Notes under the pieces: generated by a model
Database searches by the model: none
The model's input: the letters and a program-made list of their open reading frames with translations, nothing else
Told to the model about the DNA's origin: nothing
Made by a program: the position numbers and the translations under genes
Part shown: positions 1 to 64,000 of the stretch, piece by piece
Layout of the letters: each line of letters begins with the position of its first letter
Numbering within the stretch: the stretch's first letter is position 1
Source of the DNA: Chloroflexales bacterium ZM16-3
GTDB taxonomy: Bacteria > Chloroflexota > Chloroflexia > Chloroflexales > Chloroflexaceae
NCBI GenBank assembly: GCA_004138175.2
Contig: RYFE02000030.1
Coordinates: 1-64,000 of the forward strand
Length of the DNA: 64,000 nucleotides
Reading direction: 5' to 3'

Positions 1-10
1 CCTGGCGCGG

Positions 11-97
11 GTCTGGGGCGCGCAGCCCCAGCATGAGTGCCAGGTCTGGGGCGCGCAGCCCCAGCATGAGTGCCAGGTCTGGGGCCGCGCAGCCCCA
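11..97. repeat. 33-bp tandem repeat, three copies, each with a GC hairpin
   Basis: Copies begin at 11, 44 and 77, with a period of 33; the third is partial and carries one extra base. Each unit contains a GGGGC...GCCCC dyad that can fold into a short hairpin. The array lies just past the 3' end of the minus-strand LysR gene, so it could end that transcript, although no T-run follows. Confidence 0.8.
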
Positions 98-105
98 TGC
101 GCGAT

Positions 106-987
106 TTACTCCTTGCGCAGCTGCTCTACGAGAAACTCGCGCAGCGCGCGCGCCGCCGGCGAGGCCACCCTGTCGCCGCGCCAAACCACGCCGAGCGAGC
201 GTTGGAGCTCCTGGCCGGAGACCCGTAGGGCCACCAGGTCGCCCGAACCCTGCACCGCCAGGCGCGGCACCAGGGCGATGCCAATGCCCGCAGCCACAAA
301 GCGCAGCAGCGTATCCGTCTCGCCGCCGTCGAGCACCACCCGTGGCGTGAAGCCCGCCTGCTCGCAGGCGTTCAGGGCCGCCTCGCGCAGCTCGTAGTTC
401 TCCGGCGAGAGCACCCAGGGCTCCCCGGCCAGTTCGTTGATCGATACCTCGCTGCGCCCGGACAGGCGGTGCCCGCGCCACACCGCGATCACCATCTCCT
501 CGGTGAAGATCGGCACCACCGTCAGGTGCTCGTCATCGACCGGCAGCGTCACCACCGCCACGTCGGTCAGCCCCGTCTCCAGAAGGTCCAGCAGAGTCTG
601 CACGCCGGCCTCGTGGAGGCGCAGCTCGATCCCGGCGTAGCGCTTGTTGAAGGCGGCCAGCACCGGCGGCAGCAGCTGGTTGCCCACCGTCGGCGGCGCG
701 CCCACCGTGGCCCGGCCCTTGCGCAGCCCGATCCGCTCGGCCATCTCGGCGCGTGACGCCTCGACCTGGGCCATCACCGCGCGTGCGTGGGGCAGCAGCG
801 CCTCGCCCGCCTCGGTCAGCCGCACATTCCGCCCGACTCGGTCGAACAGCGCGACGCCGAGCTCATGCTCAAGCTGGCTGATCTGCTTGCTCAGGGCCGG
901 CTGGGCGATGTGTAGCTCGGCCGCTGCCCTGGTGACATGGGAGTGGCGGGCAACCGCCTCGAAGTAGCGCAGGTGTCGCAATTCCAT
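106..987 (-). CDS. LysR-family transcriptional regulator
   Basis: This is a 293-residue LysR-type regulator of normal family length. Residues 1-60 form the winged helix-turn-helix, with the family signature FEAVARHSHVTRAAAELHIA followed by QPALSKQISQLE. Residues from about 90 to 290 are the periplasmic-binding-protein-like effector domain. LysR proteins bind DNA as tetramers and usually control an adjacent divergent gene. Here the divergent neighbour is the VanW surface protein at 1310, with a 322-bp shared intergenic region. The inducer cannot be read from sequence. The family call is secure and the target is inference. Confidence 0.93.
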   Translation of the reverse strand: MELRHLRYFEAVARHSHVTRAAAELHIAQPALSKQISQLEHELGVALFDRVGRNVRLTEAGEALLPHARAVMAQVEASRAEMAERIGLRKGRATVGAPPTVGNQLLPPVLAAFNKRYAGIELRLHEAGVQTLLDLLETGLTDVAVVTLPVDDEHLTVVPIFTEEMVIAVWRGHRLSGRSEVSINELAGEPWVLSPENYELREAALNACEQAGFTPRVVLDGGETDTLLRFVAAGIGIALVPRLAVQGSGDLVALRVSGQELQRSLGVVWRGDRVASPAARALREFLVEQLRKE

Positions 988-1000
988 ATAATTCCAGATC

Positions 1001-1083
1001 GCAATACCGCATACGTAACGCTGTCACGCTTCGCTCAGCTCAGCATGCCCGGACACTTCACAGCGTTACTTTTGCTCTACTGC
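1001..1083. repeat. Family A MITE-like inverted repeat, shortened 83-bp copy
   Basis: The ends are imperfect inverted repeats of about 24 bp (gcaataccgc... and ...ctctactgc) that share the core taacgctgt/acagcgtta with the full copies at 6614-6727 and 31362-31475. The interior is about 30 bp shorter. No transposase is present, so it would be non-autonomous. Confidence 0.75.
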
Positions 1084-1208
1084 CCTAAATCGTTCTGGGG
1101 GAGCAGATCTTCATTAAATAGTCACTGTCGTGACTTCCCCTCACAGTGTTGGGCGATACATGACGCAAGCGCCCGTTTGTGAAGTATAGCAGATCGGACG
1201 GATCTGCG

Positions 1209-1217
1209 TGCTATAAT
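1209..1217 (+). promoter_or_regulatory. Extended -10 promoter for the VanW gene
   Basis: TGCTATAAT matches the extended -10 TGnTATAAT exactly. Transcription would begin near 1224, giving an untranslated leader of about 86 nt before the ATG at 1310. No good -35 is visible, as expected when an extended -10 is used. Confidence 0.6.
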
Positions 1218-1309
1218 AGGCAGCATCGTAAAGCATAAGGGTTCTGGGGAGGGTGATATCACCCCCGGAGCCCTCGCTTACAGCAAATAGCATATCCCCG
1301 AGGCCGCCC

Positions 1310-2710
1310 ATGCATCGCCCCGTGCTGCTGATCGCCACCCTGCTTGTCCTTGTCTCCGCACTCGCATCGCAGACCGCCGCCGCCGCGCCTGGCGCTCAGC
1401 CTGTCGCCACCTTCGCCTACTACCCGCAGACCGGGCACAATGTCGGGATGCAAGTCAAGCAGTTCTTCGACGCCAACGGTGGCCTCGATATCATCGGACT
1501 TCCGCTCACCGACCTGTTTGTGGATGCCAGCGGCCTCCAGGTGCAGTACTTCGAGCGCGCGCGATTTGAGCTGCGGCCCTCTGCGCCCGTCGGGTCGCGC
1601 CTCAGCCTCACCCGCCTCGGTGCCATGCTCACCGAGGGCCGTGGTGAGCCCGCCTTCGACTGGCTCGCCGCATCGCCCGACCCCGCGCGCGACTTCTTCC
1701 CCCAGTCGGGCCACTCGCTCGGCGGAGCCTTCGGCTGGTTCTGGCAGACCCGCGGCGGCCTCGCCGTCTTCGGCTACCCGATCTCCGAGGAGTTCGAGGA
1801 GTGGAACCCGGAGGCCGGGCAGGTCTACCTCGTCCAGTACTTCGAGCGCGCGCGCTTCGAGTACCACCCCGAGAATGCCGGCACACCCTACGATGTGATG
1901 CTCGGCTCTCTGGGCCGCACGCTGCTTGAGCGCAACCCGGATGCCCTCGCCGCCACAGCCCCGGCCAGCCCCGTCGAGCTGCTCGGTCAGGCCAGCACCG
2001 GCTTCTCGTCATCTGACTACGCACGCGTCACCAACATCAGCCGGGCCACCGAGATGATCGACGGCTATATGGTGCCCCAGGGTGCCGAGTTCTCGTTCGC
2101 CGGCGTCGGCGACTTCTCCGAGGAGAGTGGGTTTGTCGACGGCTACGCGATCGTCTCCGGTCGTCTGGAAAAGGTGATCGGCGGCGGGCTCTGCCAGGTC
2201 TCCACCACCCTATTCCGCGCCGTCTCGAACTCCGGCCTCCAGATCACCCGCCGCGTCGGCCACAGCCACGTGGTCTACTTCTACGAGAATATCCTCGGCT
2301 TCGACGCCACCGTCTACATCCCCGGCGTCGACTTCCGCTGGCGCAACGATAGCCCCGGCCCCGTCTACATTATCGGCACGGTGGATCGTGGCGCGGCGCG
2401 GATGACCTTCCAGATCTGGGGCACGAACGACGGGCGCCAGGTGACCTACGACGGCCCCTACGCGAAGAACCGGACTCAGCCGGGCGCGCCAGTCTGGCAG
2501 TATGATAGAAACCTGCCCACGGGCGCGGTGCGCCAGCTCGTCCACGGGCGCGCCGGTGCCGATGTCAGCTACTACCGCACGATCACGTTCGCCGATGGCA
2601 CGACCAGCCGCAACACGTACTTTACCCGCTACACGCCATGGGAAGACTTCTACACCTACGGCCCAGGCGTCACCCCGCCCGACGGCGCGACGATCATCCC
2701 GTCTCGGTAG
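1310..2710 (+). CDS. Secreted VanW-family protein with two QYFERAR modules
   Basis: The product is a 466-residue exported protein. Residues 1-26 are a signal peptide (hydrophobic stretch, then TAAAAP). Two related modules follow at about 32-125 and 135-225. Each runs from a TGH motif through a GGL...G(L/Y)P segment to VQYFERARFE. The C-terminal half, about 245-375, is a VanW domain with the signature GGGLCQVSTTLFRA. VanW-domain proteins occur in vancomycin-resistance clusters and widely in Gram-positive and Chloroflexota surface proteins, but their biochemical role is unsettled. The start at 1310 was chosen because it gives a clean signal peptide and has GAGG six bases upstream; an upstream GTG at 1253 would hide the signal peptide. 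The same module pair sits in the sortase at 29902-30954. Confidence 0.88.
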   Translation: MHRPVLLIATLLVLVSALASQTAAAAPGAQPVATFAYYPQTGHNVGMQVKQFFDANGGLDIIGLPLTDLFVDASGLQVQYFERARFELRPSAPVGSRLSLTRLGAMLTEGRGEPAFDWLAASPDPARDFFPQSGHSLGGAFGWFWQTRGGLAVFGYPISEEFEEWNPEAGQVYLVQYFERARFEYHPENAGTPYDVMLGSLGRTLLERNPDALAATAPASPVELLGQASTGFSSSDYARVTNISRATEMIDGYMVPQGAEFSFAGVGDFSEESGFVDGYAIVSGRLEKVIGGGLCQVSTTLFRAVSNSGLQITRRVGHSHVVYFYENILGFDATVYIPGVDFRWRNDSPGPVYIIGTVDRGAARMTFQIWGTNDGRQVTYDGPYAKNRTQPGAPVWQYDRNLPTGAVRQLVHGRAGADVSYYRTITFADGTTSRNTYFTRYTPWEDFYTYGPGVTPPDGATIIPSR

Positions 2711-2841
2711 TAATATATAGATGTAAGGCGAGGCTTCAGCGTACGTTATAGTTTGGAAGGTTGCATGGCTTGCTGATGCGGCGGCACCAACTCCCGACTC
2801 ATGAAGCCTTGTCTAAGAGTACAGCAATACAGCAGGTGTAA

Positions 2842-2919
2842 GGGCGCAGCGACGAAGCGTGATTGAGCCATCCTCACACAATAGTAGGATTGACTCGCTT
2901 CGCTGCTGCGCCCCTTTTT
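2842..2919 (+). terminator. Long hairpin with T-tract immediately before manA
   Basis: An 18-nt arm at 2842-2859 pairs with 2896-2913 (one mismatched region), followed by TTTTT at 2915-2919. The structure ends ten bases before the manA start codon, next to its ribosome binding site. It may terminate the VanW transcript, act as an attenuator for manA, or both. Confidence 0.55.
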
Positions 2920-2928
2920 GGAGATCTC

Positions 2929-3975
2929 ATGAATACACCCCTCTACCCGCTGCTCACCGAGCGGAAGATCGTCGAGCCGATCTGGGGCGGCGGCAAGCTT
3001 GCCGCATGGCTCGATCTGCCCGAGCCACACCCTGTACACCTCGGTGAGACATGGCAGGTCTACGATACAAATCTGGTTACGAACGGCCCGCTGGCTGGGT
3101 ATAGCCTCGCCGAGATCGCCCACAGGTGCGGCACTGATCTGGTGGGCACCCGCAGCTTCGCCCGCTACGGCGCCGACTTCCCGCTCCTGGCCAAGTTTAT
3201 CGCCGCCGCCGACCGGCTCTCCATCCAGGTTCACCCCGACGACGCCTACGCCCACACCCGCGAGGCCGCCTCCGGCTTCCATGGCAAGGCCGAGGCATGG
3301 TATATCCTCGACGCCGCCCCCGAAGCCAATGTCGTCTACGGCCTGAGCCGACATAGCGACCGCGACTCCTTCGCCGCCGCAGTCCGCGACGGCGAGCTAG
3401 AAGATCTGCTCCAGCGCATCCCGGTCGCCGCTGACAATGTGATCTTCGTGCCAGCCGGCACCATCCACGCGATCAACGCAGGGATCATGCTCTTCGAGAT
3501 CCAGCAGAAGTCCGACCTGACCTACCGGGTCTTTGACTACGACCGCCGCGATGCGCAGACTGGCCTGCCGCGCGAACTGCACCTGGCGAAGGCGCTCGAA
3601 GTGAGCGACTTCGGCCCGGCCCACCACGCCAAGCCTCCGGCACTAGAGCTTGCCCCCAACCGCGATCTGCTGGTCGCCTGCCCCTACTTCGCCCTGGAGC
3701 GGCTGAGGGTTTCCGGAGAGGTGGCGCTCGGCGGGCAAGACAGCTTCGAGATCCTGATCCTGATCGATGGCGAGGGCTCCCTCACCTGGTCCGGCGGCAC
3801 GATCCCGCTCCGCTTGGGCGACACGCCGGTGCTGCCAGCCAGCCTGACGGGCTGCGTCCTATCTGGAGACACGACGGTTCTGCGAACCTATGTGCCCGAC
3901 CTGGGCGCGCTTGCCGCCGATCTGCGGGATGCGGGGTATACAGACGCGCAGATCGGAGCTACGCTGCATCCGTAG
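2929..3975 (+). CDS. manA: Mannose-6-phosphate isomerase, class I
   Basis: This 348-residue cupin enzyme interconverts mannose-6-phosphate and fructose-6-phosphate, linking glycolysis to GDP-mannose and surface polysaccharide synthesis. The zinc-site motifs of type I phosphomannose isomerases are visible: QVHPDD near residue 100, GKAEAWY near residue 120 (the Glu ligand), and PAGTIHAI near residue 180 (the His ligand). The length fits the short Bacillus-like class better than the roughly 390-residue E. coli form. The ATG at 2929 has GGAGA five bases upstream; a longer reading frame from 2863 would pass through the hairpin at 2842-2919 and is unlikely. The downstream sugar nucleotidyltransferase at 10050 is a plausible pathway relative but not an operon partner. 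Confidence 0.92.
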   Translation: MNTPLYPLLTERKIVEPIWGGGKLAAWLDLPEPHPVHLGETWQVYDTNLVTNGPLAGYSLAEIAHRCGTDLVGTRSFARYGADFPLLAKFIAAADRLSIQVHPDDAYAHTREAASGFHGKAEAWYILDAAPEANVVYGLSRHSDRDSFAAAVRDGELEDLLQRIPVAADNVIFVPAGTIHAINAGIMLFEIQQKSDLTYRVFDYDRRDAQTGLPRELHLAKALEVSDFGPAHHAKPPALELAPNRDLLVACPYFALERLRVSGEVALGGQDSFEILILIDGEGSLTWSGGTIPLRLGDTPVLPASLTGCVLSGDTTVLRTYVPDLGALAADLRDAGYTDAQIGATLHP

Positions 3976-3989
3976 CCTACCGGAGTCCA

Positions 3990-4035
3990 GATTGTAGATT
4001 GCAGATTGCATCTAATCTACAATCTACAATCTACA
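3990..4035. repeat. Period-7 tandem repeat (atctaca / attgcag class)
   Basis: Imperfect copies of a heptamer, first as gattgta/gattgca and then inverted as atctaca, fill the 60-bp gap between manA and rsmE and run up to the rsmE ATG. The same class recurs at 26330-26386, 29306-29365 and 29839-29897. Confidence 0.85.
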
Positions 4036-4773
4036 ATGAAAAATACCTACCGCTTCTTCATACCCCCGGAGTCCTTCCGCGGTGACGCCGTGCGCGTGGT
4101 CGACGCAGACATGGCCCGGCAGCTCTCGCGCGTGCTGAGACTCGGCCCAGGCGACCGCGTGCTGCTCCTAGACGGACTCGGCGATGTGTGTGAGGTGGAG
4201 ATCGCCGAGCTGAGCCGCGATCTGGTGGCTGGGCGGGTGCTGCGCCGCGATCTCGCAGGCGAGCCCGCCCTCACTCTGACCATCTACCTCGCCATGATCC
4301 GCCCCGAGCGCTTCGAGTGGGTGTTGCAGAAGGGCACTGAGCTGGGCGTGCGGCGCTTCGTGCCCGTCCAGTTCGCTCGCTCCCAGGCTGCCGACCGCGC
4401 CGACGGGCGGAAGGCCGAGCGCTGGCGGAAGATCATCCGTGAGGCCGCCGAGCAATCCTGTCGCGGTCGGCTCCCCGAGCTTGGCGACCCGATCAGCTTT
4501 GCAGATGCCTGCGCCGCCGCTCTGTCGGCGAACATAGCCATGATCCTCTGGGAGGGCACCGCCCCGCCCCTGCGCGATCTGCTGCGCCGCCCCGGCCCAC
4601 CGCCCGACTCCATCGCCATTCTCTCCGGCCCAGAGGGCGGGATCACCGATGACGAACTGACAGCGGCCAGGGAGCATGGTATCATGCCCGTATCCCTCGG
4701 ATCACGGATCTTACGCGCGGAAACCGCCCCGATCGCGGCGGCGGCGGCCATCTCCTACGAGCTTGATCGCTAA
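4036..4773 (+). CDS. rsmE: 16S rRNA (uracil-1498-N3)-methyltransferase
   Basis: This 245-residue SPOUT-class methyltransferase uses S-adenosylmethionine to methylate U1498 of 16S rRNA in the ribosomal decoding region. An N-terminal PUA-like RNA-binding domain occupies about residues 1-70. The knotted SPOUT core follows, ending in the diagnostic segments LSGPEGGITDDE and LGSRILRAETAP, which form the cofactor-binding knot. The length is normal. The ATG at 4036 starts directly after a heptamer repeat tract with no clear Shine-Dalgarno sequence; an ATG at 4006 lies inside the repeat and would add ten non-conserved residues. It ends about 100 bp before the ctp gene, in the same direction. Confidence 0.93.
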   Translation: MKNTYRFFIPPESFRGDAVRVVDADMARQLSRVLRLGPGDRVLLLDGLGDVCEVEIAELSRDLVAGRVLRRDLAGEPALTLTIYLAMIRPERFEWVLQKGTELGVRRFVPVQFARSQAADRADGRKAERWRKIIREAAEQSCRGRLPELGDPISFADACAAALSANIAMILWEGTAPPLRDLLRRPGPPPDSIAILSGPEGGITDDELTAAREHGIMPVSLGSRILRAETAPIAAAAAISYELDR

Positions 4774-4876
4774 TGTCAAGCCAATGACATGGCTTCAGAG
4801 ATCGTTACTGTTCAGCGTAGCGCAGGCCGTCCCAATGCGCAATGCCTGCCGCCTGAAACCTTGTCAGGAATCACCC

Positions 4877-6205
4877 ATGGTACGCATCAGCCGCGCCATC
4901 GCGTATGGCGCCGTCGCATCCCTGCTGGTCGGCGTGATCGCCTTCTTTGGCGGGTGGATCACCGCGCGCGCGGTCGGAAGCTCCCCAGTCGACACATTCT
5001 TCGCCAGTGTCGCGAACCGCGGGCTGCGCGCCCAGGCTCCGGCCAATACCCGCGAGGATTTCACTGTCTTCTGGGATGTCTGGGATCTGGTGCAGAGCGA
5101 GTTCTACCATCAGGAGCCGCTGGACAGACAGAAGCTTGTCTATGGTGCGATCAAGGGCATGCTCGGTGCGCTCGACGACCAGTACACGACGTTCCAGGAG
5201 CCGGACGTGGCTGCGCAGAGCCGCGAGTCGATGCAGGGCTCCTTCGAGGGGATCGGTGCCTACCTGCGCATGGCCGATGGCGAGGTCGTGATCGACCGGC
5301 CGATCAAAGGCTCGCCAGCGCTCAAGGCCGGGCTACTGCCGGGCGATGTGATTATGGGGGTAGACGGCGATGCGCTAGCCCCCCTGATCGCCGGCATGAG
5401 CGACGCTGAGTCCACGGCGAAGGCGGCCGCAATGATCCGTGGCCCAAAGGGCAGCCTCGTCACCCTGAGCATCCGCCGGGAGGCGGGCGCGCAGCCCTTC
5501 GACGTGGTCATCACCCGCGACGAGGTGCCGATCATCAGCGTCAACGCCCAGATGCTCGACAACGGCGTGGCCTACATCCAGATCACCGAGTTTAAGGCCA
5601 CCACCACCCAGCTTCTCGACGAGGCCCTGCGCGAGGTTCTCCCAGAGCAGCCGCGCAGCATCGTCCTCGACCTGCGCAACAACCCCGGCGGCTTCCTCAC
5701 CACCGCCCAGGAGGTGCTCGGCCGCTTCTACGACGGGGTCGCCCTCTACGAGGAGGAGAACGACGGCGTGGTGAAGGAGCTGAGAACCATCGCCGGCCCG
5801 GCCGATGTTCGCGTCTATGATCTGCCCATGGTCGTGCTGATCAATGGGGGGTCCGCCAGCGCGGCCGAGATTGTTGCCGGCGCCCTGCGCGACGCGCGGC
5901 CGAACACGAGCCTGCTCGGCGAGAAGAGCTTCGGCAAAGGGTCGGTGCAGAACATCCACCAGCTGCGCGACGGCAGCAGCGCGCGGATCACCATCGCCCA
6001 CTGGTTCACGCCGAACCACTCAGAGATCCATAAGATCGGCATCACGCCAGAGTATCAGGTAGCCGCATCAGACGACCCCCAGTACGCGGTGCCTTGCCTG
6101 CTCGATCATCGGCCCGCAGATGGACAACAGGAGTGCAGCGATGCCCAGCTGCTCTGGGGCCTGCGCCTCCTGATGGGGCAGACCCCGCCCCCGCCGCCCG
6201 CATAG
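4877..6205 (+). CDS. ctp: S41 carboxyl-terminal processing protease
   Basis: This is a 442-residue membrane-anchored serine protease of the CtpA/Prc family, which trims or degrades exported proteins from their C-termini. Residues 5-27 form an N-terminal signal anchor. A PDZ domain at about 115-200 selects substrate tails, and the S41 core follows. The catalytic pair is visible: Ser328 in GGSASAAEI and Lys354 in EKSFGKGSVQ, with the usual spacing of about 25 residues. The ATG at 4877 has AGGA seven bases upstream; the frame is open back to 4676 but that overlaps rsmE and has no signal-like sequence. With three neighbouring proteins ending in a shared LPLVxR tail, C-terminal processing is worth considering, but no link is shown. 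Confidence 0.92.
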   Translation: MVRISRAIAYGAVASLLVGVIAFFGGWITARAVGSSPVDTFFASVANRGLRAQAPANTREDFTVFWDVWDLVQSEFYHQEPLDRQKLVYGAIKGMLGALDDQYTTFQEPDVAAQSRESMQGSFEGIGAYLRMADGEVVIDRPIKGSPALKAGLLPGDVIMGVDGDALAPLIAGMSDAESTAKAAAMIRGPKGSLVTLSIRREAGAQPFDVVITRDEVPIISVNAQMLDNGVAYIQITEFKATTTQLLDEALREVLPEQPRSIVLDLRNNPGGFLTTAQEVLGRFYDGVALYEEENDGVVKELRTIAGPADVRVYDLPMVVLINGGSASAAEIVAGALRDARPNTSLLGEKSFGKGSVQNIHQLRDGSSARITIAHWFTPNHSEIHKIGITPEYQVAASDDPQYAVPCLLDHRPADGQQECSDAQLLWGLRLLMGQTPPPPPA

Positions 6206-6227
6206 CGCAACACATCAGCATAGAACG

Positions 6228-6265
6228 TACAAGCGCCCGCCTGGAATTCCAGGCGGGCGCTTGTA
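6228..6265 (+). terminator. 38-bp perfect palindrome after ctp
   Basis: A perfect inverted repeat centred on GGAATTCC starts 22 bp past the ctp stop codon. The stem is very GC-rich. It lacks a strong T-run but its position fits a transcription terminator or 3'-end stabiliser. Confidence 0.65.
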
Positions 6266-6613
6266 TGAAGCAGAGGTCGCCGCTTGCGCGGCTATAGGAG
6301 GGGATGTTGGAGGCAACCTCGCTATGTAGCGAAGTCATAGTGTATGAAGAGGTGTAGACCCGGCACAATCGCAACAAAGGCGCGTATCTGCGGTCGTGAG
6401 CAGCGGCTCGCAGTCGCACATAGGGCTCAATGGCCGACACCCTCTGCTTCACATTACACGGGCGAGTATAGAGCCATGGGAGCAGGCTGTGCGAGAAGAC
6501 ACATACACCACAGGTTGTCATCTATTCACGTGTTACCAAGTTACAAAGCAGGCACACGTACTCCGTAACTTGGCAGTGCTAGACTAAAACACAGTTCGTG
6601 AATATCTTTTTAA

Positions 6614-6727
6614 GCAGTAGAGCAGAAGTAACGCTGTCACCCTGAGCGAAGCGAAGGGTCCCGGTCGGGATTCTTCGCTTCGCTCAGAATGACAGGACGC
6701 TTCACAGCGTTACTTCTGCGGTATTGC
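6614..6727. repeat. Family A MITE-like inverted repeat, 114 bp
   Basis: Imperfect terminal inverted repeats of about 24 bp share the core agaagtaacgctgt with acagcgttacttct. They flank an inner dyad gagcgaagcgaag...cttcgcttcgctc. It is nearly identical in length and sequence to the element at 31362-31475. Confidence 0.85.
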
Positions 6728-6890
6728 CTTTTTAAAGAAAAACAAGAGGAACTCGTTAGGTAGCCCCTGACACTCCTTAATAGGATCCCAAGACAGCCAG
6801 CCTATGCTGGGCACAGAGTTCACTCACCCAGACAGACGAAGAGCCGCCATGATGAACAACTACAGCAAGACACCATAGGAGAACCCACTT

Positions 6891-7520
6891 ATGCCACGCC
6901 TCATACGTCGCCGCAAGATCTCGGTCAACGCCATCGAGCCGATCCAGCCACAGCGGCCTCGCCGCCTGCTCGCCGAAGCCTTGCGAACAGCTATCTACAT
7001 GCTGGTGTTACTGATGATCAGCTCAACCTTGGTTGCCCGCTACCGGATCGAGCAGACGAGCATGGAGCCAAACATTCACCCAGGCCAGCGCGTGATAGTC
7101 AGCCAGGCCGGGCGAACCATTGGCAGTTGGTTCAACCGATCCGCCTATGCGGCACACTCCACGTCTGCGGCTGCCGCAGGGCTTCAGCACGGCCAGATCG
7201 TCATTTTCTACGAGACAGATGATCTGAGCCAGTCCCCGTTGATCAAGCGGCTAATCGGTCTCCCTGGCGACACGGTGGCAATTCACGATGGAGCGACGTA
7301 CATCAACAATGTGCGCATCCCCGAGCCGTACCTCTCCGTCTCTACGGAGTGCTCCAACTACTGCAACCTCACCCTCGACACCAATGAGTACTATTTTATG
7401 GGCGATAACCGGTCGGTGAGCCGCGACTCGCGGCTGTTCGGGCCGATTCCCGGCGATCATGTGATCGGCCGAGTCGTACTGCGGTTCTGGCCCCTCGACC
7501 AAATGACGCTGTTCCCCTAA
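6891..7520 (+). CDS. lepB: Signal peptidase I
   Basis: This is a 209-residue membrane-bound serine protease that removes signal peptides from exported preproteins. An N-terminal cytosolic basic stretch is followed by one membrane helix at about 33-50. The catalytic Ser57 lies in QTSMEPN (box B) and the general base Lys119 in PLIKRLIGLPGD (box D). The late motif FMGDNRSVSRDSR (box E) is intact. The single N-terminal anchor is typical of Gram-positive-like and Chloroflexota enzymes. An AGGAG lies about 13 bases before the ATG at 6891. It would process the several signal-peptide proteins in this window. It is isolated by long intergenic gaps, so it is probably monocistronic. Confidence 0.94.
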   Translation: MPRLIRRRKISVNAIEPIQPQRPRRLLAEALRTAIYMLVLLMISSTLVARYRIEQTSMEPNIHPGQRVIVSQAGRTIGSWFNRSAYAAHSTSAAAAGLQHGQIVIFYETDDLSQSPLIKRLIGLPGDTVAIHDGATYINNVRIPEPYLSVSTECSNYCNLTLDTNEYYFMGDNRSVSRDSRLFGPIPGDHVIGRVVLRFWPLDQMTLFP

Positions 7521-8117
7521 GGAGCGGGTGCCTAAGCACCCCGCACCCGGAGGCGTCGCTGTATGCTGTCAGTGACCTCTGCTGAAAATGATTATCAGGT
7601 TGGCAGGGCTCCTGTCAGGTGTATGTCAGTAGTAGGCCCAACGCCTGATAGAGCCACCGTTCGCTAGGCATTCAGTATTGCTGCCGCTCCTTTCAGGGGT
7701 AAAAGGCCAGATGGAGATCAGTAAATTATTTACAGATGCGCCATCACAGATCGTGTTTTTTGGTATCATGAAGGGGTAGGACTCGTTATCTATTGACAAG
7801 ACAGACGGATTATATTAATATGCCTTTACCTTTCTCGAAGAGGGGCGGTTCGACAACCGCAGTGAAGTTGTGAGGGCATTTGGTCGTTTCGTCTCAGAGC
7901 GTTTGTGCAGGTGTATCAGGGGAGCGCATCAGTATCACACCTCAGATTACTCCGCAACCTGATAGTAAACTGACGCTTGCAGAGATCTCGGACCTATGCT
8001 AGACTTCCGTTATCCCAACCCATATGCCACTGTGGCAAAGAGAAACACCAGGAACGTGTTGCAGGCTTGTATTCTGCACTTCTCTGTTACAGGGACAAGA
8101 GTGAGGTGGACTGCTCC
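7521..8117. other. 597-bp interval holding a promoter and long leader
   Basis: A weak GC hairpin (7524-7547) follows lepB. A near-consensus promoter at 7793-7821 reads toward the NlpC/P60 gene and leaves a leader of nearly 290 nt that includes a 6-bp hairpin with a tetraloop at 7845-7860. I found no small gene in it. A riboswitch is possible but I could not match a known class. Confidence 0.5.
7793..7821 (+). promoter_or_regulatory. Near-consensus sigma-70 promoter
   Basis: TTGACA at 7793-7798, a 17-bp spacer and TAATAT at 7816-7821 form an almost perfect housekeeping promoter. Transcription would start near 7828, about 290 nt upstream of the NlpC/P60 start codon at 8118. Confidence 0.8.
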
Positions 8118-9716
8118 ATGATTGAGCTTAACCCTAACCAGCCGCCATCGCAGCTGCGTACAGATCTACAATCGCTTCAACGTCGGGCCGCTAATCGTCA
8201 GGGGCGTCACAGACAGAGCTTCCAGCCGCTCGCAGATCTGAACAGTGTCGTTACTTCTGCGTTTCGCTCCCCCGGCCTCTTGTTGACAAAACTTCCGGCC
8301 CGGTTCCTGCTCCATACAGTCATTATCCTGACTGTTCCCCTCGCGCTCCTCCTCAGCCAGCTCCCGGTGAACCTGATCACCAACCCTGAGGTGATGATCG
8401 CAGCCCCCCAGGACACGCTCGTCGGGATTGGCCCGATCAGTCTGGACTCCATGAACACCCTCACGCAGATTGGGGATCCGCCCCTGGATGATGCTGAGGC
8501 GCTGCCTGTCCCGCTCTCACTCAGCTCGCGAAGCGCGCTCCTCGCCCCGCTGATCGTCCCGGCGACGATATCCGGCGATGTGGTGAAGCTGCGCAATGGC
8601 CCCGGCCTGGCCTATGATGATATTAGTCGAATCACTGGAGGCACCTCGATAGAGGTGCTAGGACGACACGAGGAGTGGCTCCAGATCCGACAGGCTGGAG
8701 ACCCCCTGCCTTACTGGGTCGCCACCGAACTCGTCGATGTCCCCGAGGCGGTGATATACGCCCTGAACGTCGTCCCCGATGAGCAGATCCCGCCCCCGCC
8801 CCCGCCGAAGATCGGGGTGGTGGTTGAGGAGGGATTGAACCTGCGCGATGGCCCCGGCACGAACTATGTCAGCATGGCGCGCATGGGCAATGGACAGGAG
8901 CTCACGCTGGTCGAGCAGTTCCAGGGCTGGTTCCTGGTGGAGTACGGCACCCAGTACGGCTGGGTGACGCGGGACTTCCTAAACATTGTGGACGGCGTGG
9001 TCGAGCGGGTACCGGTCGCCCAGACGATCCCCGACCCCAACCCGGCCCTGATCGGTGCCGTGCTTGAGAACGCAGTCAATATGCGCAAAGGTCCCGGCTC
9101 GGCCTACGAGCGGGTTGGCTCAGTGAATGCTGGCTCTCAGGTGGCGCTCCTGGCCAAATACAAAGACTGGGTGAAGGTACAGCTCGACAATGGCACCAAG
9201 GCGTGGATCTTCTCGGATCTGCTGAAGATCTCGCCAATGGCCATCCGGCGCGTGCCGACGACCACGAACTTCCCGGCACTGCCGAGCCGTGTGGCTACGG
9301 TACGAGGCTCCAGCGGCGCGGTGAATGTCGCGGCTAGCGGCGATGTCGCGAGCTATGCGGTGCAGTTTATCGGCTCACGCTACCGCTGGGGCGGCAGCGG
9401 CCCAGGCGGCTTCGACTGCAGCGGGCTGACGAGCTATGTCTATCGGCAGTACGGCGTGGGCCTGCCCCACAGCGCCGCTGGACAGTTCAGCACCCGCTAT
9501 GGTGCGATGATCGGCAACATGGGTAGCCTTGCCCCCGGCGACCTCGTCTTCTTCGCGGGCACCGGCGGCCACCGTGGTATCTCGCACGTCGCCATCTATA
9601 TTGGCGGAGGCCAGATCGTCCACGCGATGACCCCAAGCTATGGCGTGCAGGTGTCTGGCGTCTGGAGCAGCTACTGGCAGAACCACTTTGTGGGTGCCAT
9701 CAGGCCGTATCGCTAG
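8118..9716 (+). CDS. Membrane-anchored triple-SH3 NlpC/P60 peptidoglycan hydrolase
   Basis: This 532-residue protein probably cleaves peptide stems in peptidoglycan. A cytosolic N-terminus of about 60 residues precedes a membrane helix at 62-84. Three bacterial SH3 domains follow, at about 152-210, 233-292 and 311-370, each starting with an (L/M)R.GPG motif. They are joined by proline-rich linkers. The C-terminal NlpC/P60 domain (405-532) keeps the catalytic Cys434 in GFDCSGL, His490 in SHVAIYIG and a third polar residue, His502. The ATG at 8118 was chosen because AGGTGG lies about nine bases upstream; the frame is open to 7977 but those codons look like leader sequence. A strong promoter and long leader precede it and an excellent terminator follows at 9752. 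Confidence 0.92.
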   Translation: MIELNPNQPPSQLRTDLQSLQRRAANRQGRHRQSFQPLADLNSVVTSAFRSPGLLLTKLPARFLLHTVIILTVPLALLLSQLPVNLITNPEVMIAAPQDTLVGIGPISLDSMNTLTQIGDPPLDDAEALPVPLSLSSRSALLAPLIVPATISGDVVKLRNGPGLAYDDISRITGGTSIEVLGRHEEWLQIRQAGDPLPYWVATELVDVPEAVIYALNVVPDEQIPPPPPPKIGVVVEEGLNLRDGPGTNYVSMARMGNGQELTLVEQFQGWFLVEYGTQYGWVTRDFLNIVDGVVERVPVAQTIPDPNPALIGAVLENAVNMRKGPGSAYERVGSVNAGSQVALLAKYKDWVKVQLDNGTKAWIFSDLLKISPMAIRRVPTTTNFPALPSRVATVRGSSGAVNVAASGDVASYAVQFIGSRYRWGGSGPGGFDCSGLTSYVYRQYGVGLPHSAAGQFSTRYGAMIGNMGSLAPGDLVFFAGTGGHRGISHVAIYIGGGQIVHAMTPSYGVQVSGVWSSYWQNHFVGAIRPYR

Positions 9717-9751
9717 ATCACTGAGGCGCTGAGACACTGAGGACGACGTGA

Positions 9752-9787
9752 GGCGGCGCAGGCTTGATCAAGCCTGCGCCGCCCTTT
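9752..9787 (+). terminator. Rho-independent terminator
   Basis: A perfect 32-nt palindrome at 9752-9783, centred on TTGATCAA, is followed by CTTTTAT. It lies 36 bp after the NlpC/P60 stop codon. Confidence 0.88.
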
Positions 9788-9879
9788 TATGTTTATGCAA
9801 CATCCTTGCAGCAATGACTCATTACGTATAGAATCGGCTGGCCCGCCTGTGGCGCGGGAGACTGTTCAAGCTAGCCTAT

Positions 9880-10030
9880 AGCACTGAGCGAAACGATTGA
9901 GACACTGAGGCACTGAACTTGGTGGCATGATCTGCTTACGCCTTGCTTGCTCGATCTCATAGGAAGGCGCGAGCGCAGCGAGCCACCAGCTTCAGTGCCT
10001 CAAGTGCCTCAAGCATGCTACTCAGTGCTT
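9880..10030. repeat. Period-8 'gcactgag' repeat remnants
   Basis: Degenerate copies of gcactgag/actgaggc surround 9880-9920 and recur near 10000-10030 in the gap before the nucleotidyltransferase. Apart from these and the upstream terminator, the interval 9717-10049 holds nothing that I can call. Confidence 0.55.
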
Positions 10031-10049
10031 TAAGAAGGACGAGGGTCTG

Positions 10050-11117
10050 ATGAAAGGACTGGTACTTAGCGGCGGAAAGGGCACACGCCTCCGCCCGATC
10101 ACCTATACGAGCGCCAAGCAGCTGGTGCCGGTGGCGAATAAGCCGGTGCTCTTCCGCGTGATTGAGGCGATTCGCGACGCGGGGATCACCGATATCGGGA
10201 TCGTGATCGGCGACACTGGGGATGAGATCCGCGCCGCCGTGGGCAACGGCAGGCGCTGGGGCGTTCAGATCACCTACATCCCACAGGACGCGCCGGCTGG
10301 CCTGGCCCACGCCGTCAAGATCAGCCGCGACTTCCTCGGCGATGACCGCTTTGTCATGTTCCTCGGCGATAACTGCATCCAGGGCGGGATCAGCCCGCTG
10401 ATCCAGCAGTTTGGAATGAGCGACTATAACGCACAGATCGTGCTCAAGCAGGTGTCCGACCCGCGATCCTTCGGGGTGGCCGAGCTCGATGAGAATGGCC
10501 GGATCGAGCGCTTGGTCGAGAAGCCCCGCGAGCCGCGCAGTGACCTGGCCCTGGTTGGGGTCTATATGTTCGATCACCATATCTGGGATGCGGTTGGCGC
10601 GATCAGCCCCTCGGCACGCGGCGAGCTGGAGATCACCGATGCGATCCAGTGGCTTGTTAGCAATGGATACGCCGTCTACCCCTATATCCACGAGGGCTGG
10701 TGGATCGATACCGGCAAGAAGGACGACCTGCTGGAGGCAAACCGGCTGGTGCTAGAGGAAATGGCCCCGTCCGTCCAGGGCTATGTGGATCGAGACTCGC
10801 AGCTTATCGGTAAGGTGATCGTCGAGGCGGGTGCCGAGATCATCAACAGCACGATCCGGGGCCCGGCGATCATCGGCGAGAAGACACGCATCCTCAACTC
10901 CTATGTTGGCCCCTTCACGTCGATCTACCACGACTGCCTGATCGAGGACAGCGAGATCGAGCATAGCATTATGCTAGAGCACAGCACGGTGCGCGGGCTG
11001 CCCAGCCGCCTGGAGGATAGCCTGATTGGGCGGAATGTCGAGGTGGCCCGCAGCCCGCTCAAGCCGAAGGCATACCGCCTCATGCTGGGCGACAACAGCA
11101 GCGTGGGGGTGCTCTAA
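10050..11117 (+). CDS. Glucose-1-phosphate thymidylyltransferase, long form
   Basis: This 355-residue nucleotidyltransferase makes a dTDP- or UDP-sugar from sugar-1-phosphate. The N-terminal Rossmann-like domain begins with the pyrophosphorylase signature LSGGKGTRLRPITYTSAKQL and includes LGDN and EKP motifs. The C-terminal third is a left-handed beta-helix with repeated hexapeptides (IINSTIRGPAIIGEKTRI). That helix and the 355-residue length distinguish the long RmlA-like group, common in actinobacteria, archaea and Chloroflexota, from the roughly 290-residue RfbA. Members are usually annotated as making dTDP-glucose, but substrate specificity is not certain from sequence. It stands alone between a repeat-filled gap and a small gene, with AAGGA upstream of the ATG. 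Confidence 0.9.
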   Translation: MKGLVLSGGKGTRLRPITYTSAKQLVPVANKPVLFRVIEAIRDAGITDIGIVIGDTGDEIRAAVGNGRRWGVQITYIPQDAPAGLAHAVKISRDFLGDDRFVMFLGDNCIQGGISPLIQQFGMSDYNAQIVLKQVSDPRSFGVAELDENGRIERLVEKPREPRSDLALVGVYMFDHHIWDAVGAISPSARGELEITDAIQWLVSNGYAVYPYIHEGWWIDTGKKDDLLEANRLVLEEMAPSVQGYVDRDSQLIGKVIVEAGAEIINSTIRGPAIIGEKTRILNSYVGPFTSIYHDCLIEDSEIEHSIMLEHSTVRGLPSRLEDSLIGRNVEVARSPLKPKAYRLMLGDNSSVGVL

Positions 11118-11369
11118 GCGCAGCAGGGCCAAACCGTGTTATGACAACGCCCCATTAGGTCGCCAACTCATGGCTCACGATCCGCTGATATTCTTGTGAG
11201 GTTTTGCCACTAGAACATACCGAGAATCTATACTATCATAGCTCATACAGTCGTTCGCTAGTCTATACGGAGAGCGAGGGAGCGAAGGAGGGGGGATCTC
11301 CTTCAAAAAAGAGCTCTCGGTGTCGCTACGAACGATAGTAATACCAGAGGACATGAGAAGGAGGGGGAG

Positions 11370-11648
11370 ATGCACTGGATGCTTATCCGGTTGCGCGGGG
11401 CGTGCGTCCTTGAGAACGGCACGATGACAAACAGGCGCGGCGAGTTGATTGGGCTGCACATCAGCCCCGGCGGCTACATGATCTTCGACGAGACCGACCA
11501 GATCGTCGGCACGATCACCATGGCCGGTCGGGTCTATGATCAAAACGGGCACATGGTGACTCAGATCGAGCGACACGACCTGTCCGCAGCCCGCAGCGAT
11601 CCAGCGACCGAACTCGCGCTTGAGGTCGGCAGGATAAGCGCACCCTGA
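11370..11648 (+). CDS. Small conserved-looking hypothetical protein, 92 residues
   Basis: I do not recognise this protein with certainty. A strong Shine-Dalgarno (AGGAGG, five bases before the ATG at 11370) and a terminator-like hairpin right after the stop support a real gene. The protein consists of short beta-hairpin-like units in which D/N-x-x-G turns recur: ENGTM, RRGELIG, DETDQIVG, DQNGHMV. This pattern resembles the small all-beta 4-fold beta-flower type of domain. That resemblance is a guess from pattern only. No signal peptide or membrane helix is present, so it is likely cytosolic. It faces the M32 carboxypeptidase gene tail to tail. Confidence 0.65.
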   Translation: MHWMLIRLRGACVLENGTMTNRRGELIGLHISPGGYMIFDETDQIVGTITMAGRVYDQNGHMVTQIERHDLSAARSDPATELALEVGRISAP

Positions 11649-11657
11649 GGGGTTGTC

Positions 11658-11712
11658 CTATTGAGATACAGGAATGGGCCAGCTTCGCTGGCCCATTCCT
11701 GCATCTCAATAG
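11658..11712. terminator. 55-nt hairpin between convergent genes
   Basis: ctattgagat pairs with atctcaatag and an inner 15-bp stem caggaatgggccagc closes on a ttc loop, with one mismatch. It lies between convergent stop codons at 11648 and 11725 and could end transcripts from both sides, although T-runs are absent. Confidence 0.65.
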
Positions 11713-11724
11713 CAAAGATTCTGG

Positions 11725-13230
11725 TCAGAGGGTGTACAGATCCCCGTACTTCTCGCGCAGGTAGGCCATATAGGGCGAAATGTCCAGAGGGCCGCCGGTG
11801 GCCCGATGCACCAGATCATCGGTGGTGAACTTGCTGCCGTGGCGGTAGATGTTCTCGCGCAGCCAGCCGTGCAGCGTGGCGAACTCACCCCGCCCAATCT
11901 CAGCGTCGATCTGGGGATGGGCGGCGCGGGCCGCCGCGAAGAACTGCGCGCTGAGGATGTTCCCCAGGGTGTAGCCCTGGAAGGCTCCGCCGATCGAGCC
12001 GCTGAACCAGTGAACATCCTGGAGCACCCCGTCGCTGTCGCTCGGCGGGGTCAGCCCCAGATCCTCGCGGTAGCGCGCGTTCCACGCCTCGGGAAGATCG
12101 CGCACCTCTAGGCTGCCCTCCAGCAGGGCCAGCTCCAGATCGAAGCGCAGCATCACATGCAGGTTATACGTCACCTCATCGGCGTCGGTACGAATGAGCG
12201 AGCGATGCACTTTGTTGATCGCGCGGTAGAAGCTGTCGAGCGGCACATCGCCGAGCTGGGACGGAAACTCGGCCTGGAGCTGTGGGTAGAAGTGTTCCCA
12301 CAGCCGTCGCGAGCGGCCCACCTGGTTTTCCCACAGCCGCGACTGGCTCTCGTGGACACCGGCCGAGGTGCCGTTGGCCAGAGGCGTGCCCTCGTAGCTC
12401 AGGTCGATCCCCTGCTCATACATCGCGTGGCCCGACTCGTGGAGCGTGCTGAACAGCGCATCGCTCAGGTCGTCCTCGCGGAAGCGCGTGGTGATCCGCA
12501 CATCGCCGAGCGAGAACTTGGTCATAAAGGGGTGGTGGGTCTTGTCCTGGCGGCCACGGCTGAAGTCGTAGCCAAAGGCGCGGATCACCCGCTCGCCAAA
12601 GGCCAACTGCTGGGGCTCGGAGAAGCCCCGGCGCAGGCAGGCGTCATCGGCGGGGGTCTGCGCGCAGATTGTCTTGACTAGAGGCACAAGCTCGGCGCGC
12701 AGCTCGGCGAAGACCGCCCGCACCGACTCGGCGCGCATCCCGTAGTCGCTCAGGTCGATCAGCGGGTCGGCGATATGCTGGTAGCCGGGGAAGCAGTTTG
12801 CCAGGCGGCGGCTCAGCTCCAGATTGCGCTCCAGGTAGGGCCGCACAGCGGCGAAGTCGTTGGCCGGGCGGGCCTTCACCCAGGCGTCGTACGATGCCGC
12901 CGAGTGGGCATACAGCTCGCCGATCAGATCTGTCGGCACGCGCACCATATGCTCGTAGTTGCGGCGGGACACCCGGATCAGCGCGGCGTCGTCCGAGTCG
13001 GCGGGAAGGCTCGCCTCGTAGGGCCGCAGGTCATCAAGCAGCGCGCCGACCTCCTCGTCGGTGGCCTTCTGATGCGAGATCTTGCCGATGGTGGCCATCT
13101 GGCGGGCGCGGGCCGCCGCCCCGCCGGGAGGCATGTAGGTACTCTGATCCCAGCTCAGCAAGGCGTTGGCCATGTTCAGGTCGTACACCTCGGCCAGACG
13201 CCCCCTCAGCTCGCGCAGCTTCGTCTCCAA
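11725..13230 (-). CDS. M32-family metallocarboxypeptidase
   Basis: This 501-residue zinc carboxypeptidase matches the Thermus aquaticus / Pyrococcus family M32, which removes C-terminal residues broadly except proline. The protein is largely helical and has no signal peptide, so it acts in the cytosol. The metal site motif HESGHAMYEQG is visible at about residue 265, where the M32 HExxH places both zinc His ligands and the catalytic Glu. The conserved DVRITTRF motif lies just upstream. The length is normal for the family. The ATG at 13230 follows AAGGAGA. Only a 57-bp gap of GGGGGTT heptamers separates it from the upstream aminotransferase gene on the same strand, so the two may be cotranscribed. 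Confidence 0.92.
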   Translation of the reverse strand: METKLRELRGRLAEVYDLNMANALLSWDQSTYMPPGGAAARARQMATIGKISHQKATDEEVGALLDDLRPYEASLPADSDDAALIRVSRRNYEHMVRVPTDLIGELYAHSAASYDAWVKARPANDFAAVRPYLERNLELSRRLANCFPGYQHIADPLIDLSDYGMRAESVRAVFAELRAELVPLVKTICAQTPADDACLRRGFSEPQQLAFGERVIRAFGYDFSRGRQDKTHHPFMTKFSLGDVRITTRFREDDLSDALFSTLHESGHAMYEQGIDLSYEGTPLANGTSAGVHESQSRLWENQVGRSRRLWEHFYPQLQAEFPSQLGDVPLDSFYRAINKVHRSLIRTDADEVTYNLHVMLRFDLELALLEGSLEVRDLPEAWNARYREDLGLTPPSDSDGVLQDVHWFSGSIGGAFQGYTLGNILSAQFFAAARAAHPQIDAEIGRGEFATLHGWLRENIYRHGSKFTTDDLVHRATGGPLDISPYMAYLREKYGDLYTL

Positions 13231-13243
13231 GAGATTCTCCTTT

Positions 13244-13280
13244 TTTTAGGGGTTGGGGGTTGGGGGTTGGGGGTTGGGAG
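13244..13280. repeat. Period-7 tandem repeat (gggggtt class)
   Basis: About four to five copies of the heptamer gggggtt fill the gap between the carboxypeptidase and aminotransferase genes. This is a different sequence class from the atctaca repeats but has the same unit length. Confidence 0.85.
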
Positions 13281-13287
13281 AGGCGGA

Positions 13288-14508
13288 TCATGATGCGCCA
13301 CGGGGGCGAACCGACTCCAGCCGTTCAGCAGCGGCACGCAGCGTCTCTAGCTTCTTCGCGAAGCAGAACCGCGCAAGTAGGGGCACCCCTTGTGGGTGCC
13401 TGTAGAATGCCGAGGGCGGGATGGCCGCCACACCCACCTCGCTGGTCAGCCAGCGGCAGAAGTCAGCGTCGCTGGCGAACCCAGCGTTGCTGATGTCGGC
13501 CATAATGAAGTAGCTGCCCTCCGCCGGCAGGGTCGGGAATCCGGCCGCGGCCAGCACCTCGGCCAGCAGAGCGCGGCGCTCATCGTACTCGGCGCGCAGC
13601 TCGTCGTAGTAGCCCGTCGCGGCGGCTCGCTCCAGGGCCACCGCAGCCGCCACCTGGAGCGGCGTCGCCGTGGCAAAGGTGATCCACTGGTGGGCCGCGC
13701 GCAGTGCCGCCGTCAGGTCGGCCGGGCCGACCGCGTAGCCGATCTTCCAGCCCGTCAGGCTGAAGGTCTTCCCGGTGCTGTTTATCGTCAGGGTGCGCTC
13801 CCACATCCCCGGCAGCGTGGCAATCGGCATGTGCCGGACATCCCCGAAGACCAGCTGGTCATACACCTCGTCGGCGATCACGACAACATCGTGGGCGATG
13901 CACAGCTCGGCGATCTGGGCAAGCTCGGCGGGAGAGAAGACCTTGCCGGTCGGGTTGTGGGGTGTGTTCAGCAGCAGCAGCCGGGTGCGCGGGGTGAAGG
14001 CGGCGGATAGCTCGACCGGGTCGAAGTGCCAGGAGGTCGGGGTTGGAGGTTGGGAGTCAGGAGTCGGGATCTGGGGAGGGTGCATGCGCACATACTTTGG
14101 CACGCCGCCAGCCATGACCACATCGGGCACGTAGGCGTCGTAGAAGGGCTCAAAGACGATCACCTCGTCGCCGGGGTTGATGAGAGCCTGGACGGCCCCG
14201 AAGATCGCCTCGGTGGCCCCGCTGGTCACCGTCACCTCGCTGGCCGGGTCCACCTCGCGCCATCCGTGGAAGCGCCAGGTGGCGGCGATCGCCTCGCGAA
14301 GGCGAGGGATGCCCAGGTAGGGCGGGTACTGGTTCTGGTCGGCGGCGATCGCCTCGGCGGCGGCGTCCTTCACCCAGGCGGGGCCGGCAAAGTCGGGGAA
14401 GCCCTGGCCCAGGTTCACCGCCCCGTGCTGCACGGCCAGGGCGCTGATCTCGGCGAAGATCGAGGTGCCGAAGCTGCGGACGCGCTCGGCGGTGCGGTTC
14501 GTGCTCAT
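13288..14508 (-). CDS. Class I/II PLP aminotransferase (KAT/MetC-like) carrying repeat-derived segments
   Basis: This 406-residue aminotransferase resembles kynurenine/glutamine transaminases and methionine aminotransferases. Conserved features include NLGQGFPDF near residue 33, TSGATEAIF near 95, NTPHNPTGKVF near 180, IADEVYDQLVF, and the PLP Schiff-base lysine in STGKTFSLTGWKIGYAVG. The start at 14508 follows AGGAGCGAGC; a longer frame to 14637 is non-conserved. Two oddities exist. Residues about 144-158 read QIPTPDSQPPTPTS, encoded by ggagtca/ggagtcg heptamers identical to intergenic repeats at 36448 and 37870; they sit where relatives run directly from VRLHPP into FDP. Residues near HPQGVPL are encoded by DNA matching a GTAGGGGC palindromic element. 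The exact substrate cannot be assigned. Confidence 0.88.
   Translation of the reverse strand: MSTNRTAERVRSFGTSIFAEISALAVQHGAVNLGQGFPDFAGPAWVKDAAAEAIAADQNQYPPYLGIPRLREAIAATWRFHGWREVDPASEVTVTSGATEAIFGAVQALINPGDEVIVFEPFYDAYVPDVVMAGGVPKYVRMHPPQIPTPDSQPPTPTSWHFDPVELSAAFTPRTRLLLLNTPHNPTGKVFSPAELAQIAELCIAHDVVVIADEVYDQLVFGDVRHMPIATLPGMWERTLTINSTGKTFSLTGWKIGYAVGPADLTAALRAAHQWITFATATPLQVAAAVALERAAATGYYDELRAEYDERRALLAEVLAAAGFPTLPAEGSYFIMADISNAGFASDADFCRWLTSEVGVAAIPPSAFYRHPQGVPLLARFCFAKKLETLRAAAERLESVRPRGAS
14030..14077. repeat. Period-7 repeat inside the aminotransferase coding sequence
   Basis: Heptamers of the ggagtca/ggttgga class (gttggaggttgggagtcagg and neighbours) lie in frame inside the gene and encode a Pro/Thr/Ser-rich stretch. 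The total is a multiple of three, so the frame is kept. Confidence 0.8.
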
Positions 14509-14671
14509 GCTCGCTCCTGCGGTCTGGTGAAAACAAGTAGACGGTATGGTACCACTCTTTAGAGGCTTGGTGTTTGGCGACGCCTTTTCTGCCTCTTGAC
14601 GATTCCCTGCGCACTTGCGACAATGAGCGTATCCCACAGGTTGTGCAGCCGATGGGTGCGTCTTTCATCTG

Positions 14672-14701
14672 AATTATTTGTGATTTATATCACAAATAAT
14701 T
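14672..14701. promoter_or_regulatory. CRP/FNR-family operator, perfect dyad
   Basis: A 12-bp perfect inverted repeat with a 6-bp spacer contains TGTGA-N6-TCACA at 14679-14694, the CRP consensus core. It ends 13 bp before the first ATG of the surface-protein frame (38 bp before the preferred start), where it could overlap the promoter. Binding by a CRP-family regulator is inferred; none is encoded in the window. Confidence 0.7.
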
Positions 14702-14738
14702 AGAGCGATGCATCATGTATCAAGGAAGATATCTGATC

Positions 14739-17700
14739 ATGGTCAGACCCAAAGCCCTGCCGCTCACGCTCCTGGCCGTATTGCTTCTCGCCTGCCTCAG
14801 CATCCAAACGAGCCAGCCGATGGCGCACGCCGCACCGTCTGCCAAGCCAACCCGCGCCAACTGGTCCGCCGCACCAAGCCTCGCCGCCAATGGCTGGGGC
14901 TTCACCAACGTCGTCGCGGTCGGCGAGAGCGGCTTCACCGATGTAGTGGGCGGCCGCGTGGGCGACAACGGGCACACGGTTGTGGAGGGGACGAGCGGCG
15001 GGCGCACCGGCGTCTTCCTCGTCCAGGGCACCGCCGTGACTGAGATCGCCACCGACGCGACCGTCTTGCCCGGCGGGCTGGGCAGCATCGGGTTTGTGCG
15101 CGACTACGCAGTGACCGCCCAGGGGGATGTCCTGTTCACGGCGGCTGTGTCGGGCGGCTCCCTGCCCGGCGGCAATTACGCCTTCCGCTGGAGCGGCGGG
15201 AGCATCACCCAGCAACAACCTACGTCTAGCGCCTTCACCCACACCCCCAGCCACCTGGCCAGCAATGGCCGCTGGCTGGCCGAGATCAGCACGGGGACGT
15301 TTCCCAACCACACCCTCACCTACCACTACACCGACGGCAGCGCCGCGTCGGCCATCTTCAGCTACACCAACAGCAGCGGCAGCTGCGTCAGCGATCTCAT
15401 CTCACAGGCAACCCCCAACGCCAACGGCGTGATCGCCTACTACGACCAGCACGCCGTCACGCCGTTCGTCGCCGGCCGCTGTGCCACCGAGCAGGGGCAG
15501 ACCCGCAGCTGGGGCATTAAGCTGGCGGGTGCGACGACCGCCACCCTCGCCAGCGGCTCGGCCTTTGCGAAGGGCGGTGCCCTCACTGGCTCCGAGGCCG
15601 ACACGAACAACCCATTTTTCCTCAACAACCAGAACCAGGTCGCCTCGGTGCGCCGCGTCTACGATGGCACGTCTGCCACCCAGTATCAGGCGGTGGTGAG
15701 CAGCGCGCAGGGGGGCGAGCAGGTATTGCTCGACACCACCTCCACCAACGCCAGCACCATCTCCCTGGCCGCCTTCGACCACGAGGGGCGCGTCGTGCTG
15801 TCGGTCTTGATGGACGACTTTAGCACAGTGGCCATCCTGGGCGGCCCCAGCCTGGCCAACGACCTCATCCTGCAAACGGGGCAGACCCTCTTCGGCCAGA
15901 CTGTCACCGGGCTAGGTGTCGTCAGCCACGGGGCCAACGCCCCCGCCGGCACATTTGGCGATAACCGCAGCATCGCCTTCCACTACCAGCTGCAAGACGG
16001 CACGACCGGCATTGCCCTTGCCGGCAAGCAGGTGACACGCTGGACGAACGCTGCGGGGGGCAGCTGGGCCACAGCCGGAAACTGGACGCCCAACGAGGTG
16101 CCCGGCAGCGCCAGCGCGACCCTCTTCAACCTCGATGCCACCTACGATGTGGATGTGGGCACGCGCCAATCGGGGCGCAGCAATGTGGAGGCGGGCTCGG
16201 TCGCCTTCACATCTGCCAACCTGACCCTGACCGGGCCGTTTTCCGTGGGCGGATCGGCCAGCTTCACCCTGCCCAGCGGCCGCATGACGGCCAACGACCT
16301 GCTGATCGGCCACCTGCCGCCGATCAACCCCGCCAGCCCACCCACGGCGCGGGTGAACATCTCGAACAGTGGCACGGTCTTCACGGCCACGGCGCAGACG
16401 ATCATCGGACAGGCGGGGGCGGGGGATCTATTCATCAGCGGCGGCCGGCTGGATAGCGGCGAGGCGCTGCTGGGGGCGGGGTCGCCGGGCACGGCGGTGG
16501 TCGGCGGCCACACCGCCCTCTGGAACATCTCTAGCCTGAACGTGGGCGCGGGCCACCCCGCCACGCTCACCATCGAGAACGGCGGGCAGGTGGTGGTGGC
16601 CAACGCGGGCGTGATCGGCCAGGCCAGCGCGCTCCAGCCCGATGCCGCCCAGATTGTGGTGGACAATGTGGGGGCCGCGACGCCGGCGCTGGGCAATCTG
16701 CGCGTGGGCCAGCTGACGGTCGGCGACGCCCTGATGGGCACGCTGGACATTCAGCACGGCGGGGTGGTGGCAGTGCTGGATCTGCTACAGGTGGGCTTGC
16801 AGGCGCATAACACCCCGCTGGGCGACGGGCGCATCATCACCGAAGGCGCCGATGGCCTTGGCGAGCAGGCCAGCAGCCTGATCGCCTTTAAGGATGCGCT
16901 GTTTGGCATGGGCGATGGGGCGCGCGGGGACTGGCAGATCTTTGGCGGCGGCGCGGGCAGCGTACTCGGCGACCTCAACCTCGGCCACACGGCGGGCAGC
17001 CGGGGCACGCTCTCGGTCTCGGGCATCAGCCTGCTGGGCGGGCGATCCAAGCTTGAGGTCGGCACGGATGCGGGCACCGAGACCTGCAGGGTGGGGTTTG
17101 ACGGACGTGGCTCCGTCATCGTCCTCGGCGGGGCGCTGCTCACCTGCAACAATATGAACATCGGCGGCAACTTGGGCAGCCTGGGGGATGTGACCGTCAC
17201 AGGCCAAACCTCGGGCGGCACTCCCTCCACGCTCCAGGTGGCCAGGGCGCTGTGCGTGGGCGGAAGCCCGCTGTGCGGGTCGAGCACGACCGTGCCCGGC
17301 ACCCTCACGCTCCAGAACGGCGGGCTGGTGCAGGTGGATAGCCTGGCGGTTGCGGCAAGCGGACGCCTGCTCGGCCAGGGCAAGGTGGAGGCGGCCTTTA
17401 TGGTCATCGCCGGGGAGGTGGCACCGGGGATTGGGCTTTCGCCCCAGACGAGCGCGGCCGGCCAGGCGGGATTGGCCGCCGTCGCCCCCGCCACGCTCAC
17501 GATCTCGGCCACGGTGGAGATAAGCGACACGGCCATAATCTCGCTCGACATCCACGCACCGGATAGCTATGACCAGATCGAGTTCACTGGCCCCACCAAG
17601 CTGGGCGGCCAGATCGTGCTCAACTTTGGCGAAGGGTTTGCCCCGCAGCAGGGAGACGTGTTCACATTCATCCGGGCGGACGGCGCGACCGGCACCTTTG

Positions 17701-17846
17701 CGAAGGTGATCGTCACCGGCCTGGCTGAAGGGTTCGCCTTCAACCTCACAACCACCAATGGCGAAGTGACCCTGACGGCGCTGAATGATGGCGTCGCGAC
17801 GACACAGAAGACCCAGACGGTCTTCTTGCCCTTGGTAAGACGGTAG
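14739..17846 (+). CDS. Large secreted beta-helix-like surface protein ending in LPLVRR
   Basis: This 1035-residue protein is predicted to be exported. A signal peptide covers about residues 1-33 (MVRPKALPLTLLAVLLLACL, then MAHAAP). The first 430 residues are beta-rich, with kelch/propeller-like strands of unclear family. A segment beginning GGSWATAGNWTPNEVP is followed by about 500 residues of G/N-rich short beta repeats (for example GTLTLQNGGLVQV), like the autotransporter-associated strand repeats of planctomycetes and cyanobacteria. The protein ends exactly with VFLPLVRR, a tail shared with the products at 59400 and 63299. There is no hydrophobic segment after it, so it is not a standard LPxTG signal. 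The start could instead be 14715; 14739 gives the cleaner signal peptide. A CRP-like dyad lies just upstream. Confidence 0.82.
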   Translation: MVRPKALPLTLLAVLLLACLSIQTSQPMAHAAPSAKPTRANWSAAPSLAANGWGFTNVVAVGESGFTDVVGGRVGDNGHTVVEGTSGGRTGVFLVQGTAVTEIATDATVLPGGLGSIGFVRDYAVTAQGDVLFTAAVSGGSLPGGNYAFRWSGGSITQQQPTSSAFTHTPSHLASNGRWLAEISTGTFPNHTLTYHYTDGSAASAIFSYTNSSGSCVSDLISQATPNANGVIAYYDQHAVTPFVAGRCATEQGQTRSWGIKLAGATTATLASGSAFAKGGALTGSEADTNNPFFLNNQNQVASVRRVYDGTSATQYQAVVSSAQGGEQVLLDTTSTNASTISLAAFDHEGRVVLSVLMDDFSTVAILGGPSLANDLILQTGQTLFGQTVTGLGVVSHGANAPAGTFGDNRSIAFHYQLQDGTTGIALAGKQVTRWTNAAGGSWATAGNWTPNEVPGSASATLFNLDATYDVDVGTRQSGRSNVEAGSVAFTSANLTLTGPFSVGGSASFTLPSGRMTANDLLIGHLPPINPASPPTARVNISNSGTVFTATAQTIIGQAGAGDLFISGGRLDSGEALLGAGSPGTAVVGGHTALWNISSLNVGAGHPATLTIENGGQVVVANAGVIGQASALQPDAAQIVVDNVGAATPALGNLRVGQLTVGDALMGTLDIQHGGVVAVLDLLQVGLQAHNTPLGDGRIITEGADGLGEQASSLIAFKDALFGMGDGARGDWQIFGGGAGSVLGDLNLGHTAGSRGTLSVSGISLLGGRSKLEVGTDAGTETCRVGFDGRGSVIVLGGALLTCNNMNIGGNLGSLGDVTVTGQTSGGTPSTLQVARALCVGGSPLCGSSTTVPGTLTLQNGGLVQVDSLAVAASGRLLGQGKVEAAFMVIAGEVAPGIGLSPQTSAAGQAGLAAVAPATLTISATVEISDTAIISLDIHAPDSYDQIEFTGPTKLGGQIVLNFGEGFAPQQGDVFTFIRADGATGTFAKVIVTGLAEGFAFNLTTTNGEVTLTALNDGVATTQKTQTVFLPLVRR

Positions 17847-17948
17847 AAGATCCAGCGGAGGGCTGCAACATTCGCGGCAAGGTCGGCGTACCATTGCCAG
17901 AACGCGAAGGAACGCCTCGCTGAGGCGGCTACACAAACGGAGAAGACT

Positions 17949-18386
17949 GTGAACCTTAACCTTAACCAGAAGCAGACCCGCGTCGCGGGCATCGCCCTGA
18001 TCACCATTGGCGTCGTCGCTATCTTCCACCTGTGGTGGGCCATCCCGTCCGTGCTGCTGGCCGCCGGTGGCGTGACGATCTACCGTCGCCAGCGTGCGAT
18101 CGGGCGCACCGGCGAGGCCGTCCAGGGCGCGCTCTGGGGCGTCGGACTAGCCCTGCTGCTGCTGATCGACTTTGTCGTCCCGGGCGTCCTGCTGCTCGGC
18201 GGCGCCAGCCTGCTGCTGCGCGGCCGCGAGCTTGAGGCCGACCAGCGCGTCCAGCGCATGTTGTCCAACGTCGCCAGCCGCCGCCGCGCCGCCCCGGCCC
18301 AGCCGGCCCAGCCGGTCGCTCAGCAGCCCAAGGTGACGATCGTCAACGAGCAGCCCACCACCGGCGAGACCGTCCGCCTGCACTAG
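17949..18386 (+). CDS. Small membrane protein with two or three helices
   Basis: This 145-residue protein starts at GTG 17949 with GGAGA nearby. Hydrophobic helices lie at about 12-28, 31-45 and 60-88, with a short basic linker (YRRQRAIGR) between them. The arrangement resembles the LiaI/LiaF-type transmembrane region found in envelope-stress proteins, but it lacks a clear LiaF domain, so I do not assign that function. The C-terminal 50 residues are Arg-rich and then Pro/Gln/Ala-rich and probably cytosolic. It is bracketed by the large surface protein upstream and a strong terminator downstream. It is likely a real gene of unknown function. Confidence 0.72.
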   Translation: MNLNLNQKQTRVAGIALITIGVVAIFHLWWAIPSVLLAAGGVTIYRRQRAIGRTGEAVQGALWGVGLALLLLIDFVVPGVLLLGGASLLLRGRELEADQRVQRMLSNVASRRRAAPAQPAQPVAQQPKVTIVNEQPTTGETVRLH

Positions 18387-18390
18387 GTGT

Positions 18391-18432
18391 AAAAAAAGGG
18401 TATGGGAGGCATAGCCTCCCATACCCTTTTTT
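18391..18432 (+). terminator. Bidirectional rho-independent terminator
   Basis: A 13-bp stem gggtatgggaggc closed by ata is flanked by seven A residues on the left and six T residues on the right. It starts four bases after the stop of the small membrane protein gene. Confidence 0.93.
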
Positions 18433-18444
18433 GCGTTATGGACA

Positions 18445-18453
18445 TGCTATAAT
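18445..18453 (+). promoter_or_regulatory. Extended -10 promoter giving a probable leaderless PBP mRNA
   Basis: TGCTATAAT is a perfect extended -10. With the usual 6-7 nt spacing, transcription starts at or next to 18460, which is the GTG start codon. No ribosome binding site could lie in such a transcript. Confidence 0.65.
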
Positions 18454-18459
18454 CTCGCT

Positions 18460-21006
18460 GTGACCCACCGCCCAGCCCCCCCTCACTTTATCCGCACGCG
18501 GCACCGACGACGGCAGATCTCAGCCTTCCGCCGTCGCTTCCCCCTGATCGCCTTTCTGCTACGCCTCGTCCTGGCCTTCATTAAGCTCTCCCTGCTGCTC
18601 GCCCTCACCCTGGTGGCTGGCGGGATGTGGCTCTACTACCGCTATGGCAGCGACCTGCCCGACCCCCAGAGGATCAGCGAGTACCGCAGCTTCGAGACGA
18701 CCCGTATCTACGCCCGCGACGGAACGACCTTGCTGTACGAGCTTGTCGGCCCGGACGCCGGGCGGCGCACGCCGGTGCCCTTTGAGCGTATCCCCCAGAC
18801 CCTCAAGAATGCGACTATCGCCGTTGAGGACGCTGGATTCTACGAGAACCCCGGCGTCGATCTGCGCGGGATCATCCGCGCCGCCTTGCAGAACTACCAG
18901 AGCGGCCAGATCGTCAGCGGGGCCAGCACGATCACCCAGCAGCTCGTGCGCAGTATCCTGCTCTCGCCCGAGGAGCGCGGCGAGCGCAGCTACGAGCGCA
19001 AGCTACGCGAGGCCATCCTGGCCTACCGGGTCAGCCGCGAGTACAGCAAGGATCAGATCCTTGGCATCTACCTCAACGAGGTCTACTACGGCGCCCAGGC
19101 GTATGGCGTCGAGGCCGCCGCCCAGGCATACTTCAGCAAGCATGTCTGGGAGCTGAGCCCCGCCGAGTCCACGCTGATCGCCGGGCTGCCCCAGTCGCCC
19201 ACCAGCTACAACCCCTTCGAGAATCTGCCCGCCGCCAAGACCCGCCAGCGCGTCACCATCGACCTGATGGCGAAGTTCGGCTACCTCAGCCATGCCCAGG
19301 CCGACCAGATCTACAATACGCCGATCACGCTCGCACCGCCGCAGACCGACATGGTGGCCCCGCACTTCGCCTTCTATGTGCGCGACCTGCTGGAGCGGCG
19401 CTACGGCCCCGACCTGCTCTACCGCGCCGGGCTGCGCGTGGTCACCAGCATCGACATGGGCTGGCAGGCCGAGGCCCAGCGGGTGGCCCAGGAGAAGGTG
19501 GCCGAGCTGCGCGCCAAGAACGCATCCAACGCAGGCGTGGTCATGCTCGCCCCCGACGGCGAGATCTTGGCGATGGTCGGCAGCGTGGACTATAACGCGC
19601 CCGACGGCCAGGTGAACGTGACCCTGGCCGCGCGCCAGCCCGGCTCGGCCCTAAAGCCCTTCGTCTACGCGGCGGCGCTCCAGCGCGGCTGGACGCCGGC
19701 CACGGTGATCTGGGACACGCCGAGCGAGTGGCGGACACCGGACGGGGTTGTCTACAAGCCGCTGAACTACGACAACGCCTTCCACGGCCCGCTGCGCCTG
19801 CGCATGACCCTGGCCAACTCGCTAAACATCCCGGCGGTGAAGGCCCTGGAATTCGTGGGCGTGCCAAACTTCATCGAGGAGATGTCGCGCCTGGGCGTGA
19901 CCACCTTCGACGACCCGAGCCGCTACGGGCTAGCCATGGCCCTTGGCAGCAACGAGGTGCGCCTGCTGGAGCTATCCGGGGCATACAACGCCCTGCGCAA
20001 CGGCGGGAGATCCACGCCGCCGGTGGCTGTCCTGAAGGTGACGAACAGCCGGGGCGAGGTGCTGGAGCGCTGGGCGCCCGAGCGCGGCCAGCCCATCCTC
20101 GGGCCGCAGAGCGAGCAGATCGCCTACCTCATCACGAGCATCCTCAGCGACAACCAGGCCCGCTGGTTTATGTTCGGTCGCAACAACGTGCTTGAGCTAC
20201 CCGACATCGTGGCCGCCGCGAAGACCGGCACCAGCAACGACTGGCGCGACTCCTGGGCTATGGGGTACAGCAGCGACGTGACGATCGGGGTGTGGGTGGG
20301 GAATAACGACGGCGCGCCGATGGATGAGGTGGCAGGATCGAACGGGGCCGGCCTGATCTGGCGCGACCTGATGATCGCCTACAACCAGGGCCGCCCGCCG
20401 CAGCCCTTCGCGCGCCCGGCCGGGATCATCGAGGCACCAGTGTGCGCCGACACCGGCGGCAAGGCGGGCGAGGCGTGCCCGCGACCGATCAGCGAGCTGT
20501 TTGTGGCAGGCACCGCGCCCACGCAGGTGGACGTGGTCTACCAGAAGGTGCGGGTGGGCGGGGACGGCAACTGCCTAGCCCAGTCCTACACCCCGGCGGA
20601 TCAGGTGCGCGAGGTGAGCTTTGCGATCTACCCGCCGGAGTTCCGCGAGTGGGCCGCGCGCAACGTACCCCAGCCGCCGACGGAGCCATGCCCGCCGCCC
20701 CAGGCGCTGGCCCAGGCGGTGGCAATCCTCAACCCCGTGGGCAGCGGCGACATCGTCAGTGGCCCCCAGGTCTTCATCAGCGGCACCGCGCGCGGCCCCT
20801 TCACCCTAGAGTATGGCCGTGGAAGAAACCCCGAGAGCTGGCAGTCGATCGGGCAAAACGTCGTAGCGGTGGAGAACGGGCTGCTGGGCGTCTGGCTAAC
20901 TGGCGGGCTGGCCCCCGGCGAGTACACCCTGCGCCTGCGCGTGATCACCGCCGACGGGATCAGCGCAGCGGACCAGCGCATCGTGCAGGTGGCGGGGTCG
21001 CCTTAG
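18460..21006 (+). CDS. Class A penicillin-binding protein (glycosyltransferase/transpeptidase)
   Basis: This 848-residue bifunctional enzyme polymerises lipid II glycan and cross-links peptides at the outer face of the cytoplasmic membrane. A basic N-terminus precedes a membrane helix at about 36-60. The GT51 domain has the catalytic Glu123 in AVEDAGFYEN and the GASTITQQLVR motif. The transpeptidase domain has Ser396-x-x-Lys399 in PGSALKPF, S454-L-N456, and K588-T-G in AAKTGTSNDW. The last 130 residues form an extra Ig-like domain (GPQVFISGTARGPFTLEYG) typical of Chloroflexota PBPs. The GTG at 18460 is the only sensible start, and it coincides with the predicted transcription start of the promoter at 18445-18453. 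It is a monocistronic unit followed by tRNA genes on the other strand. Confidence 0.94.
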   Translation: MTHRPAPPHFIRTRHRRRQISAFRRRFPLIAFLLRLVLAFIKLSLLLALTLVAGGMWLYYRYGSDLPDPQRISEYRSFETTRIYARDGTTLLYELVGPDAGRRTPVPFERIPQTLKNATIAVEDAGFYENPGVDLRGIIRAALQNYQSGQIVSGASTITQQLVRSILLSPEERGERSYERKLREAILAYRVSREYSKDQILGIYLNEVYYGAQAYGVEAAAQAYFSKHVWELSPAESTLIAGLPQSPTSYNPFENLPAAKTRQRVTIDLMAKFGYLSHAQADQIYNTPITLAPPQTDMVAPHFAFYVRDLLERRYGPDLLYRAGLRVVTSIDMGWQAEAQRVAQEKVAELRAKNASNAGVVMLAPDGEILAMVGSVDYNAPDGQVNVTLAARQPGSALKPFVYAAALQRGWTPATVIWDTPSEWRTPDGVVYKPLNYDNAFHGPLRLRMTLANSLNIPAVKALEFVGVPNFIEEMSRLGVTTFDDPSRYGLAMALGSNEVRLLELSGAYNALRNGGRSTPPVAVLKVTNSRGEVLERWAPERGQPILGPQSEQIAYLITSILSDNQARWFMFGRNNVLELPDIVAAAKTGTSNDWRDSWAMGYSSDVTIGVWVGNNDGAPMDEVAGSNGAGLIWRDLMIAYNQGRPPQPFARPAGIIEAPVCADTGGKAGEACPRPISELFVAGTAPTQVDVVYQKVRVGGDGNCLAQSYTPADQVREVSFAIYPPEFREWAARNVPQPPTEPCPPPQALAQAVAILNPVGSGDIVSGPQVFISGTARGPFTLEYGRGRNPESWQSIGQNVVAVENGLLGVWLTGGLAPGEYTLRLRVITADGISAADQRIVQVAGSP

Positions 21007-21075
21007 CGACGGCTGAAACCTTGTACTAGAGAATCAAAAAGGCCTGCGTTACCGCAGACCTTCCTGATGTCTCAA

Positions 21076-21151
21076 TGGCGGACCCGACGGGATTTGAACC
21101 CGCGCTCTCGGCCTTGACAGGGCCGCATGTTAACCGCTACACCACGGGTCC
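21076..21151 (-). tRNA. tRNA-Asp (GTC)
   Basis: The minus strand folds into a full cloverleaf: 7-bp acceptor GGACCCG/CGGGTCC, anticodon stem CGGCC/GGCCG, loop CTGTCAA with anticodon GTC, T-arm GGGTTCAAATCCC, discriminator G and an encoded CCA end. It lies 9 bp downstream of tRNA-Glu and probably shares its transcript. Confidence 0.97.
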
Positions 21152-21160
21152 AAAGAGACT

Positions 21161-21237
21161 TGGTGACCCCAGCGGGATTCGAACCCGCGATCTTCACCTT
21201 GAGAGGGTGACGTCCTAGGCCGCTAGACGATGGGGCC
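21161..21237 (-). tRNA. tRNA-Glu (CTC)
   Basis: The minus strand gives acceptor GGCCCCA/TGGGGTC, anticodon stem TCACC/GGTGA, loop CTCTCAA with anticodon CTC, T-arm GCGGGTTCGAATCCCGC, discriminator A and encoded CCA. It is the first gene of a two-tRNA unit with tRNA-Asp. Confidence 0.97.
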
Positions 21238-21255
21238 GACTTAACGACCTGACGG

Positions 21256-21284
21256 AGTATATCATACCTCTTTTTAATTTGCAA
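21256..21284 (-). promoter_or_regulatory. Promoter of the tRNA-Glu/tRNA-Asp unit
   Basis: On the minus strand, TTGCAA (21284-21279), a 17-bp spacer and TGATATACT with -10 TATACT (21261-21256) precede tRNA-Glu by about 18 bp. Confidence 0.7.
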
Positions 21285-21463
21285 ATCGGCTTGTTTCCGC
21301 GTTGTAAAGCTGTGCAAGCCACTGTGCGAGAGATTGACAGTCATACTGAGATCGGCTATTATGAGGCGGCATAAAATATTCTCCACTCGAATAGTTTAAA
21401 CCTCACCTAGAGAAAGATACGCCCATCCGACAGCGGCTCGCTCTCTCAACGGAGGATCGTGCG

Positions 21464-21982
21464 ATGACCCACCAAGAACAGCGTTCAGCCTATGTCACCG
21501 GCATCAGCGACGTGGTGCGCCAGATCACTTGGCAGAGCCAGAAGCAGCTGCTGAAGACGCTCAGCCGCCCAGATATTGGGCTGACGATGCCGCAGATGGT
21601 AACGCTCTTCGCCATCCGCAACGCGCAGACCTGCCGAATGAGCGAGCTCGCCGATATCACCCAGCAGTCGGCAGGCACCCTGACCGGGATCGTCGACCGG
21701 CTGATTGATGATAACCTGGTTGGCCGCGTGCGCGATGTCGAAGACCGCCGGGTGGTTCAGGTGACGCTGACGTCCGCAGGCGAGGAGCGGGTGACTCTGG
21801 TCGAGCAGGCCCGCCACGAGGATATGGATCGCATGCTCCAGCACTTCGACCTCGGCCAGCTTGGCGACCTGGAGTGTCTGCTGCGTCTGCTGATCTCGGG
21901 ACTCCACGAGATGATCAGCGGCGAGGAGCCGGTGACGACGCCCTCACATCACCCGGTGATCACACCCCTGCGCATGGTCTAA
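21464..21982 (+). CDS. MarR-family transcriptional regulator
   Basis: This 172-residue winged-helix regulator has the MarR core at about residues 25-140: a recognition helix region MSELADITQQSAGTLTGIVD followed by the wing VRDVEDRRVVQVTLTSAGEE, where the DxRRxxxxLT motif is diagnostic. GGAGGAT lies upstream of the ATG at 21464. It is the first gene of a compact unit. The epimerase gene starts three bases after its stop codon, and a histidine kinase and hisC follow. MarR proteins usually repress their own operon, so autoregulation is likely. The ligand is unknown. A short His/Pro/Thr tail after residue 155 is not part of the conserved domain. Confidence 0.9.
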   Translation: MTHQEQRSAYVTGISDVVRQITWQSQKQLLKTLSRPDIGLTMPQMVTLFAIRNAQTCRMSELADITQQSAGTLTGIVDRLIDDNLVGRVRDVEDRRVVQVTLTSAGEERVTLVEQARHEDMDRMLQHFDLGQLGDLECLLRLLISGLHEMISGEEPVTTPSHHPVITPLRMV

Positions 21983-21985
21983 GCG

Positions 21986-22930
21986 ATGCGCGTTCTGATC
22001 ACGGGCTCAAGCGGCCAGATCGGCACGAACCTGGCCCTCCGTCTCCTTGCGGAGGGCCATCGTGTGTTTGGCGTGGACCGGCGGGCCAACCCATGGACCG
22101 ACGCTTTCCCCACGCTGCTCCAGGATCTGGCCGCGCCGCAGCGCGATTTTCGCGGCGGCATCGGCGGTGCCCCCTACCCGCCCTGCGACATCGTGGTACA
22201 CCTGGCGGCCAACGCGAAGGTTCACGAGCTTGTCGAGCAGCCCCACCGCGCCCTAGAGAATATTAACCTCACCTTCAACATACTTGAGTACTGCCGGGCT
22301 AACAGCCTGCCGATCATCTTCTCGTCCTCGCGCGAGGTCTACGGCGACATCCACCGCTACATCACCGACGAGGGCAGCGCCGACTTCAGCTTTACAGAGA
22401 GCCCCTACTCGGCCTCGAAGATCGCGGGCGAGGCGCTGGTCTACTCGTACGCGCGCTGCTACGGCGTCCCCTACCTCGTCTTCCGCTTCTCAAACGTGTA
22501 CGGGCGCTACGACAACGACATCGAGCGGATGGAGCGGGTGATCCCGCTCTTTGTCCGCCGGATGGCGAGCGGAGAGCCGGTGACGGTGTACGGCCGCGAG
22601 AAGGTGCTCGACTTCACCTATGTGGACGACTGCGTGGGCGGGATTGTGCGCGGGATCGAGCGGCTGCTGGCGGGCAAGGTGACGAACCGAACGATCAACT
22701 TGGCCTATGGCGAGGGTAACAGCCTGGTACGTATGGCCGAGCTGATCGGTGAGGCGCTCGGGGTGCGTCCCGAGATCATCGTTGAGCCTGCCAAGCGCCC
22801 CGGCGAGGTGAGCTACTACGTGGCCGATATCTCGCTGGCCCGCGAGCTGCTCGGCTTCGCGCCGCAGGTGAGCCTGGCCGAGGGCATCCGCCGCGCCGTG
22901 GCATGGTCGCGCGGCGGGGAGGCCGACTGA
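21986..22930 (+). CDS. NAD-dependent epimerase/dehydratase (extended SDR)
   Basis: This 314-residue enzyme belongs to the nucleotide-sugar epimerase/dehydratase group. The cofactor-binding glycine motif is TGSSGQIG at about 6-13, followed by VVHLAANAKV. The catalytic pair is Tyr-x-x-x-Lys in SPYSASKIAGE at about residue 147, with an upstream Ser-Ser-Ser in FSSSREVYG. FRFSNVYGRYD and DFTYVDDCVGGI are conserved in UDP-glucose/galactose epimerase relatives. The precise sugar substrate cannot be told. It starts three bases after the MarR gene, and its TGA stop overlaps the ATG of the histidine kinase (TGATG), so translational coupling is likely. Confidence 0.88.
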   Translation: MRVLITGSSGQIGTNLALRLLAEGHRVFGVDRRANPWTDAFPTLLQDLAAPQRDFRGGIGGAPYPPCDIVVHLAANAKVHELVEQPHRALENINLTFNILEYCRANSLPIIFSSSREVYGDIHRYITDEGSADFSFTESPYSASKIAGEALVYSYARCYGVPYLVFRFSNVYGRYDNDIERMERVIPLFVRRMASGEPVTVYGREKVLDFTYVDDCVGGIVRGIERLLAGKVTNRTINLAYGEGNSLVRMAELIGEALGVRPEIIVEPAKRPGEVSYYVADISLARELLGFAPQVSLAEGIRRAVAWSRGGEAD

Positions 22931-25194
22931 TGACCCAGAAGCAGAAGCAGACGAAGACCACCTCGCGCCAGCGCGGCAGCACCGCAGCCCAGGTGATGCG
23001 CCTGTTCCAAGCATCATCGAGCCTGGTGGCCGTGCTCGACCCAGAGGAGCTGTTTACAACCCTGGTCAGTCGGGTCGTCGAGGCACTGCCCGCAGTGCAT
23101 GGCGGGGTGCTCTGGATCTACGATGCGAAGAATGGCCGGCTGAGGGCCGGTGCCGCCGCCGGGCTGCCGATCAGCGCCGCATCACAGCAGGGGCTGCTCA
23201 CGATCTCGCTGCGCAGCGGCGAGGGGATGGTCGGCATTGCCTTCCAGCTCAATGAGCCGCAGATGGTCGAGACGCGCCTCGGCTACCGCGACATTGTCGG
23301 CCAGATGCCGCCGGCCAGCGCGGCGATCATCCAGCAGATCAGCGAGCAGCTGCCGCGCCGTATTGTCTGCGCCTGCATCCCTATGCGCGTCGGCCCCGAG
23401 ATCATTGGCATCCTTGAGCTGTTTACCCTGGGCGACCCGGCGAGCGCCAAGGCCGACAAAGCGATCGAGCGGGGGAACCTGCCTGTGCTGCAGACCTTCG
23501 CGAATCTGGCGGCGTCAGCGATCAAGAATGCCCACCTCTACAATGAGGCCCAGCGCAACGAGCGCCGACTGAAGGCATTCGACGCGGTGGTGACAGCGAT
23601 CAGCACGGCGGCCGACCTGACCGATCTGGTGCGCAGTATCCTCGATGTCGTGCTCGGCCTGGTGCCAGGCGCCACCGGTGCGCTGCTGCTACTTGACCCG
23701 GCCCACGACCGGCTGGATCTCGGGGCACAGCAGGGGCTAACGCCGTCATGCGCCCAGGCGCTGGCCCGCATCCCGGTGATGGGCTCGCCCTGCGAGGAGG
23801 TCGTCCACTTCGGCCAGCCGATGCTGCGCCCGCTGATCGATGAGCGCGGCGAGAGCGCCTTCCTGGCCGAGGGGCTGGCCGGCTGCGCCTACTTCCCGCT
23901 GCTGGCTGGCGGCACCGTCGCCGGGGTTCTGGCCCTCTATGGGGATGCCAGCCTGCCCGCGCGGGCCGACCGCGAGATGCTCCTGCCGATCTGTAACCAG
24001 GTCGGCTTCGCCGTGGCTAATGTGCGCCTCTACGCCGACAGCACCGGCGAGCGCCGCAAGCTCAACACGGTGGTGACGTCGATCGCCGAGGGCGTGCTGC
24101 TCTGCGATGCGCGCGGACGCATGACCCTGGCCAACGAGGCAGCCCTGACCCTGCTCCGGCTCGACTCGCTGCCCTTTGAGCAGCGCCTCGCCGAGATGCC
24201 CGACTTCTACCGTATGCGCGACCTGGACGGCCAGCCGCTGACCCTCGACCAGCTGCCCTTCGCCCGCGCCCTGGCCGGCGAGATCTTCCAGGACTACCGG
24301 CTGATCTTGAGCGGCTCCAGCGGCGATGAGACGGTGATGAGCTTCAGCGGCGCGCCCGCTCGTGCCGATGACGGGTCGATTGAGGGCGCTGTGGTCGTCT
24401 TCCGCGATGTGACGGCCAACCAGAAGCTTGAGCGGGCCAAGGACGAGTTCCTGGCCGTGGCCGCCCACGAGCTGCGCAGCCCGCTGGCGGCGGTGCGCAA
24501 CTACGCCGACCTGCTGCTGCGCCGCGAGCAGCAGCGCAGCGAGGCCGACTCGCGCGATGTGCGCGGGCTGACCATCCTGACCCAGCAGGTCTCGCATATG
24601 CTGCACATGGTAGACAACCTGCTCGACGTGTCGCGCATCGACGCGGGGCAGCTCGACCTACAGATTCAGTCGGTGAACCTGGTGGCCATGGCATCCCAGG
24701 TGATTGATCAGCAGCGGCCCTCGGCCGGCGCGCGCGATCTGGCGCTGGAAAACGCCGAGGACGAGCTGATGGTGCCCTGCGACTCGCTGCGCATCCACCA
24801 GGTGATGACAAACCTGATCGGTAATGCGATCAAGTACAGCCCCGACGGGGGCCGGGTGACGGTGCGGCTGCGGCTGGCGGCCGGCGATGAGCGACGCCTG
24901 TTCGGCGAGCGGCTGGCTGGCGAGGGGCTGGCCCCCTCGGCGAACGGCACGCCCACGGACATGGCGATCATCTCGATCACCGATGAGGGCAGCGGGGTCT
25001 CGCCCGAGCAGCAGGCCAAGCTCTTCCAGCGCTTCTACCGCGCCCGCAGCCACCGCGCCGAGGGCCTGGGACTGGGGCTCTACCTGAGCCGTCAGTTTGT
25101 GCAGATGCACCACGGCGCGATCTGGGTCGAGAGCGTTGAGGGGTCGGGCAGCACCTTCTCGTTTGCCTTGCCGATGACGGCGATGATGAGGTAG
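22930..25194 (+). CDS. Cytosolic GAF-GAF-PAS sensor histidine kinase
   Basis: This 754-residue two-component kinase has no membrane helix. Two GAF domains lie at about 20-195 and 210-365. A PAS domain at about 375-500 ends in VVVFRDVTANQKLERAKDEF. The dimerisation domain has the phosphoacceptor His513 in AAHELRSPLAAVRNYADLLL. The ATPase domain has the N box LIGNAIKYSPDGG, G1 DEGSGVSPEQ and G2 GLGLGLYLSRQF. It therefore senses an intracellular signal. No complete response regulator is in the window. The ATG at 22930 overlaps the upstream epimerase stop by one base. A longer start at 22903 is not supported. Confidence 0.93.
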   Translation: MTQKQKQTKTTSRQRGSTAAQVMRLFQASSSLVAVLDPEELFTTLVSRVVEALPAVHGGVLWIYDAKNGRLRAGAAAGLPISAASQQGLLTISLRSGEGMVGIAFQLNEPQMVETRLGYRDIVGQMPPASAAIIQQISEQLPRRIVCACIPMRVGPEIIGILELFTLGDPASAKADKAIERGNLPVLQTFANLAASAIKNAHLYNEAQRNERRLKAFDAVVTAISTAADLTDLVRSILDVVLGLVPGATGALLLLDPAHDRLDLGAQQGLTPSCAQALARIPVMGSPCEEVVHFGQPMLRPLIDERGESAFLAEGLAGCAYFPLLAGGTVAGVLALYGDASLPARADREMLLPICNQVGFAVANVRLYADSTGERRKLNTVVTSIAEGVLLCDARGRMTLANEAALTLLRLDSLPFEQRLAEMPDFYRMRDLDGQPLTLDQLPFARALAGEIFQDYRLILSGSSGDETVMSFSGAPARADDGSIEGAVVVFRDVTANQKLERAKDEFLAVAAHELRSPLAAVRNYADLLLRREQQRSEADSRDVRGLTILTQQVSHMLHMVDNLLDVSRIDAGQLDLQIQSVNLVAMASQVIDQQRPSAGARDLALENAEDELMVPCDSLRIHQVMTNLIGNAIKYSPDGGRVTVRLRLAAGDERRLFGERLAGEGLAPSANGTPTDMAIISITDEGSGVSPEQQAKLFQRFYRARSHRAEGLGLGLYLSRQFVQMHHGAIWVESVEGSGSTFSFALPMTAMMR

Positions 25195-25228
25195 GGCGCG
25201 TCGTGACGCGCCCCTCCATGGGGTCTAT

Positions 25229-26308
25229 ATGCGCTATAAGAAATACATCCAGAACCTGCCTCTGTACAGGATAGCGAAGCCGACCGACACGCCCACGCGT
25301 GAGCCGGTGCGGCTCGCGGCGAACGAGAACCCGCTCGGCCCCTCGCCCATGGCCGTGGCGGCGATCCTAGAGGCGGCCGCCGGAGTCCACCGCTACCCCG
25401 ACGCGGGCGCGGCCGCGCTGCGCCAGGCGCTGGCCGAGCGGGCCGGCCTGGGGATTGAGCATGTCACCTGCTCGAACGGCTCCGACGAGCTGATCATGCT
25501 GATCTGTCTGGGGATGCTGAGCGAGGGCGACGAGGTGGTGATGGCCGAGGGCACCTTCGTCAGCTACCTGATGCGCACCCTAGAGATGGGGGCCCGCCCG
25601 GTGCGCGTGCCCCTGATCGCATACGCCCACGACCTGTCGGCCATGGCCGACGCGATCACCGAGCGGACGCGGGTGATCTTCGTGTGCAACCCGAACAACC
25701 CGACCGGCACCACCAGCGGCGCGGCCGAGGTGCGGGCCTTCATCGAGCGGGTGCCCGAGGACGTGCTGATTGTGATGGATGAGGCGTATATCGAGTTCGT
25801 GGAGCGGGAGGACTACCCCGACCTGCTGGCAGACCTGCGCGGCGGCCGGCCAAACCTGCTGCTGCTGCGCACCTTCGCCAAGATCCACGGGCTGGCCGGG
25901 CTGCGCCTGGGCTACGCCTATGGCCCCGAGGAGCTGGTCGGCTACCTGGAGCGGGTGCGCCCGACCTTTAACGTGAACTTGCTGGCCCAGGCCGCCGGGC
26001 TCGCCGCCATGGCCGACGAGGATCACGTCCGGCGCTCGCGCGCCCACGCCGCCGCCAGCCGGGCCTTCTATATGGCAGAGCTGGCCGCGCTCGGCCTGAA
26101 GCCGATCGCTGGCGAGACGAACTTTGTGGCCGTGCCGGTGGGGGATGACGCGGCGGTGGCCGCCAGCCTGCGCGAGCGCGGCTTCAGCGTGACGGCCCTG
26201 ACTGGCTGGGGGCTGCCCGGCCTGATCCGCATCTCCTTCGGCACCGAGGAGCAGAATAGCGCGCTGATCGCCGCCTTGAATAGCACCGAGGCATCACTGA
26301 GGCACTGA
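25229..26308 (+). CDS. hisC: Histidinol-phosphate aminotransferase
   Basis: This 359-residue PLP enzyme converts imidazole-acetol phosphate and glutamate to histidinol phosphate in histidine biosynthesis. Conserved segments are RLAANENPLGPSP at about 28, RYPD near 52, CNPNNPTGT near 155, and VMDEAYIEF near 185. The PLP lysine Lys218 lies in RTFAKIHGLAGLRLGYAYG, the HisC hallmark. The length is normal. It lies 34 bp after the histidine kinase with a small GC hairpin (gggcgcgtc...gacgcgccc) in between, so it may be on the same transcript. No other his genes are present. HisC-like proteins can also act on aromatic amino acids, so histidine specificity is likely, not proven. Confidence 0.9.
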   Translation: MRYKKYIQNLPLYRIAKPTDTPTREPVRLAANENPLGPSPMAVAAILEAAAGVHRYPDAGAAALRQALAERAGLGIEHVTCSNGSDELIMLICLGMLSEGDEVVMAEGTFVSYLMRTLEMGARPVRVPLIAYAHDLSAMADAITERTRVIFVCNPNNPTGTTSGAAEVRAFIERVPEDVLIVMDEAYIEFVEREDYPDLLADLRGGRPNLLLLRTFAKIHGLAGLRLGYAYGPEELVGYLERVRPTFNVNLLAQAAGLAAMADEDHVRRSRAHAAASRAFYMAELAALGLKPIAGETNFVAVPVGDDAAVAASLRERGFSVTALTGWGLPGLIRISFGTEEQNSALIAALNSTEASLRH

Positions 26309-26388
26309 GGCACTGAGGCACTGAGTAATTGTAGATTGCAGCGTTGAATCTGCAATCTGCAATCTGCAATCTGCAATCTGCAATCATT
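26290..26388. repeat. Stacked period-8 and period-7 tandem repeats
   Basis: Four near-perfect gcactgag units (26297-26325) directly abut about six atctgca heptamers (26330-26386). The array spans the whole gap between hisC and the next ATG at 26389, so the ribosome binding region of the downstream gene is repeat DNA. Confidence 0.9.
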
Positions 26389-27288
26389 ATGTACTCCCAG
26401 TTCTGCCCAAACTGCGGCGCGTCCCTGGGTGAGGCGAGACGGTTCTGCCCCGAGTGCGGCGCGTCCCTCGCGGAGAGCGCCGCGCCCGCTGCGGCGACGA
26501 TCCGTATGGATGCCCCCCCGCCGCCCCCAGCCGCCCCCGCGCCCAGAAATAGCCATCTGCTCTGGATCATCCTTGGCGGGCTCGGCTGCCTCGGCGCGAT
26601 CATGCTGCTGGCCTGCGTCGGCCTGCTGCTGATAACCTTGGGCAGCAGCATCGCGAGCGCGCCCGATCTGCCGACGGCCGCGCCGGTTGCCACCATCGCC
26701 CCGCCGCCCACCATCCCGCCCGCTCCAACCGCCACCGGGGCGAGCGGCGTGATTGTGTACGAGGATTTCTCTGACCCCCGCGAGAGCGCCCTCACCGCCG
26801 AGGAGGATGATATTTCGCGGTCGGCCTTTGAGGATGGCGCGTATATCATCGAGGTGAAGGACAGCGACACCCTGGCATGGTCGATCACCGACCGCAGCTA
26901 CGGCGACATCGCCATCGAGGCGGAGTCCACCGTCGCCGCAGGCACCGAGGCCGTCGCCGCCGGGCTGATCTTTCACTACCAGGACAACCAGAACTTCTAC
27001 CTGTTCAGCGTCTCTAGCGACGGCTACTACGCCCTGGAGCTGCTGAAGGGCGACGAGTGGATAACCCTGATCGACTGGACGGAGTCGGACGCGATTAACG
27101 CCAGACACAACACGCTGCGGGTTGAGACGAAGGGCGATCGGATCACGCTGAAGGTAAACGGCGAGCGACTAGAGGCGACGCAGGATGACTCGCTCTCCGA
27201 CGGGGACGCGGGGCTTGCGGTGAGCAGCTTCGACGCGAGCCAGGTGACAATCCGCTTCGACAATCTGCTGATCACCCGGAGTCCATAA
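26389..27288 (+). CDS. Zinc-ribbon, single-span membrane protein with a lectin-like extracellular domain
   Basis: This 299-residue protein begins with a double zinc-ribbon (CPNCGASL at about 5 and CPECGASL at about 21). A Pro-rich linker and a membrane helix at about 56-80 follow, then a Pro/Thr-rich stalk. The C-terminal 180 residues form a beta-sandwich with YEDFSDP near its start and repeated alternating strands (GLIFHYQDNQNFYLFSVSSD). This resembles concanavalin-like / 3-keto-disaccharide hydrolase domains, which often bind sugars, but I see no catalytic residues I can vouch for. The ATG at 26389 was chosen because the frame further upstream is translated tandem repeat. Its TAA overlaps the ATG of the next gene (TAATG), implying coupling. 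Confidence 0.8.
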   Translation: MYSQFCPNCGASLGEARRFCPECGASLAESAAPAAATIRMDAPPPPPAAPAPRNSHLLWIILGGLGCLGAIMLLACVGLLLITLGSSIASAPDLPTAAPVATIAPPPTIPPAPTATGASGVIVYEDFSDPRESALTAEEDDISRSAFEDGAYIIEVKDSDTLAWSITDRSYGDIAIEAESTVAAGTEAVAAGLIFHYQDNQNFYLFSVSSDGYYALELLKGDEWITLIDWTESDAINARHNTLRVETKGDRITLKVNGERLEATQDDSLSDGDAGLAVSSFDASQVTIRFDNLLITRSP

Positions 27289-28364
27289 TGCTCCCCGAGC
27301 GACTCACCTCCTCGCTACGCTACTTTGCCGGGCTGGCCCTCCAGCCAGCCAACCGCTGGGACGGGTTCGACCTGAGCGCGCCCGACTCGCGGACGTCCTC
27401 GCTGCGCGGCCAGATCCTCTTCTCCGGCTGCGCATTGGCCGCTCTGGCCAAGCACCCTTCCGCCGACCCGGCCGAGGCCGCACTGGCAACGGGCGGGCTG
27501 GCCGACCTGATCGACCGCATGATCCAGCGGCGAGTCTGGGCGACCTGGGCCGCCGAGACCGAGCGGGCCAGCCGCAAGCCCGACCCGGTGGACGCTGGCT
27601 ATGGGGTCTACAGCGGCGCGCTGAGCATGCTGCTCGGCCTTCATGCCCGCCTCGACGGGAAGACGCGCTACGATGATGACCCCTTTGTGCTGCGCTGGTC
27701 AGGCGATGTGCGCGCGTACTACACTGCCGGGGAGCTGGCCGAGGCGCTCTGGCGACAGGTGCGAGCTTCGCCTGAGGGGGCGATCTCGTGCGAGGGTGAC
27801 ACGGCCAGCGCCAGCGGTATGGCGACGGTACTCTGTGCGCTGCGCCTGCACGACCTGGCCTACGGGAGCGACTACGGGGCAGCGGGGGATGCCTGGGTGA
27901 CGACCCTGGGCGAGCGCATGGCCATCCGTGGGCCGAGGCTGCCGGGCCGGGGGGCGCTTGCCGGGAGCTTCAACCTGCGCAGCCGGCGGGCGAGCTTCGG
28001 CGGCGACGGGCTGGAGGACGCGTGGGCGCTGGCGCTGACGGCCCCGCTCGATCATGATCTGGCGGCGCAGCTGGCCGAGCGGCACTGGGCGGCCCTGCCG
28101 AAGATCAGCGAGCGCGGCGAGCATCTGGCGGTGGCCTTCAGCTACCTGCTGGCCGTGGAGATCGGCGACGCCGAGCGCGCCGACCGGCTGCTGGCCTACG
28201 CCGAGGATCGGCTGGGGCCAGAGGATGACGAGGCGGCGGGCCGACGCTACGCGGGCACCTCGGCATCCCCGTGGGTGACGGCGCTGTATGCGATTGGCGA
28301 GGCGGGCGGGATGAGGCGGCTGCTCACGCCTGATGATGTTAACACCGATCTTATCAGGCGTTAA
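27288..28364 (+). CDS. Hypothetical protein, possible (alpha/alpha)6-barrel
   Basis: I do not recognise this 358-residue protein securely. It is helical, has no signal peptide, and overlaps the upstream membrane-protein gene by one base, so the two are translationally coupled. Segments such as GYGVYSGALSMLLGLHARL followed by DGKTRYDDDPF, and later ISCEGDTASASGMATVLCAL, are reminiscent of linalool dehydratase-isomerase-type toroid proteins, where an aromatic-rich YSG motif and a Cys/Glu segment line the cavity. This is a weak pattern match. A terminator-like hairpin follows at 28494. The function is unknown. Confidence 0.72.
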   Translation: MLPERLTSSLRYFAGLALQPANRWDGFDLSAPDSRTSSLRGQILFSGCALAALAKHPSADPAEAALATGGLADLIDRMIQRRVWATWAAETERASRKPDPVDAGYGVYSGALSMLLGLHARLDGKTRYDDDPFVLRWSGDVRAYYTAGELAEALWRQVRASPEGAISCEGDTASASGMATVLCALRLHDLAYGSDYGAAGDAWVTTLGERMAIRGPRLPGRGALAGSFNLRSRRASFGGDGLEDAWALALTAPLDHDLAAQLAERHWAALPKISERGEHLAVAFSYLLAVEIGDAERADRLLAYAEDRLGPEDDEAAGRRYAGTSASPWVTALYAIGEAGGMRRLLTPDDVNTDLIRR

Positions 28365-28493
28365 CGCGATTCTAACATTGACCGGCTATACTGTGGGCAG
28401 TTGAGCGCGGCGGACGATTTGCGGTGGTTCTCCGCCTAGCCAAACAATACAACCTACAACACAACCCCATCACCGCCTCCAAATCCCTCTTTC

Positions 28494-28527
28494 GGCTGCC
28501 TGGACATCCAGGCAGCCTCTTCTGTTT
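28494..28527 (+). terminator. Rho-independent terminator
   Basis: The 10-bp stem ggctgcctgg/ccaggcagcc with loop acat is followed by TCTTCTGTTTT. It lies 130 bp after the stop at 28364 and faces the 3' end of the minus-strand methyltransferase gene. Confidence 0.75.
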
Positions 28528-28544
28528 TCACGCGCCCCTCGTCG

Positions 28545-29300
28545 CTACTTCCCTGGGGAGGCGACGACGATCAGGCGCGGGCTGCCGGTGACGTACTCGT
28601 CGAGATCGTAGGAGCCGTAGACGGCGCGCAGGCTGAATCCAGCCCTGGCCAGCAGATGCTCGATCTCGTAGCGGTAGAACCAGCGCATCACAAAGCGCAT
28701 CGTGCGCCGGGAGACCAGGCCCGCCGGGTCGGTCTCGTCATAGAGATAGGTGACGTGGGAGGTCTGGGAGGCGGCGTCGCTGTCGATGGCGACGAACTTC
28801 TGCACATGGTTGCCATCCAGCTCGTAGGAGCGGTCGAGGACGATGCGGTTATCCTCGCGGGCGATCTCGATCGGGTCAGGGTTAAACAGGTCAATCACCA
28901 GGGTGCCACGGCGAACCAGCGCGCGCCGGGCCGTGTCCAGGGCCGCCAGCTGTTCACGCACCGTCTCCAGGTGCATAAACGAGTTCACAGCCACAAAGGC
29001 CATCCCGTAGGTCTGCGGGGGGAGATCGACGCTGAGCACATCGCCCTCGATCAGGCTGGCCGAGAGATCGGCCTCGTCGAGATGCTGGCGGGCGATAGCG
29101 AGCATGGCTGGCGAGATATCAACCCCGGTGATCGGGTGGCCATCCTCGGCGAGGGGCAGCAGGACGCGGCCAGTGCCGCACATCAGCTCCAGGATCGGCC
29201 CGCTCGCGCGCCTGGCCATCTCGCGGAAGAAGGGCACATCCTCGGTGTAGCCACGGAAATCGGCGTCGTAGTAGCGGGCGAAGGGGTCGTAGGTGTTCAT
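28545..29300 (-). CDS. Class I SAM-dependent methyltransferase
   Basis: This 251-residue protein has the Rossmann methyltransferase fold. Motif I is ILELMCGTGRVLLPLA at about 36-51, followed by the acidic ribose-binding residue in ITGVDISPAML, then a motif II region with EGDVLSVDLP. The C-terminal half is beta-rich (MRFVMRWFYRYEIEHLL), a pattern common in small-molecule methyltransferases of the YcgJ/UbiE-like type. The substrate is not assignable. The ATG at 29300 is preceded by period-7 repeat DNA on the upstream side (29306-29365), with no strong ribosome binding site. The gene upstream on the same strand is a membrane protein. Confidence 0.88.
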   Translation of the reverse strand: MNTYDPFARYYDADFRGYTEDVPFFREMARRASGPILELMCGTGRVLLPLAEDGHPITGVDISPAMLAIARQHLDEADLSASLIEGDVLSVDLPPQTYGMAFVAVNSFMHLETVREQLAALDTARRALVRRGTLVIDLFNPDPIEIAREDNRIVLDRSYELDGNHVQKFVAIDSDAASQTSHVTYLYDETDPAGLVSRRTMRFVMRWFYRYEIEHLLARAGFSLRAVYGSYDLDEYVTGSPRLIVVASPGK

Positions 29301-29305
29301 AGTGT

Positions 29306-29365
29306 GATTGCAGGTTGCAGGTTGCAGATTGTAGATTGGGGGGACGGAAATCTACAATCAGTAAT
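29306..29365. repeat. Period-7 tandem repeat (attgcag / atctaca class)
   Basis: Heptamers attgcag/gttgcag followed by inverted atctaca units fill the gap between the methyltransferase and membrane-protein genes. They match the tracts at 3990, 26330 and 29839. Confidence 0.8.
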
Positions 29366-29369
29366 CTGG

Positions 29370-29822
29370 TCAGATCGCGCCGGAGAACATGAGGATCACA
29401 AAGAAGACGAGGCCGAAGAAGATCAGCCCAACGACGCCGAAGGTGAGGACGCGCGGGTCGATGATCGGCTCAAACTGCGGGCGGCCCGGCAGTTTCATCT
29501 GCGGAGCGCCCATGCGGGGGGCGGAGGGCGGGGCGGACGAGGAGCGCGGGGGGGCGGCCATCTGCGGCGGGGAGATCGTCGTGGTGGGCAGCCTCGTCTC
29601 GCTGCCGCTGTTGAGTCGGCCCGCGCCGCGCGCCACCGACACCAGCAGCGAGATGACGATAGACCCGATGATCAGGCCACCCAAGATCACGTCAGAGCCT
29701 ATCATCACGCCAGTGAGGCTGAAGATCGCGCCCGAGAGAAACGATGACAGGGACGGGCCGACCACGATCGCGAGAAAGACCGCGATGCCGATCCAGTTGT
29801 TGCCGCCGCTCTTTTTCTGCAT
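29370..29822 (-). CDS. Small three-helix membrane protein
   Basis: This 150-residue protein of unknown function starts at the ATG 29822, with AGGAG eight bases upstream. Hydrophobic helices lie at about 10-32, 38-62 and 127-149, separated by a 60-residue cytosolic or extracellular loop rich in Pro, Ser, Arg and Met (for example PPRSSSAPPSAPRMGAP). No domain is recognised. A longer frame to 29888 is translated heptamer repeat and is excluded. It lies between the methyltransferase and sortase genes, all on the minus strand, but repeat tracts separate it from both. Confidence 0.75.
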   Translation of the reverse strand: MQKKSGGNNWIGIAVFLAIVVGPSLSSFLSGAIFSLTGVMIGSDVILGGLIIGSIVISLLVSVARGAGRLNSGSETRLPTTTISPPQMAAPPRSSSAPPSAPRMGAPQMKLPGRPQFEPIIDPRVLTFGVVGLIFFGLVFFVILMFSGAI

Positions 29823-29838
29823 AGAAGTCACTCCTCTT

Positions 29839-29897
29839 TGATTGCAGATTGCAGACCGAGCAAATAGCACCCAATCTGCAATCTGCAATCTGCAATC
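29839..29897. repeat. Period-7 tandem repeat (attgcag / atctgca class)
   Basis: attgcag units near 29839-29855 and inverted atctgca units at 29873-29897 flank a short spacer, so the tract can fold back on itself. It separates the sortase stop codon (29902) from the next gene. Confidence 0.85.
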
Positions 29898-29901
29898 GTC
29901 C

Positions 29902-30954
29902 TCAGCCCGGGTAGGCCCGGACGATCAGGCGGTGCGTGTAGACTCCGATCGGCACACAGGTGATCAGGGTGAGCACCTCATCGCTGGTGGGGGCCATCAC
30001 CCAGGTATCGCTAGGCAGCAAGGTGAGCACCTCGCGCACAATATAGCGGCGCTCGCCGCCGCCCGCCGCCAGGTAGATCTCGTCCCCGGCGGCCGCGTTC
30101 GGCAGCTTGCTGAAGATGATGCCCCGGTAGCCAACGTGCCCGGCGAGCACGATATTGCCGGGGGTGCCGGGGTAGCCGGAGATCGGCCAGTAGTGGGCGG
30201 CCGTGTAGCGCGGCACATCCCACTCGCCCAGCGAGAATCCGGCGCTGACGATGTCGGTGTCCACACCGATGCGCGGGATGCGGACGTGGGTGGGGCGCAC
30301 GGCAGCCCATGCCTGATCGACCGAGGCGACGGGCTGTGTGGCCCACGCGGGGGCGGGGTGGGCCGCGAGGTACTGGCGTCCGAGATGGCCGAGCTGCACC
30401 TGGTAGCGCGGCTCGTTCTCGGGGTGAGACTCGAAGCGGGCGCGCTCAAAGTACTGCACCATATAGCTCTGGCCATCCTGCGCGCTCAGCTCGGCGAAGG
30501 GCTCGGAGATCGGGTAGCCGAAGGTGGCAAGGCCGCCGTTCCCCTGCCAGAAGCTGCGGAAGGCCCCGCCGAGCGAGTGGCCCGTCTCGGAGAAGTAGCT
30601 GTCGCCGGCGGGGGCGTTCGGGGACCAGGCGAAGGCAGGCTCGGACTCGCGGCCCTGGGCGGCCCAGCGCCCGAGGTGGCCTGCCAGCGTGATGCCTAGC
30701 TCGCCGTGCCACTCCAGGCGGGCGCGCTCAAAGTACTGCACCGGGCGACCGTCCTCCACAAATACCTCGGTGATCGGCAGGCCGATGATCGGCAGGCCGC
30801 CCTGGCGGTCGTAGAACTCGCGGAAGCTGTAGGCCAAGGTGTGGCCCGTCTCGCGCAAGAGCACGGGCGTGCCGGCCGCCGTGTTGGCCATGGCGGGGGG
30901 GGACGAGACCAAGATTGTTATGATCAGCGTAAGGAAGAGGGCTAGTCGGCGCAC
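29902..30954 (-). CDS. Exported sortase with two QYFERAR modules
   Basis: This 350-residue exported transpeptidase starts at GTG 30954 with GGAG six bases upstream and begins with a signal peptide or anchor (RRLALFLTLIITILVSSPP). Two modules of about 90 residues (roughly 30-115 and 120-210) match those in the VanW protein at 1310: TGH...GGL...GLPIT...VQYFERARLE. The C-terminal 140 residues are a sortase domain with the His in LAGHVGYRG, catalytic Cys333 in TLITCVPIG and Arg342 in THRLIVR. The TLxTC motif is diagnostic. It most resembles class D/E/F sortases. A cognate LPNTG protein lies at 62198. The fusion to surface modules at the N-terminus is unusual for sortases. Confidence 0.92.
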   Translation of the reverse strand: MRRLALFLTLIITILVSSPPAMANTAAGTPVLLRETGHTLAYSFREFYDRQGGLPIIGLPITEVFVEDGRPVQYFERARLEWHGELGITLAGHLGRWAAQGRESEPAFAWSPNAPAGDSYFSETGHSLGGAFRSFWQGNGGLATFGYPISEPFAELSAQDGQSYMVQYFERARFESHPENEPRYQVQLGHLGRQYLAAHPAPAWATQPVASVDQAWAAVRPTHVRIPRIGVDTDIVSAGFSLGEWDVPRYTAAHYWPISGYPGTPGNIVLAGHVGYRGIIFSKLPNAAAGDEIYLAAGGGERRYIVREVLTLLPSDTWVMAPTSDEVLTLITCVPIGVYTHRLIVRAYPG

Positions 30955-30979
30955 AGGATGCTCCAAGTGTTGAGACCAC

Positions 30980-31087
30980 GCCCGGCCCGTAAACGGGCGG
31001 GCTAGATCTACGAAGGCCGCTAAAGCGGCCTGGCTGAGGCCGCTTTAGCGGCCTTCGCAACGCATAGCCCGCCCGTTTACGGGCCGG
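30980..31087. repeat. Nested inverted repeat able to form a cruciform
   Basis: Outer arms of about 23 bp (cccggcccgtaaacgggcgg and its complement near 31064-31087) enclose an inner 21-bp perfect stem starting cgaaggccgctaaagcggcc with a 5-nt loop. It lies directly upstream of the sortase gene. Confidence 0.85.
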
Positions 31088-31361
31088 GCTATGCCGACAG
31101 CGTAACTTCTGCGGTATTGCCTAAAAACTAAACACTATTCTAGCATGGCTCATGGGGCGTCAGCCCCGATAACGGGATACCGCTATAGGCTATGCTATCA
31201 TACGATAGGGCGCTGCGCTGCGCTGCGCGCTGAGGTTAGCGGACAGAGATAGCTGGCCGGAGTATTGCGGATCGCTATGCTATCATACGATAGATTGCCA
31301 TAACCGTACATGACCCATGCTCCAAACACTGAATCCTCAGTATAAACTTTTGCCTTTTGCC

Positions 31362-31475
31362 GCAATAGAGCATAAGTAACGCTGTCACCCTGAGCGAAGC
31401 GAAGGGTCCCGGCCGGGATTCTTCGCTTCGCTCAGAATGACAGGACGCCTCACAGCGTTACTTCTGCGGTATTGC
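31362..31475. repeat. Family A MITE-like inverted repeat, 114 bp
   Basis: It has the same length, end sequences and inner dyad as 6614-6727, differing at only a few positions. TTTTGCC heptamers flank it on the left (31346-31361) and right (31471-31500). Confidence 0.88.
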
Positions 31476-31517
31476 CTTTTGCCTTTTGCCTTTTGCCTTG
31501 AAGCGATGGGGGCGACG

Positions 31518-32897
31518 ATGGACAGAGTAGTCTATGTGGTGAGCGACCTACACCTGGGGCCGGGGCAACTGCCTGACGGCACGATGGACCCGCTGGAGGA
31601 TTTTACCGCGGGCGAGGACTTCGCGGGCTTTCTGGCGAAGATCGGCACGGGCGGCGACCCGGTGGAGCTCGTGATCGCCGGGGACTTCCTGGAGGTGCCG
31701 CAGACCTTGCCAGATGTCGGGCTGGCTGCGCCGACCGACCACCTGGGCAGCACGGAGGAGGAGTCGCTGCGGCGGGTGCGGGTGATTATGGGGCAGAGCC
31801 CAGAGATCTCCAGCGGCCACCCCGAGGTCTTCACCGCGCTGCGCCGCTTTATGATGGAGGGCAACTCGGTCACGATCATCGCCGGGAACCACGACATCGA
31901 CCTGCTGTGGGGCGAGGTCTGGGCGGCGATCTTCGACGCGATCTACCCGCCCGGCGCGGCGGGGGATCTGCGGCTCTTCGAGTATAGCTACACGGTGGGC
32001 GACGGGCCGAGCGGGCGGGTCTACATTGAGCACGGGCAGGAGCACGACAAGGCGAACCGCTTCGGCGACCGGATGACGATGCCCTTCGCCCTGGACAGCC
32101 AGGGCGTGCGTCGGCTGAAGCGCTGCTGGGGGACGCTGTTTGTGGAGAAGGTGTACAACCAGCTTGAGCGCGACCGCTGGTTTATCGACAATGTGAAGCC
32201 GATCCCGAAGGTGGTGAGCCTGGGCCTGCGCAACGACTTCCGCTTCACGGCGACGGCGCTCGGCCTGATGGCCACATTCTTGCTAACGAGTGGTCTGCCG
32301 CCGATCTTCGGCGGGGGCGGGGGCGTGCTCGGGGCGGCGCCCGACACAGCGCCGCCGGAGGCATCGGATGTGGTGGCGGCGATGGCGGAGGATGAGCTGC
32401 GGGCGCAGATCGAGGCACAGATGAGCGACCCGGCCTTCCGCGCCGAGTTTGAGCAGGCTGTGCGAGGGGCAGACCAAACGACTCTGGGGGCGGCCCTGAG
32501 CGGGGCGGCGACGCCGATGAGCATGGGCGAGGCGGCAGGCGAGAGCGTGGTGCTGGGCGGGTCGGGGGCCGAGGGCGACGACTACCGGCGGGCGGCGCGG
32601 GCGGTGCTGGAGGGCGACCCGGCGGTGACTACGGTGATCATGGGCCACACCCACGGGCCGATTGATGGCTACACGAGCCCGCTCGACCTGGCCGACGGTC
32701 GAACCTGCTACTACTTCAACAGCGGGACGTGGACCCGCCACCTGAAGGATCAGGCCCGAGAGTACAGCTGGTCTGAGATCGCCGACCTGGCGAACTACAC
32801 CTCGTCGAACACCTACATCAGGTTAGATCCGCAGGCGGACGCGTCGTACCGGCCGTCGCTCATGGACTGGGGAAGCACTGAGGCGCTGAGGCGCTGA
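31518..32897 (+). CDS. Metallophosphoesterase with a membrane-like insert
   Basis: This 459-residue protein has the calcineurin-type dimetal phosphoesterase motifs in order: VVSDLHLG at about 8-14, AGDFLE near 60, IIAGNHDID near 125, an EHGQEHD segment near 175, and MGHTHG near 378. Between the fourth and last motifs is a 110-residue insert. It starts with a hydrophobic stretch at about 244-265 (TALGLMATFLLTSGLPPIFG) and continues with Gly- and Ala/Glu-rich sequence. The insert may tether the enzyme to the membrane. The substrate is unknown. Start 31518 has GGGGG upstream; 31506 is an alternative. Upstream DNA is TTTTGCC repeat, so frames extending to 31437 are rejected. Confidence 0.87.
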   Translation: MDRVVYVVSDLHLGPGQLPDGTMDPLEDFTAGEDFAGFLAKIGTGGDPVELVIAGDFLEVPQTLPDVGLAAPTDHLGSTEEESLRRVRVIMGQSPEISSGHPEVFTALRRFMMEGNSVTIIAGNHDIDLLWGEVWAAIFDAIYPPGAAGDLRLFEYSYTVGDGPSGRVYIEHGQEHDKANRFGDRMTMPFALDSQGVRRLKRCWGTLFVEKVYNQLERDRWFIDNVKPIPKVVSLGLRNDFRFTATALGLMATFLLTSGLPPIFGGGGGVLGAAPDTAPPEASDVVAAMAEDELRAQIEAQMSDPAFRAEFEQAVRGADQTTLGAALSGAATPMSMGEAAGESVVLGGSGAEGDDYRRAARAVLEGDPAVTTVIMGHTHGPIDGYTSPLDLADGRTCYYFNSGTWTRHLKDQAREYSWSEIADLANYTSSNTYIRLDPQADASYRPSLMDWGSTEALRR

Positions 32898-32989
32898 GCG
32901 GCTGAAACATACGGTCGCAGCAGGTGACCGGGTGATCTGCCCGTGCGGCGGATCATCCGGTCATCTGCTGCGACTCTAAAGGAATGATC

Positions 32990-33931
32990 ATGCGTTATCG
33001 GAGACTCGGGGATGCGGGCGTGAAGGTGAGCGCTGTCGCGCTGGGTGGCTGGATCAACTTTGGCGAGGGCAAGGTGCCGCTCGACGCGGCGCGGGCGGTG
33101 GTGTCCCGGGCCTATGATCGGGGCGTCAACTTCTTCGACCTGGCGGATATCTACGGGAAGGGCGAGGCCGAGAAGCAGATGGGCGCGGTGCTGAGCGACT
33201 TCCCCCGGCACACGCTGGTGATATCGAGCAAGGTCTTCTGGCCGATGAGCGACGATGTGAATGACCGCGGCCTGTCGCGCAAGCACATCTTCGAAAGCAT
33301 CGACAAGAGCCTGGCCCGCCTGGGCACCGACTACCTGGACATCTACTTCTGCCACCGGGCCGACCCGGAGACGCCGGTGGAGGAGACGGCGCGGGCGATG
33401 GACGACCTGATCCGTATGGGGAAGGTGCTCTACTGGGGCACGTCAGAGTGGAGTGGGGCGCAGATCGTGGAGGCGTTCGATGTCTGCGAGCGCTACGGCC
33501 TTCACAAGCCGAAGACCGAGCAGCCGCAGTACTCGATGCTGCACCGCGAGCTGGTGGAGGGCGAGATCATCCCGGCCGTACAGCCGCGCGGGATCGGCCT
33601 AGTGGTCTGGTCGCCGCTGGCGCAAGGGATGCTGAGCGGCAAGTACGACGAGGGCGTGCCTGATAACTCACGCTTCGGGCGGGAGTCGTGGGCGCGCGAG
33701 CAGTATATGAATGATGCAAATGCGACGCGGGTGCGCGCGCTCAAGCCGATCGCCGATGATCTGGGCATCAGCCGGGCGCAGCTGGCGCTGGCATGGGCGC
33801 TGCGCACACCGGCGGTGAGCAGCGTGATCATCGGGGCGACCCGCCCCGAGCAGGTCAACGAGAACGTCGGCGCGGCAGAGGTTGACCTGAGCCCGGAGGT
33901 GGTGGCGGCGATTGAGAAGATATTGGCGTAG
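32990..33931 (+). CDS. Aldo/keto reductase
   Basis: This 313-residue NADPH-dependent oxidoreductase resembles the potassium-channel beta-subunit-like AKRs. The catalytic tetrad is visible: Asp and Tyr in FDLADIYGKGEAE (about 45-55), Lys in VISSKVFW (about 77) and His in YFCHRADP (about 122). The cofactor-binding C-terminus is SSVIIGATRPEQVNENV. The ATG at 32990 has AAGGA six bases upstream, whereas ATG 32984 would sit directly on it. The TAG stop codon is part of a GTAGGGGC inverted repeat that continues into the convergent gene. Confidence 0.92.
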   Translation: MRYRRLGDAGVKVSAVALGGWINFGEGKVPLDAARAVVSRAYDRGVNFFDLADIYGKGEAEKQMGAVLSDFPRHTLVISSKVFWPMSDDVNDRGLSRKHIFESIDKSLARLGTDYLDIYFCHRADPETPVEETARAMDDLIRMGKVLYWGTSEWSGAQIVEAFDVCERYGLHKPKTEQPQYSMLHRELVEGEIIPAVQPRGIGLVVWSPLAQGMLSGKYDEGVPDNSRFGRESWAREQYMNDANATRVRALKPIADDLGISRAQLALAWALRTPAVSSVIIGATRPEQVNENVGAAEVDLSPEVVAAIEKILA

Positions 33932-33985
33932 GGGCACCCCATGTGGGCACCCCCGTGTAGGGGCACCCACATGGGGTGCCCCTAC
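33928..33985. repeat. GTAGGGGCACCCC inverted repeat covering two stop codons
   Basis: Arms of 20 bp (33928-33947 and 33966-33985) are perfectly complementary. The left arm supplies the TAG of the aldo/keto reductase and the right arm supplies the TAG of the convergent URO-D-like gene. It may also act as a bidirectional terminator. Confidence 0.85.
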
Positions 33986-34959
33986 ACGCCGCGCGCGGCC
34001 GCGATGGCGGCGCGGATATTGCGCTCAGGGACAGGGATAGGCGTCACGCAGCCGGCGGCGGCGATGTAGCCGACGCCGCCGGTCTGGGCGATACCGTCGG
34101 CGACCTGGGCGCGCACCTCGTCGGCCCCGCCGCTGAGCAGGGCGCCCCACTGAGCGATCCCGCCGGCAACTGCCCCGCGCACTAGAGACTGGCCCTCGCG
34201 CAGCGACGGCCCGGCCCGCCGGTCGTCCCAGTTGACCACCTGGACGGGGTAGTCAGCGACGACCTGGAACATCAGGTCGTCGCCGTGGACGTGGAGCATA
34301 TTTAGCCAGCCCGATGAGGCCGCATCGAGGAGAGCCAAGTCGGCGGGGCGGCCCCAGCGCAGGTACTCCTCCTCGGACATACTGCGGTAGGAAGCGTTGG
34401 CGGTCGAGAAGAAGATCCCGGCGGCACCGCCGTCCATAACTGCGGACACGAAGTTGCGCCAAGTCTCAATGATCGTGTCGAAGCCACGCTGGAAGGCGTC
34501 GGGATAGCGGCGGCGCCAGACCATCGCCTGATCGCCGGCCAGGCAGCTCGCCACCGTCAGCGGGTCAAAGATCGTCTGGGTGACCGGAGTGTCGCCGGCC
34601 CCAGCGACGACCAGGTCGAGGCAGCGCAGCTGGCGGGCGAGGGCGCCGGTCTGGATCGAGGTGGGGCGCATGGCCTCCCACTGCTCTAGGGTGCTGATTG
34701 GGCGCGGCCCCTTGACCAAGTCGCCCTCGGGGTTGCCGTCGTAGACCCCGGTCAGCCCGGCGTCCTCGGCGACAAAGACCTGCGAGGGCGTGAGCTTGAT
34801 CAGGTCGAAGTCGAAGCGGCGCTGGAAGTCGAGGGTGGCGAGGGCCAGATCCTCAGCGACCTGATCCTCAGCGGGCCAGTGGCGCCAGAGCGCGACCGGG
34901 GTGCGGGGCGTGGGTTTGCGGGCGATGGTGGCGAGCAACAGATCGTGCTTGCTAAGCAT
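33982..34959 (-). CDS. Uroporphyrinogen decarboxylase-like (URO-D family) protein
   Basis: This 325-residue TIM-barrel protein belongs to the URO-D superfamily, which includes heme-pathway decarboxylases and corrinoid methyltransferases. It starts at ATG 34959 with GGAG five bases upstream. Recognisable segments are RTPVALWRHWP near the N-terminus, DFDLIKLTPSQVF near 60, TQTIFDPLTVASCLAG near 130 and HVHGDDLMFQ near 235. The sequence is divergent from true HemE, so a methyltransferase or other role is at least as likely. No corrinoid protein is nearby. It precedes nothing on its strand; the M20 peptidase gene lies upstream 57 bp away and may be in the same transcript. Confidence 0.82.
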   Translation of the reverse strand: MLSKHDLLLATIARKPTPRTPVALWRHWPAEDQVAEDLALATLDFQRRFDFDLIKLTPSQVFVAEDAGLTGVYDGNPEGDLVKGPRPISTLEQWEAMRPTSIQTGALARQLRCLDLVVAGAGDTPVTQTIFDPLTVASCLAGDQAMVWRRRYPDAFQRGFDTIIETWRNFVSAVMDGGAAGIFFSTANASYRSMSEEEYLRWGRPADLALLDAASSGWLNMLHVHGDDLMFQVVADYPVQVVNWDDRRAGPSLREGQSLVRGAVAGGIAQWGALLSGGADEVRAQVADGIAQTGGVGYIAAAGCVTPIPVPERNIRAAIAAARGV

Positions 34960-35016
34960 AGAGTCTCCGGGTGATGGGTGATGCGTGACCAAGTCACGCA
35001 TCACCCATCAGGATAG

Positions 35017-36168
35017 TCAGCCACAGGCGGCCATGGCCAGGAGCAGGAGGGCCTGCATGCCGCGACCGAGGTTCTCGGGGAGGATGAACTCATCGAGCCG
35101 GTGGGCGTTGCCGCCATCGGTGATGCCCACACAGACGGCGGGGATGCCCTGGCTGAGCGGGAGGTTCGCGTCGGTGCTGCTCTGCTGAAAGTTGATCATG
35201 GCACCGGCGGCGTGGTAGGCGCTAACTGCGGCCTGCACAAGCGGATGATCGCGCAAGATCATGCCGGATGGTCGGTCGCCCACGGTGGTGACGCGGATCT
35301 GTACATTGGGGTCCTCCACGGCGGCGGCGCGCACCAGGAGGTCGACACGAGCGACCAGATCGTCGAGAGTGGGCGCGCTCACCGAGCGCATGTCGAGGAG
35401 CATGCTGGCGTGCTGGGCGATGGTATTCACCGAGGTGCCGCCCTCAATCATACCGATATTGAAGGTAGTGCGCGGGATGCGGGGCACGCTCAGGTCGGCG
35501 ACACGAGCGGCTAGGCGCACAAGGGCGTGGATGGCGCTTGGGCTACCGAAGTTGCCCCATGAGTGGCCGCCGGGTGCGGTAGCCTCGATCCGGTAGCGGC
35601 GCACGCCAATGGCATGGTGGTGCAGCGTGCCGAAGTCGCAGCCCTCAAGGACAATCACCGCGCCGACATGGTCGCGCAGGCGGTCGACGGCGGCGCGGAT
35701 GCCGCGCAGGTCGCCGAGTCCCTCTTCGCCGACGTTGGCCACAAACCAGACATCGCCCTGGTTCGGCAGGTCGTGGCGCTGGAAGACGTCGGCGAGGTGC
35801 AGCAGGCCGGCGACGCCAGTGCTGTTATCGCCCAGGCCGGGGCCGTAGACCCGCCCGCCCTCGCGGCGGATGCGCAGGTCGGTCTCAATCGGGAAGACAG
35901 TGTCGAGGTGGGCGGAGACGAGCAGGCCGGGCTGGCGCGAGCGGCCGGGGCGACGCCCGTAGACATTGCCGATCACATCGTGCTCAACATCCTGGAGGCC
36001 GAGGCCGCGCATAAGAGCGTAGACCATCTGGCCGCGGCGGCGCTCGTCGAAGGTGGGCGCGGGCACCTGCTGCACTGCGATAGCCGTCTCCAGGATGGGC
36101 CGGTAGTCAGACAGTTCGGCGCTGGCCCGCTGGACAGCGGGGTCGGCGCGCCAGCGATAGACATCCAT
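35017..36168 (-). CDS. M20-family zinc peptidase/aminoacylase
   Basis: This 383-residue hydrolase belongs to the M20 family (tripeptidase PepT / CPG2-like). Zinc-site motifs are visible: VSAHLDTVFP near 83 (His ligand), GPGLGDNSTG near 110 (bridging Asp), ANVGEEGLGDL near 145 (catalytic Glu and ligand), and EGCDFG near 173. The dimerisation lid carries ATAPGGHSWGNFG near 195. There is no signal peptide, so it is cytosolic. The precise substrate (tripeptide, N-acyl amino acid) is not assignable. The ATG at 36168 follows an AGAG; just upstream lie 20-bp tandem repeats at 36181. The length is normal. Confidence 0.9.
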   Translation of the reverse strand: MDVYRWRADPAVQRASAELSDYRPILETAIAVQQVPAPTFDERRRGQMVYALMRGLGLQDVEHDVIGNVYGRRPGRSRQPGLLVSAHLDTVFPIETDLRIRREGGRVYGPGLGDNSTGVAGLLHLADVFQRHDLPNQGDVWFVANVGEEGLGDLRGIRAAVDRLRDHVGAVIVLEGCDFGTLHHHAIGVRRYRIEATAPGGHSWGNFGSPSAIHALVRLAARVADLSVPRIPRTTFNIGMIEGGTSVNTIAQHASMLLDMRSVSAPTLDDLVARVDLLVRAAAVEDPNVQIRVTTVGDRPSGMILRDHPLVQAAVSAYHAAGAMINFQQSSTDANLPLSQGIPAVCVGITDGGNAHRLDEFILPENLGRGMQALLLLAMAACG

Positions 36169-36180
36169 GGCGCTCTCTTT

Positions 36181-36235
36181 TAGGGAGGGTACAGCGGATT
36201 TAGGGAGGGTACAGCGGATTTAGGGAGAGTACAGG
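36181..36235. repeat. 20-bp tandem repeat, 2.7 copies
   Basis: Two exact copies of tagggagggtacagcggatt (36181-36200 and 36201-36220) and a degenerate partial third lie upstream of the M20 peptidase gene. They could be operator-like direct repeats on two helical turns, but nothing shows binding. Confidence 0.85.
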
Positions 36236-36447
36236 TGCGCGCTTCAGTCAGCGGTACATAAAGCGCCCGCAAGCCTCGCTTGAGATTTAGGCTATGTGTT
36301 GTTGGGAGATCGCGATATGCCAATACCAGCAGCCAGCCACAATCCCGCCGTGCATCCTCAGGCTACTGATTATGTCCGATCATCCCACACGTGTCAATTT
36401 GCCACCGCATGGGACTCGTGGCATACTGACGCAGCAAATCTTTTCGG

Positions 36448-36525
36448 GGAGTCAGGAGTCGGGAGTCAGGAGTCGGGAGTCAGGATCCGACTCCCGACTC
36501 CTGACTCCTGACTCCCGCCCTCCAA
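36448..36525. repeat. Period-7 ggagtca repeat folded as an inverted repeat
   Basis: Five ggagtca/ggagtcg heptamers (36448-36484) are followed by the inverted heptamers gactccc/gactcct (36489-36519), giving a potential 30-bp stem about 20 bases before the asnS start codon. Confidence 0.88.
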
Positions 36526-36546
36526 CCCCCAGCAAAGGAGCGGGCC

Positions 36547-37869
<1,323 letters not shown>

Positions 37870-37871
37870 TT

Positions 37872-38045
37872 CGAGGAGTCAGGGGTCGGGAGTCAGGGGT
37901 CAGGGATTGCGAGCCGTAGGGGCGCGACGCGCCCCTACGGCTCGTCCCAAAACTTGAGAGGGCGGGGTCAGACTCCTGACTCCCGCCCCCCCCGACTCCC
38001 GACTCCTGCCCTCCGACTCCTGCCCCCCGACTCCCGACTCCTGAT
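37872..38045. repeat. ggagtca-class repeats around a palindromic GTAGGGGC hairpin
   Basis: Period-7 ggagtca/ggggtca units (37872-37905) lead into a 17-bp stem cgagccgtaggggcgcg/cgcgcccctacggctcg (37910-37944). Inverted gactcct/gactccc units follow (37970-38042). The block fills the space between asnS and the convergent membrane-protein gene and may terminate both. Confidence 0.85.
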
Positions 38046-38048
38046 CAC

Positions 38049-38492
38049 CTACCGGACAATCGTGCGGCGGATGCCGTCGACCGCGCCCTGGGCGGTGCCG
38101 ATATATGCCTTGTAGACATTGGCACGCCCAAAGATCAGCGGCGTGGCGATGCCGACCATCAGGACGGCGGGGATCCAGAGCAGCGGGCCGAAGAACGAGG
38201 CGAGCCAAGCGAAGATCAGGCCGCCGCCGACGAGCATGTTGAGCAGGGCGGTGCTGCCGCGCTGGGTGTAGGACATGCCGATCAGCTCGCGCAGATTGGC
38301 GATGAGCAGCAGGGCGCCAGAGAAGGCACCGAAGTGGAGCGCCAGGCTGGTGTCGAGGAAGCGCAGCACAAAGAAGATCGCCGCCACCACGGCGATAATC
38401 CCCGCGACATAGAGATAGATTGGCTTGATGCGGAACCCGCCGATGCTGGTGTAGCCGCCGCCGCCATTGTAGTTCCCGTTGCCGTTATACAT
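38049..38492 (-). CDS. Four-helix membrane protein of unknown function
   Basis: This 147-residue integral membrane protein has a Gly/Asn/Tyr-rich N-terminus (YNGNGNYNGGGGY). Hydrophobic helices follow at about 26-44, 49-65, 83-100 and 103-121. A short amphipathic C-terminus is the likely cytosolic end. It has no recognised domain. AAAGGAAC precedes two ATGs at 38498 and 38492; the second has better spacing. It is isolated by repeat DNA on its downstream side and by period-7/8 repeats at 38586-38724 upstream. Confidence 0.75.
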   Translation of the reverse strand: MYNGNGNYNGGGGYTSIGGFRIKPIYLYVAGIIAVVAAIFFVLRFLDTSLALHFGAFSGALLLIANLRELIGMSYTQRGSTALLNMLVGGGLIFAWLASFFGPLLWIPAVLMVGIATPLIFGRANVYKAYIGTAQGAVDGIRRTIVR

Positions 38493-38585
38493 CTTCATGT
38501 TCCTTTTCTGCCGGTTGCCGGTAACAGCTACTGGCTAGGCCGGTGTTGTCTGGCAGTATGACGATGATCCTCTGGGGAGTGTTGC

Positions 38586-38724
38586 AGACAGGGGACAGGG
38601 GACAAGGGACAGGGGAAGCGCATTATTATGATTGGCGTCACAGCCCGACAGCCCAACAGCCCAATAGTCCGACAGTCCAACAGCCCGACAGCCTCACACA
38701 TCCCTGTGAGGCTGTCGGGCTGTT
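38586..38724. repeat. Period-7 gggacag and period-8 cccgacag repeats ending in a hairpin
   Basis: About four gggacag heptamers (38586-38615) are followed by six cccgacag/cccaacag octamers (38643-38690). A 19-bp stem (38679-38697 with 38706-38724) built from the last octamers lies 28 bp past the gatC stop and could be its terminator. Confidence 0.85.
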
Positions 38725-38752
38725 AGACAATCCTACAAAGCAGGAGTGAGGC

Positions 38753-39043
38753 TCACTCCTCAAAGACAGCGCGCACGCGGAACATACCGTCCTGCGAGTC
38801 TGGGGCGTTAGACAGAGCCTGCTCAGGCGTGAGCTTGCCGATCACGACGTCAGGGCGAGTCACGCTCACAAGGCCGGTGACCTGGGATGTGGACGGCACG
38901 CCTGTCACATCAACATCCTGGAGCATAGCAATATAGTCAAGGATATCGGAGATCTGCCCGCGCATCTGCTCAAGCTCATCGGGGCTGAGGCGCAGGCGGG
39001 CGAGGCGGGCGACGTGTTCGACTTCGGCGAAGGACAGGGACAT
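38753..39043 (-). CDS. gatC: Aspartyl/glutamyl-tRNA amidotransferase subunit C
   Basis: This 96-residue protein is the small stabilising subunit of GatCAB, which converts mischarged Glu-tRNA-Gln (and Asp-tRNA-Asn) to the correct amide. The family signature VEHVARLARLRLSPDELEQM near residue 8, ISDILDYIAMLQDVD near 35 and VTRPDV near 65 are all present. The ATG at 39043 has GAGG six bases upstream; a longer frame to 39115 is not conserved. GatA and GatB are not in the window, so the subunits are dispersed, as in many Chloroflexota. A tRNA-Gln gene lies at 50988. Confidence 0.93.
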   Translation of the reverse strand: MSLSFAEVEHVARLARLRLSPDELEQMRGQISDILDYIAMLQDVDVTGVPSTSQVTGLVSVTRPDVVIGKLTPEQALSNAPDSQDGMFRVRAVFEE

Positions 39044-39188
39044 GTGGTACCTCATAGAGATCTTCGGGTGTCGGGAGTCGGGGTTAGCACATTCAAACAC
39101 CATGCACGACATCAAACACTAACACAACCCGAAGCCTTGTCTACACTCATTATATCAGCTCATCAGCGAAGATCTGCGAGCGACGTTG

Positions 39189-39830
39189 TTATCCCGCCAG
39201 ACCAGATTCCTTATGGAGATCCTGAGATGCGTCAGGAGTGGCAAGCATCCGGCGGGTATAGCTCAGGCGCTGGACGGCAGTGATATGTGAGGCGACACCG
39301 ACGGCGATCACTGCCCACTCAAGGACGCGGAGTTGCGGCAGGAGGGGTTGAGCGATGAGGCCAATGATCAGCAGGGTGAGCTTTTCCTGGCGGCCAGCAA
39401 AGCCAACATTGCATGAGGGAATTCTCCCCGTCGACTCGGCCCGCGCCCGAACATAGCTCGCCATAATCATGCCGAAAAGGGCGAAGAGCACCCAGATGGA
39501 ATCGGCAGCACCAGAGAGCATGACGCCAGCTAGGATAAAGAACTCGGCGTAGCGATCCGTGACGTGATCAAGAACCGTCCCATAGGCGCTTGCGGTGCGT
39601 GAAGCCCGCGCAGTCGCGCCATCAAGGACATCGGCAAAGCCGACGAGCAAGATTCCGACGATGCCCCACCAGAACAGCGACTGTGCAATCAGGTAGCCCG
39701 CAATGGCGCTCATGGCAAGGCTGCTATACGTCAGCATGTTCGCCGTCAGTCCCATCCTCATGCAGATGCGTCCAAGGGGCAGGGTGATCTGCTCATAGGA
39801 TTGTCGAACCCTTGCAAGTATCGGCATCAT
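39189..39830 (-). CDS. CDP-alcohol phosphatidyltransferase
   Basis: This 213-residue membrane enzyme transfers a phosphatidyl group from a CDP-lipid to an alcohol in phospholipid synthesis. The family motif D-G-x2-A-R-x8-G-x3-D-x3-D is intact in DVLDGATARASRTASAYGTV and the following LDHVTDR at about 68-95. Five to six membrane helices follow. The sequence resembles phosphatidylinositol-phosphate or archaetidylinositol-phosphate synthases more than PgsA, but the alcohol cannot be fixed. Start 39830 is placed because AGGAG lies eight bases upstream. It lies 125 bp downstream of a PfkB-family kinase on the same strand, and a parS site lies in between. Confidence 0.88.
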   Translation of the reverse strand: MMPILARVRQSYEQITLPLGRICMRMGLTANMLTYSSLAMSAIAGYLIAQSLFWWGIVGILLVGFADVLDGATARASRTASAYGTVLDHVTDRYAEFFILAGVMLSGAADSIWVLFALFGMIMASYVRARAESTGRIPSCNVGFAGRQEKLTLLIIGLIAQPLLPQLRVLEWAVIAVGVASHITAVQRLSYTRRMLATPDASQDLHKESGLAG

Positions 39831-39884
39831 CTCACGCACTCCTCGCTCATGCTGCGTATCTATCTATGCTCCATCTGATCCAAT

Positions 39885-39914
39885 GACTGACTGTTTCACG
39901 TGAAACAGTCAGTC
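39885..39914. promoter_or_regulatory. parS centromere site inside a 30-bp perfect palindrome
   Basis: The 16-bp core TGTTTCACGTGAAACA (39892-39907) matches the bacterial parS consensus. It is extended to a 30-bp perfect palindrome by gactgac/gtcagtc arms. ParB, encoded 1.4 kb away, would load here with CTP. Confidence 0.93.
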
Positions 39915-39954
39915 TCGTAGAGCACAATCACGCCCCCTTAACGACCCGAAATTA

Positions 39955-40857
39955 TTACTGCAGCAAGAGAACATCCAGGCGGCGAGCAACCTCATCCTGC
40001 ATAATCGGCACATCTGGCCCGGTATGCTCGATCCAGATCGATGCGACGGCAGCCCCGGTACACCCTGCACGATACAGATCATCGGGGTCAGCCAGATAGG
40101 CGTGAATAAATCCTGCCATGTAGGTATCCCCCGCACCAGTAGGATCACGAGCATCGGTCGAATATGCCGGGATTGCTATCTGCCGACGGCCATCATCAAT
40201 AAACGAGCCTGCCTCGGCCAGCGTCACAATCGCAATATCACAGCCAAGAGCCCGCAGCGCACTAGCGGCAACTGAAGTATCTGAGCGCGGCTCAATCCCA
40301 GTCAGCACCCGTGTTTCCAGCTCATTTGCCTTGATGACTCGACAATGGCGGGCGACATCTGGAAAGTCAGATGGAGCATAGTGTTCAACGCGGCCATCAG
40401 CGCCGATACGGCGGAGCATCCCCTGAGGGTCAAGGAAGATCGGGGCCGAGCTATGGCTACAAATATCCTTGATGAGGGAGAGGGGTGTCTCCTGCAAGAT
40501 CGGGCCAATAATGATCGCAGCGATATCTGCGCTGATGGGATGAGCCTGCGTAATCGGGCCGGCGACCCCTAGCACATCAAGCGTGCGATCCCCTCGTCGG
40601 TCATACACCAGCCGAAAGCCGCCGGTCTGGGTTTCAGGATACGTGAACGCCGCCACCCCAAAGCGGGCTAGATCCGCAGCGAACATATCTTGAAAATCCG
40701 GGCCAACCCGGCCAACGAGCGTCGCCTGATGGCCAAGGCGCGCCAGTGCGAGGCATGCATTCGTCGAGCACCCCGAGAGCACACGACCGGCGGTTGAGAC
40801 GGACGGTGTGATGATCTCATCGTAGACCGGATTTCCAAATGCCAGTATCGATGCCAT
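39955..40857 (-). CDS. PfkB-family carbohydrate kinase
   Basis: This 300-residue ribokinase-fold enzyme phosphorylates a sugar, nucleoside or inositol-like alcohol using ATP. The N-terminal PfkB signature contains SGCSTNACLALARLG at about 26-40. The C-terminal signature DPTGAGDTYMAGFIHAYL near residue 245 contains the catalytic Asp of GAGD. The substrate is not clear. Start 40857 (MASILAFG) fits the family better than an ATG four codons upstream, although neither has a strong ribosome binding site. The CDP-alcohol phosphatidyltransferase downstream suggests a link such as a phosphorylated alcohol acceptor, which is speculation. Confidence 0.88.
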   Translation of the reverse strand: MASILAFGNPVYDEIITPSVSTAGRVLSGCSTNACLALARLGHQATLVGRVGPDFQDMFAADLARFGVAAFTYPETQTGGFRLVYDRRGDRTLDVLGVAGPITQAHPISADIAAIIIGPILQETPLSLIKDICSHSSAPIFLDPQGMLRRIGADGRVEHYAPSDFPDVARHCRVIKANELETRVLTGIEPRSDTSVAASALRALGCDIAIVTLAEAGSFIDDGRRQIAIPAYSTDARDPTGAGDTYMAGFIHAYLADPDDLYRAGCTGAAVASIWIEHTGPDVPIMQDEVARRLDVLLLQ

Positions 40858-41318
40858 AGGAGTGCCCATACATCACAAGATTGCGATACACAACCGACGC
40901 TACGGGCTGATCAGACTGAACGGAGTATGCTCTATTCTATCACCAGACTGGCGCAGCATTTGGCCGCCGCACTAACGAAACGAAGGGGCAACCGCACACC
41001 GAAGCGCAGGTTGGCGTCTCATATAAGGGCGCATTATAGCGGCGGGCAGAGGGATTGAGCCTGTCATAGGAAGGTGGAGCGGAGCGAGCCCCAGCCGACG
41101 AACGACGAAGGCAGTGGTACGGTTGGTCGTTCGTCGTTCGTCGCAGAACCCCCAAGCAACTTCTGAAACCCCGTACTAGAGCTGTAGGGTGCCGCCGCGT
41201 TATGTGTAGCACATCCTCAGCACACAGGTTAGGGCTAGAGCAGGCTTAGACGGATGGTGACACCGAGCAGGTGTGAGCGCACTACATGACCCATGCAGGC
41301 GTCAAGTCGCAGCCTGCC
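40858..41318. other. 461-bp interval between the PfkB kinase and parB
   Basis: It holds a possible minus-strand -10 (TATAAT, 41038-41033) for the kinase, an inverted repeat of cgacgaacgacga units around 41096-41145, and a ctgaaaccccgtactagag element (41163-41181) related to dispersed ctgaaaccttgt copies. No gene is evident. Confidence 0.5.
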
Positions 41319-42440
41319 TTATCCTGCGCCGCCGAGCTTCTCATAGAGGCCCTGGAGTTGCTCATCTCCATAGATAGTAATCGTGAGGCGCACCGCATCG
41401 CCAGATCGCGCGATCTGCACCGGGGTCTGGAGAAGTTCCTCAAAGAGACGCTGGGCCTCAGCGTCCTCAGGGGACAGCGCCCGTGGATCACGGTGCTCTC
41501 CTGCAACGGGACGAGGCGTATCTCGCTTCGACGGGCCAGATCCACCGAGCACAGCCCCGCGATCACGAACCTGGGACAGGGCGCTTTCTAGCGGAACCCC
41601 TTCGGCAACAAGGCCGCAGAAGCGCTCTGTTTCACGAGCGCCGAGGCCCTGGGAGAGCGCGCTGTCCAAGACCCGCGACTGCTGGAGCGAATCGTCGATG
41701 CGAAGCAGAGCCTGGGCCTGCGCAGGGTTAATCGTCCCGCTCAGAAGAGCCTGTCGCGCTGCTGGGGCAAGGGTCACCTGGAGCGCTATCTCGCCAATTC
41801 GCTCAGCCTCGCGGACGCTGAGATCGCGGCGGACGATCAGGTCAAGGGCGGCACCCTGGGACTCGGCGTCATCGAAGCGCAGGAGGGCGCGACCGTGGCC
41901 GGCGCTTATCGTCCCATCGAGGAGCGCTTGACGCGCTGGGGTGATGAGCTTGATCAGGCGACGTGCGTTCACAATCGCTACCCGGCTCTTGCCGACCCGC
42001 CGGGCGATATCCTCATCCGTTAAGCCAAACTCATCCTTCAGGGTCTGGTAGGCGATGCCCTCTTCAAGGGGGTTCAGGTCAGCCCGCTGCACATTCTCGA
42101 CAAGGGCGAGCTCCAGTAACTGCTGGGGTGTCGCGCTCTTCACCAGCACCGGAATCTCGCTGAGCCCTGCGCGCCGGGCAGCACGCCAGCGCCGCTCGCC
42201 GGCGATCAACTCGAACCCACCCGAGCCATCTTCGCTCACGATCACCGGCTGAATGACCCCGTGCTCTCGGATCGAAGCGGCGAGGTCATCAAGAGCCTGC
42301 TCATCAAAACGAGTTCGCGGCTGGCTACGATTCTCGTGGAGGCTGTTGATCTCCACCATGCGGACTATGTGCGCACCCTGCGCAGCCCCGCTCGGTATCA
42401 GCGCATCAAGCCCGCTCCCAAGGCCGCGTCTCCTACTCAT
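41319..42440 (-). CDS. parB: Chromosome-partitioning protein ParB (CTPase clamp)
   Basis: This 373-residue protein loads at parS and spreads as a CTP-dependent clamp to organise the origin. The N-terminal CTPase domain has GERRWRAARRAG at about 81-92 and ENVQRADLNPLEE at about 115-127. A helix-turn-helix follows at about 140-165. Residues about 168-215 and 226-273 are recognisably duplicated: ARQALLDGTISAGHGRALLR aligns with ARQALLSGTINPAQAQALLR, 59 residues apart. The C-terminal dimerisation domain is present. Its ATG overlaps the parA stop by four bases (ATGA), so the two are coupled. Two parS sites lie within 1.5 kb. Confidence 0.95.
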   Translation of the reverse strand: MSRRRGLGSGLDALIPSGAAQGAHIVRMVEINSLHENRSQPRTRFDEQALDDLAASIREHGVIQPVIVSEDGSGGFELIAGERRWRAARRAGLSEIPVLVKSATPQQLLELALVENVQRADLNPLEEGIAYQTLKDEFGLTDEDIARRVGKSRVAIVNARRLIKLITPARQALLDGTISAGHGRALLRFDDAESQGAALDLIVRRDLSVREAERIGEIALQVTLAPAARQALLSGTINPAQAQALLRIDDSLQQSRVLDSALSQGLGARETERFCGLVAEGVPLESALSQVRDRGAVLGGSGPSKRDTPRPVAGEHRDPRALSPEDAEAQRLFEELLQTPVQIARSGDAVRLTITIYGDEQLQGLYEKLGGAG

Positions 42441-43201
42441 AGGGCCTCCCGTTGTAATACTTCATCGGCCAGTGCCGCGTAGGCCTGGGCGCTACGACCC
42501 AGAGGATCGTACTCTGCGATGAGTTTACCGTAGCTGGGGGCCTCTGAGATACGGACGCTTCGCGGGATCAGTGTTCGGCAGATCAGGCGTGGGAAATGCC
42601 GCTGAACCTCCTCCACAACTTGCTGTGCCAGGTTCGTGCGCCCATCATACATGGTCATTACGACACCAAGGATGCGCAGTGTAGGGTTGAGGCCATCACG
42701 CACCCGCTCAAGCGTCCCCTTCAGCTGGGCCAGCCCCTCCAGGGCGAGGTACTCACACTGGAGTGGAATCAAGACGCTATGCGCTGCGCTTAGGACATTC
42801 AGAGTCAGCAGGCCAAGCGACGGAGGACAGTCAATTATCACATGGTCGTAGGCCGCCGAGATCTGCTGAAGCGCGCCACCAAGCCGCCGATCACGGCGTT
42901 CCGCGCCAACTAGTTCGATAGCAGCTCCAGCGAGATCCTCATCTGCAGCTATCAGGTCAAGCCGCTCACGGCCCGTTGATAGTATCGCGCTGGCAGGATC
43001 GGCTGTCCCCATCAGCAGATCATAGGTCGTCGCACGAAGATCCCGCTTCGAGACTCCGAGGCTTGTCGTCGCATTTCCCTGAGGATCACTATCTATCAGG
43101 AGCACCCGCTGGCCACGGCGCACAAGCTCACCAGCGAGATTGACGGCGGTTGTCGTCTTCCCAACGCCACCCTTCTGGTTCGCTAATGCAAGTATGCGCA
43201 T
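42437..43201 (-). CDS. parA: Chromosome-partitioning ATPase ParA (Soj)
   Basis: This 254-residue deviant Walker ATPase segregates chromosome origins by dynamic binding to DNA and ParB. The deviant Walker A motif KGGVGKTTTA lies at residues 10-19, followed by LLIDSDPQGN (A') at about 36 and HVIIDCPPSLGLLT (Walker B) at about 110. The length matches chromosomal Soj. The ATG at 43201 has GAGG five bases upstream; the longer frame to 43255 reads through the parS palindrome and is rejected. The promoter at 43268-43276 puts parS in the leader, suggesting ParB autorepression. Confidence 0.96.
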   Translation of the reverse strand: MRILALANQKGGVGKTTTAVNLAGELVRRGQRVLLIDSDPQGNATTSLGVSKRDLRATTYDLLMGTADPASAILSTGRERLDLIAADEDLAGAAIELVGAERRDRRLGGALQQISAAYDHVIIDCPPSLGLLTLNVLSAAHSVLIPLQCEYLALEGLAQLKGTLERVRDGLNPTLRILGVVMTMYDGRTNLAQQVVEEVQRHFPRLICRTLIPRSVRISEAPSYGKLIAEYDPLGRSAQAYAALADEVLQREAL

Positions 43202-43220
43202 ACGCCTCGTGGAAGAGTCC

Positions 43221-43236
43221 TGTTTCACGTGAAACA
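43221..43236. promoter_or_regulatory. parS centromere site in the parAB leader
   Basis: TGTTTCACGTGAAACA is identical to the core at 39892-39907. It lies 20 bases before the parA start and 32 bases downstream of the predicted -10. Confidence 0.93.
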
Positions 43237-43267
43237 CCAGATCGTTAGAATGCAAAGCCCTGGCGCT

Positions 43268-43276
43268 ATTGTAACA
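43268..43276 (-). promoter_or_regulatory. Extended -10 promoter of parAB
   Basis: The minus strand reads TGTTACAAT. Transcription would begin near 43261, upstream of the parS site. Confidence 0.5.
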
Positions 43277-43380
43277 CGGTACGCTATGGACTCCTCATTC
43301 AACCCCTGAAGGAGATCCCTGAGTCGATGGCACGGTCGGCACGGGCGGGCCCGTAGCGAGCAGGTATCAAACGATGCCGT

Positions 43381-43629
43381 CTACCCGTCGAAGAGCCGCT
43401 GTAGAATCAGGCCGTTGATGCAGGCCAGCACACCGATCACTGCCGATTGATCAAGGCTGAGGTACTCCTGGAGAAACGTCACATAGATCGCCGCAGCCAC
43501 AAGCACCATCGGCGCGCACGGCCTCCGGCGATTTGCCGCGTAGAGAGTCGGCAAACACCTTTGAGCCGTGGGTATATCACTTCTCCGCTTCTCGGCTTGC
43601 GCCATAGTGATCGACGGCAAACCCGACAA
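43381..43629 (-). CDS. Possible small membrane protein
   Basis: This open frame could encode up to 82 residues. Only the last 42 look protein-like: VLVAAAIYVTFLQEYLSLDQ and a second hydrophobic segment VIGVLACINGLILQ, giving two membrane helices. The first half is basic and non-descript and overlaps the upstream membrane-protein gene by 53 bp. A GGAGG lies 12 bases before an internal ATG at 43509, which may be the true start. I do not recognise it and the call is tentative. Confidence 0.35.
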   Translation of the reverse strand: MSGLPSITMAQAEKRRSDIPTAQRCLPTLYAANRRRPCAPMVLVAAAIYVTFLQEYLSLDQSAVIGVLACINGLILQRLFDG

Positions 43630-44149
43630 TCAGCTTGCTAAAGAAAATATACCCAAACCAGCGCAACGGCAATGGCAGCGCAAATAGATAGGTATAGAGC
43701 AAGAATCCGGCGGACAGCGCCGCTAGCGCGACCGGCAGATGGAAAGGCTGGCGGCGTAGGCGCACCACTAGGCTACCGGCGGCCAGCATGTATAGGTAGA
43801 TGAACCAGAAGAGCGGCCAGCTACCTCCTGGCAGCAGCCATGCCACCAGCAGCGGGTGGATGGCGTGGACAGCCAGAAATCCGTAGCTGAGCGCGGCCGG
43901 CCGGCTCGCGTACCAGATATTAGTCGAGCGAGTGCCGTTTGCCACCGCGCCGCCAAATACATCGAGCGCGACCACGAAGAGCACCAGAGTCTGCCACCAG
44001 TTGTACCCGCTCTGTAGTCCAAGCAGGGCCAGCGCGCCCCCAGCGGACAGGCCAAGCCCGTAGATAAGTGCGAGCGTTATTGGCGTTGGCGAGTCGCCGT
44101 GCAGAAGCTGTAGGCTGTCCTGGAGGCGCAGGCTTCGCGACGTGGACAT
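43577..44149 (-). CDS. Integral membrane protein of unknown function
   Basis: This 190-residue polytopic protein has about five hydrophobic helices (for example TPITLALIYGLGLSAGGALAL, WWQTLVLFVVALDVFGGAVA and FWFIYLYMLAAGSLVV). Conserved-looking polar residues stand out within membrane segments: NGTRSTNIWYASRP, HAIHPLLVAW and DHYGA. These could mark an active or transport site. No family is recognised. AAGGG lies about nine bases before the ATG at 44149. The adjacent tiny frame at 43381 may be an accessory protein or a remnant. Confidence 0.75.
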   Translation of the reverse strand: MSTSRSLRLQDSLQLLHGDSPTPITLALIYGLGLSAGGALALLGLQSGYNWWQTLVLFVVALDVFGGAVANGTRSTNIWYASRPAALSYGFLAVHAIHPLLVAWLLPGGSWPLFWFIYLYMLAAGSLVVRLRRQPFHLPVALAALSAGFLLYTYLFALPLPLRWFGYIFFSKLIVGFAVDHYGASREAEK

Positions 44150-44406
44150 ATGGATATCCCTTTCTTATTTCGTCCAATCGGCGGAAGCGCATATGAACAC
44201 GGCACAACGTGATTCTTCGTTATGGCAGCAAGCTCTTTGAGCCGATGACAGACCACAAGACCACCTAGATCTGGCAGCCATGGTCGAGTACCACCAGATC
44301 CGGCAGATCGCGGCTGGGCATCGCGCTGGCGCTGCCGCTATTGATCTGCAAGCACACCGTATTTTATTAATGTATTAATATCAAAATTCCACACATAATC
44401 CGGCAA
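44150..44406. other. Non-coding interval with an AT-rich patch
   Basis: No gene is supported. An AT-rich patch at 44368-44396 (tattttattaatgtattaat and onward) contrasts with the GC-rich surroundings. The sequence near 44438 matches, inverted, the gagctgtagggtgccg motif at 41180. Confidence 0.45.
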
Positions 44407-44589
44407 CTATCCCTCGCTCACCAGATTACCCCGACGGCACCCTACAGCTCTATAGCACGGAGCAGTATGATTGAGCCACTGAGGCAGGGAGCAGCATGAT
44501 TGAGCCACTGAGGCACGGAACTCGGCGCTGAAGGCCATCTTGAGCAGCGCCGCGATGTCGGGAGAGTCGTCGACCACCAGCAGCCGCAT
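44407..44589 (-). pseudogene. Truncated response regulator, receiver-domain start only
   Basis: A strong ribosome binding site (AGGAGG, eight bases before ATG 44589) introduces a perfect receiver-domain beginning, MRLLVVDDSPDIAALLKMAF, with the acidic Asp-Asp pair. After about 24 residues the homology stops abruptly and the frame continues into tgattgagccactgaggc repeat DNA, ending at 44407. The phosphoacceptor Asp and the rest of the receiver are missing. The likely history is insertion of, or recombination at, period-8 repeat DNA that removed the remainder of the gene. It cannot encode a working regulator. Confidence 0.8.
44465..44522. repeat. Repeat atgattgagccactgaggca, two copies, inside the broken gene
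   Basis: Two copies of about 26 bp (gcagtatgattgagccactg and gcagcatgattgagccactg, then aggca) begin near 44462 and 44491. They contain actgaggc units of the period-8 class and mark the truncation point of the response regulator. Confidence 0.8.
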
Positions 44590-44676
44590 ACGAGACACCT
44601 CCTGCTCTGCCCATCGCATCGGGCAAGATAGCAATACCTCAGTGACTCAGCCGCTCACGCAGGCTCTCAGCCATCC

Positions 44677-46146
44677 TCACGGCAGCACGGTCAGTGGGTT
44701 CACCGCACGCCCGTTCACCAGCACCGTGAAGTGCAGGTGGACACCGGTCGAGTAGCCGCCGCCCACGCGGTCGTAGGTGCTGCCCATCGAGCCGATCCGC
44801 TGCCCGGCAGCGACCTCGTCGCCCGCAGCGACACTCGGCTTAGTGACCAAGTGCCCGTAGATCGTCTCCACGCCGCCGCCGTGGCTAATCTTCACGCAGT
44901 AGCCGTAGCCGCTGCACCAGCCGGCCTCGCGCACCCGCCCCGCCCGAGCCGCCACGATCGGCGTCCAGGCCCGGTTCGCGATGTCGATGCCGTTATGGAA
45001 AGCTCCCCACCGCGCCCCGAATGGCGATGTGAGCGTCCCCCAGGTCGGCCAGACCCAGCGCGGCGGCGGCGGCGGGAAATCGTCTGTCTCAGGCAGCCCA
45101 TCGACCAGCCCGCTCGCGATCTGGAGCATGTCGACACGAATCCACCCCGCCACTCCCGCAATCTCGACCTTTAGCCAGCCAGCGTGGCGCGCACGCAGCG
45201 CCACCTGACGACCATGATCGAGCTGGATCTGACGATGGTAGTCGGTGCCCGGCCCCTCCCGTAGATTCGTCTCATCCTCAAGCACGATGCCTGTGGGCTC
45301 GGCCCCACGCGCCGCCAGCGCATCCAGGCCCCCCTGAGCCAGGAGCAGATCCGGCAGCGGCGGATCACCGCCAGGGATGAAGATCTCCTCGCCCACCGCA
45401 AGATCGCGCCCATCCTGGAGGTGGTTCGGCCCAAAGGCGCTGATCGCATCGGGCACCACGCCGAAGCGCGCCGCGATATCCCCAACCGCCTCGCCATCGG
45501 TGACAACATAGGGCACGCCGGAGATCCGTGGGATACGCAGGGGCTGGCCGAGAAGCAGCGCATCTCCGCGATCCAGACCATTTGACCAGATAATTGAGGG
45601 AAGGCTCACGCCGTAGCGCCGCGCAAGATCGCCTAATGTCTCGCCGCCCTCAAGCAGGTGTACCTCTCGGAAGGCGTCGGAGATCTCAAGGGGGATGCTT
45701 TGAGCGGGGGCGATCGGCGCGACTGGGAGGGGCTGTGCCACTGACCGCCGCCCCGCTCCGACCGCCGTCAGCGGCAAGATCATCTCGCCTGTCGATTCGC
45801 TGGCGGGCATCCGGATCTGCGATCCGCGCGCCTGAGCATCATGCGACGGCTTTGCGGCAATAATGCGCTCCGACCAGCCGCCGAGCGGATCGCCGAAGGC
45901 CACCAGCAGCACCAGCACGATCAACCAGCCATGTTCTATGACAGCCCGACCAACGGCCCGCGATGCGTGGCCGATCAGATGCGCCGGAGGGGCAGGCTGC
46001 GCAATATCAGGACTCCGCTCGACACCCCGCCGCACACGGTCGAGGCATGCCCGCGCAGATGTGGAACGCGTACGAGCAGCGCTCAGACGTGGGGAGGCAG
46101 AGCCGAGAGAGGAGATAAACTGGCGCGTATACGCCCATCTCGCCAT
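44677..46146 (-). CDS. Membrane-anchored LysM-SH3-M23 peptidoglycan endopeptidase
   Basis: This 489-residue envelope protein has a basic cytosolic N-terminus and a membrane helix at about 72-92. Two LysM domains (about 160-210 and 212-262) start with REVHLLEGGETLGDLARRYG and PYVVTDGEAVGDIAARFG. An SH3-like domain follows at about 285-345 (ETNLREGPGTDYH). The C-terminal M23 (lysostaphin-type) peptidase at about 365-489 keeps the zinc ligands in HNGIDIA and HLHFTV and the catalytic His in YGHLV. It probably cuts peptidoglycan cross-links at the cell surface. The ATG at 46146 is a reasonable start, without a strong ribosome binding site. Confidence 0.92.
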   Translation of the reverse strand: MARWAYTRQFISSLGSASPRLSAARTRSTSARACLDRVRRGVERSPDIAQPAPPAHLIGHASRAVGRAVIEHGWLIVLVLLVAFGDPLGGWSERIIAAKPSHDAQARGSQIRMPASESTGEMILPLTAVGAGRRSVAQPLPVAPIAPAQSIPLEISDAFREVHLLEGGETLGDLARRYGVSLPSIIWSNGLDRGDALLLGQPLRIPRISGVPYVVTDGEAVGDIAARFGVVPDAISAFGPNHLQDGRDLAVGEEIFIPGGDPPLPDLLLAQGGLDALAARGAEPTGIVLEDETNLREGPGTDYHRQIQLDHGRQVALRARHAGWLKVEIAGVAGWIRVDMLQIASGLVDGLPETDDFPPPPPRWVWPTWGTLTSPFGARWGAFHNGIDIANRAWTPIVAARAGRVREAGWCSGYGYCVKISHGGGVETIYGHLVTKPSVAAGDEVAAGQRIGSMGSTYDRVGGGYSTGVHLHFTVLVNGRAVNPLTVLP

Positions 46147-46389
46147 AATGCGCGTCTATCTCTATAAGGAAGTAGGCAGGCTTATCGGAGCGCGCCGCAG
46201 CGGAGGTTAGACAAGGTTTCAGAGTGCTTTACAATTTGGCATCACAGATCGCTTGCTGATGAGCTCGGCCTATACCCTGTACCCTGTACCCTCATGACAC
46301 CAGGCCGCGACTGAGCATACAATGGGCAATCGCGTTTGTCAATCAAAGCGCATCCCTGCGCAGGGCATGTGCAACGTCCTGAGCGCCCC

Positions 46390-46652
46390 ACGGCTGGCGA
46401 CTGAAGTCGCGCCGTCGGGGCGCGTTGCGCCGGGCGTCGGCATGCGCCGACGCCGGAACCGCCCGCGTAGGCGGGCGGCTGGCCGCAGGCCCCCGCGACG
46501 CGGCTTTAGCCGCCAGCGATGTTGCACATGCCCTGCATCCCTGCGCATCCCGATGCGCTGTAGGCGGGCGGCTGGCCGCAGGCCCCCGCGACGCGGCTTT
46601 AGCCGCCAGCGATGTTGCACATGCCCTGCATCCCTGCGCATCCCGATGCGCT
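46390..46652. repeat. Family B palindromic repeats with a 93-bp tandem duplication
   Basis: Hairpin modules (ggcgactgaagtcgcgcc, gggcgtcggcatgcgccgac, gcccgcgtaggcgggcggc and others) form a cluster at 46390-46512. The segment 46468-46559 is repeated exactly at 46561-46652. The cluster is closely related to the copy at 51128-51254. Confidence 0.9.
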
Positions 46653-46694
46653 ATTGAGCCCATCACACCATGCCTCCGTAAGCGGATCGGAACC

Positions 46695-46724
46695 TTGACG
46701 TACACTCAAGCATCGTGTTAAGAT
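46695..46724 (+). promoter_or_regulatory. Promoter of the bifunctional-nuclease-family gene
   Basis: TTGACG (46695-46700), an 18-bp spacer and TGTTAAGAT with -10 TAAGAT (46719-46724) form a good promoter with an extended -10. The start codon is 85 bp downstream. Confidence 0.7.
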
Positions 46725-46808
46725 ATCTCCATTCCCGAATCGGTCGTACCCCACCTGATCAGATACCCGGCGGGCTCGGCCGTCCCTCACTCCACGAAAG
46801 GCCGGCAG

Positions 46809-47363
46809 ATGATCCGTGTAGTTGTTGATAGCATTCGTGTAAGCCTTCTGACGCAGAATCGCGTCGTCGTGCTTCGCGAGACAGATAGCACACGCTATCT
46901 GCCAATATGGATCGGCCCCTTCGAGGCTGAGGCTATCGCCATGGCGATCCAGGGCCATGAGCCGCAGCGTCCGCTGACTCACGACCTCCTGAAGTCGTTG
47001 GTTGGCGACCTTGGCGGTCAGATCAGTCATATCTTTGTCAGTGATATCCAGGATAGCACCTTCTACGCCCGCATCGTTATCGAGCAGCAGGGGCGCACGA
47101 TTGAAGTCGATGCCCGACCGAGCGATGCGATTGCCTTGGCTGTCCGTACAGAGGTGCCTATCTACGTCGAGCCCCACGTCCTTGAGCAGGCTGGCGTCTA
47201 CTTCGATGAGGATGAGCAGGTCTCCCCTCAGGATCCTGCCGCCACCGAACCTGAGACGCCCGAAGCCGAGCCCGAGGTAAATGATGAGTCGCTGTCGATC
47301 TTCCGCGACTTTATCAATACGCTTAACCTCGATGATCCGGGCCAGGGCGGCGAGACGTCCTGA
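46809..47363 (+). CDS. Bifunctional nuclease family (BFN, DUF151) protein
   Basis: This 184-residue protein has the BFN/DUF151 domain over residues 1-130: VVLRETDSTRYLPIWIGPFE near 20, EAIAMAIQGHEPQRPLTHDL near 40 and RTIEVDARPSDAIALAVRT near 98. Plant and Thermotoga relatives have reported nuclease activity and structure, but the bacterial role is unclear. The acidic C-terminal tail of about 50 residues, rich in Glu and Pro, is not part of the domain. It has its own promoter and is followed by a 54-bp palindromic terminator. It is the only plus-strand gene next to the putative origin. Confidence 0.9.
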   Translation: MIRVVVDSIRVSLLTQNRVVVLRETDSTRYLPIWIGPFEAEAIAMAIQGHEPQRPLTHDLLKSLVGDLGGQISHIFVSDIQDSTFYARIVIEQQGRTIEVDARPSDAIALAVRTEVPIYVEPHVLEQAGVYFDEDEQVSPQDPAATEPETPEAEPEVNDESLSIFRDFINTLNLDDPGQGGETS

Positions 47364-47377
47364 GCTAACTTTCTGTG

Positions 47378-47434
47378 AGAAGACAAAGGGCCGGGGGTGT
47401 CGCGCGCGACACCCCCGGCCCTTTGTCTTCTTCC
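47378..47434 (+). terminator. 54-bp perfect palindromic terminator
   Basis: A perfect palindrome at 47378-47431, with core ggccgggggtgtcgcg, is followed by TTCC. It starts 14 bp after the stop codon and insulates the gene from the DnaA-box region. Confidence 0.88.
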
Positions 47435-47454
47435 CGGATCGTATCTCCTCGACG

Positions 47455-47760
47455 GCATAAAATGTGGATAAGTCGCGTTCATTTGTGGATAACTTGCACC
47501 CTTTGTGGATAAGTCACCATAAAACGCGTGGACGACCATGGGAGAACCCGGAGAAGACTCGCCCCGCAGGTCGCCGCATGTGGAACATGTGGACAGCCGT
47601 CCACGGGTTTTCCTCATGGGATTCATGCCATTCCGGCAGCGGATTCCGACACTTATCCCCATCTTCCACATGACTGCTACGAGTACGGGAATCTCTCCAT
47701 CCTTTATTAACATGAATGATTCATGAGGAACATGATAGGAAGCGTTGTGTTTTGCGCCGC
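47455..47760. other. Candidate chromosomal replication origin (oriC)
   Basis: Three perfect DnaA boxes TGTGGATAA (reverse complement TTATCCACA) lie at 47463-47471, 47484-47492 and 47504-47512, in the same orientation and 20-21 bp apart, two helical turns. Near-matches follow at 47579-47587 (TGTGGAACA), 47588-47596 (TGTGGACAG) and, on the other strand, 47653-47661 (TTATCCCCA). An AT-richer stretch at 47695-47745 could be the unwinding element. No gene is supported here. parAB and two parS sites lie within 8 kb, as expected near an origin. dnaA and dnaN are not in the window, which is the main weakness; origins away from dnaA are known in several phyla. Alternative: a DnaA titration or regulatory cluster. 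Confidence 0.78.
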
Positions 47761-47789
47761 ACCGGTTGCGCCATGTAGGCGAAGTCGTG

Positions 47790-47795
47790 TATAAT
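47790..47795 (+). promoter_or_regulatory. -10 box of the SRP RNA gene
   Basis: TATAAT lies seven bases before the predicted 5' end of the SRP RNA at 47803, preceded by a TG dinucleotide. Confidence 0.75.
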
Positions 47796-47802
47796 GCGGC
47801 TA

Positions 47803-47892
47803 GGCACCAAGGAACGGCAGATACTTGCTGAACCCCGCCAGGATCGAAAGATAGCAACGGTAGGTGAGTTCCTCTGGGTGTTCTGAGGTGCC
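47803..47892 (+). ncRNA. ffs: Signal recognition particle RNA, small bacterial type
   Basis: The 90-nt RNA closes with ggcacc at 47803-47808 pairing with ggtgcc at 47887-47892. The conserved domain IV is plain: gctgaacc, then ccgccagg, a tip atcGAAAgat, then agcaacggtagg, matching the Ffh-binding internal loops of bacterial 4.5S RNA. The apical tetraloop is GAAA instead of the usual GGAA, still a GNRA loop. It pairs with Ffh to target membrane and secreted proteins. A promoter -10 lies upstream and a perfect palindromic terminator downstream. Confidence 0.93.
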
Positions 47893-47901
47893 CCAACTTT
47901 A

Positions 47902-47947
47902 AACAGAAAGGCGGCGGGCGGAATATTCCGCCCGCCGCCTTTCTGTT
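47902..47947. terminator. 46-bp perfect palindromic terminator, bidirectional
   Basis: A perfect palindrome centred on GAATATTC separates the SRP RNA gene from the convergent cdd gene. Its outer arms are A-rich then T-rich (aacagaaagg...cctttctgtt), allowing termination either way. Confidence 0.88.
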
Positions 47948-47964
47948 CCTTCTCGGTTCTGCCC

Positions 47965-48375
47965 CTACCGCGACTCATCCAGCTGCTGCGCCCCAAACCC
48001 ATGGGGCAGCAGATCCTGCGGCGTCACGAGGCGCTGCGCGCCTGAGAGGTTGAGCAGCAGCACCTTGCTGTGTGAAGCCAGCTCGAAGATCACCTGTCGG
48101 CATGCCCCGCAGGGGCTCGCCACATCGTCGGTGGGCGTCACCACGGCGAGGGCTACGATCTCACGCTCGCCCGCCGCGTAGGCGCTGAAGATCGCCACCC
48201 GCTCGGCGCATACGGTCATCGGGTAGGCGGCATTCTCAATATTGCCCCCCAGAAAGATCTTTCCGCTGGCGGTGAGCGCCGCCGCTCCAACGTAGAAGTG
48301 TGAGTAGGGCGCGTAGGCCCGCCCACGGGCCTCTAGGGCCGCCGCTGCGAGGGCCGCGTAGTCAGGCTGGGTCAT
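47965..48375 (-). CDS. cdd: Cytidine deaminase
   Basis: This 136-residue homotetrameric-type enzyme deaminates cytidine and deoxycytidine to uridine in pyrimidine salvage. The zinc site is complete: the Cys and catalytic Glu of MTVCAERVAIF near residue 55 and the two Cys of SPCGACRQVIFE near residue 87. The substrate-binding GGNIENAAYP lies at about 43. The length matches the small Bacillus-like tetrameric class. Its start overlaps the stop of the upstream CNNM-like gene by 14 bp on the same strand, so the two are probably translated together. Confidence 0.96.
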   Translation of the reverse strand: MTQPDYAALAAAALEARGRAYAPYSHFYVGAAALTASGKIFLGGNIENAAYPMTVCAERVAIFSAYAAGEREIVALAVVTPTDDVASPCGACRQVIFELASHSKVLLLNLSGAQRLVTPQDLLPHGFGAQQLDESR

Positions 48376-49684
48376 GGATACCGCCTTCTGCGCTCCCGCC
48401 GTTTAGCAGGGCGCTCTCCTCGACTGGCTGACGGCGGACAATGCGCAGCTTCTGTGGGCGCACCCCCTTCACGGAAAGCACCGTCACCGTCGCCTCCTCT
48501 AGCACGAGCTCGTCGCCCACCCTCGGCACCCGCCCGAGCTGCTCGTATACCAGCCCGCCGATCCGGTCGGCGCTGTCCGATGCGAGGGACAGGTCGGTGA
48601 GGTAGTTGACATCGTCAATCGACACGCGCCCGTCCACAATATACTCGCTATCGCTGATCGGCTGGATTGAGGGGTCCTCGGTATCATACTCATCTTGGAT
48701 CTCGCCCACGATCTGCTCGATCAGATCCTCAATGGTGGCCAGCCCGGCCGTGTTGCCGTACTCGTCCACCATGATCGCCATATGCACCTTGCGCCGCTGG
48801 AGATCTTCGAGCAGCGCGTTTACCCGCATGGTCTCGGGCACAAAGTAGGCCGGACGAAGCAGGCTGTTAATGGGCATGTCGTGCTTGCCGTCGCGCAGGG
48901 CTGGGATGAGATCTTTGGCGTAGAGAATGCCGACGATCTGGTTGATCGTATCGTTGTAGATCGGGATGCGCGAGTGGCCGCGGGCGATCACGACGTCAAG
49001 CGCCTTGTTCAGGGTCGTGTCCACCTCGATGGCGACGATGTCTACCTGGGCCACCATGATCTCGCGCAGCAGCGTGTTGCCGAAGGCGATCACGCCCTCG
49101 ATCATCTCGCGCTCCTCGTGCTCGATCAGGCCCTCCTCCTCGCCGACGTTCACGAGCATGCGCAGCTCCTCTTCCGTCACCAGTGGCGAGGGGTAGGAGC
49201 TGCGCCCGCTCACCGCCTTGAAGAGCGGGCTGGTGATCAGGTTGATCAGCGAGATCGCTGGCCAGAGGAGCTGCGAGACAATCCGCAGCGGACGGGCCAG
49301 CGCTAGGGCTGTTGCGTCGGGGTTGCGGATGGCCAGCGCCTTGGGGAATGCTTCGCTGAAGATGAGGATGGCCAGCAGCAGCAGTGCCAGGCTGCCGATC
49401 TGTTGCCAGGTGCCGAGCCCGGCGCTCAGGCGCAGCGTCAGCGCGGTGGCGCTGATGGTCATGACGATGTTGAGGAAGATGACAGTGGACTTGAAGCGGT
49501 AGGGGTCGTCAATCAGCCGCGACACAGCTCGCCTGGCGCGCGAGCCGCCTTCGGAGAGCAGCAGGTTGAGGCGATGTCGGCTGATTGATGTGAACGAGGC
49601 ATCAATCGCCGACGTGAAGGCCAGCACAACCATGCACAGGCCGACACCGATCAGCATAAGACTAGGTTCAGGGTCCTCCAACAA
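48362..49684 (-). CDS. CNNM/hemolysin C-like membrane protein with CBS domains
   Basis: This 440-residue protein has an N-terminal CNNM (DUF21) membrane domain with about four hydrophobic segments (residues 10-160). A paired CBS domain follows at about 190-325 (MVAQVDIVAIEVDTTLNKAL and HMAIMVDEYGNTAGLATIED). A C-terminal CorC/HlyC transporter-associated domain at about 345-425 includes DGRVSIDDVNYL. Relatives are magnesium/cobalt efflux proteins, and this is the likely role; hemolytic activity is not implied. Start 49684 is a TTG with AGGAG nine bases upstream; ATG 49657 and ATG 49747 are alternatives. It overlaps cdd at its 3' end. Confidence 0.9.
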   Translation of the reverse strand: MLEDPEPSLMLIGVGLCMVVLAFTSAIDASFTSISRHRLNLLLSEGGSRARRAVSRLIDDPYRFKSTVIFLNIVMTISATALTLRLSAGLGTWQQIGSLALLLLAILIFSEAFPKALAIRNPDATALALARPLRIVSQLLWPAISLINLITSPLFKAVSGRSSYPSPLVTEEELRMLVNVGEEEGLIEHEEREMIEGVIAFGNTLLREIMVAQVDIVAIEVDTTLNKALDVVIARGHSRIPIYNDTINQIVGILYAKDLIPALRDGKHDMPINSLLRPAYFVPETMRVNALLEDLQRRKVHMAIMVDEYGNTAGLATIEDLIEQIVGEIQDEYDTEDPSIQPISDSEYIVDGRVSIDDVNYLTDLSLASDSADRIGGLVYEQLGRVPRVGDELVLEEATVTVLSVKGVRPQKLRIVRRQPVEESALLNGGSAEGGIHDPA

Positions 49685-49788
49685 GGGTGAATACTCCTGG
49701 TAATGAGACAATAGACAAGGGGGCAAGCGCATCAATATGCGCTGCACGACGCATACGGTATGCTACGCGTATTTGCTGGGGTGGAGGG

Positions 49789-49817
49789 GCTCGGGGAGGG
49801 CTTGTCCCTCCCCGAAA
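49789..49817. terminator. GC hairpin between the CNNM gene and prs
   Basis: ctcggggaggg pairs with ccctccccgag-like sequence across a cttgt loop. It lies about 60 bp past the prs stop on the minus strand. The A-run on its plus-strand right side gives T residues before, not after, the hairpin for prs, so terminator function is uncertain. Confidence 0.45.
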
Positions 49818-49877
49818 AACCCTCTCCCCGAACCAGCTAGGCGTGGTTGGATTCCGTGCGCTAGGGGGGCGCGGCAG

Positions 49878-50816
49878 CTATGAGAACAGCGCGCTGAGGG
49901 AGAGATCCTTATGGATGCGCATGATCGCCTCAGCGAAGAGCGGGGCGACGCTGATCGTGCGCACGCGGGCCTTGGACGCCTTGGCGGCCTGCGGGATGGT
50001 GTTGGTGATGATCGTCTCGACCATATCCGACGCTTTGATGATCTCCATCGCATCATCCGCGAAGATCCCGTGGGTCGCGCAGGCGTAGACGCTGCGGGCA
50101 CCGCGACCTAGCAGGGCGTGGGCCGCCTCAACGAGCGTGCCGCCCGTCGAGATCATATCATCGACGATGATAGCCGTCTTGCCCTCGACATCGCCGACGA
50201 TATCCATCACCTCGGCGATATCGGGCTCGGGGCGCTGCTTGGCGATAATCGCAAGCCCCGCGCCGATCCGCTCGCGGAAGCGGTTGGCCCTGCCCACGCC
50301 ACCAGCGTCGGGGGAGACCACCACCGGGTTGGGTAGGTTCAGCCCGCGCACATAGTCCGAGAGCATCTGTGCGGCCTGGAGGTGGTCCACCGGGATGTCG
50401 AAGAAGCCCTCGATCGCCGGGGCGTGGAGGTCCATCGTCAGCACGCGGTCGGCCCCGGCGGTGCGGATGAGGTTCGCCACAAGCTTGGCCGAGATCGGCT
50501 CGCGCCCGGAGGTCTTCTTCTCCTGCTTGGCGTAGCCGTAGTAGGGGATCACCGCCGTCACCCGCGCGGCCGATGCCCGGCGCAGCGCGTCGATCAGGAG
50601 CAGCAACTCCATCAGGTGGTGGTCGACCGGCGAGCATGTGGGCTGGACCACGAACACATCGCAGCCGCGCACGTTGTCGTGGAGCTTGACCCGCGTCTCG
50701 CCATTTTTGAATGAGCCGACCAGGGCGCGCCCCAGGCCGATCCGCAGGCTGGTGGCGATCTCACGGGCTAGAGCTTCGTTGGCGTTCCCGCTGAACACAA
50801 GGAGACGACCGTCCAT
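49878..50816 (-). CDS. prs: Ribose-phosphate pyrophosphokinase
   Basis: This 312-residue enzyme makes PRPP from ribose-5-phosphate and ATP for purine, pyrimidine, histidine and NAD synthesis. Conserved features are FSGNANEALA near the N-terminus, SFKNGETRVKL near 36, the ATP-loop region PYYGYAKQEKKTSGREPISAK near 92 (YARQDRK in most homologues), TMDLHAPAIEGFFDIPVDHL near 128, and the PRPP-binding VDDMISTGGTL near 217. The length is typical. It lies downstream of tRNA-Gln on the same strand, with no clear ribosome binding site before the ATG at 50816. Confidence 0.96.
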   Translation of the reverse strand: MDGRLLVFSGNANEALAREIATSLRIGLGRALVGSFKNGETRVKLHDNVRGCDVFVVQPTCSPVDHHLMELLLLIDALRRASAARVTAVIPYYGYAKQEKKTSGREPISAKLVANLIRTAGADRVLTMDLHAPAIEGFFDIPVDHLQAAQMLSDYVRGLNLPNPVVVSPDAGGVGRANRFRERIGAGLAIIAKQRPEPDIAEVMDIVGDVEGKTAIIVDDMISTGGTLVEAAHALLGRGARSVYACATHGIFADDAMEIIKASDMVETIITNTIPQAAKASKARVRTISVAPLFAEAIMRIHKDLSLSALFS

Positions 50817-50987
50817 CGCTGAATTTCACTCCCGAGTACTAAAAAAGGCAGTGAAGCACAGCTCCACTGCGTGAGTATGGCCGGGTCAGAGCCGGCGTAG
50901 GTGATGGGTGGCTGATTGTAGCGTCGCGGCTCGCTGCCATACCTCGGCACCGTTCGCGGGCGACCTTCCCACGGGGTTATGGTCGTG

Positions 50988-51061
50988 TGGCTGCCGGGCC
51001 AGGACTCGAACCTGGACAGACGGATTCAAAGTCCGTCGTGCTGCCATTACACAACCCGGCA
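50988..51061 (-). tRNA. tRNA-Gln (TTG)
   Basis: The minus strand forms a full cloverleaf: acceptor TGCCGGG/CCCGGCA, anticodon stem ACGGA/TCCGT, loop CTTTGAA with anticodon TTG, T-arm CCAGGTTCGAGTCCTGG, discriminator G and encoded CCA. Confidence 0.97.
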
Positions 51062-51074
51062 ATACCTTTCTACT

Positions 51075-51083
51075 ATTATAGCA
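51075..51083 (-). promoter_or_regulatory. Extended -10 promoter of tRNA-Gln
   Basis: The minus strand reads TGCTATAAT, ending 14 bases before the tRNA 5' end at 51061. Confidence 0.75.
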
Positions 51084-51127
51084 CACCCCCGCTAGGCGGC
51101 GGCGTTGCAACGACCTGGGTACCTCCG

Positions 51128-51254
51128 GCTGGCGACTGAAGTCGCGCCGGCGGGGCGCGTTGCGCCGGGCGTCGGCCTGCGCCGACGCCGGAACCGCCCG
51201 CGTAGGCGGGCGGCTGGCCGCAGGCCCCCGCGGCGCGGCTTCAGCCGCCAGCGG
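51128..51254. repeat. Family B palindromic repeat
   Basis: The string of hairpins matches 46390-46512 over almost its entire length, with a few compensating differences in stems. It lies between tRNA-Gln and the DUF697 gene. Confidence 0.9.
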
Positions 51255-51308
51255 CGTTACATGGCCCTAACGCCATCAGCCCGCTCTCAGATCGCGTCCT
51301 GACGGCCA

Positions 51309-51317
51309 TGCTATAAT
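51309..51317 (+). promoter_or_regulatory. Extended -10 promoter of the DUF697 gene
   Basis: TGCTATAAT would start transcription near 51324, giving a leader of about 29 nt that contains the AAGGAG ribosome binding site. Confidence 0.75.
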
Positions 51318-51352
51318 CCAGAGCGGATGATCTGTTGCATAAGGAGCCGCCT

Positions 51353-52477
51353 GTGCCGAACTGGAATGATCTGGGAGCGGCCTTCAGCACGCTGCGTGAG
51401 ATTGACGTGACTGTGATCCGCGAGGAGAGCGAGCGTCCCGTCACCATCGCCTGCGTGGGCGAGCAGCCCGCCCTGGCCACCTCAGTCGGCCTGCTGAGCA
51501 CCAGCGACAGCCGACGCTATGGGCCTGTGGGGCTCAATCCGCTGCTGATCGCGACCCTGGGCGATGTTCGTAAAGGTGGCCTGTCCGATGATCTCGGCTC
51601 GGCTCTGCGCCACGCCGACCTCTTGCTCATCGCCCTCGATGGGCGCGAGCCAGTCTCCACAGCCGCCGCCGCCGCTATTCGGCTTCTGGCTGACCTGGCA
51701 ATGCCGACGGTGATTGTGCTTGGCTATACGGACACGCCGCCCATCCCTGCCGGCGACACGCGCCGCGCCTTCGCCTATGCCCATGTGGTGGCTCTGCCGA
51801 ACCCTGAGTTGCCCCAGGCGGCTGACACCCTGGCCGAGGCGGTGTTTGAGCGGCTCCCCGGCGACCTGCACATGGCAGCTGCCCGCCGTCTGCCTGGCCT
51901 GCGGCCAACCTACGCGCGCCTGCTAATCAATGCGACATCGTTCACTAACGCGTCGTATGCCTTGGCCTCGGCACTGCCCGAGCAGATCCCGATCTTCAGC
52001 ATCCCCTTCGCCGCTGCCGATATCCTGGTGCTCACGAAGAATCAGGCGATGCTTGTCTATAAGCTGGCCATCTCCCACGGCGCCCCTCCCGAGTTCCAGG
52101 CCCGCATCCGCGAGGTGCTGCCCGTCCTCGGCGGGGCCTTCGCCTGGCGGCAGGTGGCCCGCACCCTGGTCGGGCTCATCCCGGTCTGGGGCGTTGTCCC
52201 AAAGGTTGCGATCGCCTACGCCGGCACCTACTCGACGGGGATGGTCGCCTGGCGCTGGTTCGACAGCGGCGAGCTGATCTCGGGCGACCGGCTGAAGGAG
52301 ATCACTGATGAGGCGCTGCGGATTGGGCGTGAGCGCGCCCTCTCTATCGTATCATCCGCCCGCGAGCGCGGTAGCGCGGGGGGGAGCGCCCTGGGCAAGC
52401 TCACCGGGCGCATCCGTCGGGCGCTCCCCGGCGGCAAGGGCCGCCCGGCCCCGCCGACTGAGCCTGAGCAGCCATAG
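51353..52477 (+). CDS. DUF697-domain membrane protein with a degenerate GTPase-like N-terminus
   Basis: This 374-residue protein starts at GTG 51353, with AAGGAG six bases upstream. The N-terminal 180 residues look like a G-domain scaffold (TIACVGEQPALATSVGLL, then ADLLLIALDG and PTVIVLGYTD) but lack a Walker A GxxxxGK[ST], so it probably does not hydrolyse GTP. The C-terminal DUF697 domain (about 215-330) has ADILVLTKNQAMLVYKLAIS and LVGLIPVWGVVPKVAIAYAG, with two membrane-associated hydrophobic helices. A basic, Gly-rich tail follows. DUF697 proteins are often fused to intact GTPases. The function is unknown. Confidence 0.83.
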   Translation: MPNWNDLGAAFSTLREIDVTVIREESERPVTIACVGEQPALATSVGLLSTSDSRRYGPVGLNPLLIATLGDVRKGGLSDDLGSALRHADLLLIALDGREPVSTAAAAAIRLLADLAMPTVIVLGYTDTPPIPAGDTRRAFAYAHVVALPNPELPQAADTLAEAVFERLPGDLHMAAARRLPGLRPTYARLLINATSFTNASYALASALPEQIPIFSIPFAAADILVLTKNQAMLVYKLAISHGAPPEFQARIREVLPVLGGAFAWRQVARTLVGLIPVWGVVPKVAIAYAGTYSTGMVAWRWFDSGELISGDRLKEITDEALRIGRERALSIVSSARERGSAGGSALGKLTGRIRRALPGGKGRPAPPTEPEQP

Positions 52478-52548
52478 TGCGCTGTAGCGCAAGGGGCGGG
52501 ATGTAGGGATTGCTCGGCGGCCAGAAGCTTATCTATTGAGAGGTATAG

Positions 52549-52575
52549 CAAAAGAGGGCCTTGTGCCCTCTTTTG
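52549..52575 (+). terminator. Rho-independent terminator
   Basis: The stem caaaagagggc/gccctcttttg closes on a 5-nt loop. The terminal T-run is in the 3' arm. It separates the DUF697 gene from murA, and its position argues against a murA start at 52561. Confidence 0.82.
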
Positions 52576-52611
52576 TCGCCTCAGCCACCGTTTGAAGGAG
52601 CGCATGCACTT

Positions 52612-53898
52612 ATGGATCGTTTTGTTATCGAGGGCGGCCACCGCCTGAGCGGCGCGATCACTCCCTCTGGCAATAAGAATGCGGCGCTGCCGCTTCTGGC
52701 GGCGGCGCTGCTCACCAGCGGCCGCCTGCTGCTGCGGAATGTGCCCGATATTGGCGACGTGCGGATCAAGCTGTCGCTGCTGGAGCAGCTTGGCGTGAGG
52801 GTCGAGCGGGTCGCGCCGCACGACTATGCGCTGACTGCCACATCCATCCCTGCCGGCGACCCCGACATCGCTATGGCCCGGCGCATCCGCACCTCGCCGC
52901 TGCTCGCCGGCCCGCTGCTCGCCCGCCGCGGCCATGTCACTCTTCCTCGCCCCGGCGGCGATGTGATCGGCCGCCGCCGCCTCGATACGCACTTCCTTGC
53001 CCTGTGCGCGCTCGGCGCGGCCGTCGAGGTGACGCCCACCAGCTATGTCCTCAGTACGGACGGGCTGCGCGGTGCCGATATCTTCCTCGATGAGATGAGC
53101 GTGACCGGCACCGAGCAGGCGGTGCTGGCCGCCGTGCTGTCCGAGGGCCACACCACCATCGGTAACGCCGCATCGGAGCCGCACGTCCAGGATCTCTGCC
53201 GCTGCCTGTGCCAGATGGGGGCGAAGATCTCTGGCATCGGCACGAACCTGCTGGAGATCGAGGGCGTGCCGAGCCTGGGCGGCACCGATTTCACCATTGG
53301 CCCCGACTTTATGGAGGTCGGCTCGCTGATCGGCCTCGCCGCCGTCACCGGCAGCGAGCTGCGCCTGGTGGGTGCCCGCCCGCGCGATCACCGCATGAGC
53401 CGGATCGCCTTCGGCCGTCTCGGCGTGACCTGGCGCGACGAGGGTGATGATATCGTCGTCCCCGGCGGCCAGGAGCTTGTGGTTAACCACGACCTGCACG
53501 GGGCCATCCCGAAGATCGACTCGGCCCCCTGGCCGGGCTTTAACCCTGACCTGATCAGCACGGCCCTGGTGGTTGCCACGCAGTCGCGCGGGACGGTGCT
53601 CATCCACGAGAAGATGTTCGAGAGCCGGCTGTTCTTCGCCGACCGCCTGATCGGCATGGGTGCGAAGATCGTGCTCTGTGACCCGCATCGGGCCGTGGTG
53701 GTCGGGCCGTCGCAGCTCTACGGCGAGCCCGAGGGCCTGCCTAGCCCGGACATCCGCGCGGGCATGGCTCTGCTTACGGCGGCGCTCTGCGCGAAGGGTC
53801 GCAGTGTGATCTTTAATATCGGCCAGATTGACCGGGGCTACGAGCGGATCGACGAGCGCCTGGCTGCGCTGGGGGCGCGGATCGAGCGGGCGCGCTAG
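52612..53898 (+). CDS. murA: UDP-N-acetylglucosamine 1-carboxyvinyltransferase, Asp-type active site
   Basis: This 428-residue enzyme catalyses the first committed step of peptidoglycan synthesis, transferring enolpyruvate from PEP to UDP-GlcNAc. The SGNKNAALP motif (Lys22) and the twin-domain inside-out alpha/beta barrel pattern are present. The loop that carries Cys115 in E. coli MurA reads [15 protein letters not shown] here, with Asp117 in the Cys position. Cys-to-Asp is known in mycobacterial, chlamydial and Borrelia enzymes, where it gives intrinsic fosfomycin resistance, so the same is expected. AGGAG lies 11 bases before ATG 52612. It follows a terminator, so it has its own promoter or is weakly read through. 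Confidence 0.94.
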
Positions 53899-53939
53899 GG
53901 TGGGGTGTCAACGCCGTTGGGGCTGCGCCCCAAACCCGC

Positions 53940-54016
53940 TTTGTGTCGGGTGTTGGTGGCTTCGCCACCAACACCCGACACAAAAAAGAACGTGGGGGCG
54001 GCGAAGCCGCCCCCAC
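53940..54016 (-). terminator. Double hairpin terminator between murA and the SRAP gene
   Basis: For minus-strand transcripts of the SRAP gene, the stem gtgggggcggc/gccgcccccac (53992-54016) is followed by GTTCTTTTTT. A second 21-bp stem (53940-53964 with 53964-53984) lies beyond it and may serve murA transcripts. Confidence 0.75.
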
Positions 54017-54038
54017 ACCCCCACCGGTAGGGCCAGCC

Positions 54039-54704
54039 CTAGCCGAGCGGCGCGATCAGCGCCGCAGAGTCGTTTGCGACTCGGTTGACGCCCTTGCCGA
54101 CCGGGTAGGATTCCATGGCCTCGGCGGGGAATGGCTCGAAGAGGTGCTCCAGCGGCCCAGCCTCGCGCATGTCGGGGTCGAGCCAGAGCCTGTACTCATC
54201 GGGGGGCAAGATGACCGGCATGCGGTCGTGGAGCGGCGCGAGGAGCGGGTTGGCTCTGGTGGTGAGGATGGTGCATGTCTGCACGGCCACATCGTCGGGG
54301 CCGCGCCAGCTCTCCCAGAGCCCGGCCATGGCAAAGGGCGCGCCAGCGTGTACGCGGAAGTAGAAGGGCTGCTTGCCGCCGGGGGCCGCCTGCCACTCGT
54401 AGAAACCGTCGGCGAGGATGAGGCAGCGGCGCTGCCTGAGGGCGGCGCGGAAGGAGGGCTTCTCTGCGACCGTCTCTGATCGTGCGTTGATCATCTTCGC
54501 GCCGATCGCCAGATCTTTGGCCCAGGAGGGCACCAGCCCCCAGCGCAGCAGCGCGAGCTCGCGGCCCTCTGGGCCGACGCGCACCAAGGGCACCGCCTGG
54601 GTCGGCGCGATGTTGTAGCGCGGGGTGAGCTGGGGCGTATCGGCGATGTCGAACCGCTCGGCCACCTGCCCGCCCGTCGCGCTCAGCGTGTAGCGTCCGC
54701 ACAT
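54039..54704 (-). CDS. SRAP-family DNA-protein crosslink protein (YedK/HMCES-like)
   Basis: This 221-residue protein belongs to the SOS response-associated peptidase family, which forms a stable thiazolidine bond with abasic sites in single-stranded DNA. Start 54704 gives the required Met-Cys N-terminus, MCGRYTL, so Cys2 is exposed after Met removal. Other active residues are visible: the Asn in MINARSET, Glu in ADGFYEWQ and His in PLHDRMPV. The start has no ribosome binding site because it is preceded by period-7 gaatgct/gaatggt repeat DNA; a longer frame to 54761 is repeat and would block Cys2. Confidence 0.93.
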   Translation of the reverse strand: MCGRYTLSATGGQVAERFDIADTPQLTPRYNIAPTQAVPLVRVGPEGRELALLRWGLVPSWAKDLAIGAKMINARSETVAEKPSFRAALRQRRCLILADGFYEWQAAPGGKQPFYFRVHAGAPFAMAGLWESWRGPDDVAVQTCTILTTRANPLLAPLHDRMPVILPPDEYRLWLDPDMREAGPLEHLFEPFPAEAMESYPVGKGVNRVANDSAALIAPLG

Positions 54705-54770
54705 GTGAATGCTGAATGGTGAATGCTGAATGGTGAATGTTACGCATTCAGCACTCAGCATTCACCATTT
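54705..54770. repeat. Period-7 tandem repeat (gaatgct / gaatggt class), partly inverted
   Basis: Five gaatgct/gaatggt heptamers (54707-54738) are followed by inverted gcattca/gcactca units (54744-54768), so the tract can form a hairpin directly before the SRAP start codon. Confidence 0.85.
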
Positions 54771-54777
54771 ATGATTA

Positions 54778-55188
54778 CTACTCGTCGTCCAGCTTAGTGG
54801 TCTTGCCCGTTGTGGCGGAGTCACCGGCGCTGCTCTGGAGGCGGGAGACAAAGGCGGCCATCTGGTCGTTGAGCTGCGAGATGCCGCGCGTGAGGGCCTC
54901 CTGGAAATCCTTGGCTGTCTGGCTCTCCTGGGCCTGGCTGATGGCCTGCTGGCCGCGCTCGGCGAGGGTGCGCAGTCGCTCGTCTTCCTGGATGGCTTTG
55001 AGCGCCGACTGCATCTGCGTGCCGATCTCCTTCATCCCTGATGCGATGTCGCTCTGGAGTTGCTTCGCTCGATCACTGTCCATCGCGGTGCGGACGGCAT
55101 GCTCGATTTGCTGGCCGAGCTCGCGCAGCTCGCTGGCGAGATCATCCTGGGGCTGCTGGCCGCTGTTGTTGTCTTCGGGCTGGCTCAT
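54778..55188 (-). CDS. Small helical coiled-coil protein
   Basis: This 136-residue hydrophilic protein has AGGAG seven bases before ATG 55188. Almost the whole length is predicted helix or coiled coil rich in Glu, Gln and Ala (for example DLASELRELGQQIEHAVRTA). The N-terminus (SQPEDNNSGQQPQDD) and C-terminus are disordered. No family is recognised. It lies between the SRAP gene and a glycosyltransferase, with the same orientation, but separate repeat and promoter sequences make a shared function unproven. Confidence 0.75.
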   Translation of the reverse strand: MSQPEDNNSGQQPQDDLASELRELGQQIEHAVRTAMDSDRAKQLQSDIASGMKEIGTQMQSALKAIQEDERLRTLAERGQQAISQAQESQTAKDFQEALTRGISQLNDQMAAFVSRLQSSAGDSATTGKTTKLDDE

Positions 55189-55262
55189 GGGGGGGCTCCT
55201 TCTTCTGTAAATGTCTACGTCCTGGGGTATGACGTCGGATTACGGGATATGGGTGCAGTTGT

Positions 55263-56006
55263 CTAGGGATGGCTCCGGCGGCGCATGAGCCACAGCCCGC
55301 CTGCGACGAGCAGTGCGGTGGCTCCCATCAGCGCCCCCTGGCGTCCGCCGCTCGGCGGGCGGTAGCTGGCGAGCTCGATCATGGCCGCCCCGGCAGTGGC
55401 GACGCGCCCGCGTCGGCCGGAGATTGCCACCTGGGCCACAGGCATGCCCGCCTGCTTCGCCCGCGCGTAGATCTCGGCGTGGGCCAGCCCATCCGGCACA
55501 TCGTCGGTTAGCAGCTCGGCCAGATCTGAGCGGAAGAGGGAGAAGCGAATGGCCGGGTCCCGCAGGTCGGTGCTGAGGATGGTGCGGACGGCGGCGGCGT
55601 AGATCAGGGCCAGGGGGGTGCGGGGCGGTCGAGCCCGGTAGCCCACCACGACGGCGTTGTCGCCGAGGGCCGCCAGCAGGCGCGGCAGATCGGCGATGCC
55701 CGCAGGCCCGGAGATGCTCGCGGCGAAGATGTAGTCGCCACGGGCGACCTGCCACGCCGTGCGCAGGGCGGCGGCGTAGCCGCGTGGCTCGGGCTGGTGG
55801 ATCACCATCACCGAGTCGTAGGCTGCCGCCAGATAGTCGGCCTGCCGAGCTGTCCCGTCGCTGCTCCCATCGTCCACAAGGATGATCTCGTGGTCGGGGC
55901 ACTGGCGGCTGATCCCGGCCATATACTCGGCCATGGTCGCTGCCAGCGTGCTGGCCTGGTTGCGCATCGGCAGCACGGCCGAGATCGTGATGGTCGCCTC
56001 GCTCAC
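55263..56006 (-). CDS. Family 2 glycosyltransferase-like protein lacking the DxD motif
   Basis: This 247-residue protein starts at GTG 56006 with AGGAG nine bases upstream. It has the GT-A fold of dolichol-phosphate-mannose-synthase-type GT2 enzymes: ISAVLPMRNQASTLAATMAE, IILVDDGSSDGT near 42 and QPEPRGYAAALRTAWQVARG near 71. The place where relatives read TDADGQFD (the metal- and nucleotide-sugar-binding DxD) reads AASISGPAGIADL, with no Asp pair. A single C-terminal membrane helix (GALMGATALLVAGGLWLM) and a basic tail anchor it. It may be inactive, regulatory or use a different mechanism. An extended -10 promoter reads into it. Confidence 0.85.
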   Translation of the reverse strand: MSEATITISAVLPMRNQASTLAATMAEYMAGISRQCPDHEIILVDDGSSDGTARQADYLAAAYDSVMVIHQPEPRGYAAALRTAWQVARGDYIFAASISGPAGIADLPRLLAALGDNAVVVGYRARPPRTPLALIYAAAVRTILSTDLRDPAIRFSLFRSDLAELLTDDVPDGLAHAEIYARAKQAGMPVAQVAISGRRGRVATAGAAMIELASYRPPSGGRQGALMGATALLVAGGLWLMRRRSHP

Positions 56007-56052
56007 AGATAAAAACTCCTGATACGCTGCTGCGGGGTTGGGCGTCTGACGG

Positions 56053-56061
56053 ATTATAGCA
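56053..56061 (-). promoter_or_regulatory. Extended -10 promoter of the GT2-like gene
   Basis: The minus strand reads TGCTATAAT, 47 bases upstream of the GTG start at 56006. Confidence 0.75.
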
Positions 56062-56166
56062 TACGCCCTTCTGGAACTTCTGGCGCGCGGGCTACGTCTC
56101 TATGGTAACAATCCCTCCCGCTGCCCTCTATCTTTCTTTATCCGCTTCGGGCCGCGCGCCCTGCAT

Positions 56167-56781
56167 ATGAAAGAAAAGAGTCGTATCATGCGATCTGCAC
56201 CTATGATCTTGCTGGCTCTGCTAGCCCTGTCGCTCTCCGCGTGTGGCTCAGCCCCGCAGGCCGCCGCGCCGACGGAGTCTGCGTCCCCTGGCGCAGAGGT
56301 AGCAACTGTCGCGCCAGCGGCGACATCCGCTCCGACTACCGCGCCTACGGAGACCGCAGCGCCGCTCTCGCTGAGCGCGACGCCTCAGGAGACTGCCATG
56401 CCCGACGATACCGAGACCCCGCAGCCGCCCGCCGCGTCGCCCACGAGCCAGCAGCCCATCCGCACCGCCCGCCCTGTCCCCACGGTCGCGCAGGTGCCCC
56501 AGTCGGCGTCAGCCGCCCCGGTGGTGGGCGAGGTGCCATCTGACCTGCTCGCCAAGATTCTGGCCGACGCCGCGCAGCTCAGCGGTGTGGACGCAGCCGC
56601 GATCATTGTGCAGAAGGCCGAGGCCGTCGAGTGGAGCGACAGCTCGCTCGGCTGCCCGCAGCCTGGCATGGCCTATATGCAGGTGATCACCCCCGGCTAC
56701 CAGGTGGTGCTCGCTGCTGGCGCGGCGACCTACGACTACCACGCCAACGCTCGCGGGCGCTTCGTCCTCTGCAAGAAATGA
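56167..56781 (+). CDS. Lipoprotein with a conserved C-terminal Chloroflexota-type domain
   Basis: This 204-residue protein has a lipoprotein signal: a hydrophobic core LLALLALSLSACGS with the lipobox Cys at about residue 26. A long Ala/Pro/Thr/Ser-rich linker (about 27-115) follows. The C-terminal 80 residues form a small domain with VEWSDSSLGCPQPGMAYMQV and TPGYQVVLAAGAATYDYHAN, ending in a Cys near the C-terminus that may pair with the first. I recall this domain from many Chloroflexota and cyanobacterial lipoproteins, but it has no known activity. ATG 56167 or 56188 could be the start. Confidence 0.8.
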   Translation: MKEKSRIMRSAPMILLALLALSLSACGSAPQAAAPTESASPGAEVATVAPAATSAPTTAPTETAAPLSLSATPQETAMPDDTETPQPPAASPTSQQPIRTARPVPTVAQVPQSASAAPVVGEVPSDLLAKILADAAQLSGVDAAAIIVQKAEAVEWSDSSLGCPQPGMAYMQVITPGYQVVLAAGAATYDYHANARGRFVLCKK

Positions 56782-56791
56782 CGACTCGCAT

Positions 56792-56845
56792 AGGGGCGGC
56801 TCGCGTGGGGGCGGCTCGCAAGCCGCCCCCACGCGAGCCGCCCCT
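56792..56845. terminator. 25-bp-stem hairpin of the GTAGGGGC class between convergent genes
   Basis: Arms 56792-56816 and 56821-56845 are perfectly complementary with a 4-nt loop. It separates the lipoprotein gene and lysZ and may stop both transcripts. Confidence 0.85.
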
Positions 56846-56847
56846 CC

Positions 56848-57651
56848 CTACCCGATCACCGTCCCCTGTCCCTCCAGCGCCCGCGTTACGCAGCCCGCAG
56901 CCCGCGCGTCGCCCAGGATGACCCGGCCCACGCCCTGGGCGATGGCCTCTTGGGCGCCGAGCACCTTCTTCTTCATGCGGCCCTCGGCGAACCCGACATA
57001 GGCGTCGATCTCGCCGGGCGGAATGTGGGCGATCAGCGAGGACTCGTCGGGGAAGGCGCGCAGCAGCCCTGGCACATTCGAGAGCAGCAGCAGCGTGTCG
57101 GCCCCCAGCGCCGCCGCGATCGCCGCCGCCGCCCTGTCCCCGTCCACATTCAGCGCCTCGCCCCGCTCCGAGCAGGCCAGCGGCGCGACCACCGGCATAT
57201 AGCCAGCGTCGAGCAGCGCCCGCAGCAGATCCGCGTTCACCGCATCGATTGTCCCCGTCCAGTCATCGCGTAGCAGCTTCTGCCGCCCGTCCTCCACGAT
57301 GCGGATCGTCGGCTTGCGTCTGCCAGAGAGCACCCGCCCGTCGAGCCCGCTGATGCCGACCGCGTTTACCCCACGGGCCTGGAGCCGCTCAACCAGCCCC
57401 TTATTCACCAGGCCGCCCGCCGCCATCATAAACAGCTCCAGGGTGCGCCGGTCGGTGTAGCGGCTGGTGTAGCCGCTCGGCGAGGTGACGAAGCGCGGCG
57501 GGTGGCCCAGCGCCTCCCCCAGGCGGTTCGTCTCGTCTGAGCCGCCGTGGACGAGCACCACCGGCCCGCCCGAATCGCCCCGCGCCGCCAGGTCGTCGCA
57601 GAGGGCGTCGTAGTTATTGCCGGCGCTCCCGCCGACCTTGATCACCAGCAT
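56848..57651 (-). CDS. lysZ: [LysW]-aminoadipate / amino-group carrier kinase
   Basis: This 267-residue amino-acid kinase is related to ArgB but matches LysZ of the alpha-aminoadipate lysine pathway, in which the substrate is carried on the small protein LysW. Diagnostic segments are HGGSDETNRLGEALGHPPRF near 35, TSPSGYTSRYTDRRTLELF near 55 and GVNAVGISGLDGRVL near 93. NVDGDRAAAAIAAAL lies near 170 and LLSNVPGLLRAFPDE near 188. N-acetylglutamate kinases lack the ETNRLGEALG segment. The kinase phosphorylates the gamma or delta carboxylate of the carried amino acid. LysW and the other lys genes are not here. The ATG at 57651 has a GATGAGAG upstream. Arginine-pathway use of the same carrier is possible. 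Confidence 0.9.
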   Translation of the reverse strand: MLVIKVGGSAGNNYDALCDDLAARGDSGGPVVLVHGGSDETNRLGEALGHPPRFVTSPSGYTSRYTDRRTLELFMMAAGGLVNKGLVERLQARGVNAVGISGLDGRVLSGRRKPTIRIVEDGRQKLLRDDWTGTIDAVNADLLRALLDAGYMPVVAPLACSERGEALNVDGDRAAAAIAAALGADTLLLLSNVPGLLRAFPDESSLIAHIPPGEIDAYVGFAEGRMKKKVLGAQEAIAQGVGRVILGDARAAGCVTRALEGQGTVIG

Positions 57652-57738
57652 GCTCTCATCCCTCTCTCAGCATTGTGTGGTACAACGGTTATCACTCCAC
57701 CGCGACGCAATCATACACCAGATGTAACATATGATCTG

Positions 57739-57764
57739 TGAGGTGTGATCCTGATCACGCCTCA
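57739..57764. promoter_or_regulatory. CRP-like inverted repeat upstream of the amidase gene
   Basis: A 12-bp dyad with one mismatch contains TGTGA-N6-TCACG (57744-57759), one change from the CRP core at 14679-14694. It lies 20 bases before the predicted amidase start. Function is inferred. Confidence 0.5.
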
Positions 57765-57783
57765 CATGTTGAGGATTCTGTCT

Positions 57784-58911
57784 ATGCTCCGACTGACTGC
57801 GATGCGACGGATGTCCGCGCTCGTCCCGCTGCTTGCCGCCATCCTGGTCGGCTGCGCCGACTCCGGCGGCGCTGTCGGGTCGCCTACCTCCCCGCCGATC
57901 ATCCCTGTGGCTGAGGCTGCCACGCTGCCGACATCCACCCCGGTGCCGCCCACCGCCACCTCGGTGCTGCCGACATTCACCCCGGTGCCGACATCCACCC
58001 CGGTGCCGCCCACCGCCACCCCGGCCGGGCCAACCGTCGTGCCCACGCCCTCGCCGCGCCCGGCGGGCACAGCGCCCCGCGTGGGCCTGCAGGCCGGCCA
58101 CCTGAACGCCAGCGAGCTTCCCGATGAGCTGGCCCGCTTTCGCACCTCGACCGGCGCGCGCTACGGCGGCGTTAGCGAGGCCGATCTTAACTACGATATC
58201 GCCCAGCGCGTGCAGGCGCTTCTGGAGGCCGAGGGCGTGATCGTCGATCTGCTGCCGGCGACCATCCCGCCCAGCTATGACGCCGATGCCTTTATCGCCA
58301 TCCACGCCGACGGCTCTGCGGCCTCTGGCCCGCGCGGCTGGAAGCTGGCCACGCCCTGGCGGGCCTCGCGGGCCGCGCAGCAGCTACTCGACGCCGTGGC
58401 CGCCAGCTACGGCCCGGCCACCGGCCTGCCCCAGGATGTCGGCGGGGTCACGGTGAATATGCGCGGCTACTACGCCTTCAACGACCGTCGCCACACCCAC
58501 GCCATCGCCCGTACCACCCCGGCGATCATCGTTGAGATGGGGTTTATGACCAGTGCCGCTGATCGGGCCGTCCTCTTCGACCAGCCCGGCCGGGTGGCCA
58601 GCGGGATCGCCCAGGGCGTCCTGGCCTACCTGGCCCAGCGCGACCCGAGCGACGGCGCGGCCCTGCTGCCGCCGGACTTCCCTAACCTGCGGGTTGGCGA
58701 GGCCGGGGCCATCCTGCGCTCTGCCCCCAGCGATGACGCCCGCCAGATCACGCGCATCGCCGCCGGGCAGCGCCTCTTCGCCCTTGACCGACGCGACGGC
58801 TGGTACCAGGTCTTCTCGCGCGACTTCCCCAGCGCCCCCGGCTGGATTCGCGAGGATCTGCTGGAGACGACGAGCGAGGCGTTCCCCTTCCCGACGACGA
58901 CGAACCCGTAG
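57784..58911 (+). CDS. Lipoprotein N-acetylmuramoyl-L-alanine amidase (Amidase_3) with SH3 domain
   Basis: This 375-residue cell-wall hydrolase splits the bond between MurNAc and L-alanine. A lipobox near residue 23 (LLAAILVGC) gives lipid anchoring. A stalk made of TPVPPTAT-type repeats (36-bp DNA repeats near 57935-58025) leads to the Amidase_3 domain (about 95-275). Zinc-site candidates are His in GLQAGHLN, Glu in the SEADLNYDIA segment, His in AIHADGS and Glu in VEMGFMTS. A C-terminal SH3-like domain (about 300-360) follows. GAGG lies nine bases before ATG 57784; upstream ATGs at 57766 and 57745 are alternatives. Its 3' end is followed by period-8 repeats. Confidence 0.9.
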   Translation: MLRLTAMRRMSALVPLLAAILVGCADSGGAVGSPTSPPIIPVAEAATLPTSTPVPPTATSVLPTFTPVPTSTPVPPTATPAGPTVVPTPSPRPAGTAPRVGLQAGHLNASELPDELARFRTSTGARYGGVSEADLNYDIAQRVQALLEAEGVIVDLLPATIPPSYDADAFIAIHADGSAASGPRGWKLATPWRASRAAQQLLDAVAASYGPATGLPQDVGGVTVNMRGYYAFNDRRHTHAIARTTPAIIVEMGFMTSAADRAVLFDQPGRVASGIAQGVLAYLAQRDPSDGAALLPPDFPNLRVGEAGAILRSAPSDDARQITRIAAGQRLFALDRRDGWYQVFSRDFPSAPGWIREDLLETTSEAFPFPTTTNP

Positions 58912-59021
58912 CACTGAGGCACTGAGGCACTGAGGCACTGAGGCATCACTGAGCAGATGAGGCACTGAGGCACTGAGTATGATCCGGATCATACTCAGTG
59001 CCTCAGTGCCTCATCTGCTCA
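58911..59021. repeat. Period-8 gcactgag repeats and a 72-bp perfect palindrome
   Basis: Four gcactgag units (58912-58944) precede a 72-bp perfect palindrome at 58950-59021, centred on GATCCGGATC and itself built of gcactgag units. It covers the last four codons of the thioesterase gene, including its stop, and lies between convergent genes. Confidence 0.92.
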
Positions 59022-59385
59022 ATGATGGGAACTCGCGCAGCTGCTGGTCTTCGCCCAGGCAGACTATATCCACATCGGCCTCGACCAGTAGCGCGCCCCG
59101 GCACTCGACCCGCTGGATGAAGCGCGCCCGGTAGGCCGAGCTCATCTTCACCGATGTCACCACCTCGACCAGATCCCCTAGCCTAGCCGCCTGCCTGAAC
59201 TTCATTGTCAGCCCGTAGACCACAAAGTTGTAGCCGTCGCGGTTCCACTCCTGGATGGGCCGTCCCTGCGCGCCGACCCACTCGGTGCGACCGCGCTCCA
59301 TGTACTTCAGGTAGTTGGCGTAGTAGACCACGCCCAGGCTGTCCGTATCCTCGTAGTAGACTTTGTATGCTACTCGGTTCTCCAC
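59011..59385 (-). CDS. Acyl-CoA thioesterase (4HBT/YbgC-like hotdog)
   Basis: This 124-residue hotdog-fold protein starts at GTG 59385 with GAGGGG six bases upstream. The family active-site motif YYEDTDSLGVVYYANYLKYM near residue 10 contains the catalytic Asp, and VVYGLTMKFRQAARLGDLVE continues the fold. Such enzymes hydrolyse short or medium acyl-CoA or 4-hydroxybenzoyl-CoA esters. A much longer overlapping frame exists to 60297, but only this part is conserved. The C-terminal SLSR and the stop codon are encoded inside the 72-bp repeat palindrome. It lies 14 bp after the C25 peptidase gene, so the two are an operon. Confidence 0.9.
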   Translation of the reverse strand: MENRVAYKVYYEDTDSLGVVYYANYLKYMERGRTEWVGAQGRPIQEWNRDGYNFVVYGLTMKFRQAARLGDLVEVVTSVKMSSAYRARFIQRVECRGALLVEADVDIVCLGEDQQLREFPSLSR

Positions 59386-59399
59386 GCGCGTCCCCTCTT

Positions 59400-62135
59400 C
59401 TACCGCTGCACCAGCGGCAGCGCCACTTCGTGAACCCCCGTCTGTGTCCGCACCGGGGTCAGCGGGTCGCCGAGCAGCACGTAGGTGCGCAGCGCCTCTT
59501 GGCAGCAGCCCTTGGTGTCGAAGAGCTCTTGGTACCCGGCTGTGGCCAGGGAGCCGAGGGTCGGCGGCGATCCCTGCGGCGCGGCCCAGAGGGTGCCCAG
59601 GAACCCGCGCTGGAGCGCGTCGTGGCCGTACAGCACTCCTAGCCCCGATGAGCTCCATGTGGCGACTGCCCCGCCGTGCGGGTTTATCACCAGCGCCTCG
59701 TCGATCGTTGTGCCGCGCACCGATGGGATCTGGAACTCGCCGGTCAGGCATGTCAGGCTGAGCACAACCGGCAGCCGCGCGCTGTTCGTCAGGTCGCCTG
59801 CGAAGTCTACATTCAGCAGGTACTGCTGATCCTGGGGCACGCTGGCTTCCAGAGGCGGCCCGGTGTATGCCCACTGGTAGGGCTGTCCGTGCCCGATGTA
59901 GCTTACCACAGCGGCCCCGCCGTTGATCGCGCCGAAGGAGCGCTGGAAGGCATCGAACGAGTCGCGCACCCGCCAGGGCTGATCGGCCGGTGCCGCCGGG
60001 TCGTAGTAGACCCGCGTGACATCCACGGCGCTCGGTAGCTCGGCGGCGCTCACATCGGCGGCGTAGGCGAAGTCGCCCGCCGAGTCGGCGTTGTCGGCCA
60101 GGTAGACCGCTCGCCCGCGCCACGCGCCGATATCCTGCGCGTTCTCGTAGGCGATGATCTTCTGGGCCAGCTGGCTCAGCTCGTCCGCGCTCTTCACCGG
60201 CAGCCTGCCGATCATCAGGTCGGGCAGCGAGTTGCTCAGCGGGCTGTCTCCGTCGAGCTGGGCGAAGCAGTTCTCGCAGGCCGTCTCGCCGAGCCACGGG
60301 TCAACCTTAGCGAGGTAGGGCGGGATCCAGCTTGTCTTGTCGAACCCCAGGTAGTTGCGCGGGTCGTAGGTGCCGTCGCCGACAAGGGTGACGGCGATCG
60401 GCTTGACCGACCATGTGGCTGCGGCGTAGCGCAGGAAGTTGCGGATGGCATCCGGGCTGGCCTGCCCTCCCGCCCATGCGTCGTAGATGTCCTGGGCGCG
60501 CACGACGGCGACGCTGTAGCCCTGGGACTGGCGCTGGGCGACCAGGGGTGCCAGGGCTGAGATGAACGCGTCGGGGGCGATGTAGATCGCCTGGGCGTTA
60601 AGCGGCGTCGTCAGATCGACCGGGGCGTGGGCGCTGATCTCAGGGGTGTGTAGGGTGCCCGGCCCGGCCAGAATGTAGGAGCGGGCATCCGCCACATTCA
60701 CCTCGAAGCTGTCTGTACCGATGCTCAGGCGCACCGGGGCGGCGGGGTCGGTCACATCATAGAGCGTCGCCCCGGCGGGGAGCCCGCTCAGCTTATAGCA
60801 GCGGTGCCCGCTCAGGCCGATGAATGCCGCGCCCTTGCCTGCGAAGCTCAGCTGCACCGGGCTCTCCCACAAGACATGGTCGATGTGAATGCCGTTACTG
60901 CCGTCTTTGGTGGTGACTGGCATAAGTGCGACATCGGCCTGCCCCGCCCCGGCGGGGAAGCTGAGGCTGCGTGTGAAGACAGCGGTGCCTGTCCAGCTAG
61001 AGGTGCGCTCCGCGCCAGCCATAGTGACGCTGATGGTGTGGGTGGGCGCAAAGAGGCTGGCCCCGGATACCGTCAGCGTCATCGGCCCGGTCGCCCTGGG
61101 CAGATCCGAGCTGAACATCGCCGTGACCACGTCCGGGTCGGCCGGGCCAGGGTCCAGCGATCCAACTTTCAGCTCTGCGGCGAAGTAGTGGTCGTCGTCA
61201 GGCCCGGGCAGCCGTGGGTCGTAGAGCGAGCTCGTTTGCCACGCGCCCTGCGCCATCGCTGTGCTCTGACATGTGACCGCGCCGGTGGGCTGTGCGCTGC
61301 CGATCGCCATTGCCGCCGCAGCATCGGTCGTGAGCCAGTAGGTGTCGGCGCTGTTGTAGCGGTCGCCGGGGGGCGGCGCGTAGAAGCGCAGTTCGCTGAG
61401 GGTGGTTCCGCTGGTGCGTAGCTCAAGGGGCACGGGCGCGCCGCCCCTCCAGAGCTTCAGCTGGGCCGGGTTCGTCAGCCCGGCGGCCTGGAGCGCGGCT
61501 GCGCTGAGCGTCTGGATGCCGCCCTGGTCGACGTGGATAACCCATGCCTGCTTGGTAGCGATCGGGGCAGGGGCCGGGGCGGCGGCGAGGAACGGCGCGT
61601 TCGGATGCGCCAGCCAGTCATCGGCTGCGCCGATGGGCGTGGCGGCGGGGATGCGGGCCTCGATGCTGGTAAGCAGGGCCGGGCCGCCGTCGGCGAGGTA
61701 GACCGGGCTGAGCGCGTACACCGCGATGCGCTGGCCGCGCAGGCGGCCCTCGCGCAGGAGCGACAGCGGCGCGGTGGGTGTGGTCGGCGAATCGAACCCC
61801 TCCAGTGGCGGGTAGCTCGCCCCGTCGGGCAGCGTGCGCGTCGGGATGCTGGCAGGCTGAGGGAGATCACCTGACCAGGGCCGCTCGTCGGCTGCGATGA
61901 TCTGGGGGCTGGCATCCACGCCATCGGGCAGTTTCACTGCGATCATCTGCGGCGTAGGTGGCGCGGCAGCTGTCAGGGCCGACAGCGCCGCGCTGCCCAG
62001 CGACCATCGGATCATCATGCCGCCGGCATCAGCCGTCATCGAGAGCCGTCCGGGGTCGGGCGGACGCGCCGCCAGGCTCGCCGCAGGCAGGCATGCGAGC
62101 AGCAGCACAAGCGCCAGGAGTGTTCGTCGGCTCAT
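59400..62135 (-). CDS. Gingipain-like C25 cysteine peptidase ending in LPLVQR
   Basis: This 911-residue exported protein has a signal peptide (RRTLLALVLLLACLPAASLA). An N-terminal region of about 470 residues is beta-rich (jelly-roll-like, includes YFAAELKVGSLDPGPADPD). The C-terminal peptidase C25 domain runs from about 510 to 895: the catalytic His749 lies in VSYIGHGQP and Cys796 in VVLSLTCLTGEFQ. Relatives are Porphyromonas gingipains and the PorU sortase-like peptidase of type IX secretion. It ends exactly in VALPLVQR, the tail shared with the products at 14739 and 63299. Whether it processes those tails is unknown but testable. It is translated just upstream of the thioesterase. Confidence 0.92.
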   Translation of the reverse strand: MSRRTLLALVLLLACLPAASLAARPPDPGRLSMTADAGGMMIRWSLGSAALSALTAAAPPTPQMIAVKLPDGVDASPQIIAADERPWSGDLPQPASIPTRTLPDGASYPPLEGFDSPTTPTAPLSLLREGRLRGQRIAVYALSPVYLADGGPALLTSIEARIPAATPIGAADDWLAHPNAPFLAAAPAPAPIATKQAWVIHVDQGGIQTLSAAALQAAGLTNPAQLKLWRGGAPVPLELRTSGTTLSELRFYAPPPGDRYNSADTYWLTTDAAAAMAIGSAQPTGAVTCQSTAMAQGAWQTSSLYDPRLPGPDDDHYFAAELKVGSLDPGPADPDVVTAMFSSDLPRATGPMTLTVSGASLFAPTHTISVTMAGAERTSSWTGTAVFTRSLSFPAGAGQADVALMPVTTKDGSNGIHIDHVLWESPVQLSFAGKGAAFIGLSGHRCYKLSGLPAGATLYDVTDPAAPVRLSIGTDSFEVNVADARSYILAGPGTLHTPEISAHAPVDLTTPLNAQAIYIAPDAFISALAPLVAQRQSQGYSVAVVRAQDIYDAWAGGQASPDAIRNFLRYAAATWSVKPIAVTLVGDGTYDPRNYLGFDKTSWIPPYLAKVDPWLGETACENCFAQLDGDSPLSNSLPDLMIGRLPVKSADELSQLAQKIIAYENAQDIGAWRGRAVYLADNADSAGDFAYAADVSAAELPSAVDVTRVYYDPAAPADQPWRVRDSFDAFQRSFGAINGGAAVVSYIGHGQPYQWAYTGPPLEASVPQDQQYLLNVDFAGDLTNSARLPVVLSLTCLTGEFQIPSVRGTTIDEALVINPHGGAVATWSSSGLGVLYGHDALQRGFLGTLWAAPQGSPPTLGSLATAGYQELFDTKGCCQEALRTYVLLGDPLTPVRTQTGVHEVALPLVQR

Positions 62136-62197
62136 TGTGTGAGGTGCTTCTCAAAGCGGCGGGGCGACAGGGTGATCCTCTCCGCCCCGCATGCTTA

Positions 62198-63070
62198 CTA
62201 TACTCGGCGACGGCGAGTGATCAGGCTGGCCGCGATCAGGCCGATCCCGATCACCACAAGCACCGGGATGCTGGCCCCCCCCTCGGGGTCGCCGGTGTTG
62301 GGCAGGATCGCCGGGGGCGGCTGATCGACATTCAGCGAGACCGCGCTGCTGTTATTGCTCGGGTCGTCCGTGGCATCGCTGGATGCGATCGTGGCGATAT
62401 TGCTGTTGTTCGGCGGGGCGGCCGACGACACCACCCGCGCCGTGATCGTGACTGTCACAACCTCGCCGGGGGCCAGGTCGCCGATCGTCACGCGGATAGT
62501 GGCCCCGTTCACGCTCACATCGCCCCGAGTTGCGCTCACCCCTTCGAGGGCGAGGAAGGATGGCAGGGTGTCTTCGATGACCACATTGCTCGCGGGTATG
62601 TTTCCCCGGTTTGTCGCGGTAAGGGTGAACTCGACGGTGTCACCTACCTGGGCGTTGCTAATATTCGCCGACTTGGTGATCGCCGGGTCGGCGAACTGTG
62701 GGACAGGCGTGAGTGTCTCTGTCGGGGTGGGCGTCTCTGTCGGGGTGCTTGTCGGAACCGGCGTAGATTTTCTGCTGCTGCCGCCACCGCCACTCGATGT
62801 GGTCGCTGTGGGCACAGGTGTGTTCGTGGTAACTGCCGTATCGACGGGAATGCTGGTGGCGGTATCGACGGGAATGCTGGTGGCGGTATCGGCGGGGGGG
62901 GGCGGTGGAGGGGGGAGAGGGGTGCGTGTCGCTGGCTCAGACGAAGGTACCTCCGTTATGAGCATGCTAGGCGCCGCACCCGCAGGGACAGCCAGCGCCG
63001 ATACGAGAGCGGCAAGCAGCAATGCGAGGCCGGTAAAAAACAGAACTACCCGCGAGATCGCGATTCTCAT
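62198..63070 (-). CDS. LPxTG-anchored surface protein with a DUF11-type repeat
   Basis: This 290-residue protein has a signal peptide (FFTGLALLLAALVSALAVPA). A Pro/Thr/Ser-rich stalk follows with repeats such as DTATSIPV and TPVPTSTPTETPT. One DUF11/CARDB-like beta domain lies at about 130-245 (NISNAQVGDTVEFTLTATNR). A textbook sorting signal ends the protein: ILPNTGDPEGG, hydrophobic VLVVIGIGLIAASLI, and RRRRV. It is a probable substrate of the sortase at 29902-30954, the only sortase in the window. The gene is about 60 bp upstream of the C25 peptidase on the same strand and may be cotranscribed. Confidence 0.92.
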   Translation of the reverse strand: MRIAISRVVLFFTGLALLLAALVSALAVPAGAAPSMLITEVPSSEPATRTPLPPPPPPPADTATSIPVDTATSIPVDTAVTTNTPVPTATTSSGGGGSSRKSTPVPTSTPTETPTPTETLTPVPQFADPAITKSANISNAQVGDTVEFTLTATNRGNIPASNVVIEDTLPSFLALEGVSATRGDVSVNGATIRVTIGDLAPGEVVTVTITARVVSSAAPPNNSNIATIASSDATDDPSNNSSAVSLNVDQPPPAILPNTGDPEGGASIPVLVVIGIGLIAASLITRRRRV

Positions 63071-63196
63071 TACCTCTGCTCCTTCGCAACAGGCCAGCCA
63101 TTGTGGCTGGATTCATCACCATAGCGCGTACAGAGACCGCTCCGATACTTCATGGAATAGTACCATAAGGCGCACTATCGCAGAAGGAACGCGGTG

Positions 63197-63287
63197 AGGT
63201 ACCTTGTCGTTCTGAGCGAAGCGAAGCATCCCGACCGGGATGCTTTGCTTCACTCAGCGTGATAGCGTTAATCCTTCGGTACTGCCA
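63197..63287. repeat. Divergent family A element
   Basis: It keeps the inner dyad ttctgagcgaagcgaagcat/atgctttgcttcactcag and the right end cttcggtactgcc, but the left end is eroded. It lies between the two surface-protein genes. Confidence 0.7.
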
Positions 63288-63298
63288 TAAGGCTGTTG

Positions 63299-64000
63299 TT
63301 AGCGGACGACAAGCGGCAGGTAGACCTGGTATGGGGGCACATCCGATGCCACTGCCGCGCTGGAGGCTGGGCCGTATATCGAGGTGCCGCCCCCGTCCTC
63401 GTGCTCTACCAGCCAGTAGTTGTGGGGCTCGCCGGGGGTGGCGGAGCGGTCGATGTAGCTGTAGCTGGCCCCGCCGCCGCCGCTCCCTCTCGCCAGGATG
63501 ATCGTGCCCACTCGCACCGCGAGCGCCCGGTCGGCTGTGGTGGCGCGCAAGATCTCGAAGCCGATGGTTCGAACCTCAGTGCCGGTTGTCCAGAGCACCG
63601 TCACCTCGTCTTTGCTTGTCACTATGTGAAAATCGGTCAGTGAGATCGCCGTCGGCGGGCTGTCCACCGGTGATCCGCCCGCTGGCACATTAGTCGGGTC
63701 GTCAGGCTCGGGTGTGCTTGGGTCGTCGCTCGGCGTGTCGGGCACATTAGCTCCTCGTACAATTGCCTGGTTGGCGATCACCGTTGTGCCATCCAAGAGC
63801 CGGTTGTTCACCCGTGCGGTGAAGTGGACCCGGACGCTCTCGCCGGGCATGATCACGCCGATCTGCGCCTGCACATAGCGGTCTCCCAGGCTATTCCCGC
63901 TTAGCACTATGCCACCTGCTGGGTCGATGGTTGTCGTGCCCACGATGAGTGTCGTGTTGGCATCCGGCGTGTCACGCAGGAGGATGCCGGTCGCCGACAC
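63299..64000 (-). CDS. Surface protein, 3' part only, ending in LPLVVR
   Basis: The gene runs off the right edge of the window, so the N-terminus is unseen; the frame is open to 64000. The visible 233 residues contain a DUF11-type domain (about 1-90, ESVRVHFTARVNNRLLDGTT), an acidic Pro/Asp linker (DTPSDDPSTPEPDDP) and a fibronectin-III-like or related beta domain with EVTVLWTTGTEVRTIGFEIL. It ends exactly in VYLPLVVR, matching the tails of the 14739 and 59400 products. It is probably exported. Its position upstream of the LPxTG protein suggests a surface-protein cluster that continues outside the window. Confidence 0.85.
   Translation of the reverse strand: MSATGILLRDTPDANTTLIVGTTTIDPAGGIVLSGNSLGDRYVQAQIGVIMPGESVRVHFTARVNNRLLDGTTVIANQAIVRGANVPDTPSDDPSTPEPDDPTNVPAGGSPVDSPPTAISLTDFHIVTSKDEVTVLWTTGTEVRTIGFEILRATTADRALAVRVGTIILARGSGGGGASYSYIDRSATPGEPHNYWLVEHEDGGGTSIYGPASSAAVASDVPPYQVYLPLVVR

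Follow-up and report, generated by a model that had tools for sequence, protein, structure and literature searches.

A translated array of dispersed heptamers in an aminotransferase loop of a Chloroflexales genome, and apparent replacement of repeat units at occupied coding sites

The aminotransferase locus described here raises the question of how 7-bp repeats of the kind found around asnS come to be translated inside a conserved enzyme gene, and of what stood at the site before them. The analysis was carried out on a 64,000-nt stretch of the genome of Chloroflexales bacterium ZM16-3 (the window; contig RYFE02000030.1). This genome is denoted G000 and its five congeners G001-G005; L numbers denote loci. 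The features considered are as follows.

13288-14508, minus strand: gene for a PLP-dependent class I/II aminotransferase of 406 aa (kynurenine/methionine aminotransferase-like), which contains the insert
14032-14073, minus strand: in-frame heptamer insert, 42 nt, residues 146-159 (QIPTPDSQPPTPTS); a lone C-rich arm on the coding strand, no hairpin
13249-13278, unstranded: intergenic GGGGTTG array, 4.3 copies (TRF), just past the 3' end of the aminotransferase gene
36446-36523, unstranded: heptamer hairpin upstream of asnS, GGAGTCA/GGAGTCG arm followed by GACTCCC/GACTCCT arm (G-rich first); contains an 18-mer in common with the insert
37875-38041, unstranded: heptamer arrays after asnS, GGAGTCAGGGGTC-type at 37875-37906, then GACTCCC-type at 37971-38041 (G-rich first)

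The original prediction was that a ggagtca-class heptamer is present in frame inside the aminotransferase gene, and this was confirmed, with the stretch trimmed to 14032-14073. Its 42 nt correspond to six heptamers, or 14 codons, without a stop; the expected Pro/Thr/Ser-rich stretch of about 14 residues and the frame-preserving length therefore both hold, and PTPDSQPPTPTS is the peptide expected across the site if the 42 nt are translated. On the plus strand the insert reads GGGGTTG, GAGGTTG, GGAGTCA, GGAGTCG and GGA, two unit types being mixed (GGGGTTG/GAGGTTG, then GGAGTCA/GGAGTCG). The longest word of the insert that recurs elsewhere in the window is an exact 18-mer, GGGAGTCAGGAGTCGGGA, at 36447 in the array upstream of asnS, and 17 nt of its complement are found at 36492. 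The unit of the array at 13249-13278 is that of one half of the insert. Over the 48-nt stretch 14030-14077, lag 7 gave 25 matches out of 41, the highest among lags 3-12. The 9-mers of this stretch were present in intergenic arrays of other contigs in 21 of 40 cases, a score reached by 7 of 108,031 sampled gene windows; the matches listed with scores of at least 12 were the aminotransferase insert and other translated arrays. The insert is a degenerate array, below the strict array threshold, with 14/18 matches at lag 7 as against 16-17/18 in six relatives. Other repeats are also present in the window. A 93-bp unit is perfectly duplicated in tandem at 46467-46652, 8-mer arrays (ACAGCCCA, GCACTGAG) lie alongside the 7-mers at 38640-38693 and 58911-58977, and heptamer arrays at 26344-26387, 29870-29900 and 31469-31501 overlap the ends of called genes, where they may extend or alter starts and stops.

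The host protein is a well-defined family member. PF00155 covers residues 31-397, most of the protein (E 8.8e-63), the NCBIfam model PRK09082 scored 421.9 bits against a cut-off of 420, and the closest solved structures are 1u08 and 2o0r (KAT I/III). An AlphaFold2 model had a mean pLDDT of 93.7, and comparison with 2o0r by Foldseek (TM 0.91 by query) indicates that the family fold is predicted to be retained despite the insert. In this model residues 146-159 form coil between a strand (136-143) and a helix (164-170), and the ten-residue blocks that cover them have pLDDT values of 84 and 78 against the mean; the predicted structure thus agrees with the earlier suggestion that the insert might lie in a loop. 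When mouse kynurenine aminotransferase III was aligned with the window protein, only a small gap fell at the insert stretch. The mouse enzyme is long there without repeats, and thus the aminotransferase loop tolerates length in a repeat-free form as well. Judging from the intact frame and the homology on both sides, the gene is probably expressed with the insert.

The loop was compared in 80 relatives, obtained from a scan with one genome per species. The insert peptide was absent from all 80, and the orthologue comparison proposed earlier thus favours the original reading. The claim that family members "go straight on" at this point stands outside Chloroflexales, where the loop between the flanking PP and W/F is 1-5 residues long in 55 of 55 relatives (one residue in 45 of them). 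Congeners have inserts of other heptamers at the site. Among the 25 other Chloroflexales loci the loop has six residues in nine cases and 7 to 52 in the remainder. Clear period-7 DNA was found in six of the 25, with 16-17/18 matches at lag 7 and 11 or fewer at lags 5, 6, 8 and 9; no loop exceeded 12 at these other lags. The units are GGATGAA with inverted TTCATCC in L002, L003 and L004, CAGCCCT in L001, CCCGATC in L009 and CAATCTG in L017. In terms of the congeners, an in-frame GGATGAA...TTCATCC hairpin occupies the loop in G002, G004 and G005, and CAGCCCT units occupy it in G003. Eight further loops (L010, L012, L016, L020-L022, L024 and L033) have 12-33 residues without clear period-7 sequence, which means that there are other ways for loop length to change, or that an array can decay with age. 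In the G002 aminotransferase (L003, about 4155-4250), RHPQGVPL is repeated locally in tandem and enlarges a second loop; this peptide is present once in G000 and is missing from the other congeners. RHPQGVPL was considered as a dispersed repeat and rejected: its DNA core was found a single time in the sampled G000 sequence and nowhere in that of G002, which makes it a local repeat.

A tree of the six congeneric species was built with FastTree alone from 2,236 aligned columns of four proteins, the missing PriA of G005 being entered as gaps. The splits were {G000,G002} at 1.00 and {G003,G004,G005} at 0.998, G001 lying outside both. Both clades contain GGATGAA inserts, and those of G002, G004 and G005 are equal in length. 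Their spacers are identical at 22 of 27 positions between G002 and G004, and at 15 of 27 between G005 and each of these. The simplest history for these sequences would have the GGATGAA hairpin ancestral in the loop and replaced twice, in G000 and in G003. Since the tree places another heptamer hairpin in the ancestor, the event in G000 looks like a repeat-for-repeat replacement and not like a fresh arrival. The claim that the repeats can move or expand into coding DNA is supported, with the correction that the gene was apparently not clean of repeats beforehand.

The wider occurrence of such arrays was examined in a G000 sample of 1,221,399 bases (19.5% of the genome, window included), an array being called at 19 or more of 21 matches at lag p. 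Period 7 yielded 175 arrays and its harmonic, period 14, yielded 71, as against 0-14 for each of the remaining periods from 4 to 15; 13 of the 14 period-8 arrays were intergenic. The arrays are 28-97 nt long, with changing units. Called genes contain 81 of the 175 arrays, and 38 lie well inside genes, separated by 40 or more residues from the start and by 25 or more from the stop assigned by a crude gene caller. The aminotransferase insert is therefore one of many and not a single case. The sample is 85-92% coding by contig, so that per base arrays are still rarer in genes than in spacers. Of the 29 genes with the 38 in-gene arrays, 26 were scanned against Pfam, the exceptions being one that crosses a stretch boundary and two whose upstream codon score was negative; 23 of the 26 matched. 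The hosts supported in this way include DnaE, PriA, FtsK, an AMP-binding enzyme, an E2 acyltransferase, a GATase_3 protein and a molybdopterin dehydrogenase. Several arrays fall within a single Pfam match (AMP-binding, GATase_3, DUF2079, Glyco_tranf_2_3) and many lie between domains. The G002 sample (629,809 bases) gave a similar picture, with 111 period-7 arrays as against 0-6 at other tested periods, 47 of them in called genes.

Division of 7 by 3 leaves a remainder of 1, and a stop-free unit is consequently open in all three frames of its strand. Whichever frame is read, such a heptamer yields a single cycle of seven residues (GVRSQES or PNPQPPT, for instance), and the unit is therefore unusually easy to translate. 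The possibility that units are selected as stop-free on both strands was not supported, because no bias beyond base composition was seen: 61 of 94 intergenic arrays were stop-free, compared with 49.1 +- 11.8 after letter shuffling, and 15 of 30 by unit family, compared with 16.9 +- 2.0. Two replication genes of the congeners showed irregularities. In G003 a long inverted array of GGTGAC-type 8-mers interrupts priA (L215, about 1200-1560), and the PriA halves are in different frames (contig 1045-2055 and 2438-4108), being either frameshifted there or misassembled. In G002, DnaE ends near residue 1130, at the site of the heptamer array in G000 (L236 and L240), and the C-terminal part (1172-1272) matches another contig.

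The persistence of array sites was then compared between G000 and G002. Seventeen in-gene array sites of G000 with an orthologue in the G002 sample were compared; 13 of these were occupied in G002 and four were without an array. Outside the comparison fell 18 array rows for which the sample contained no orthologue, and three unbounded loops (two and one, respectively, on the G002 side). In a random-site control, 7 of 1500 sites were occupied. The reverse comparison gave 13 of 18 G002 sites shared with G000 (nine with a different unit, four with the same) and five without an array. With alternative merging of duplicates there were 19 array sites, of which 14 matched at lag 7 and one at every other tested lag. 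At 31 G000 insertions of at least 5 aa without called arrays, the G002 loops matched in eight cases each at lags 6, 7 and 8; such equal matches point to low complexity, with no period-7 excess at array-free insertions. In intergenic spacers an array was also present in G002 at 14 of 24 array-bearing sites and at 15 of 123 array-free ones (Fisher p 3.6e-6), and eight of the 14 spacers occupied in both species have a unit in common.

The exact unit class at the 13 shared in-gene sites was the same in four and different in nine. Five of the nine "different unit" rows, which represent four loops, plainly belong to other families, and the other four are near variants or weak. The four loops are listed below, G000 against G002.

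GGAGTC-type hairpin (ACTCCCG/ACTCCTG) against AACATTC hairpin: two rows, full hairpins in both species
AATGCTG against AAAAGGT
AGCCCTC against AATCTGC
AACCCCC against AACATTC: PriA

The hairpin in GATase_3 is common to G000 and G002 and is absent from G001 and G003-G005.

The same sites could be filled in another manner, if the loop were merely permissive and each species had regained a repeat of its own after loss; a shared position would then say nothing of ancestry. The comparable length of mouse KAT III at the site without repeats, the variation of loop length in Chloroflexales without period-7 sequence, and the four of 17 G000 array sites that are empty in G002 all fit such independent arrivals. 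Against them stand the equal-length GGATGAA hairpins with similar spacers in both clades, the high occupancy relative to random sites, and the site at which both species have a full hairpin of different units. Independent arrival is thus unlikely, with some weight still to be given to it, and from these comparisons we infer in-place replacement rather than loss and regain.

The units themselves are dispersed and differ in abundance from genome to genome. The unit GGAGTCAGGAGTC is present in 221 copies in its own genome, where a reversed-pattern control gave 2; the counts in G001-G005 are 0, 4, 0, 0 and 0, and it was found in 20 of 158 genomes of the class. In G026, from another genus of the family, the GGAGTCA unit has 270 copies and is as abundant as in the window genome, the congeners being nearly without it; its occurrence in both reflects either transfer or a repeated origin of the unit. 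The GGATGAA unit, counted as GGATGAAGGATGAA, has 114, 104 and 85 copies in G002, G004 and G005, whose loops hold it, and 12, 0 and 0 in G000, G001 and G003. This loop unit, confined to certain species, is plentiful in the genomes where the loop contains it. G003 is not alone in having CAGCCCT (26 copies there, as against 46 in G000 and 54 in G002). Its backward control, TCCCGACTCCCGAC, is itself a unit of the G000 genome, with 420 copies there and none in the other 40 genomes of the family.

If the loop DNA had slipped and expanded in situ, with no copying from intergenic arrays, site-specific units would be expected. Instead, a few families recur at unrelated places (AATCTGC 37, ACTCCCG 28 and AACCCCC 22 of the 175 arrays), and the insert has its 18-mer in common with the asnS array and half of its 9-mers with arrays on other contigs. 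Loops and linkers are relaxed regions, and polymerase slippage favouring 7-bp units has been proposed, in views cited within the accessible text of PMC4692102 and PMC4679880; even so, a purely local birth appears quite improbable. Still less probable is a useful insert, maintained by selection because its hairpins or peptides control the message or assist the protein. The loop RNA of G002 and G005 does fold strongly (z -8.1 and -7.0), and array sites persist between species. However, units and peptides change freely at the persistent sites, the window copy does not fold into a hairpin as RNA (z +0.58), and the host genes have no common pathway. That the stretch is an old Pro/Thr/Ser feature of the enzyme which merely resembles a repeat is scarcely credible in spite of the longer mouse KAT III loop, and is refuted for this peptide by its absence from all relatives and by the 1-5 residues found outside Chloroflexales. 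An assembly or binning artefact is equally hard to believe: low-complexity arrays can break assemblies, as the frames of G003 priA and the split of G002 dnaE between contigs may illustrate, but long inserts are present at the same site of the aminotransferase in four separately deposited congener assemblies, with the frame intact in all.

These results suggest, with good confidence, that dispersed heptamers native to this genome make up the insert as a short array, translated in an aminotransferase loop where an ancestral hairpin was replaced in the window lineage, and that the insert is a tolerated passenger. The latter is the most likely status of the insert, and a benefit to the enzyme is not needed to account for it. 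More generally, the data suggest that heptamer repeats become established within protein genes and are exchanged for others while the gene stays intact. In the mechanism proposed, arrays would spread through genomes by a presumed route, expand, shrink and be copied over one another. Copies in genes would survive where the protein tolerates them (loops, linkers and ends) and where the net change in length is a multiple of three. At this locus, a GGATGAA...TTCATCC hairpin in the loop of the ancestor of five congeneric species would have given way to GGAGTCA/GGGGTTG units in the window lineage.

The order of the arms places a further constraint on how the arrays arise. Two adjacent arrays were taken as an inverted pair if their G/C skews were opposite and they lay no more than 150 nt apart. 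The G-rich arm came first in 24 of 24 pairs in G000 and in 16 of 16 in G002 (40 of 40 in total, among 175 and 111 arrays), some of the pairs being the same site in both species, so that the 40 are not fully independent. An inverted pair reads alike on both strands, and its arm order is thus a property of the DNA, independent of gene direction. Single arrays showed no strand preference (88 against 87). When the genome listings for GGAGTCAGGAGTC and GGATGAAGGATGAA were inspected by eye, the same G-first order alone was seen among the matches listed. In a check for a snap-back origin, the best match between arms was about 0.8-0.95, usually in several registers 7 nt apart, and the symmetric register was not consistently preferred; three of the 40 pairs reached 1.0 in the best register.

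One conceivable source of this order is a telomere-like system, in which a hypothetical enzyme would grow the G-rich strand of heptamers at free 3' ends beside a DNA break and the ends would then be joined. We regard this proposal as doubtful. If both ends of a break grew in this way, the G-rich arm would invariably precede the C-rich one, as in the 40 pairs; if one end did, a single array of the kind seen in the window insert would result. Switches of unit between genomes would follow changes of the template or of the preferred unit, and old arrays, as preferred sites of new breakage and repair, would be replaced in place inside genes. Ku-dependent end joining was considered for the joining step and rejected, PF02735 being found in none of the six genomes of the genus; the same profile gave a hit in one of 14 controls, B. 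subtilis. Telomerase-like or RT-templated repeat addition was also considered, which would call for a reverse transcriptase in each array-bearing genome; the domain RVT_1 was found in five of the six genomes and not in G003, which is 94% complete and has a period-7 array in its loop.

Several known systems resemble these arrays in part. Rickettsia palindromic elements (RPEs) have been found as in-frame inserts in 19 reading frames, with guanylate kinase still active, and like their Wolbachia equivalents they are dispersed, often form hairpins, and occur both between genes and in frame in conserved genes, as described in the accessible text of PMC2229807; the present arrays have this twofold location too. 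In that account each RPE is a defined element, 105-146 bp long and bearing terminal inverted repeats, whereas here 7-bp arrays of many unit families occur per genome. The arrays do not match an RPE-type element of about 105-146 bp with terminal inverted repeats, as they measure 28-97 nt and the window insert is one-armed; unlike RPEs they can be single-armed, and the unit is replaced at the same site between species. Bacterial MITEs (Correia/NEMIS, ERIC) are likewise small non-autonomous repeats, some of them fused in frame to genes (same source, same portion), but the constant element and the terminal inverted repeat of fixed sequence that mark them are absent here. The heptamers of Nostoc and Xanthomonas (GGGGATT, GGGAATC; STRR/G4 type) are also dispersed 7-bp arrays that vary between close species. 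According to the portion of PMC4692102 available, they are intergenic and under-represented in coding regions, in contrast to the 81 of 175 sampled arrays in called genes and the several coexisting families found here, although per base the present arrays too are less frequent in genes than in spacers. The period-7 excess and the presence of the same unit at many unrelated places place the present arrays with heptameric simple sequence repeats. The TAACTGA repeats of Beggiatoaceae are similarly abundant 7-bp direct repeats, patchy over phyla; as far as the available part of PMC4679880 goes, they are mostly one intergenic unit with stops in the forward reading and rare single-base variants, in contrast to the many units seen here. 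In the coding palindromes of Nematomorpha mitochondria inverted repeats are translated within conserved genes, as here, but the arms there encode conserved protein segments (PMC6649704, in the text accessible), whereas here they are added variable loop sequence made of heptamers. Searches of the heptamer and Chloroflexi literature, with limited coverage of subscription journals, yielded no paper on translated heptamer arrays in Chloroflexales. What seems new here is the in-place replacement of units at long-occupied coding sites, together with the strict arm order.

The in-frame repeats of Rickettsia are a fairly fixed element; here, 7-bp arrays lie in genes of replication and metabolism, and the loops are rewritten from species to species. 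The replacements in DnaE, PriA and the aminotransferase thus form a natural series of loop exchanges in which the tolerance of proteins can be studied. Any model for the origin of heptameric repeats has to account for the strict G-arm-first order, which can be tested in other repeat-bearing bacteria. If the telomere-like scheme were true, it would mean an addition system of that kind operating inside bacterial chromosomes and writing new peptide loops.

Follow-up and report, generated by a model that had tools for sequence, protein, structure and literature searches.

Does a cluster of DnaA boxes in a green filamentous bacterium mark the chromosomal origin of replication when the dnaA gene lies elsewhere? 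The DNA analysed, called the window throughout, is a stretch of 64,000 nt (contig RYFE02000030.1, positions 1-64,000, forward strand) from assembly GCA_004138175.2 of Chloroflexales bacterium ZM16-3, a draft of 127 contigs and 6.27 Mb. The host is an Oscillochloris species of the family Chloroflexaceae, as are the same-genus relatives recorded under Oscillochloris. We judge it highly probable (about 95%) that the locus is the DnaA-dependent chromosomal oriC of this species, located far from dnaA. The reading draws on sequence, conservation, fixed spacing, a strand-skew flip in closed relatives, and proximity to parS sites. The features of the locus and its surroundings are listed below; gene names come from our reading of translations; the SRP RNA alone was identified by Rfam.

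39892..39907: parS, perfect site
41319..42440, minus strand: parB (ORF translation; orthologs beside the locus)
42437..43255, minus strand: parA (ORF translation; orthologs beside the locus)
43221..43236: parS, perfect site
46809..47363, plus strand: gene for a DUF151-type bifunctional nuclease, the conserved neighbour on the left (ORF; orthologs)
47379..47430: long inverted repeat rich in G+C at the edge of the putative origin, probably terminating the upstream gene (sequence)
47463..47471, minus strand: DnaA box R1 (TTATCCACA on the minus strand), perfect match, register conserved in the family
47484..47492, minus strand: DnaA box R2, 21 bp from R1, perfect match
47504..47512, minus strand: DnaA box R3, 20 bp from R2, perfect match
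47527..47533, minus strand: weak fourth box (CGTGGAC), at the same distance in most relatives by ungapped anchored alignment
47588..47606: two weak boxes in inverted orientation (TGTGGACAG / CCGTCCACGG), conserved in many relatives
47608..47616, plus strand: weak box TTTTCCTCA, conserved in many relatives
47653..47661, plus strand: BUS-like box 1 (TTATCCCCA), exactly 190 bp from R1
47662..47670, plus strand: BUS-like box 2 (TCTTCCACA), directly adjoining box 1
47673..47690, plus strand: DnaA-trio-like tract (ACTGCTACGAGTACGGGA), degenerate in the window, CCTACT... in relatives
47690..47740: putative duplex unwinding element, AT-rich (CCTTTATTAACATGAATGATTCATG), where GC is lowest in the locus
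47801..47897, plus strand: small SRP RNA gene (Rfam RF00169), right neighbour in many, not all, relatives

The three perfect boxes (TGTGGATAA, starting at 47463, 47484 and 47504) share one orientation and form a box–N12–box–N11–box array, as an earlier note on this DNA had described, and the 64-kb window contains no further perfect box. Chance would supply 0.05 such boxes in the window, and 0 of 100 shuffles reached three. That the cluster arose by chance, or is the origin of an integrated element, has the shortness of the motif in its favour and nothing further; the shuffles speak against it, conservation across the order and the phylum refutes it, and we give it practically no credence. The earlier note also counted three near-matches, of which one, TTATCCCCA at 47653, holds at no more than one mismatch, while the rest are weaker, though conserved in relatives. 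The cluster is intergenic, with no gene between the end of the nuclease gene at 47363 and the start of the SRP RNA at 47801, and beside the boxes lies the AT-richest 100 bp of the locus (47650-47749, GC 0.43 versus about 0.64 around it), so the description of the patch as gene-free and AT-richer stands. Elsewhere in the genome, the only other exact two-box direct repeat, on contig C84 at 89440, was set aside as incidental; it sits behind a glycosyltransferase gene, with no trio tract in the sequence examined.

A second module, missing from the earlier note along with its conserved spacing, lies to the right of the array. In all well-kept relatives, two adjacent DnaA boxes occur about 190 bp from the first box, followed by TG/GC plus either CTACT or CTGCTA, and then an AT-rich stretch that mostly ends in AACATGA, a motif conserved in most. 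The three-box layout together with a module distance of 185-191 bp was found in 35 of 44 Chloroflexales loci, compared with about 1.8% in shuffled (Markov-resampled) sequence, in a search that left the module free to fall anywhere within 55-450 bp. In layout, the module appears to match the Bacillus-type "basal unwinding system" (BUS), here taken as tandem DnaA boxes followed by at least three trios within 16 bp. The tandem boxes are present in the window and the trios are degenerate; trios are clear in genomes that we call Anaerolineae-type, a class name inferred from gene content, where textbook trios and BUS (for example TTATCCACATTATCCACAGCCCCTACTAATATTACT) occur 257-309 bp from the triplet. 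One relative (L030 / L206) keeps a BUS-like module beside the nuclease gene and has lost the triplet, which may therefore be dispensable there.

The module was compared with the letters of the Bacillus subtilis BUS. In the B. subtilis oriC (PMC8287927), as here, two tandem DnaA boxes lead directly into a short G/C stretch, then a CTACT-type tract of trios and an AT-rich segment; the locus differs in not being next to dnaA, in trios that are degenerate in Chloroflexales, and in a three-box array set apart from the module at a constant distance of about 190 bp. The oriC of Thermotoga maritima (PMC10316083) is similar in having a box region on which DnaA oligomerises, flanking an unwinding element with TAG repeats, but differs in the number, order and spacing of its boxes.

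The gene neighborhood fits a parABS origin domain. The earlier note placed parA, parB and two parS sites next to the boxes, and all four were recovered: the parS sites, at 39892 and 43221, lie beside parAB and 4–8 kb from the boxes, and they are the only ones within two mismatches in the whole 6.27 Mb assembly. Orthologs of the nuclease gene occur in 36 of 41 genomes of the family, and in nearly all of the 30 Chloroflexaceae loci examined the triplet follows that gene, its box starts again 21 and 20 bp apart. Named genomes widely retain the order parB-parA-parS-M23 peptidase-nuclease-[origin]-SRP RNA-cytidine deaminase-hemolysin-type protein-PRPP synthase; in Roseiflexus, Kouleothrix and a Herpetosiphonaceae bin, the nuclease gene and boxes are kept with partly different neighbors. 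Two or three relatives have the nuclease gene without the triplet, which counts against the oriC reading. Just before the nuclease gene, at 46500-46660, the window also carries at least two tandem copies of a G+C-rich repeat of about 100 bp, probably dispersed, since a similar sequence occurs on contig C84.

Beyond the order, 100 of 400 Chloroflexota genomes, representing 46 of 224 genera, each contain a single copy of the exact triplet layout (up to two mismatches), counts that are inflated by relatedness among the sampled genomes; a reversed control of the layout had no match in the same 400. When gaps were left free between 3 and 25 bp, three perfect boxes were found in 45 genomes, 29 of which use exactly 11/12 bp, the commonest of all such gaps in the phylum. 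Most of the genomes with other gaps come from a single family (f24), whose boxes are numerous and variously arrayed. These large-genome Chloroflexota have several dense arrays of perfect DnaA boxes at other spacings, sometimes several per genome.

The earlier note saw no dnaA near the boxes, and indeed the gene is not within a few kb of them; it lies on another contig, C33. Its upstream region (C33, about 8210-8365) holds two pairs of near-boxes (spaced 24 and 21 bp), one of the four boxes being perfect; they probably reflect dnaA autoregulation. Among 56 genomes checked across the phylum, the triplet lies less than 2 kb from the 3' end of dnaA in 13 (families f18, f23, f26, f37, f68, f77 and f83), while in six both lie on one contig with 91 kb to 3.4 Mb between them (linear distances, shorter around the circle for some); in the other 37 the two are on separate contigs, some of which could be close across contig breaks. 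Triplets adjacent to dnaA in some families (in most they lie apart from it) indicate that the triplet is a mark of the origin, and that dnaA and the origin have parted in other lineages.

Because the window genome is a draft, strand skew was examined in closed relatives carrying the orthologous locus. Samples were stretches no longer than 20 kb, taken more densely near triplets, which sharpens resolution there yet cannot create a sign change. One closed genome, G007 (5,258,541 bp), we take to be Chloroflexus aurantiacus J-10-fl. Its triplet is at 1,967,010, 1.97 Mb from dnaA, and at 1.95-1.98 Mb the sign of GC skew changes from minus to plus and that of AT skew from plus to minus; GC skew is negative on both sides of dnaA (position 1). 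Two-replichore fits place the best origin at 1.97 Mb in this genome (triplet 1.967), at 1.91 Mb in G009, another Chloroflexus (triplet 1.889), and at 0.50 Mb in G045, a closed Anaerolineae-type genome (triplet 0.506, dnaA 3.07). In G006, a rearranged Chloroflexus genome, the best fit (2.30 Mb) is displaced by about 0.3 Mb from the triplet (2.63 Mb), where there is a local flip. At dnaA the fit scores low in G045 and close to zero, or under it, in the three Chloroflexus genomes, so that an origin adjacent to dnaA is rejected in four of four closed genomes fitted. A further genome, G391, gave no clear skew signal. The check proposed in the earlier note, whether skew switches at the boxes or near dnaA, thus came out for the boxes in G007, G009 and G045, and against dnaA even in G006. 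The origin separated from dnaA that it proposed is supported by these skews, the BUS-like module at its fixed 190 bp, parABS synteny, and the dnaA-adjacent triplets elsewhere. Another two perfect DnaA boxes, spaced 20 bp, occur in C. aurantiacus (1960162-1960190), 6.8 kb from its putative origin.

Two alternatives assign dnaA's own surroundings a role. The locus might be a DnaA-titration or reactivation site (datA/DARS-like), or a DnaA-controlled SRP RNA promoter, with the true origin beside dnaA. Near-boxes do occur upstream of dnaA, and the published map of C. aurantiacus J-10-fl, a close relative in the same order, has oriC at twelve o'clock and dnaA as Caur_0001 (PMC3150298), as against about 1.967 Mb of 5,258,541 bp here. 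But the closed-genome skew flips at the locus and not at dnaA, contradicting the twelve o'clock oriC; the BUS-like module is present, parS sites are nearby, and the array persists where the SRP RNA is not a neighbor. This explanation is very improbable. Alternatively, in a bipartite or secondary system, initiation would occur at the locus and the boxes at the dnaA promoter would act as a remote control part, as might be suggested by the near-boxes on C33 and, in C. aurantiacus, by two perfect boxes that precede dnaA. By eye, no trio or BUS was seen upstream of dnaA, megabases separate it from the locus in C. aurantiacus, and dnaA autoregulation accounts for the boxes equally well; we regard such a system as unlikely. 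Thermomicrobium roseum is a member of the same phylum as the window genome. Its origin was assigned by GC skew, near dnaX, because dnaA and other marker genes were dispersed; in the accessible text of that report (PMC2615216) the assignment is by skew only, and no box architecture is described.

If the locus is the chromosomal oriC, a sequence of events can be proposed. The three strong boxes, on one helix face about two turns apart, would be bound by DnaA as a constitutive anchor. ATP-DnaA would next fill the weak boxes in between and the two tandem BUS-like boxes, which lie 190 bp or about 18 helical turns off; from these a DnaA filament would grow onto one strand of the trio tract, opening the AT-rich stretch at 47690-47740, where helicase would be loaded. 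Segregation of the newly copied origin would fall to ParB at the two neighboring parS sites. That the spacing is fixed although the spacer sequence has diverged is suggestive of helical phasing or of a DnaA complex bridging the gap. We lean toward the view that a large part of Chloroflexota has a common origin design, in which three strong boxes spaced exactly 21/20 bp are accompanied by a BUS whose distance is fixed within each lineage (about 190 bp in Chloroflexales, about 257-309 bp in Anaerolineae-type genomes); its survival of dnaA separation in several lineages would imply a rigid, helically phased DnaA complex bridging both modules.

The DnaA–oriC kind of origin is already known; the location, at odds with the C. 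aurantiacus map in print, and the rigid architecture of two modules appear to be new. No description of this architecture was found in the searchable literature, though a prior computed prediction at this locus for C. aurantiacus is possible (DoriC; PMC8287927 supplementary tables). In a phylum with hardly any cultured genetics, the signature would pinpoint the origin in a quarter of the genomes sampled, and it would correct the published origin position in C. aurantiacus; growth-rate estimates and genome re-orientation would become possible. The fixed spacing of the two modules offers a direct test of how DnaA might link distant boxes to a site of unwinding. In these lineages, dnaA would have moved away from an origin whose architecture remained constant.
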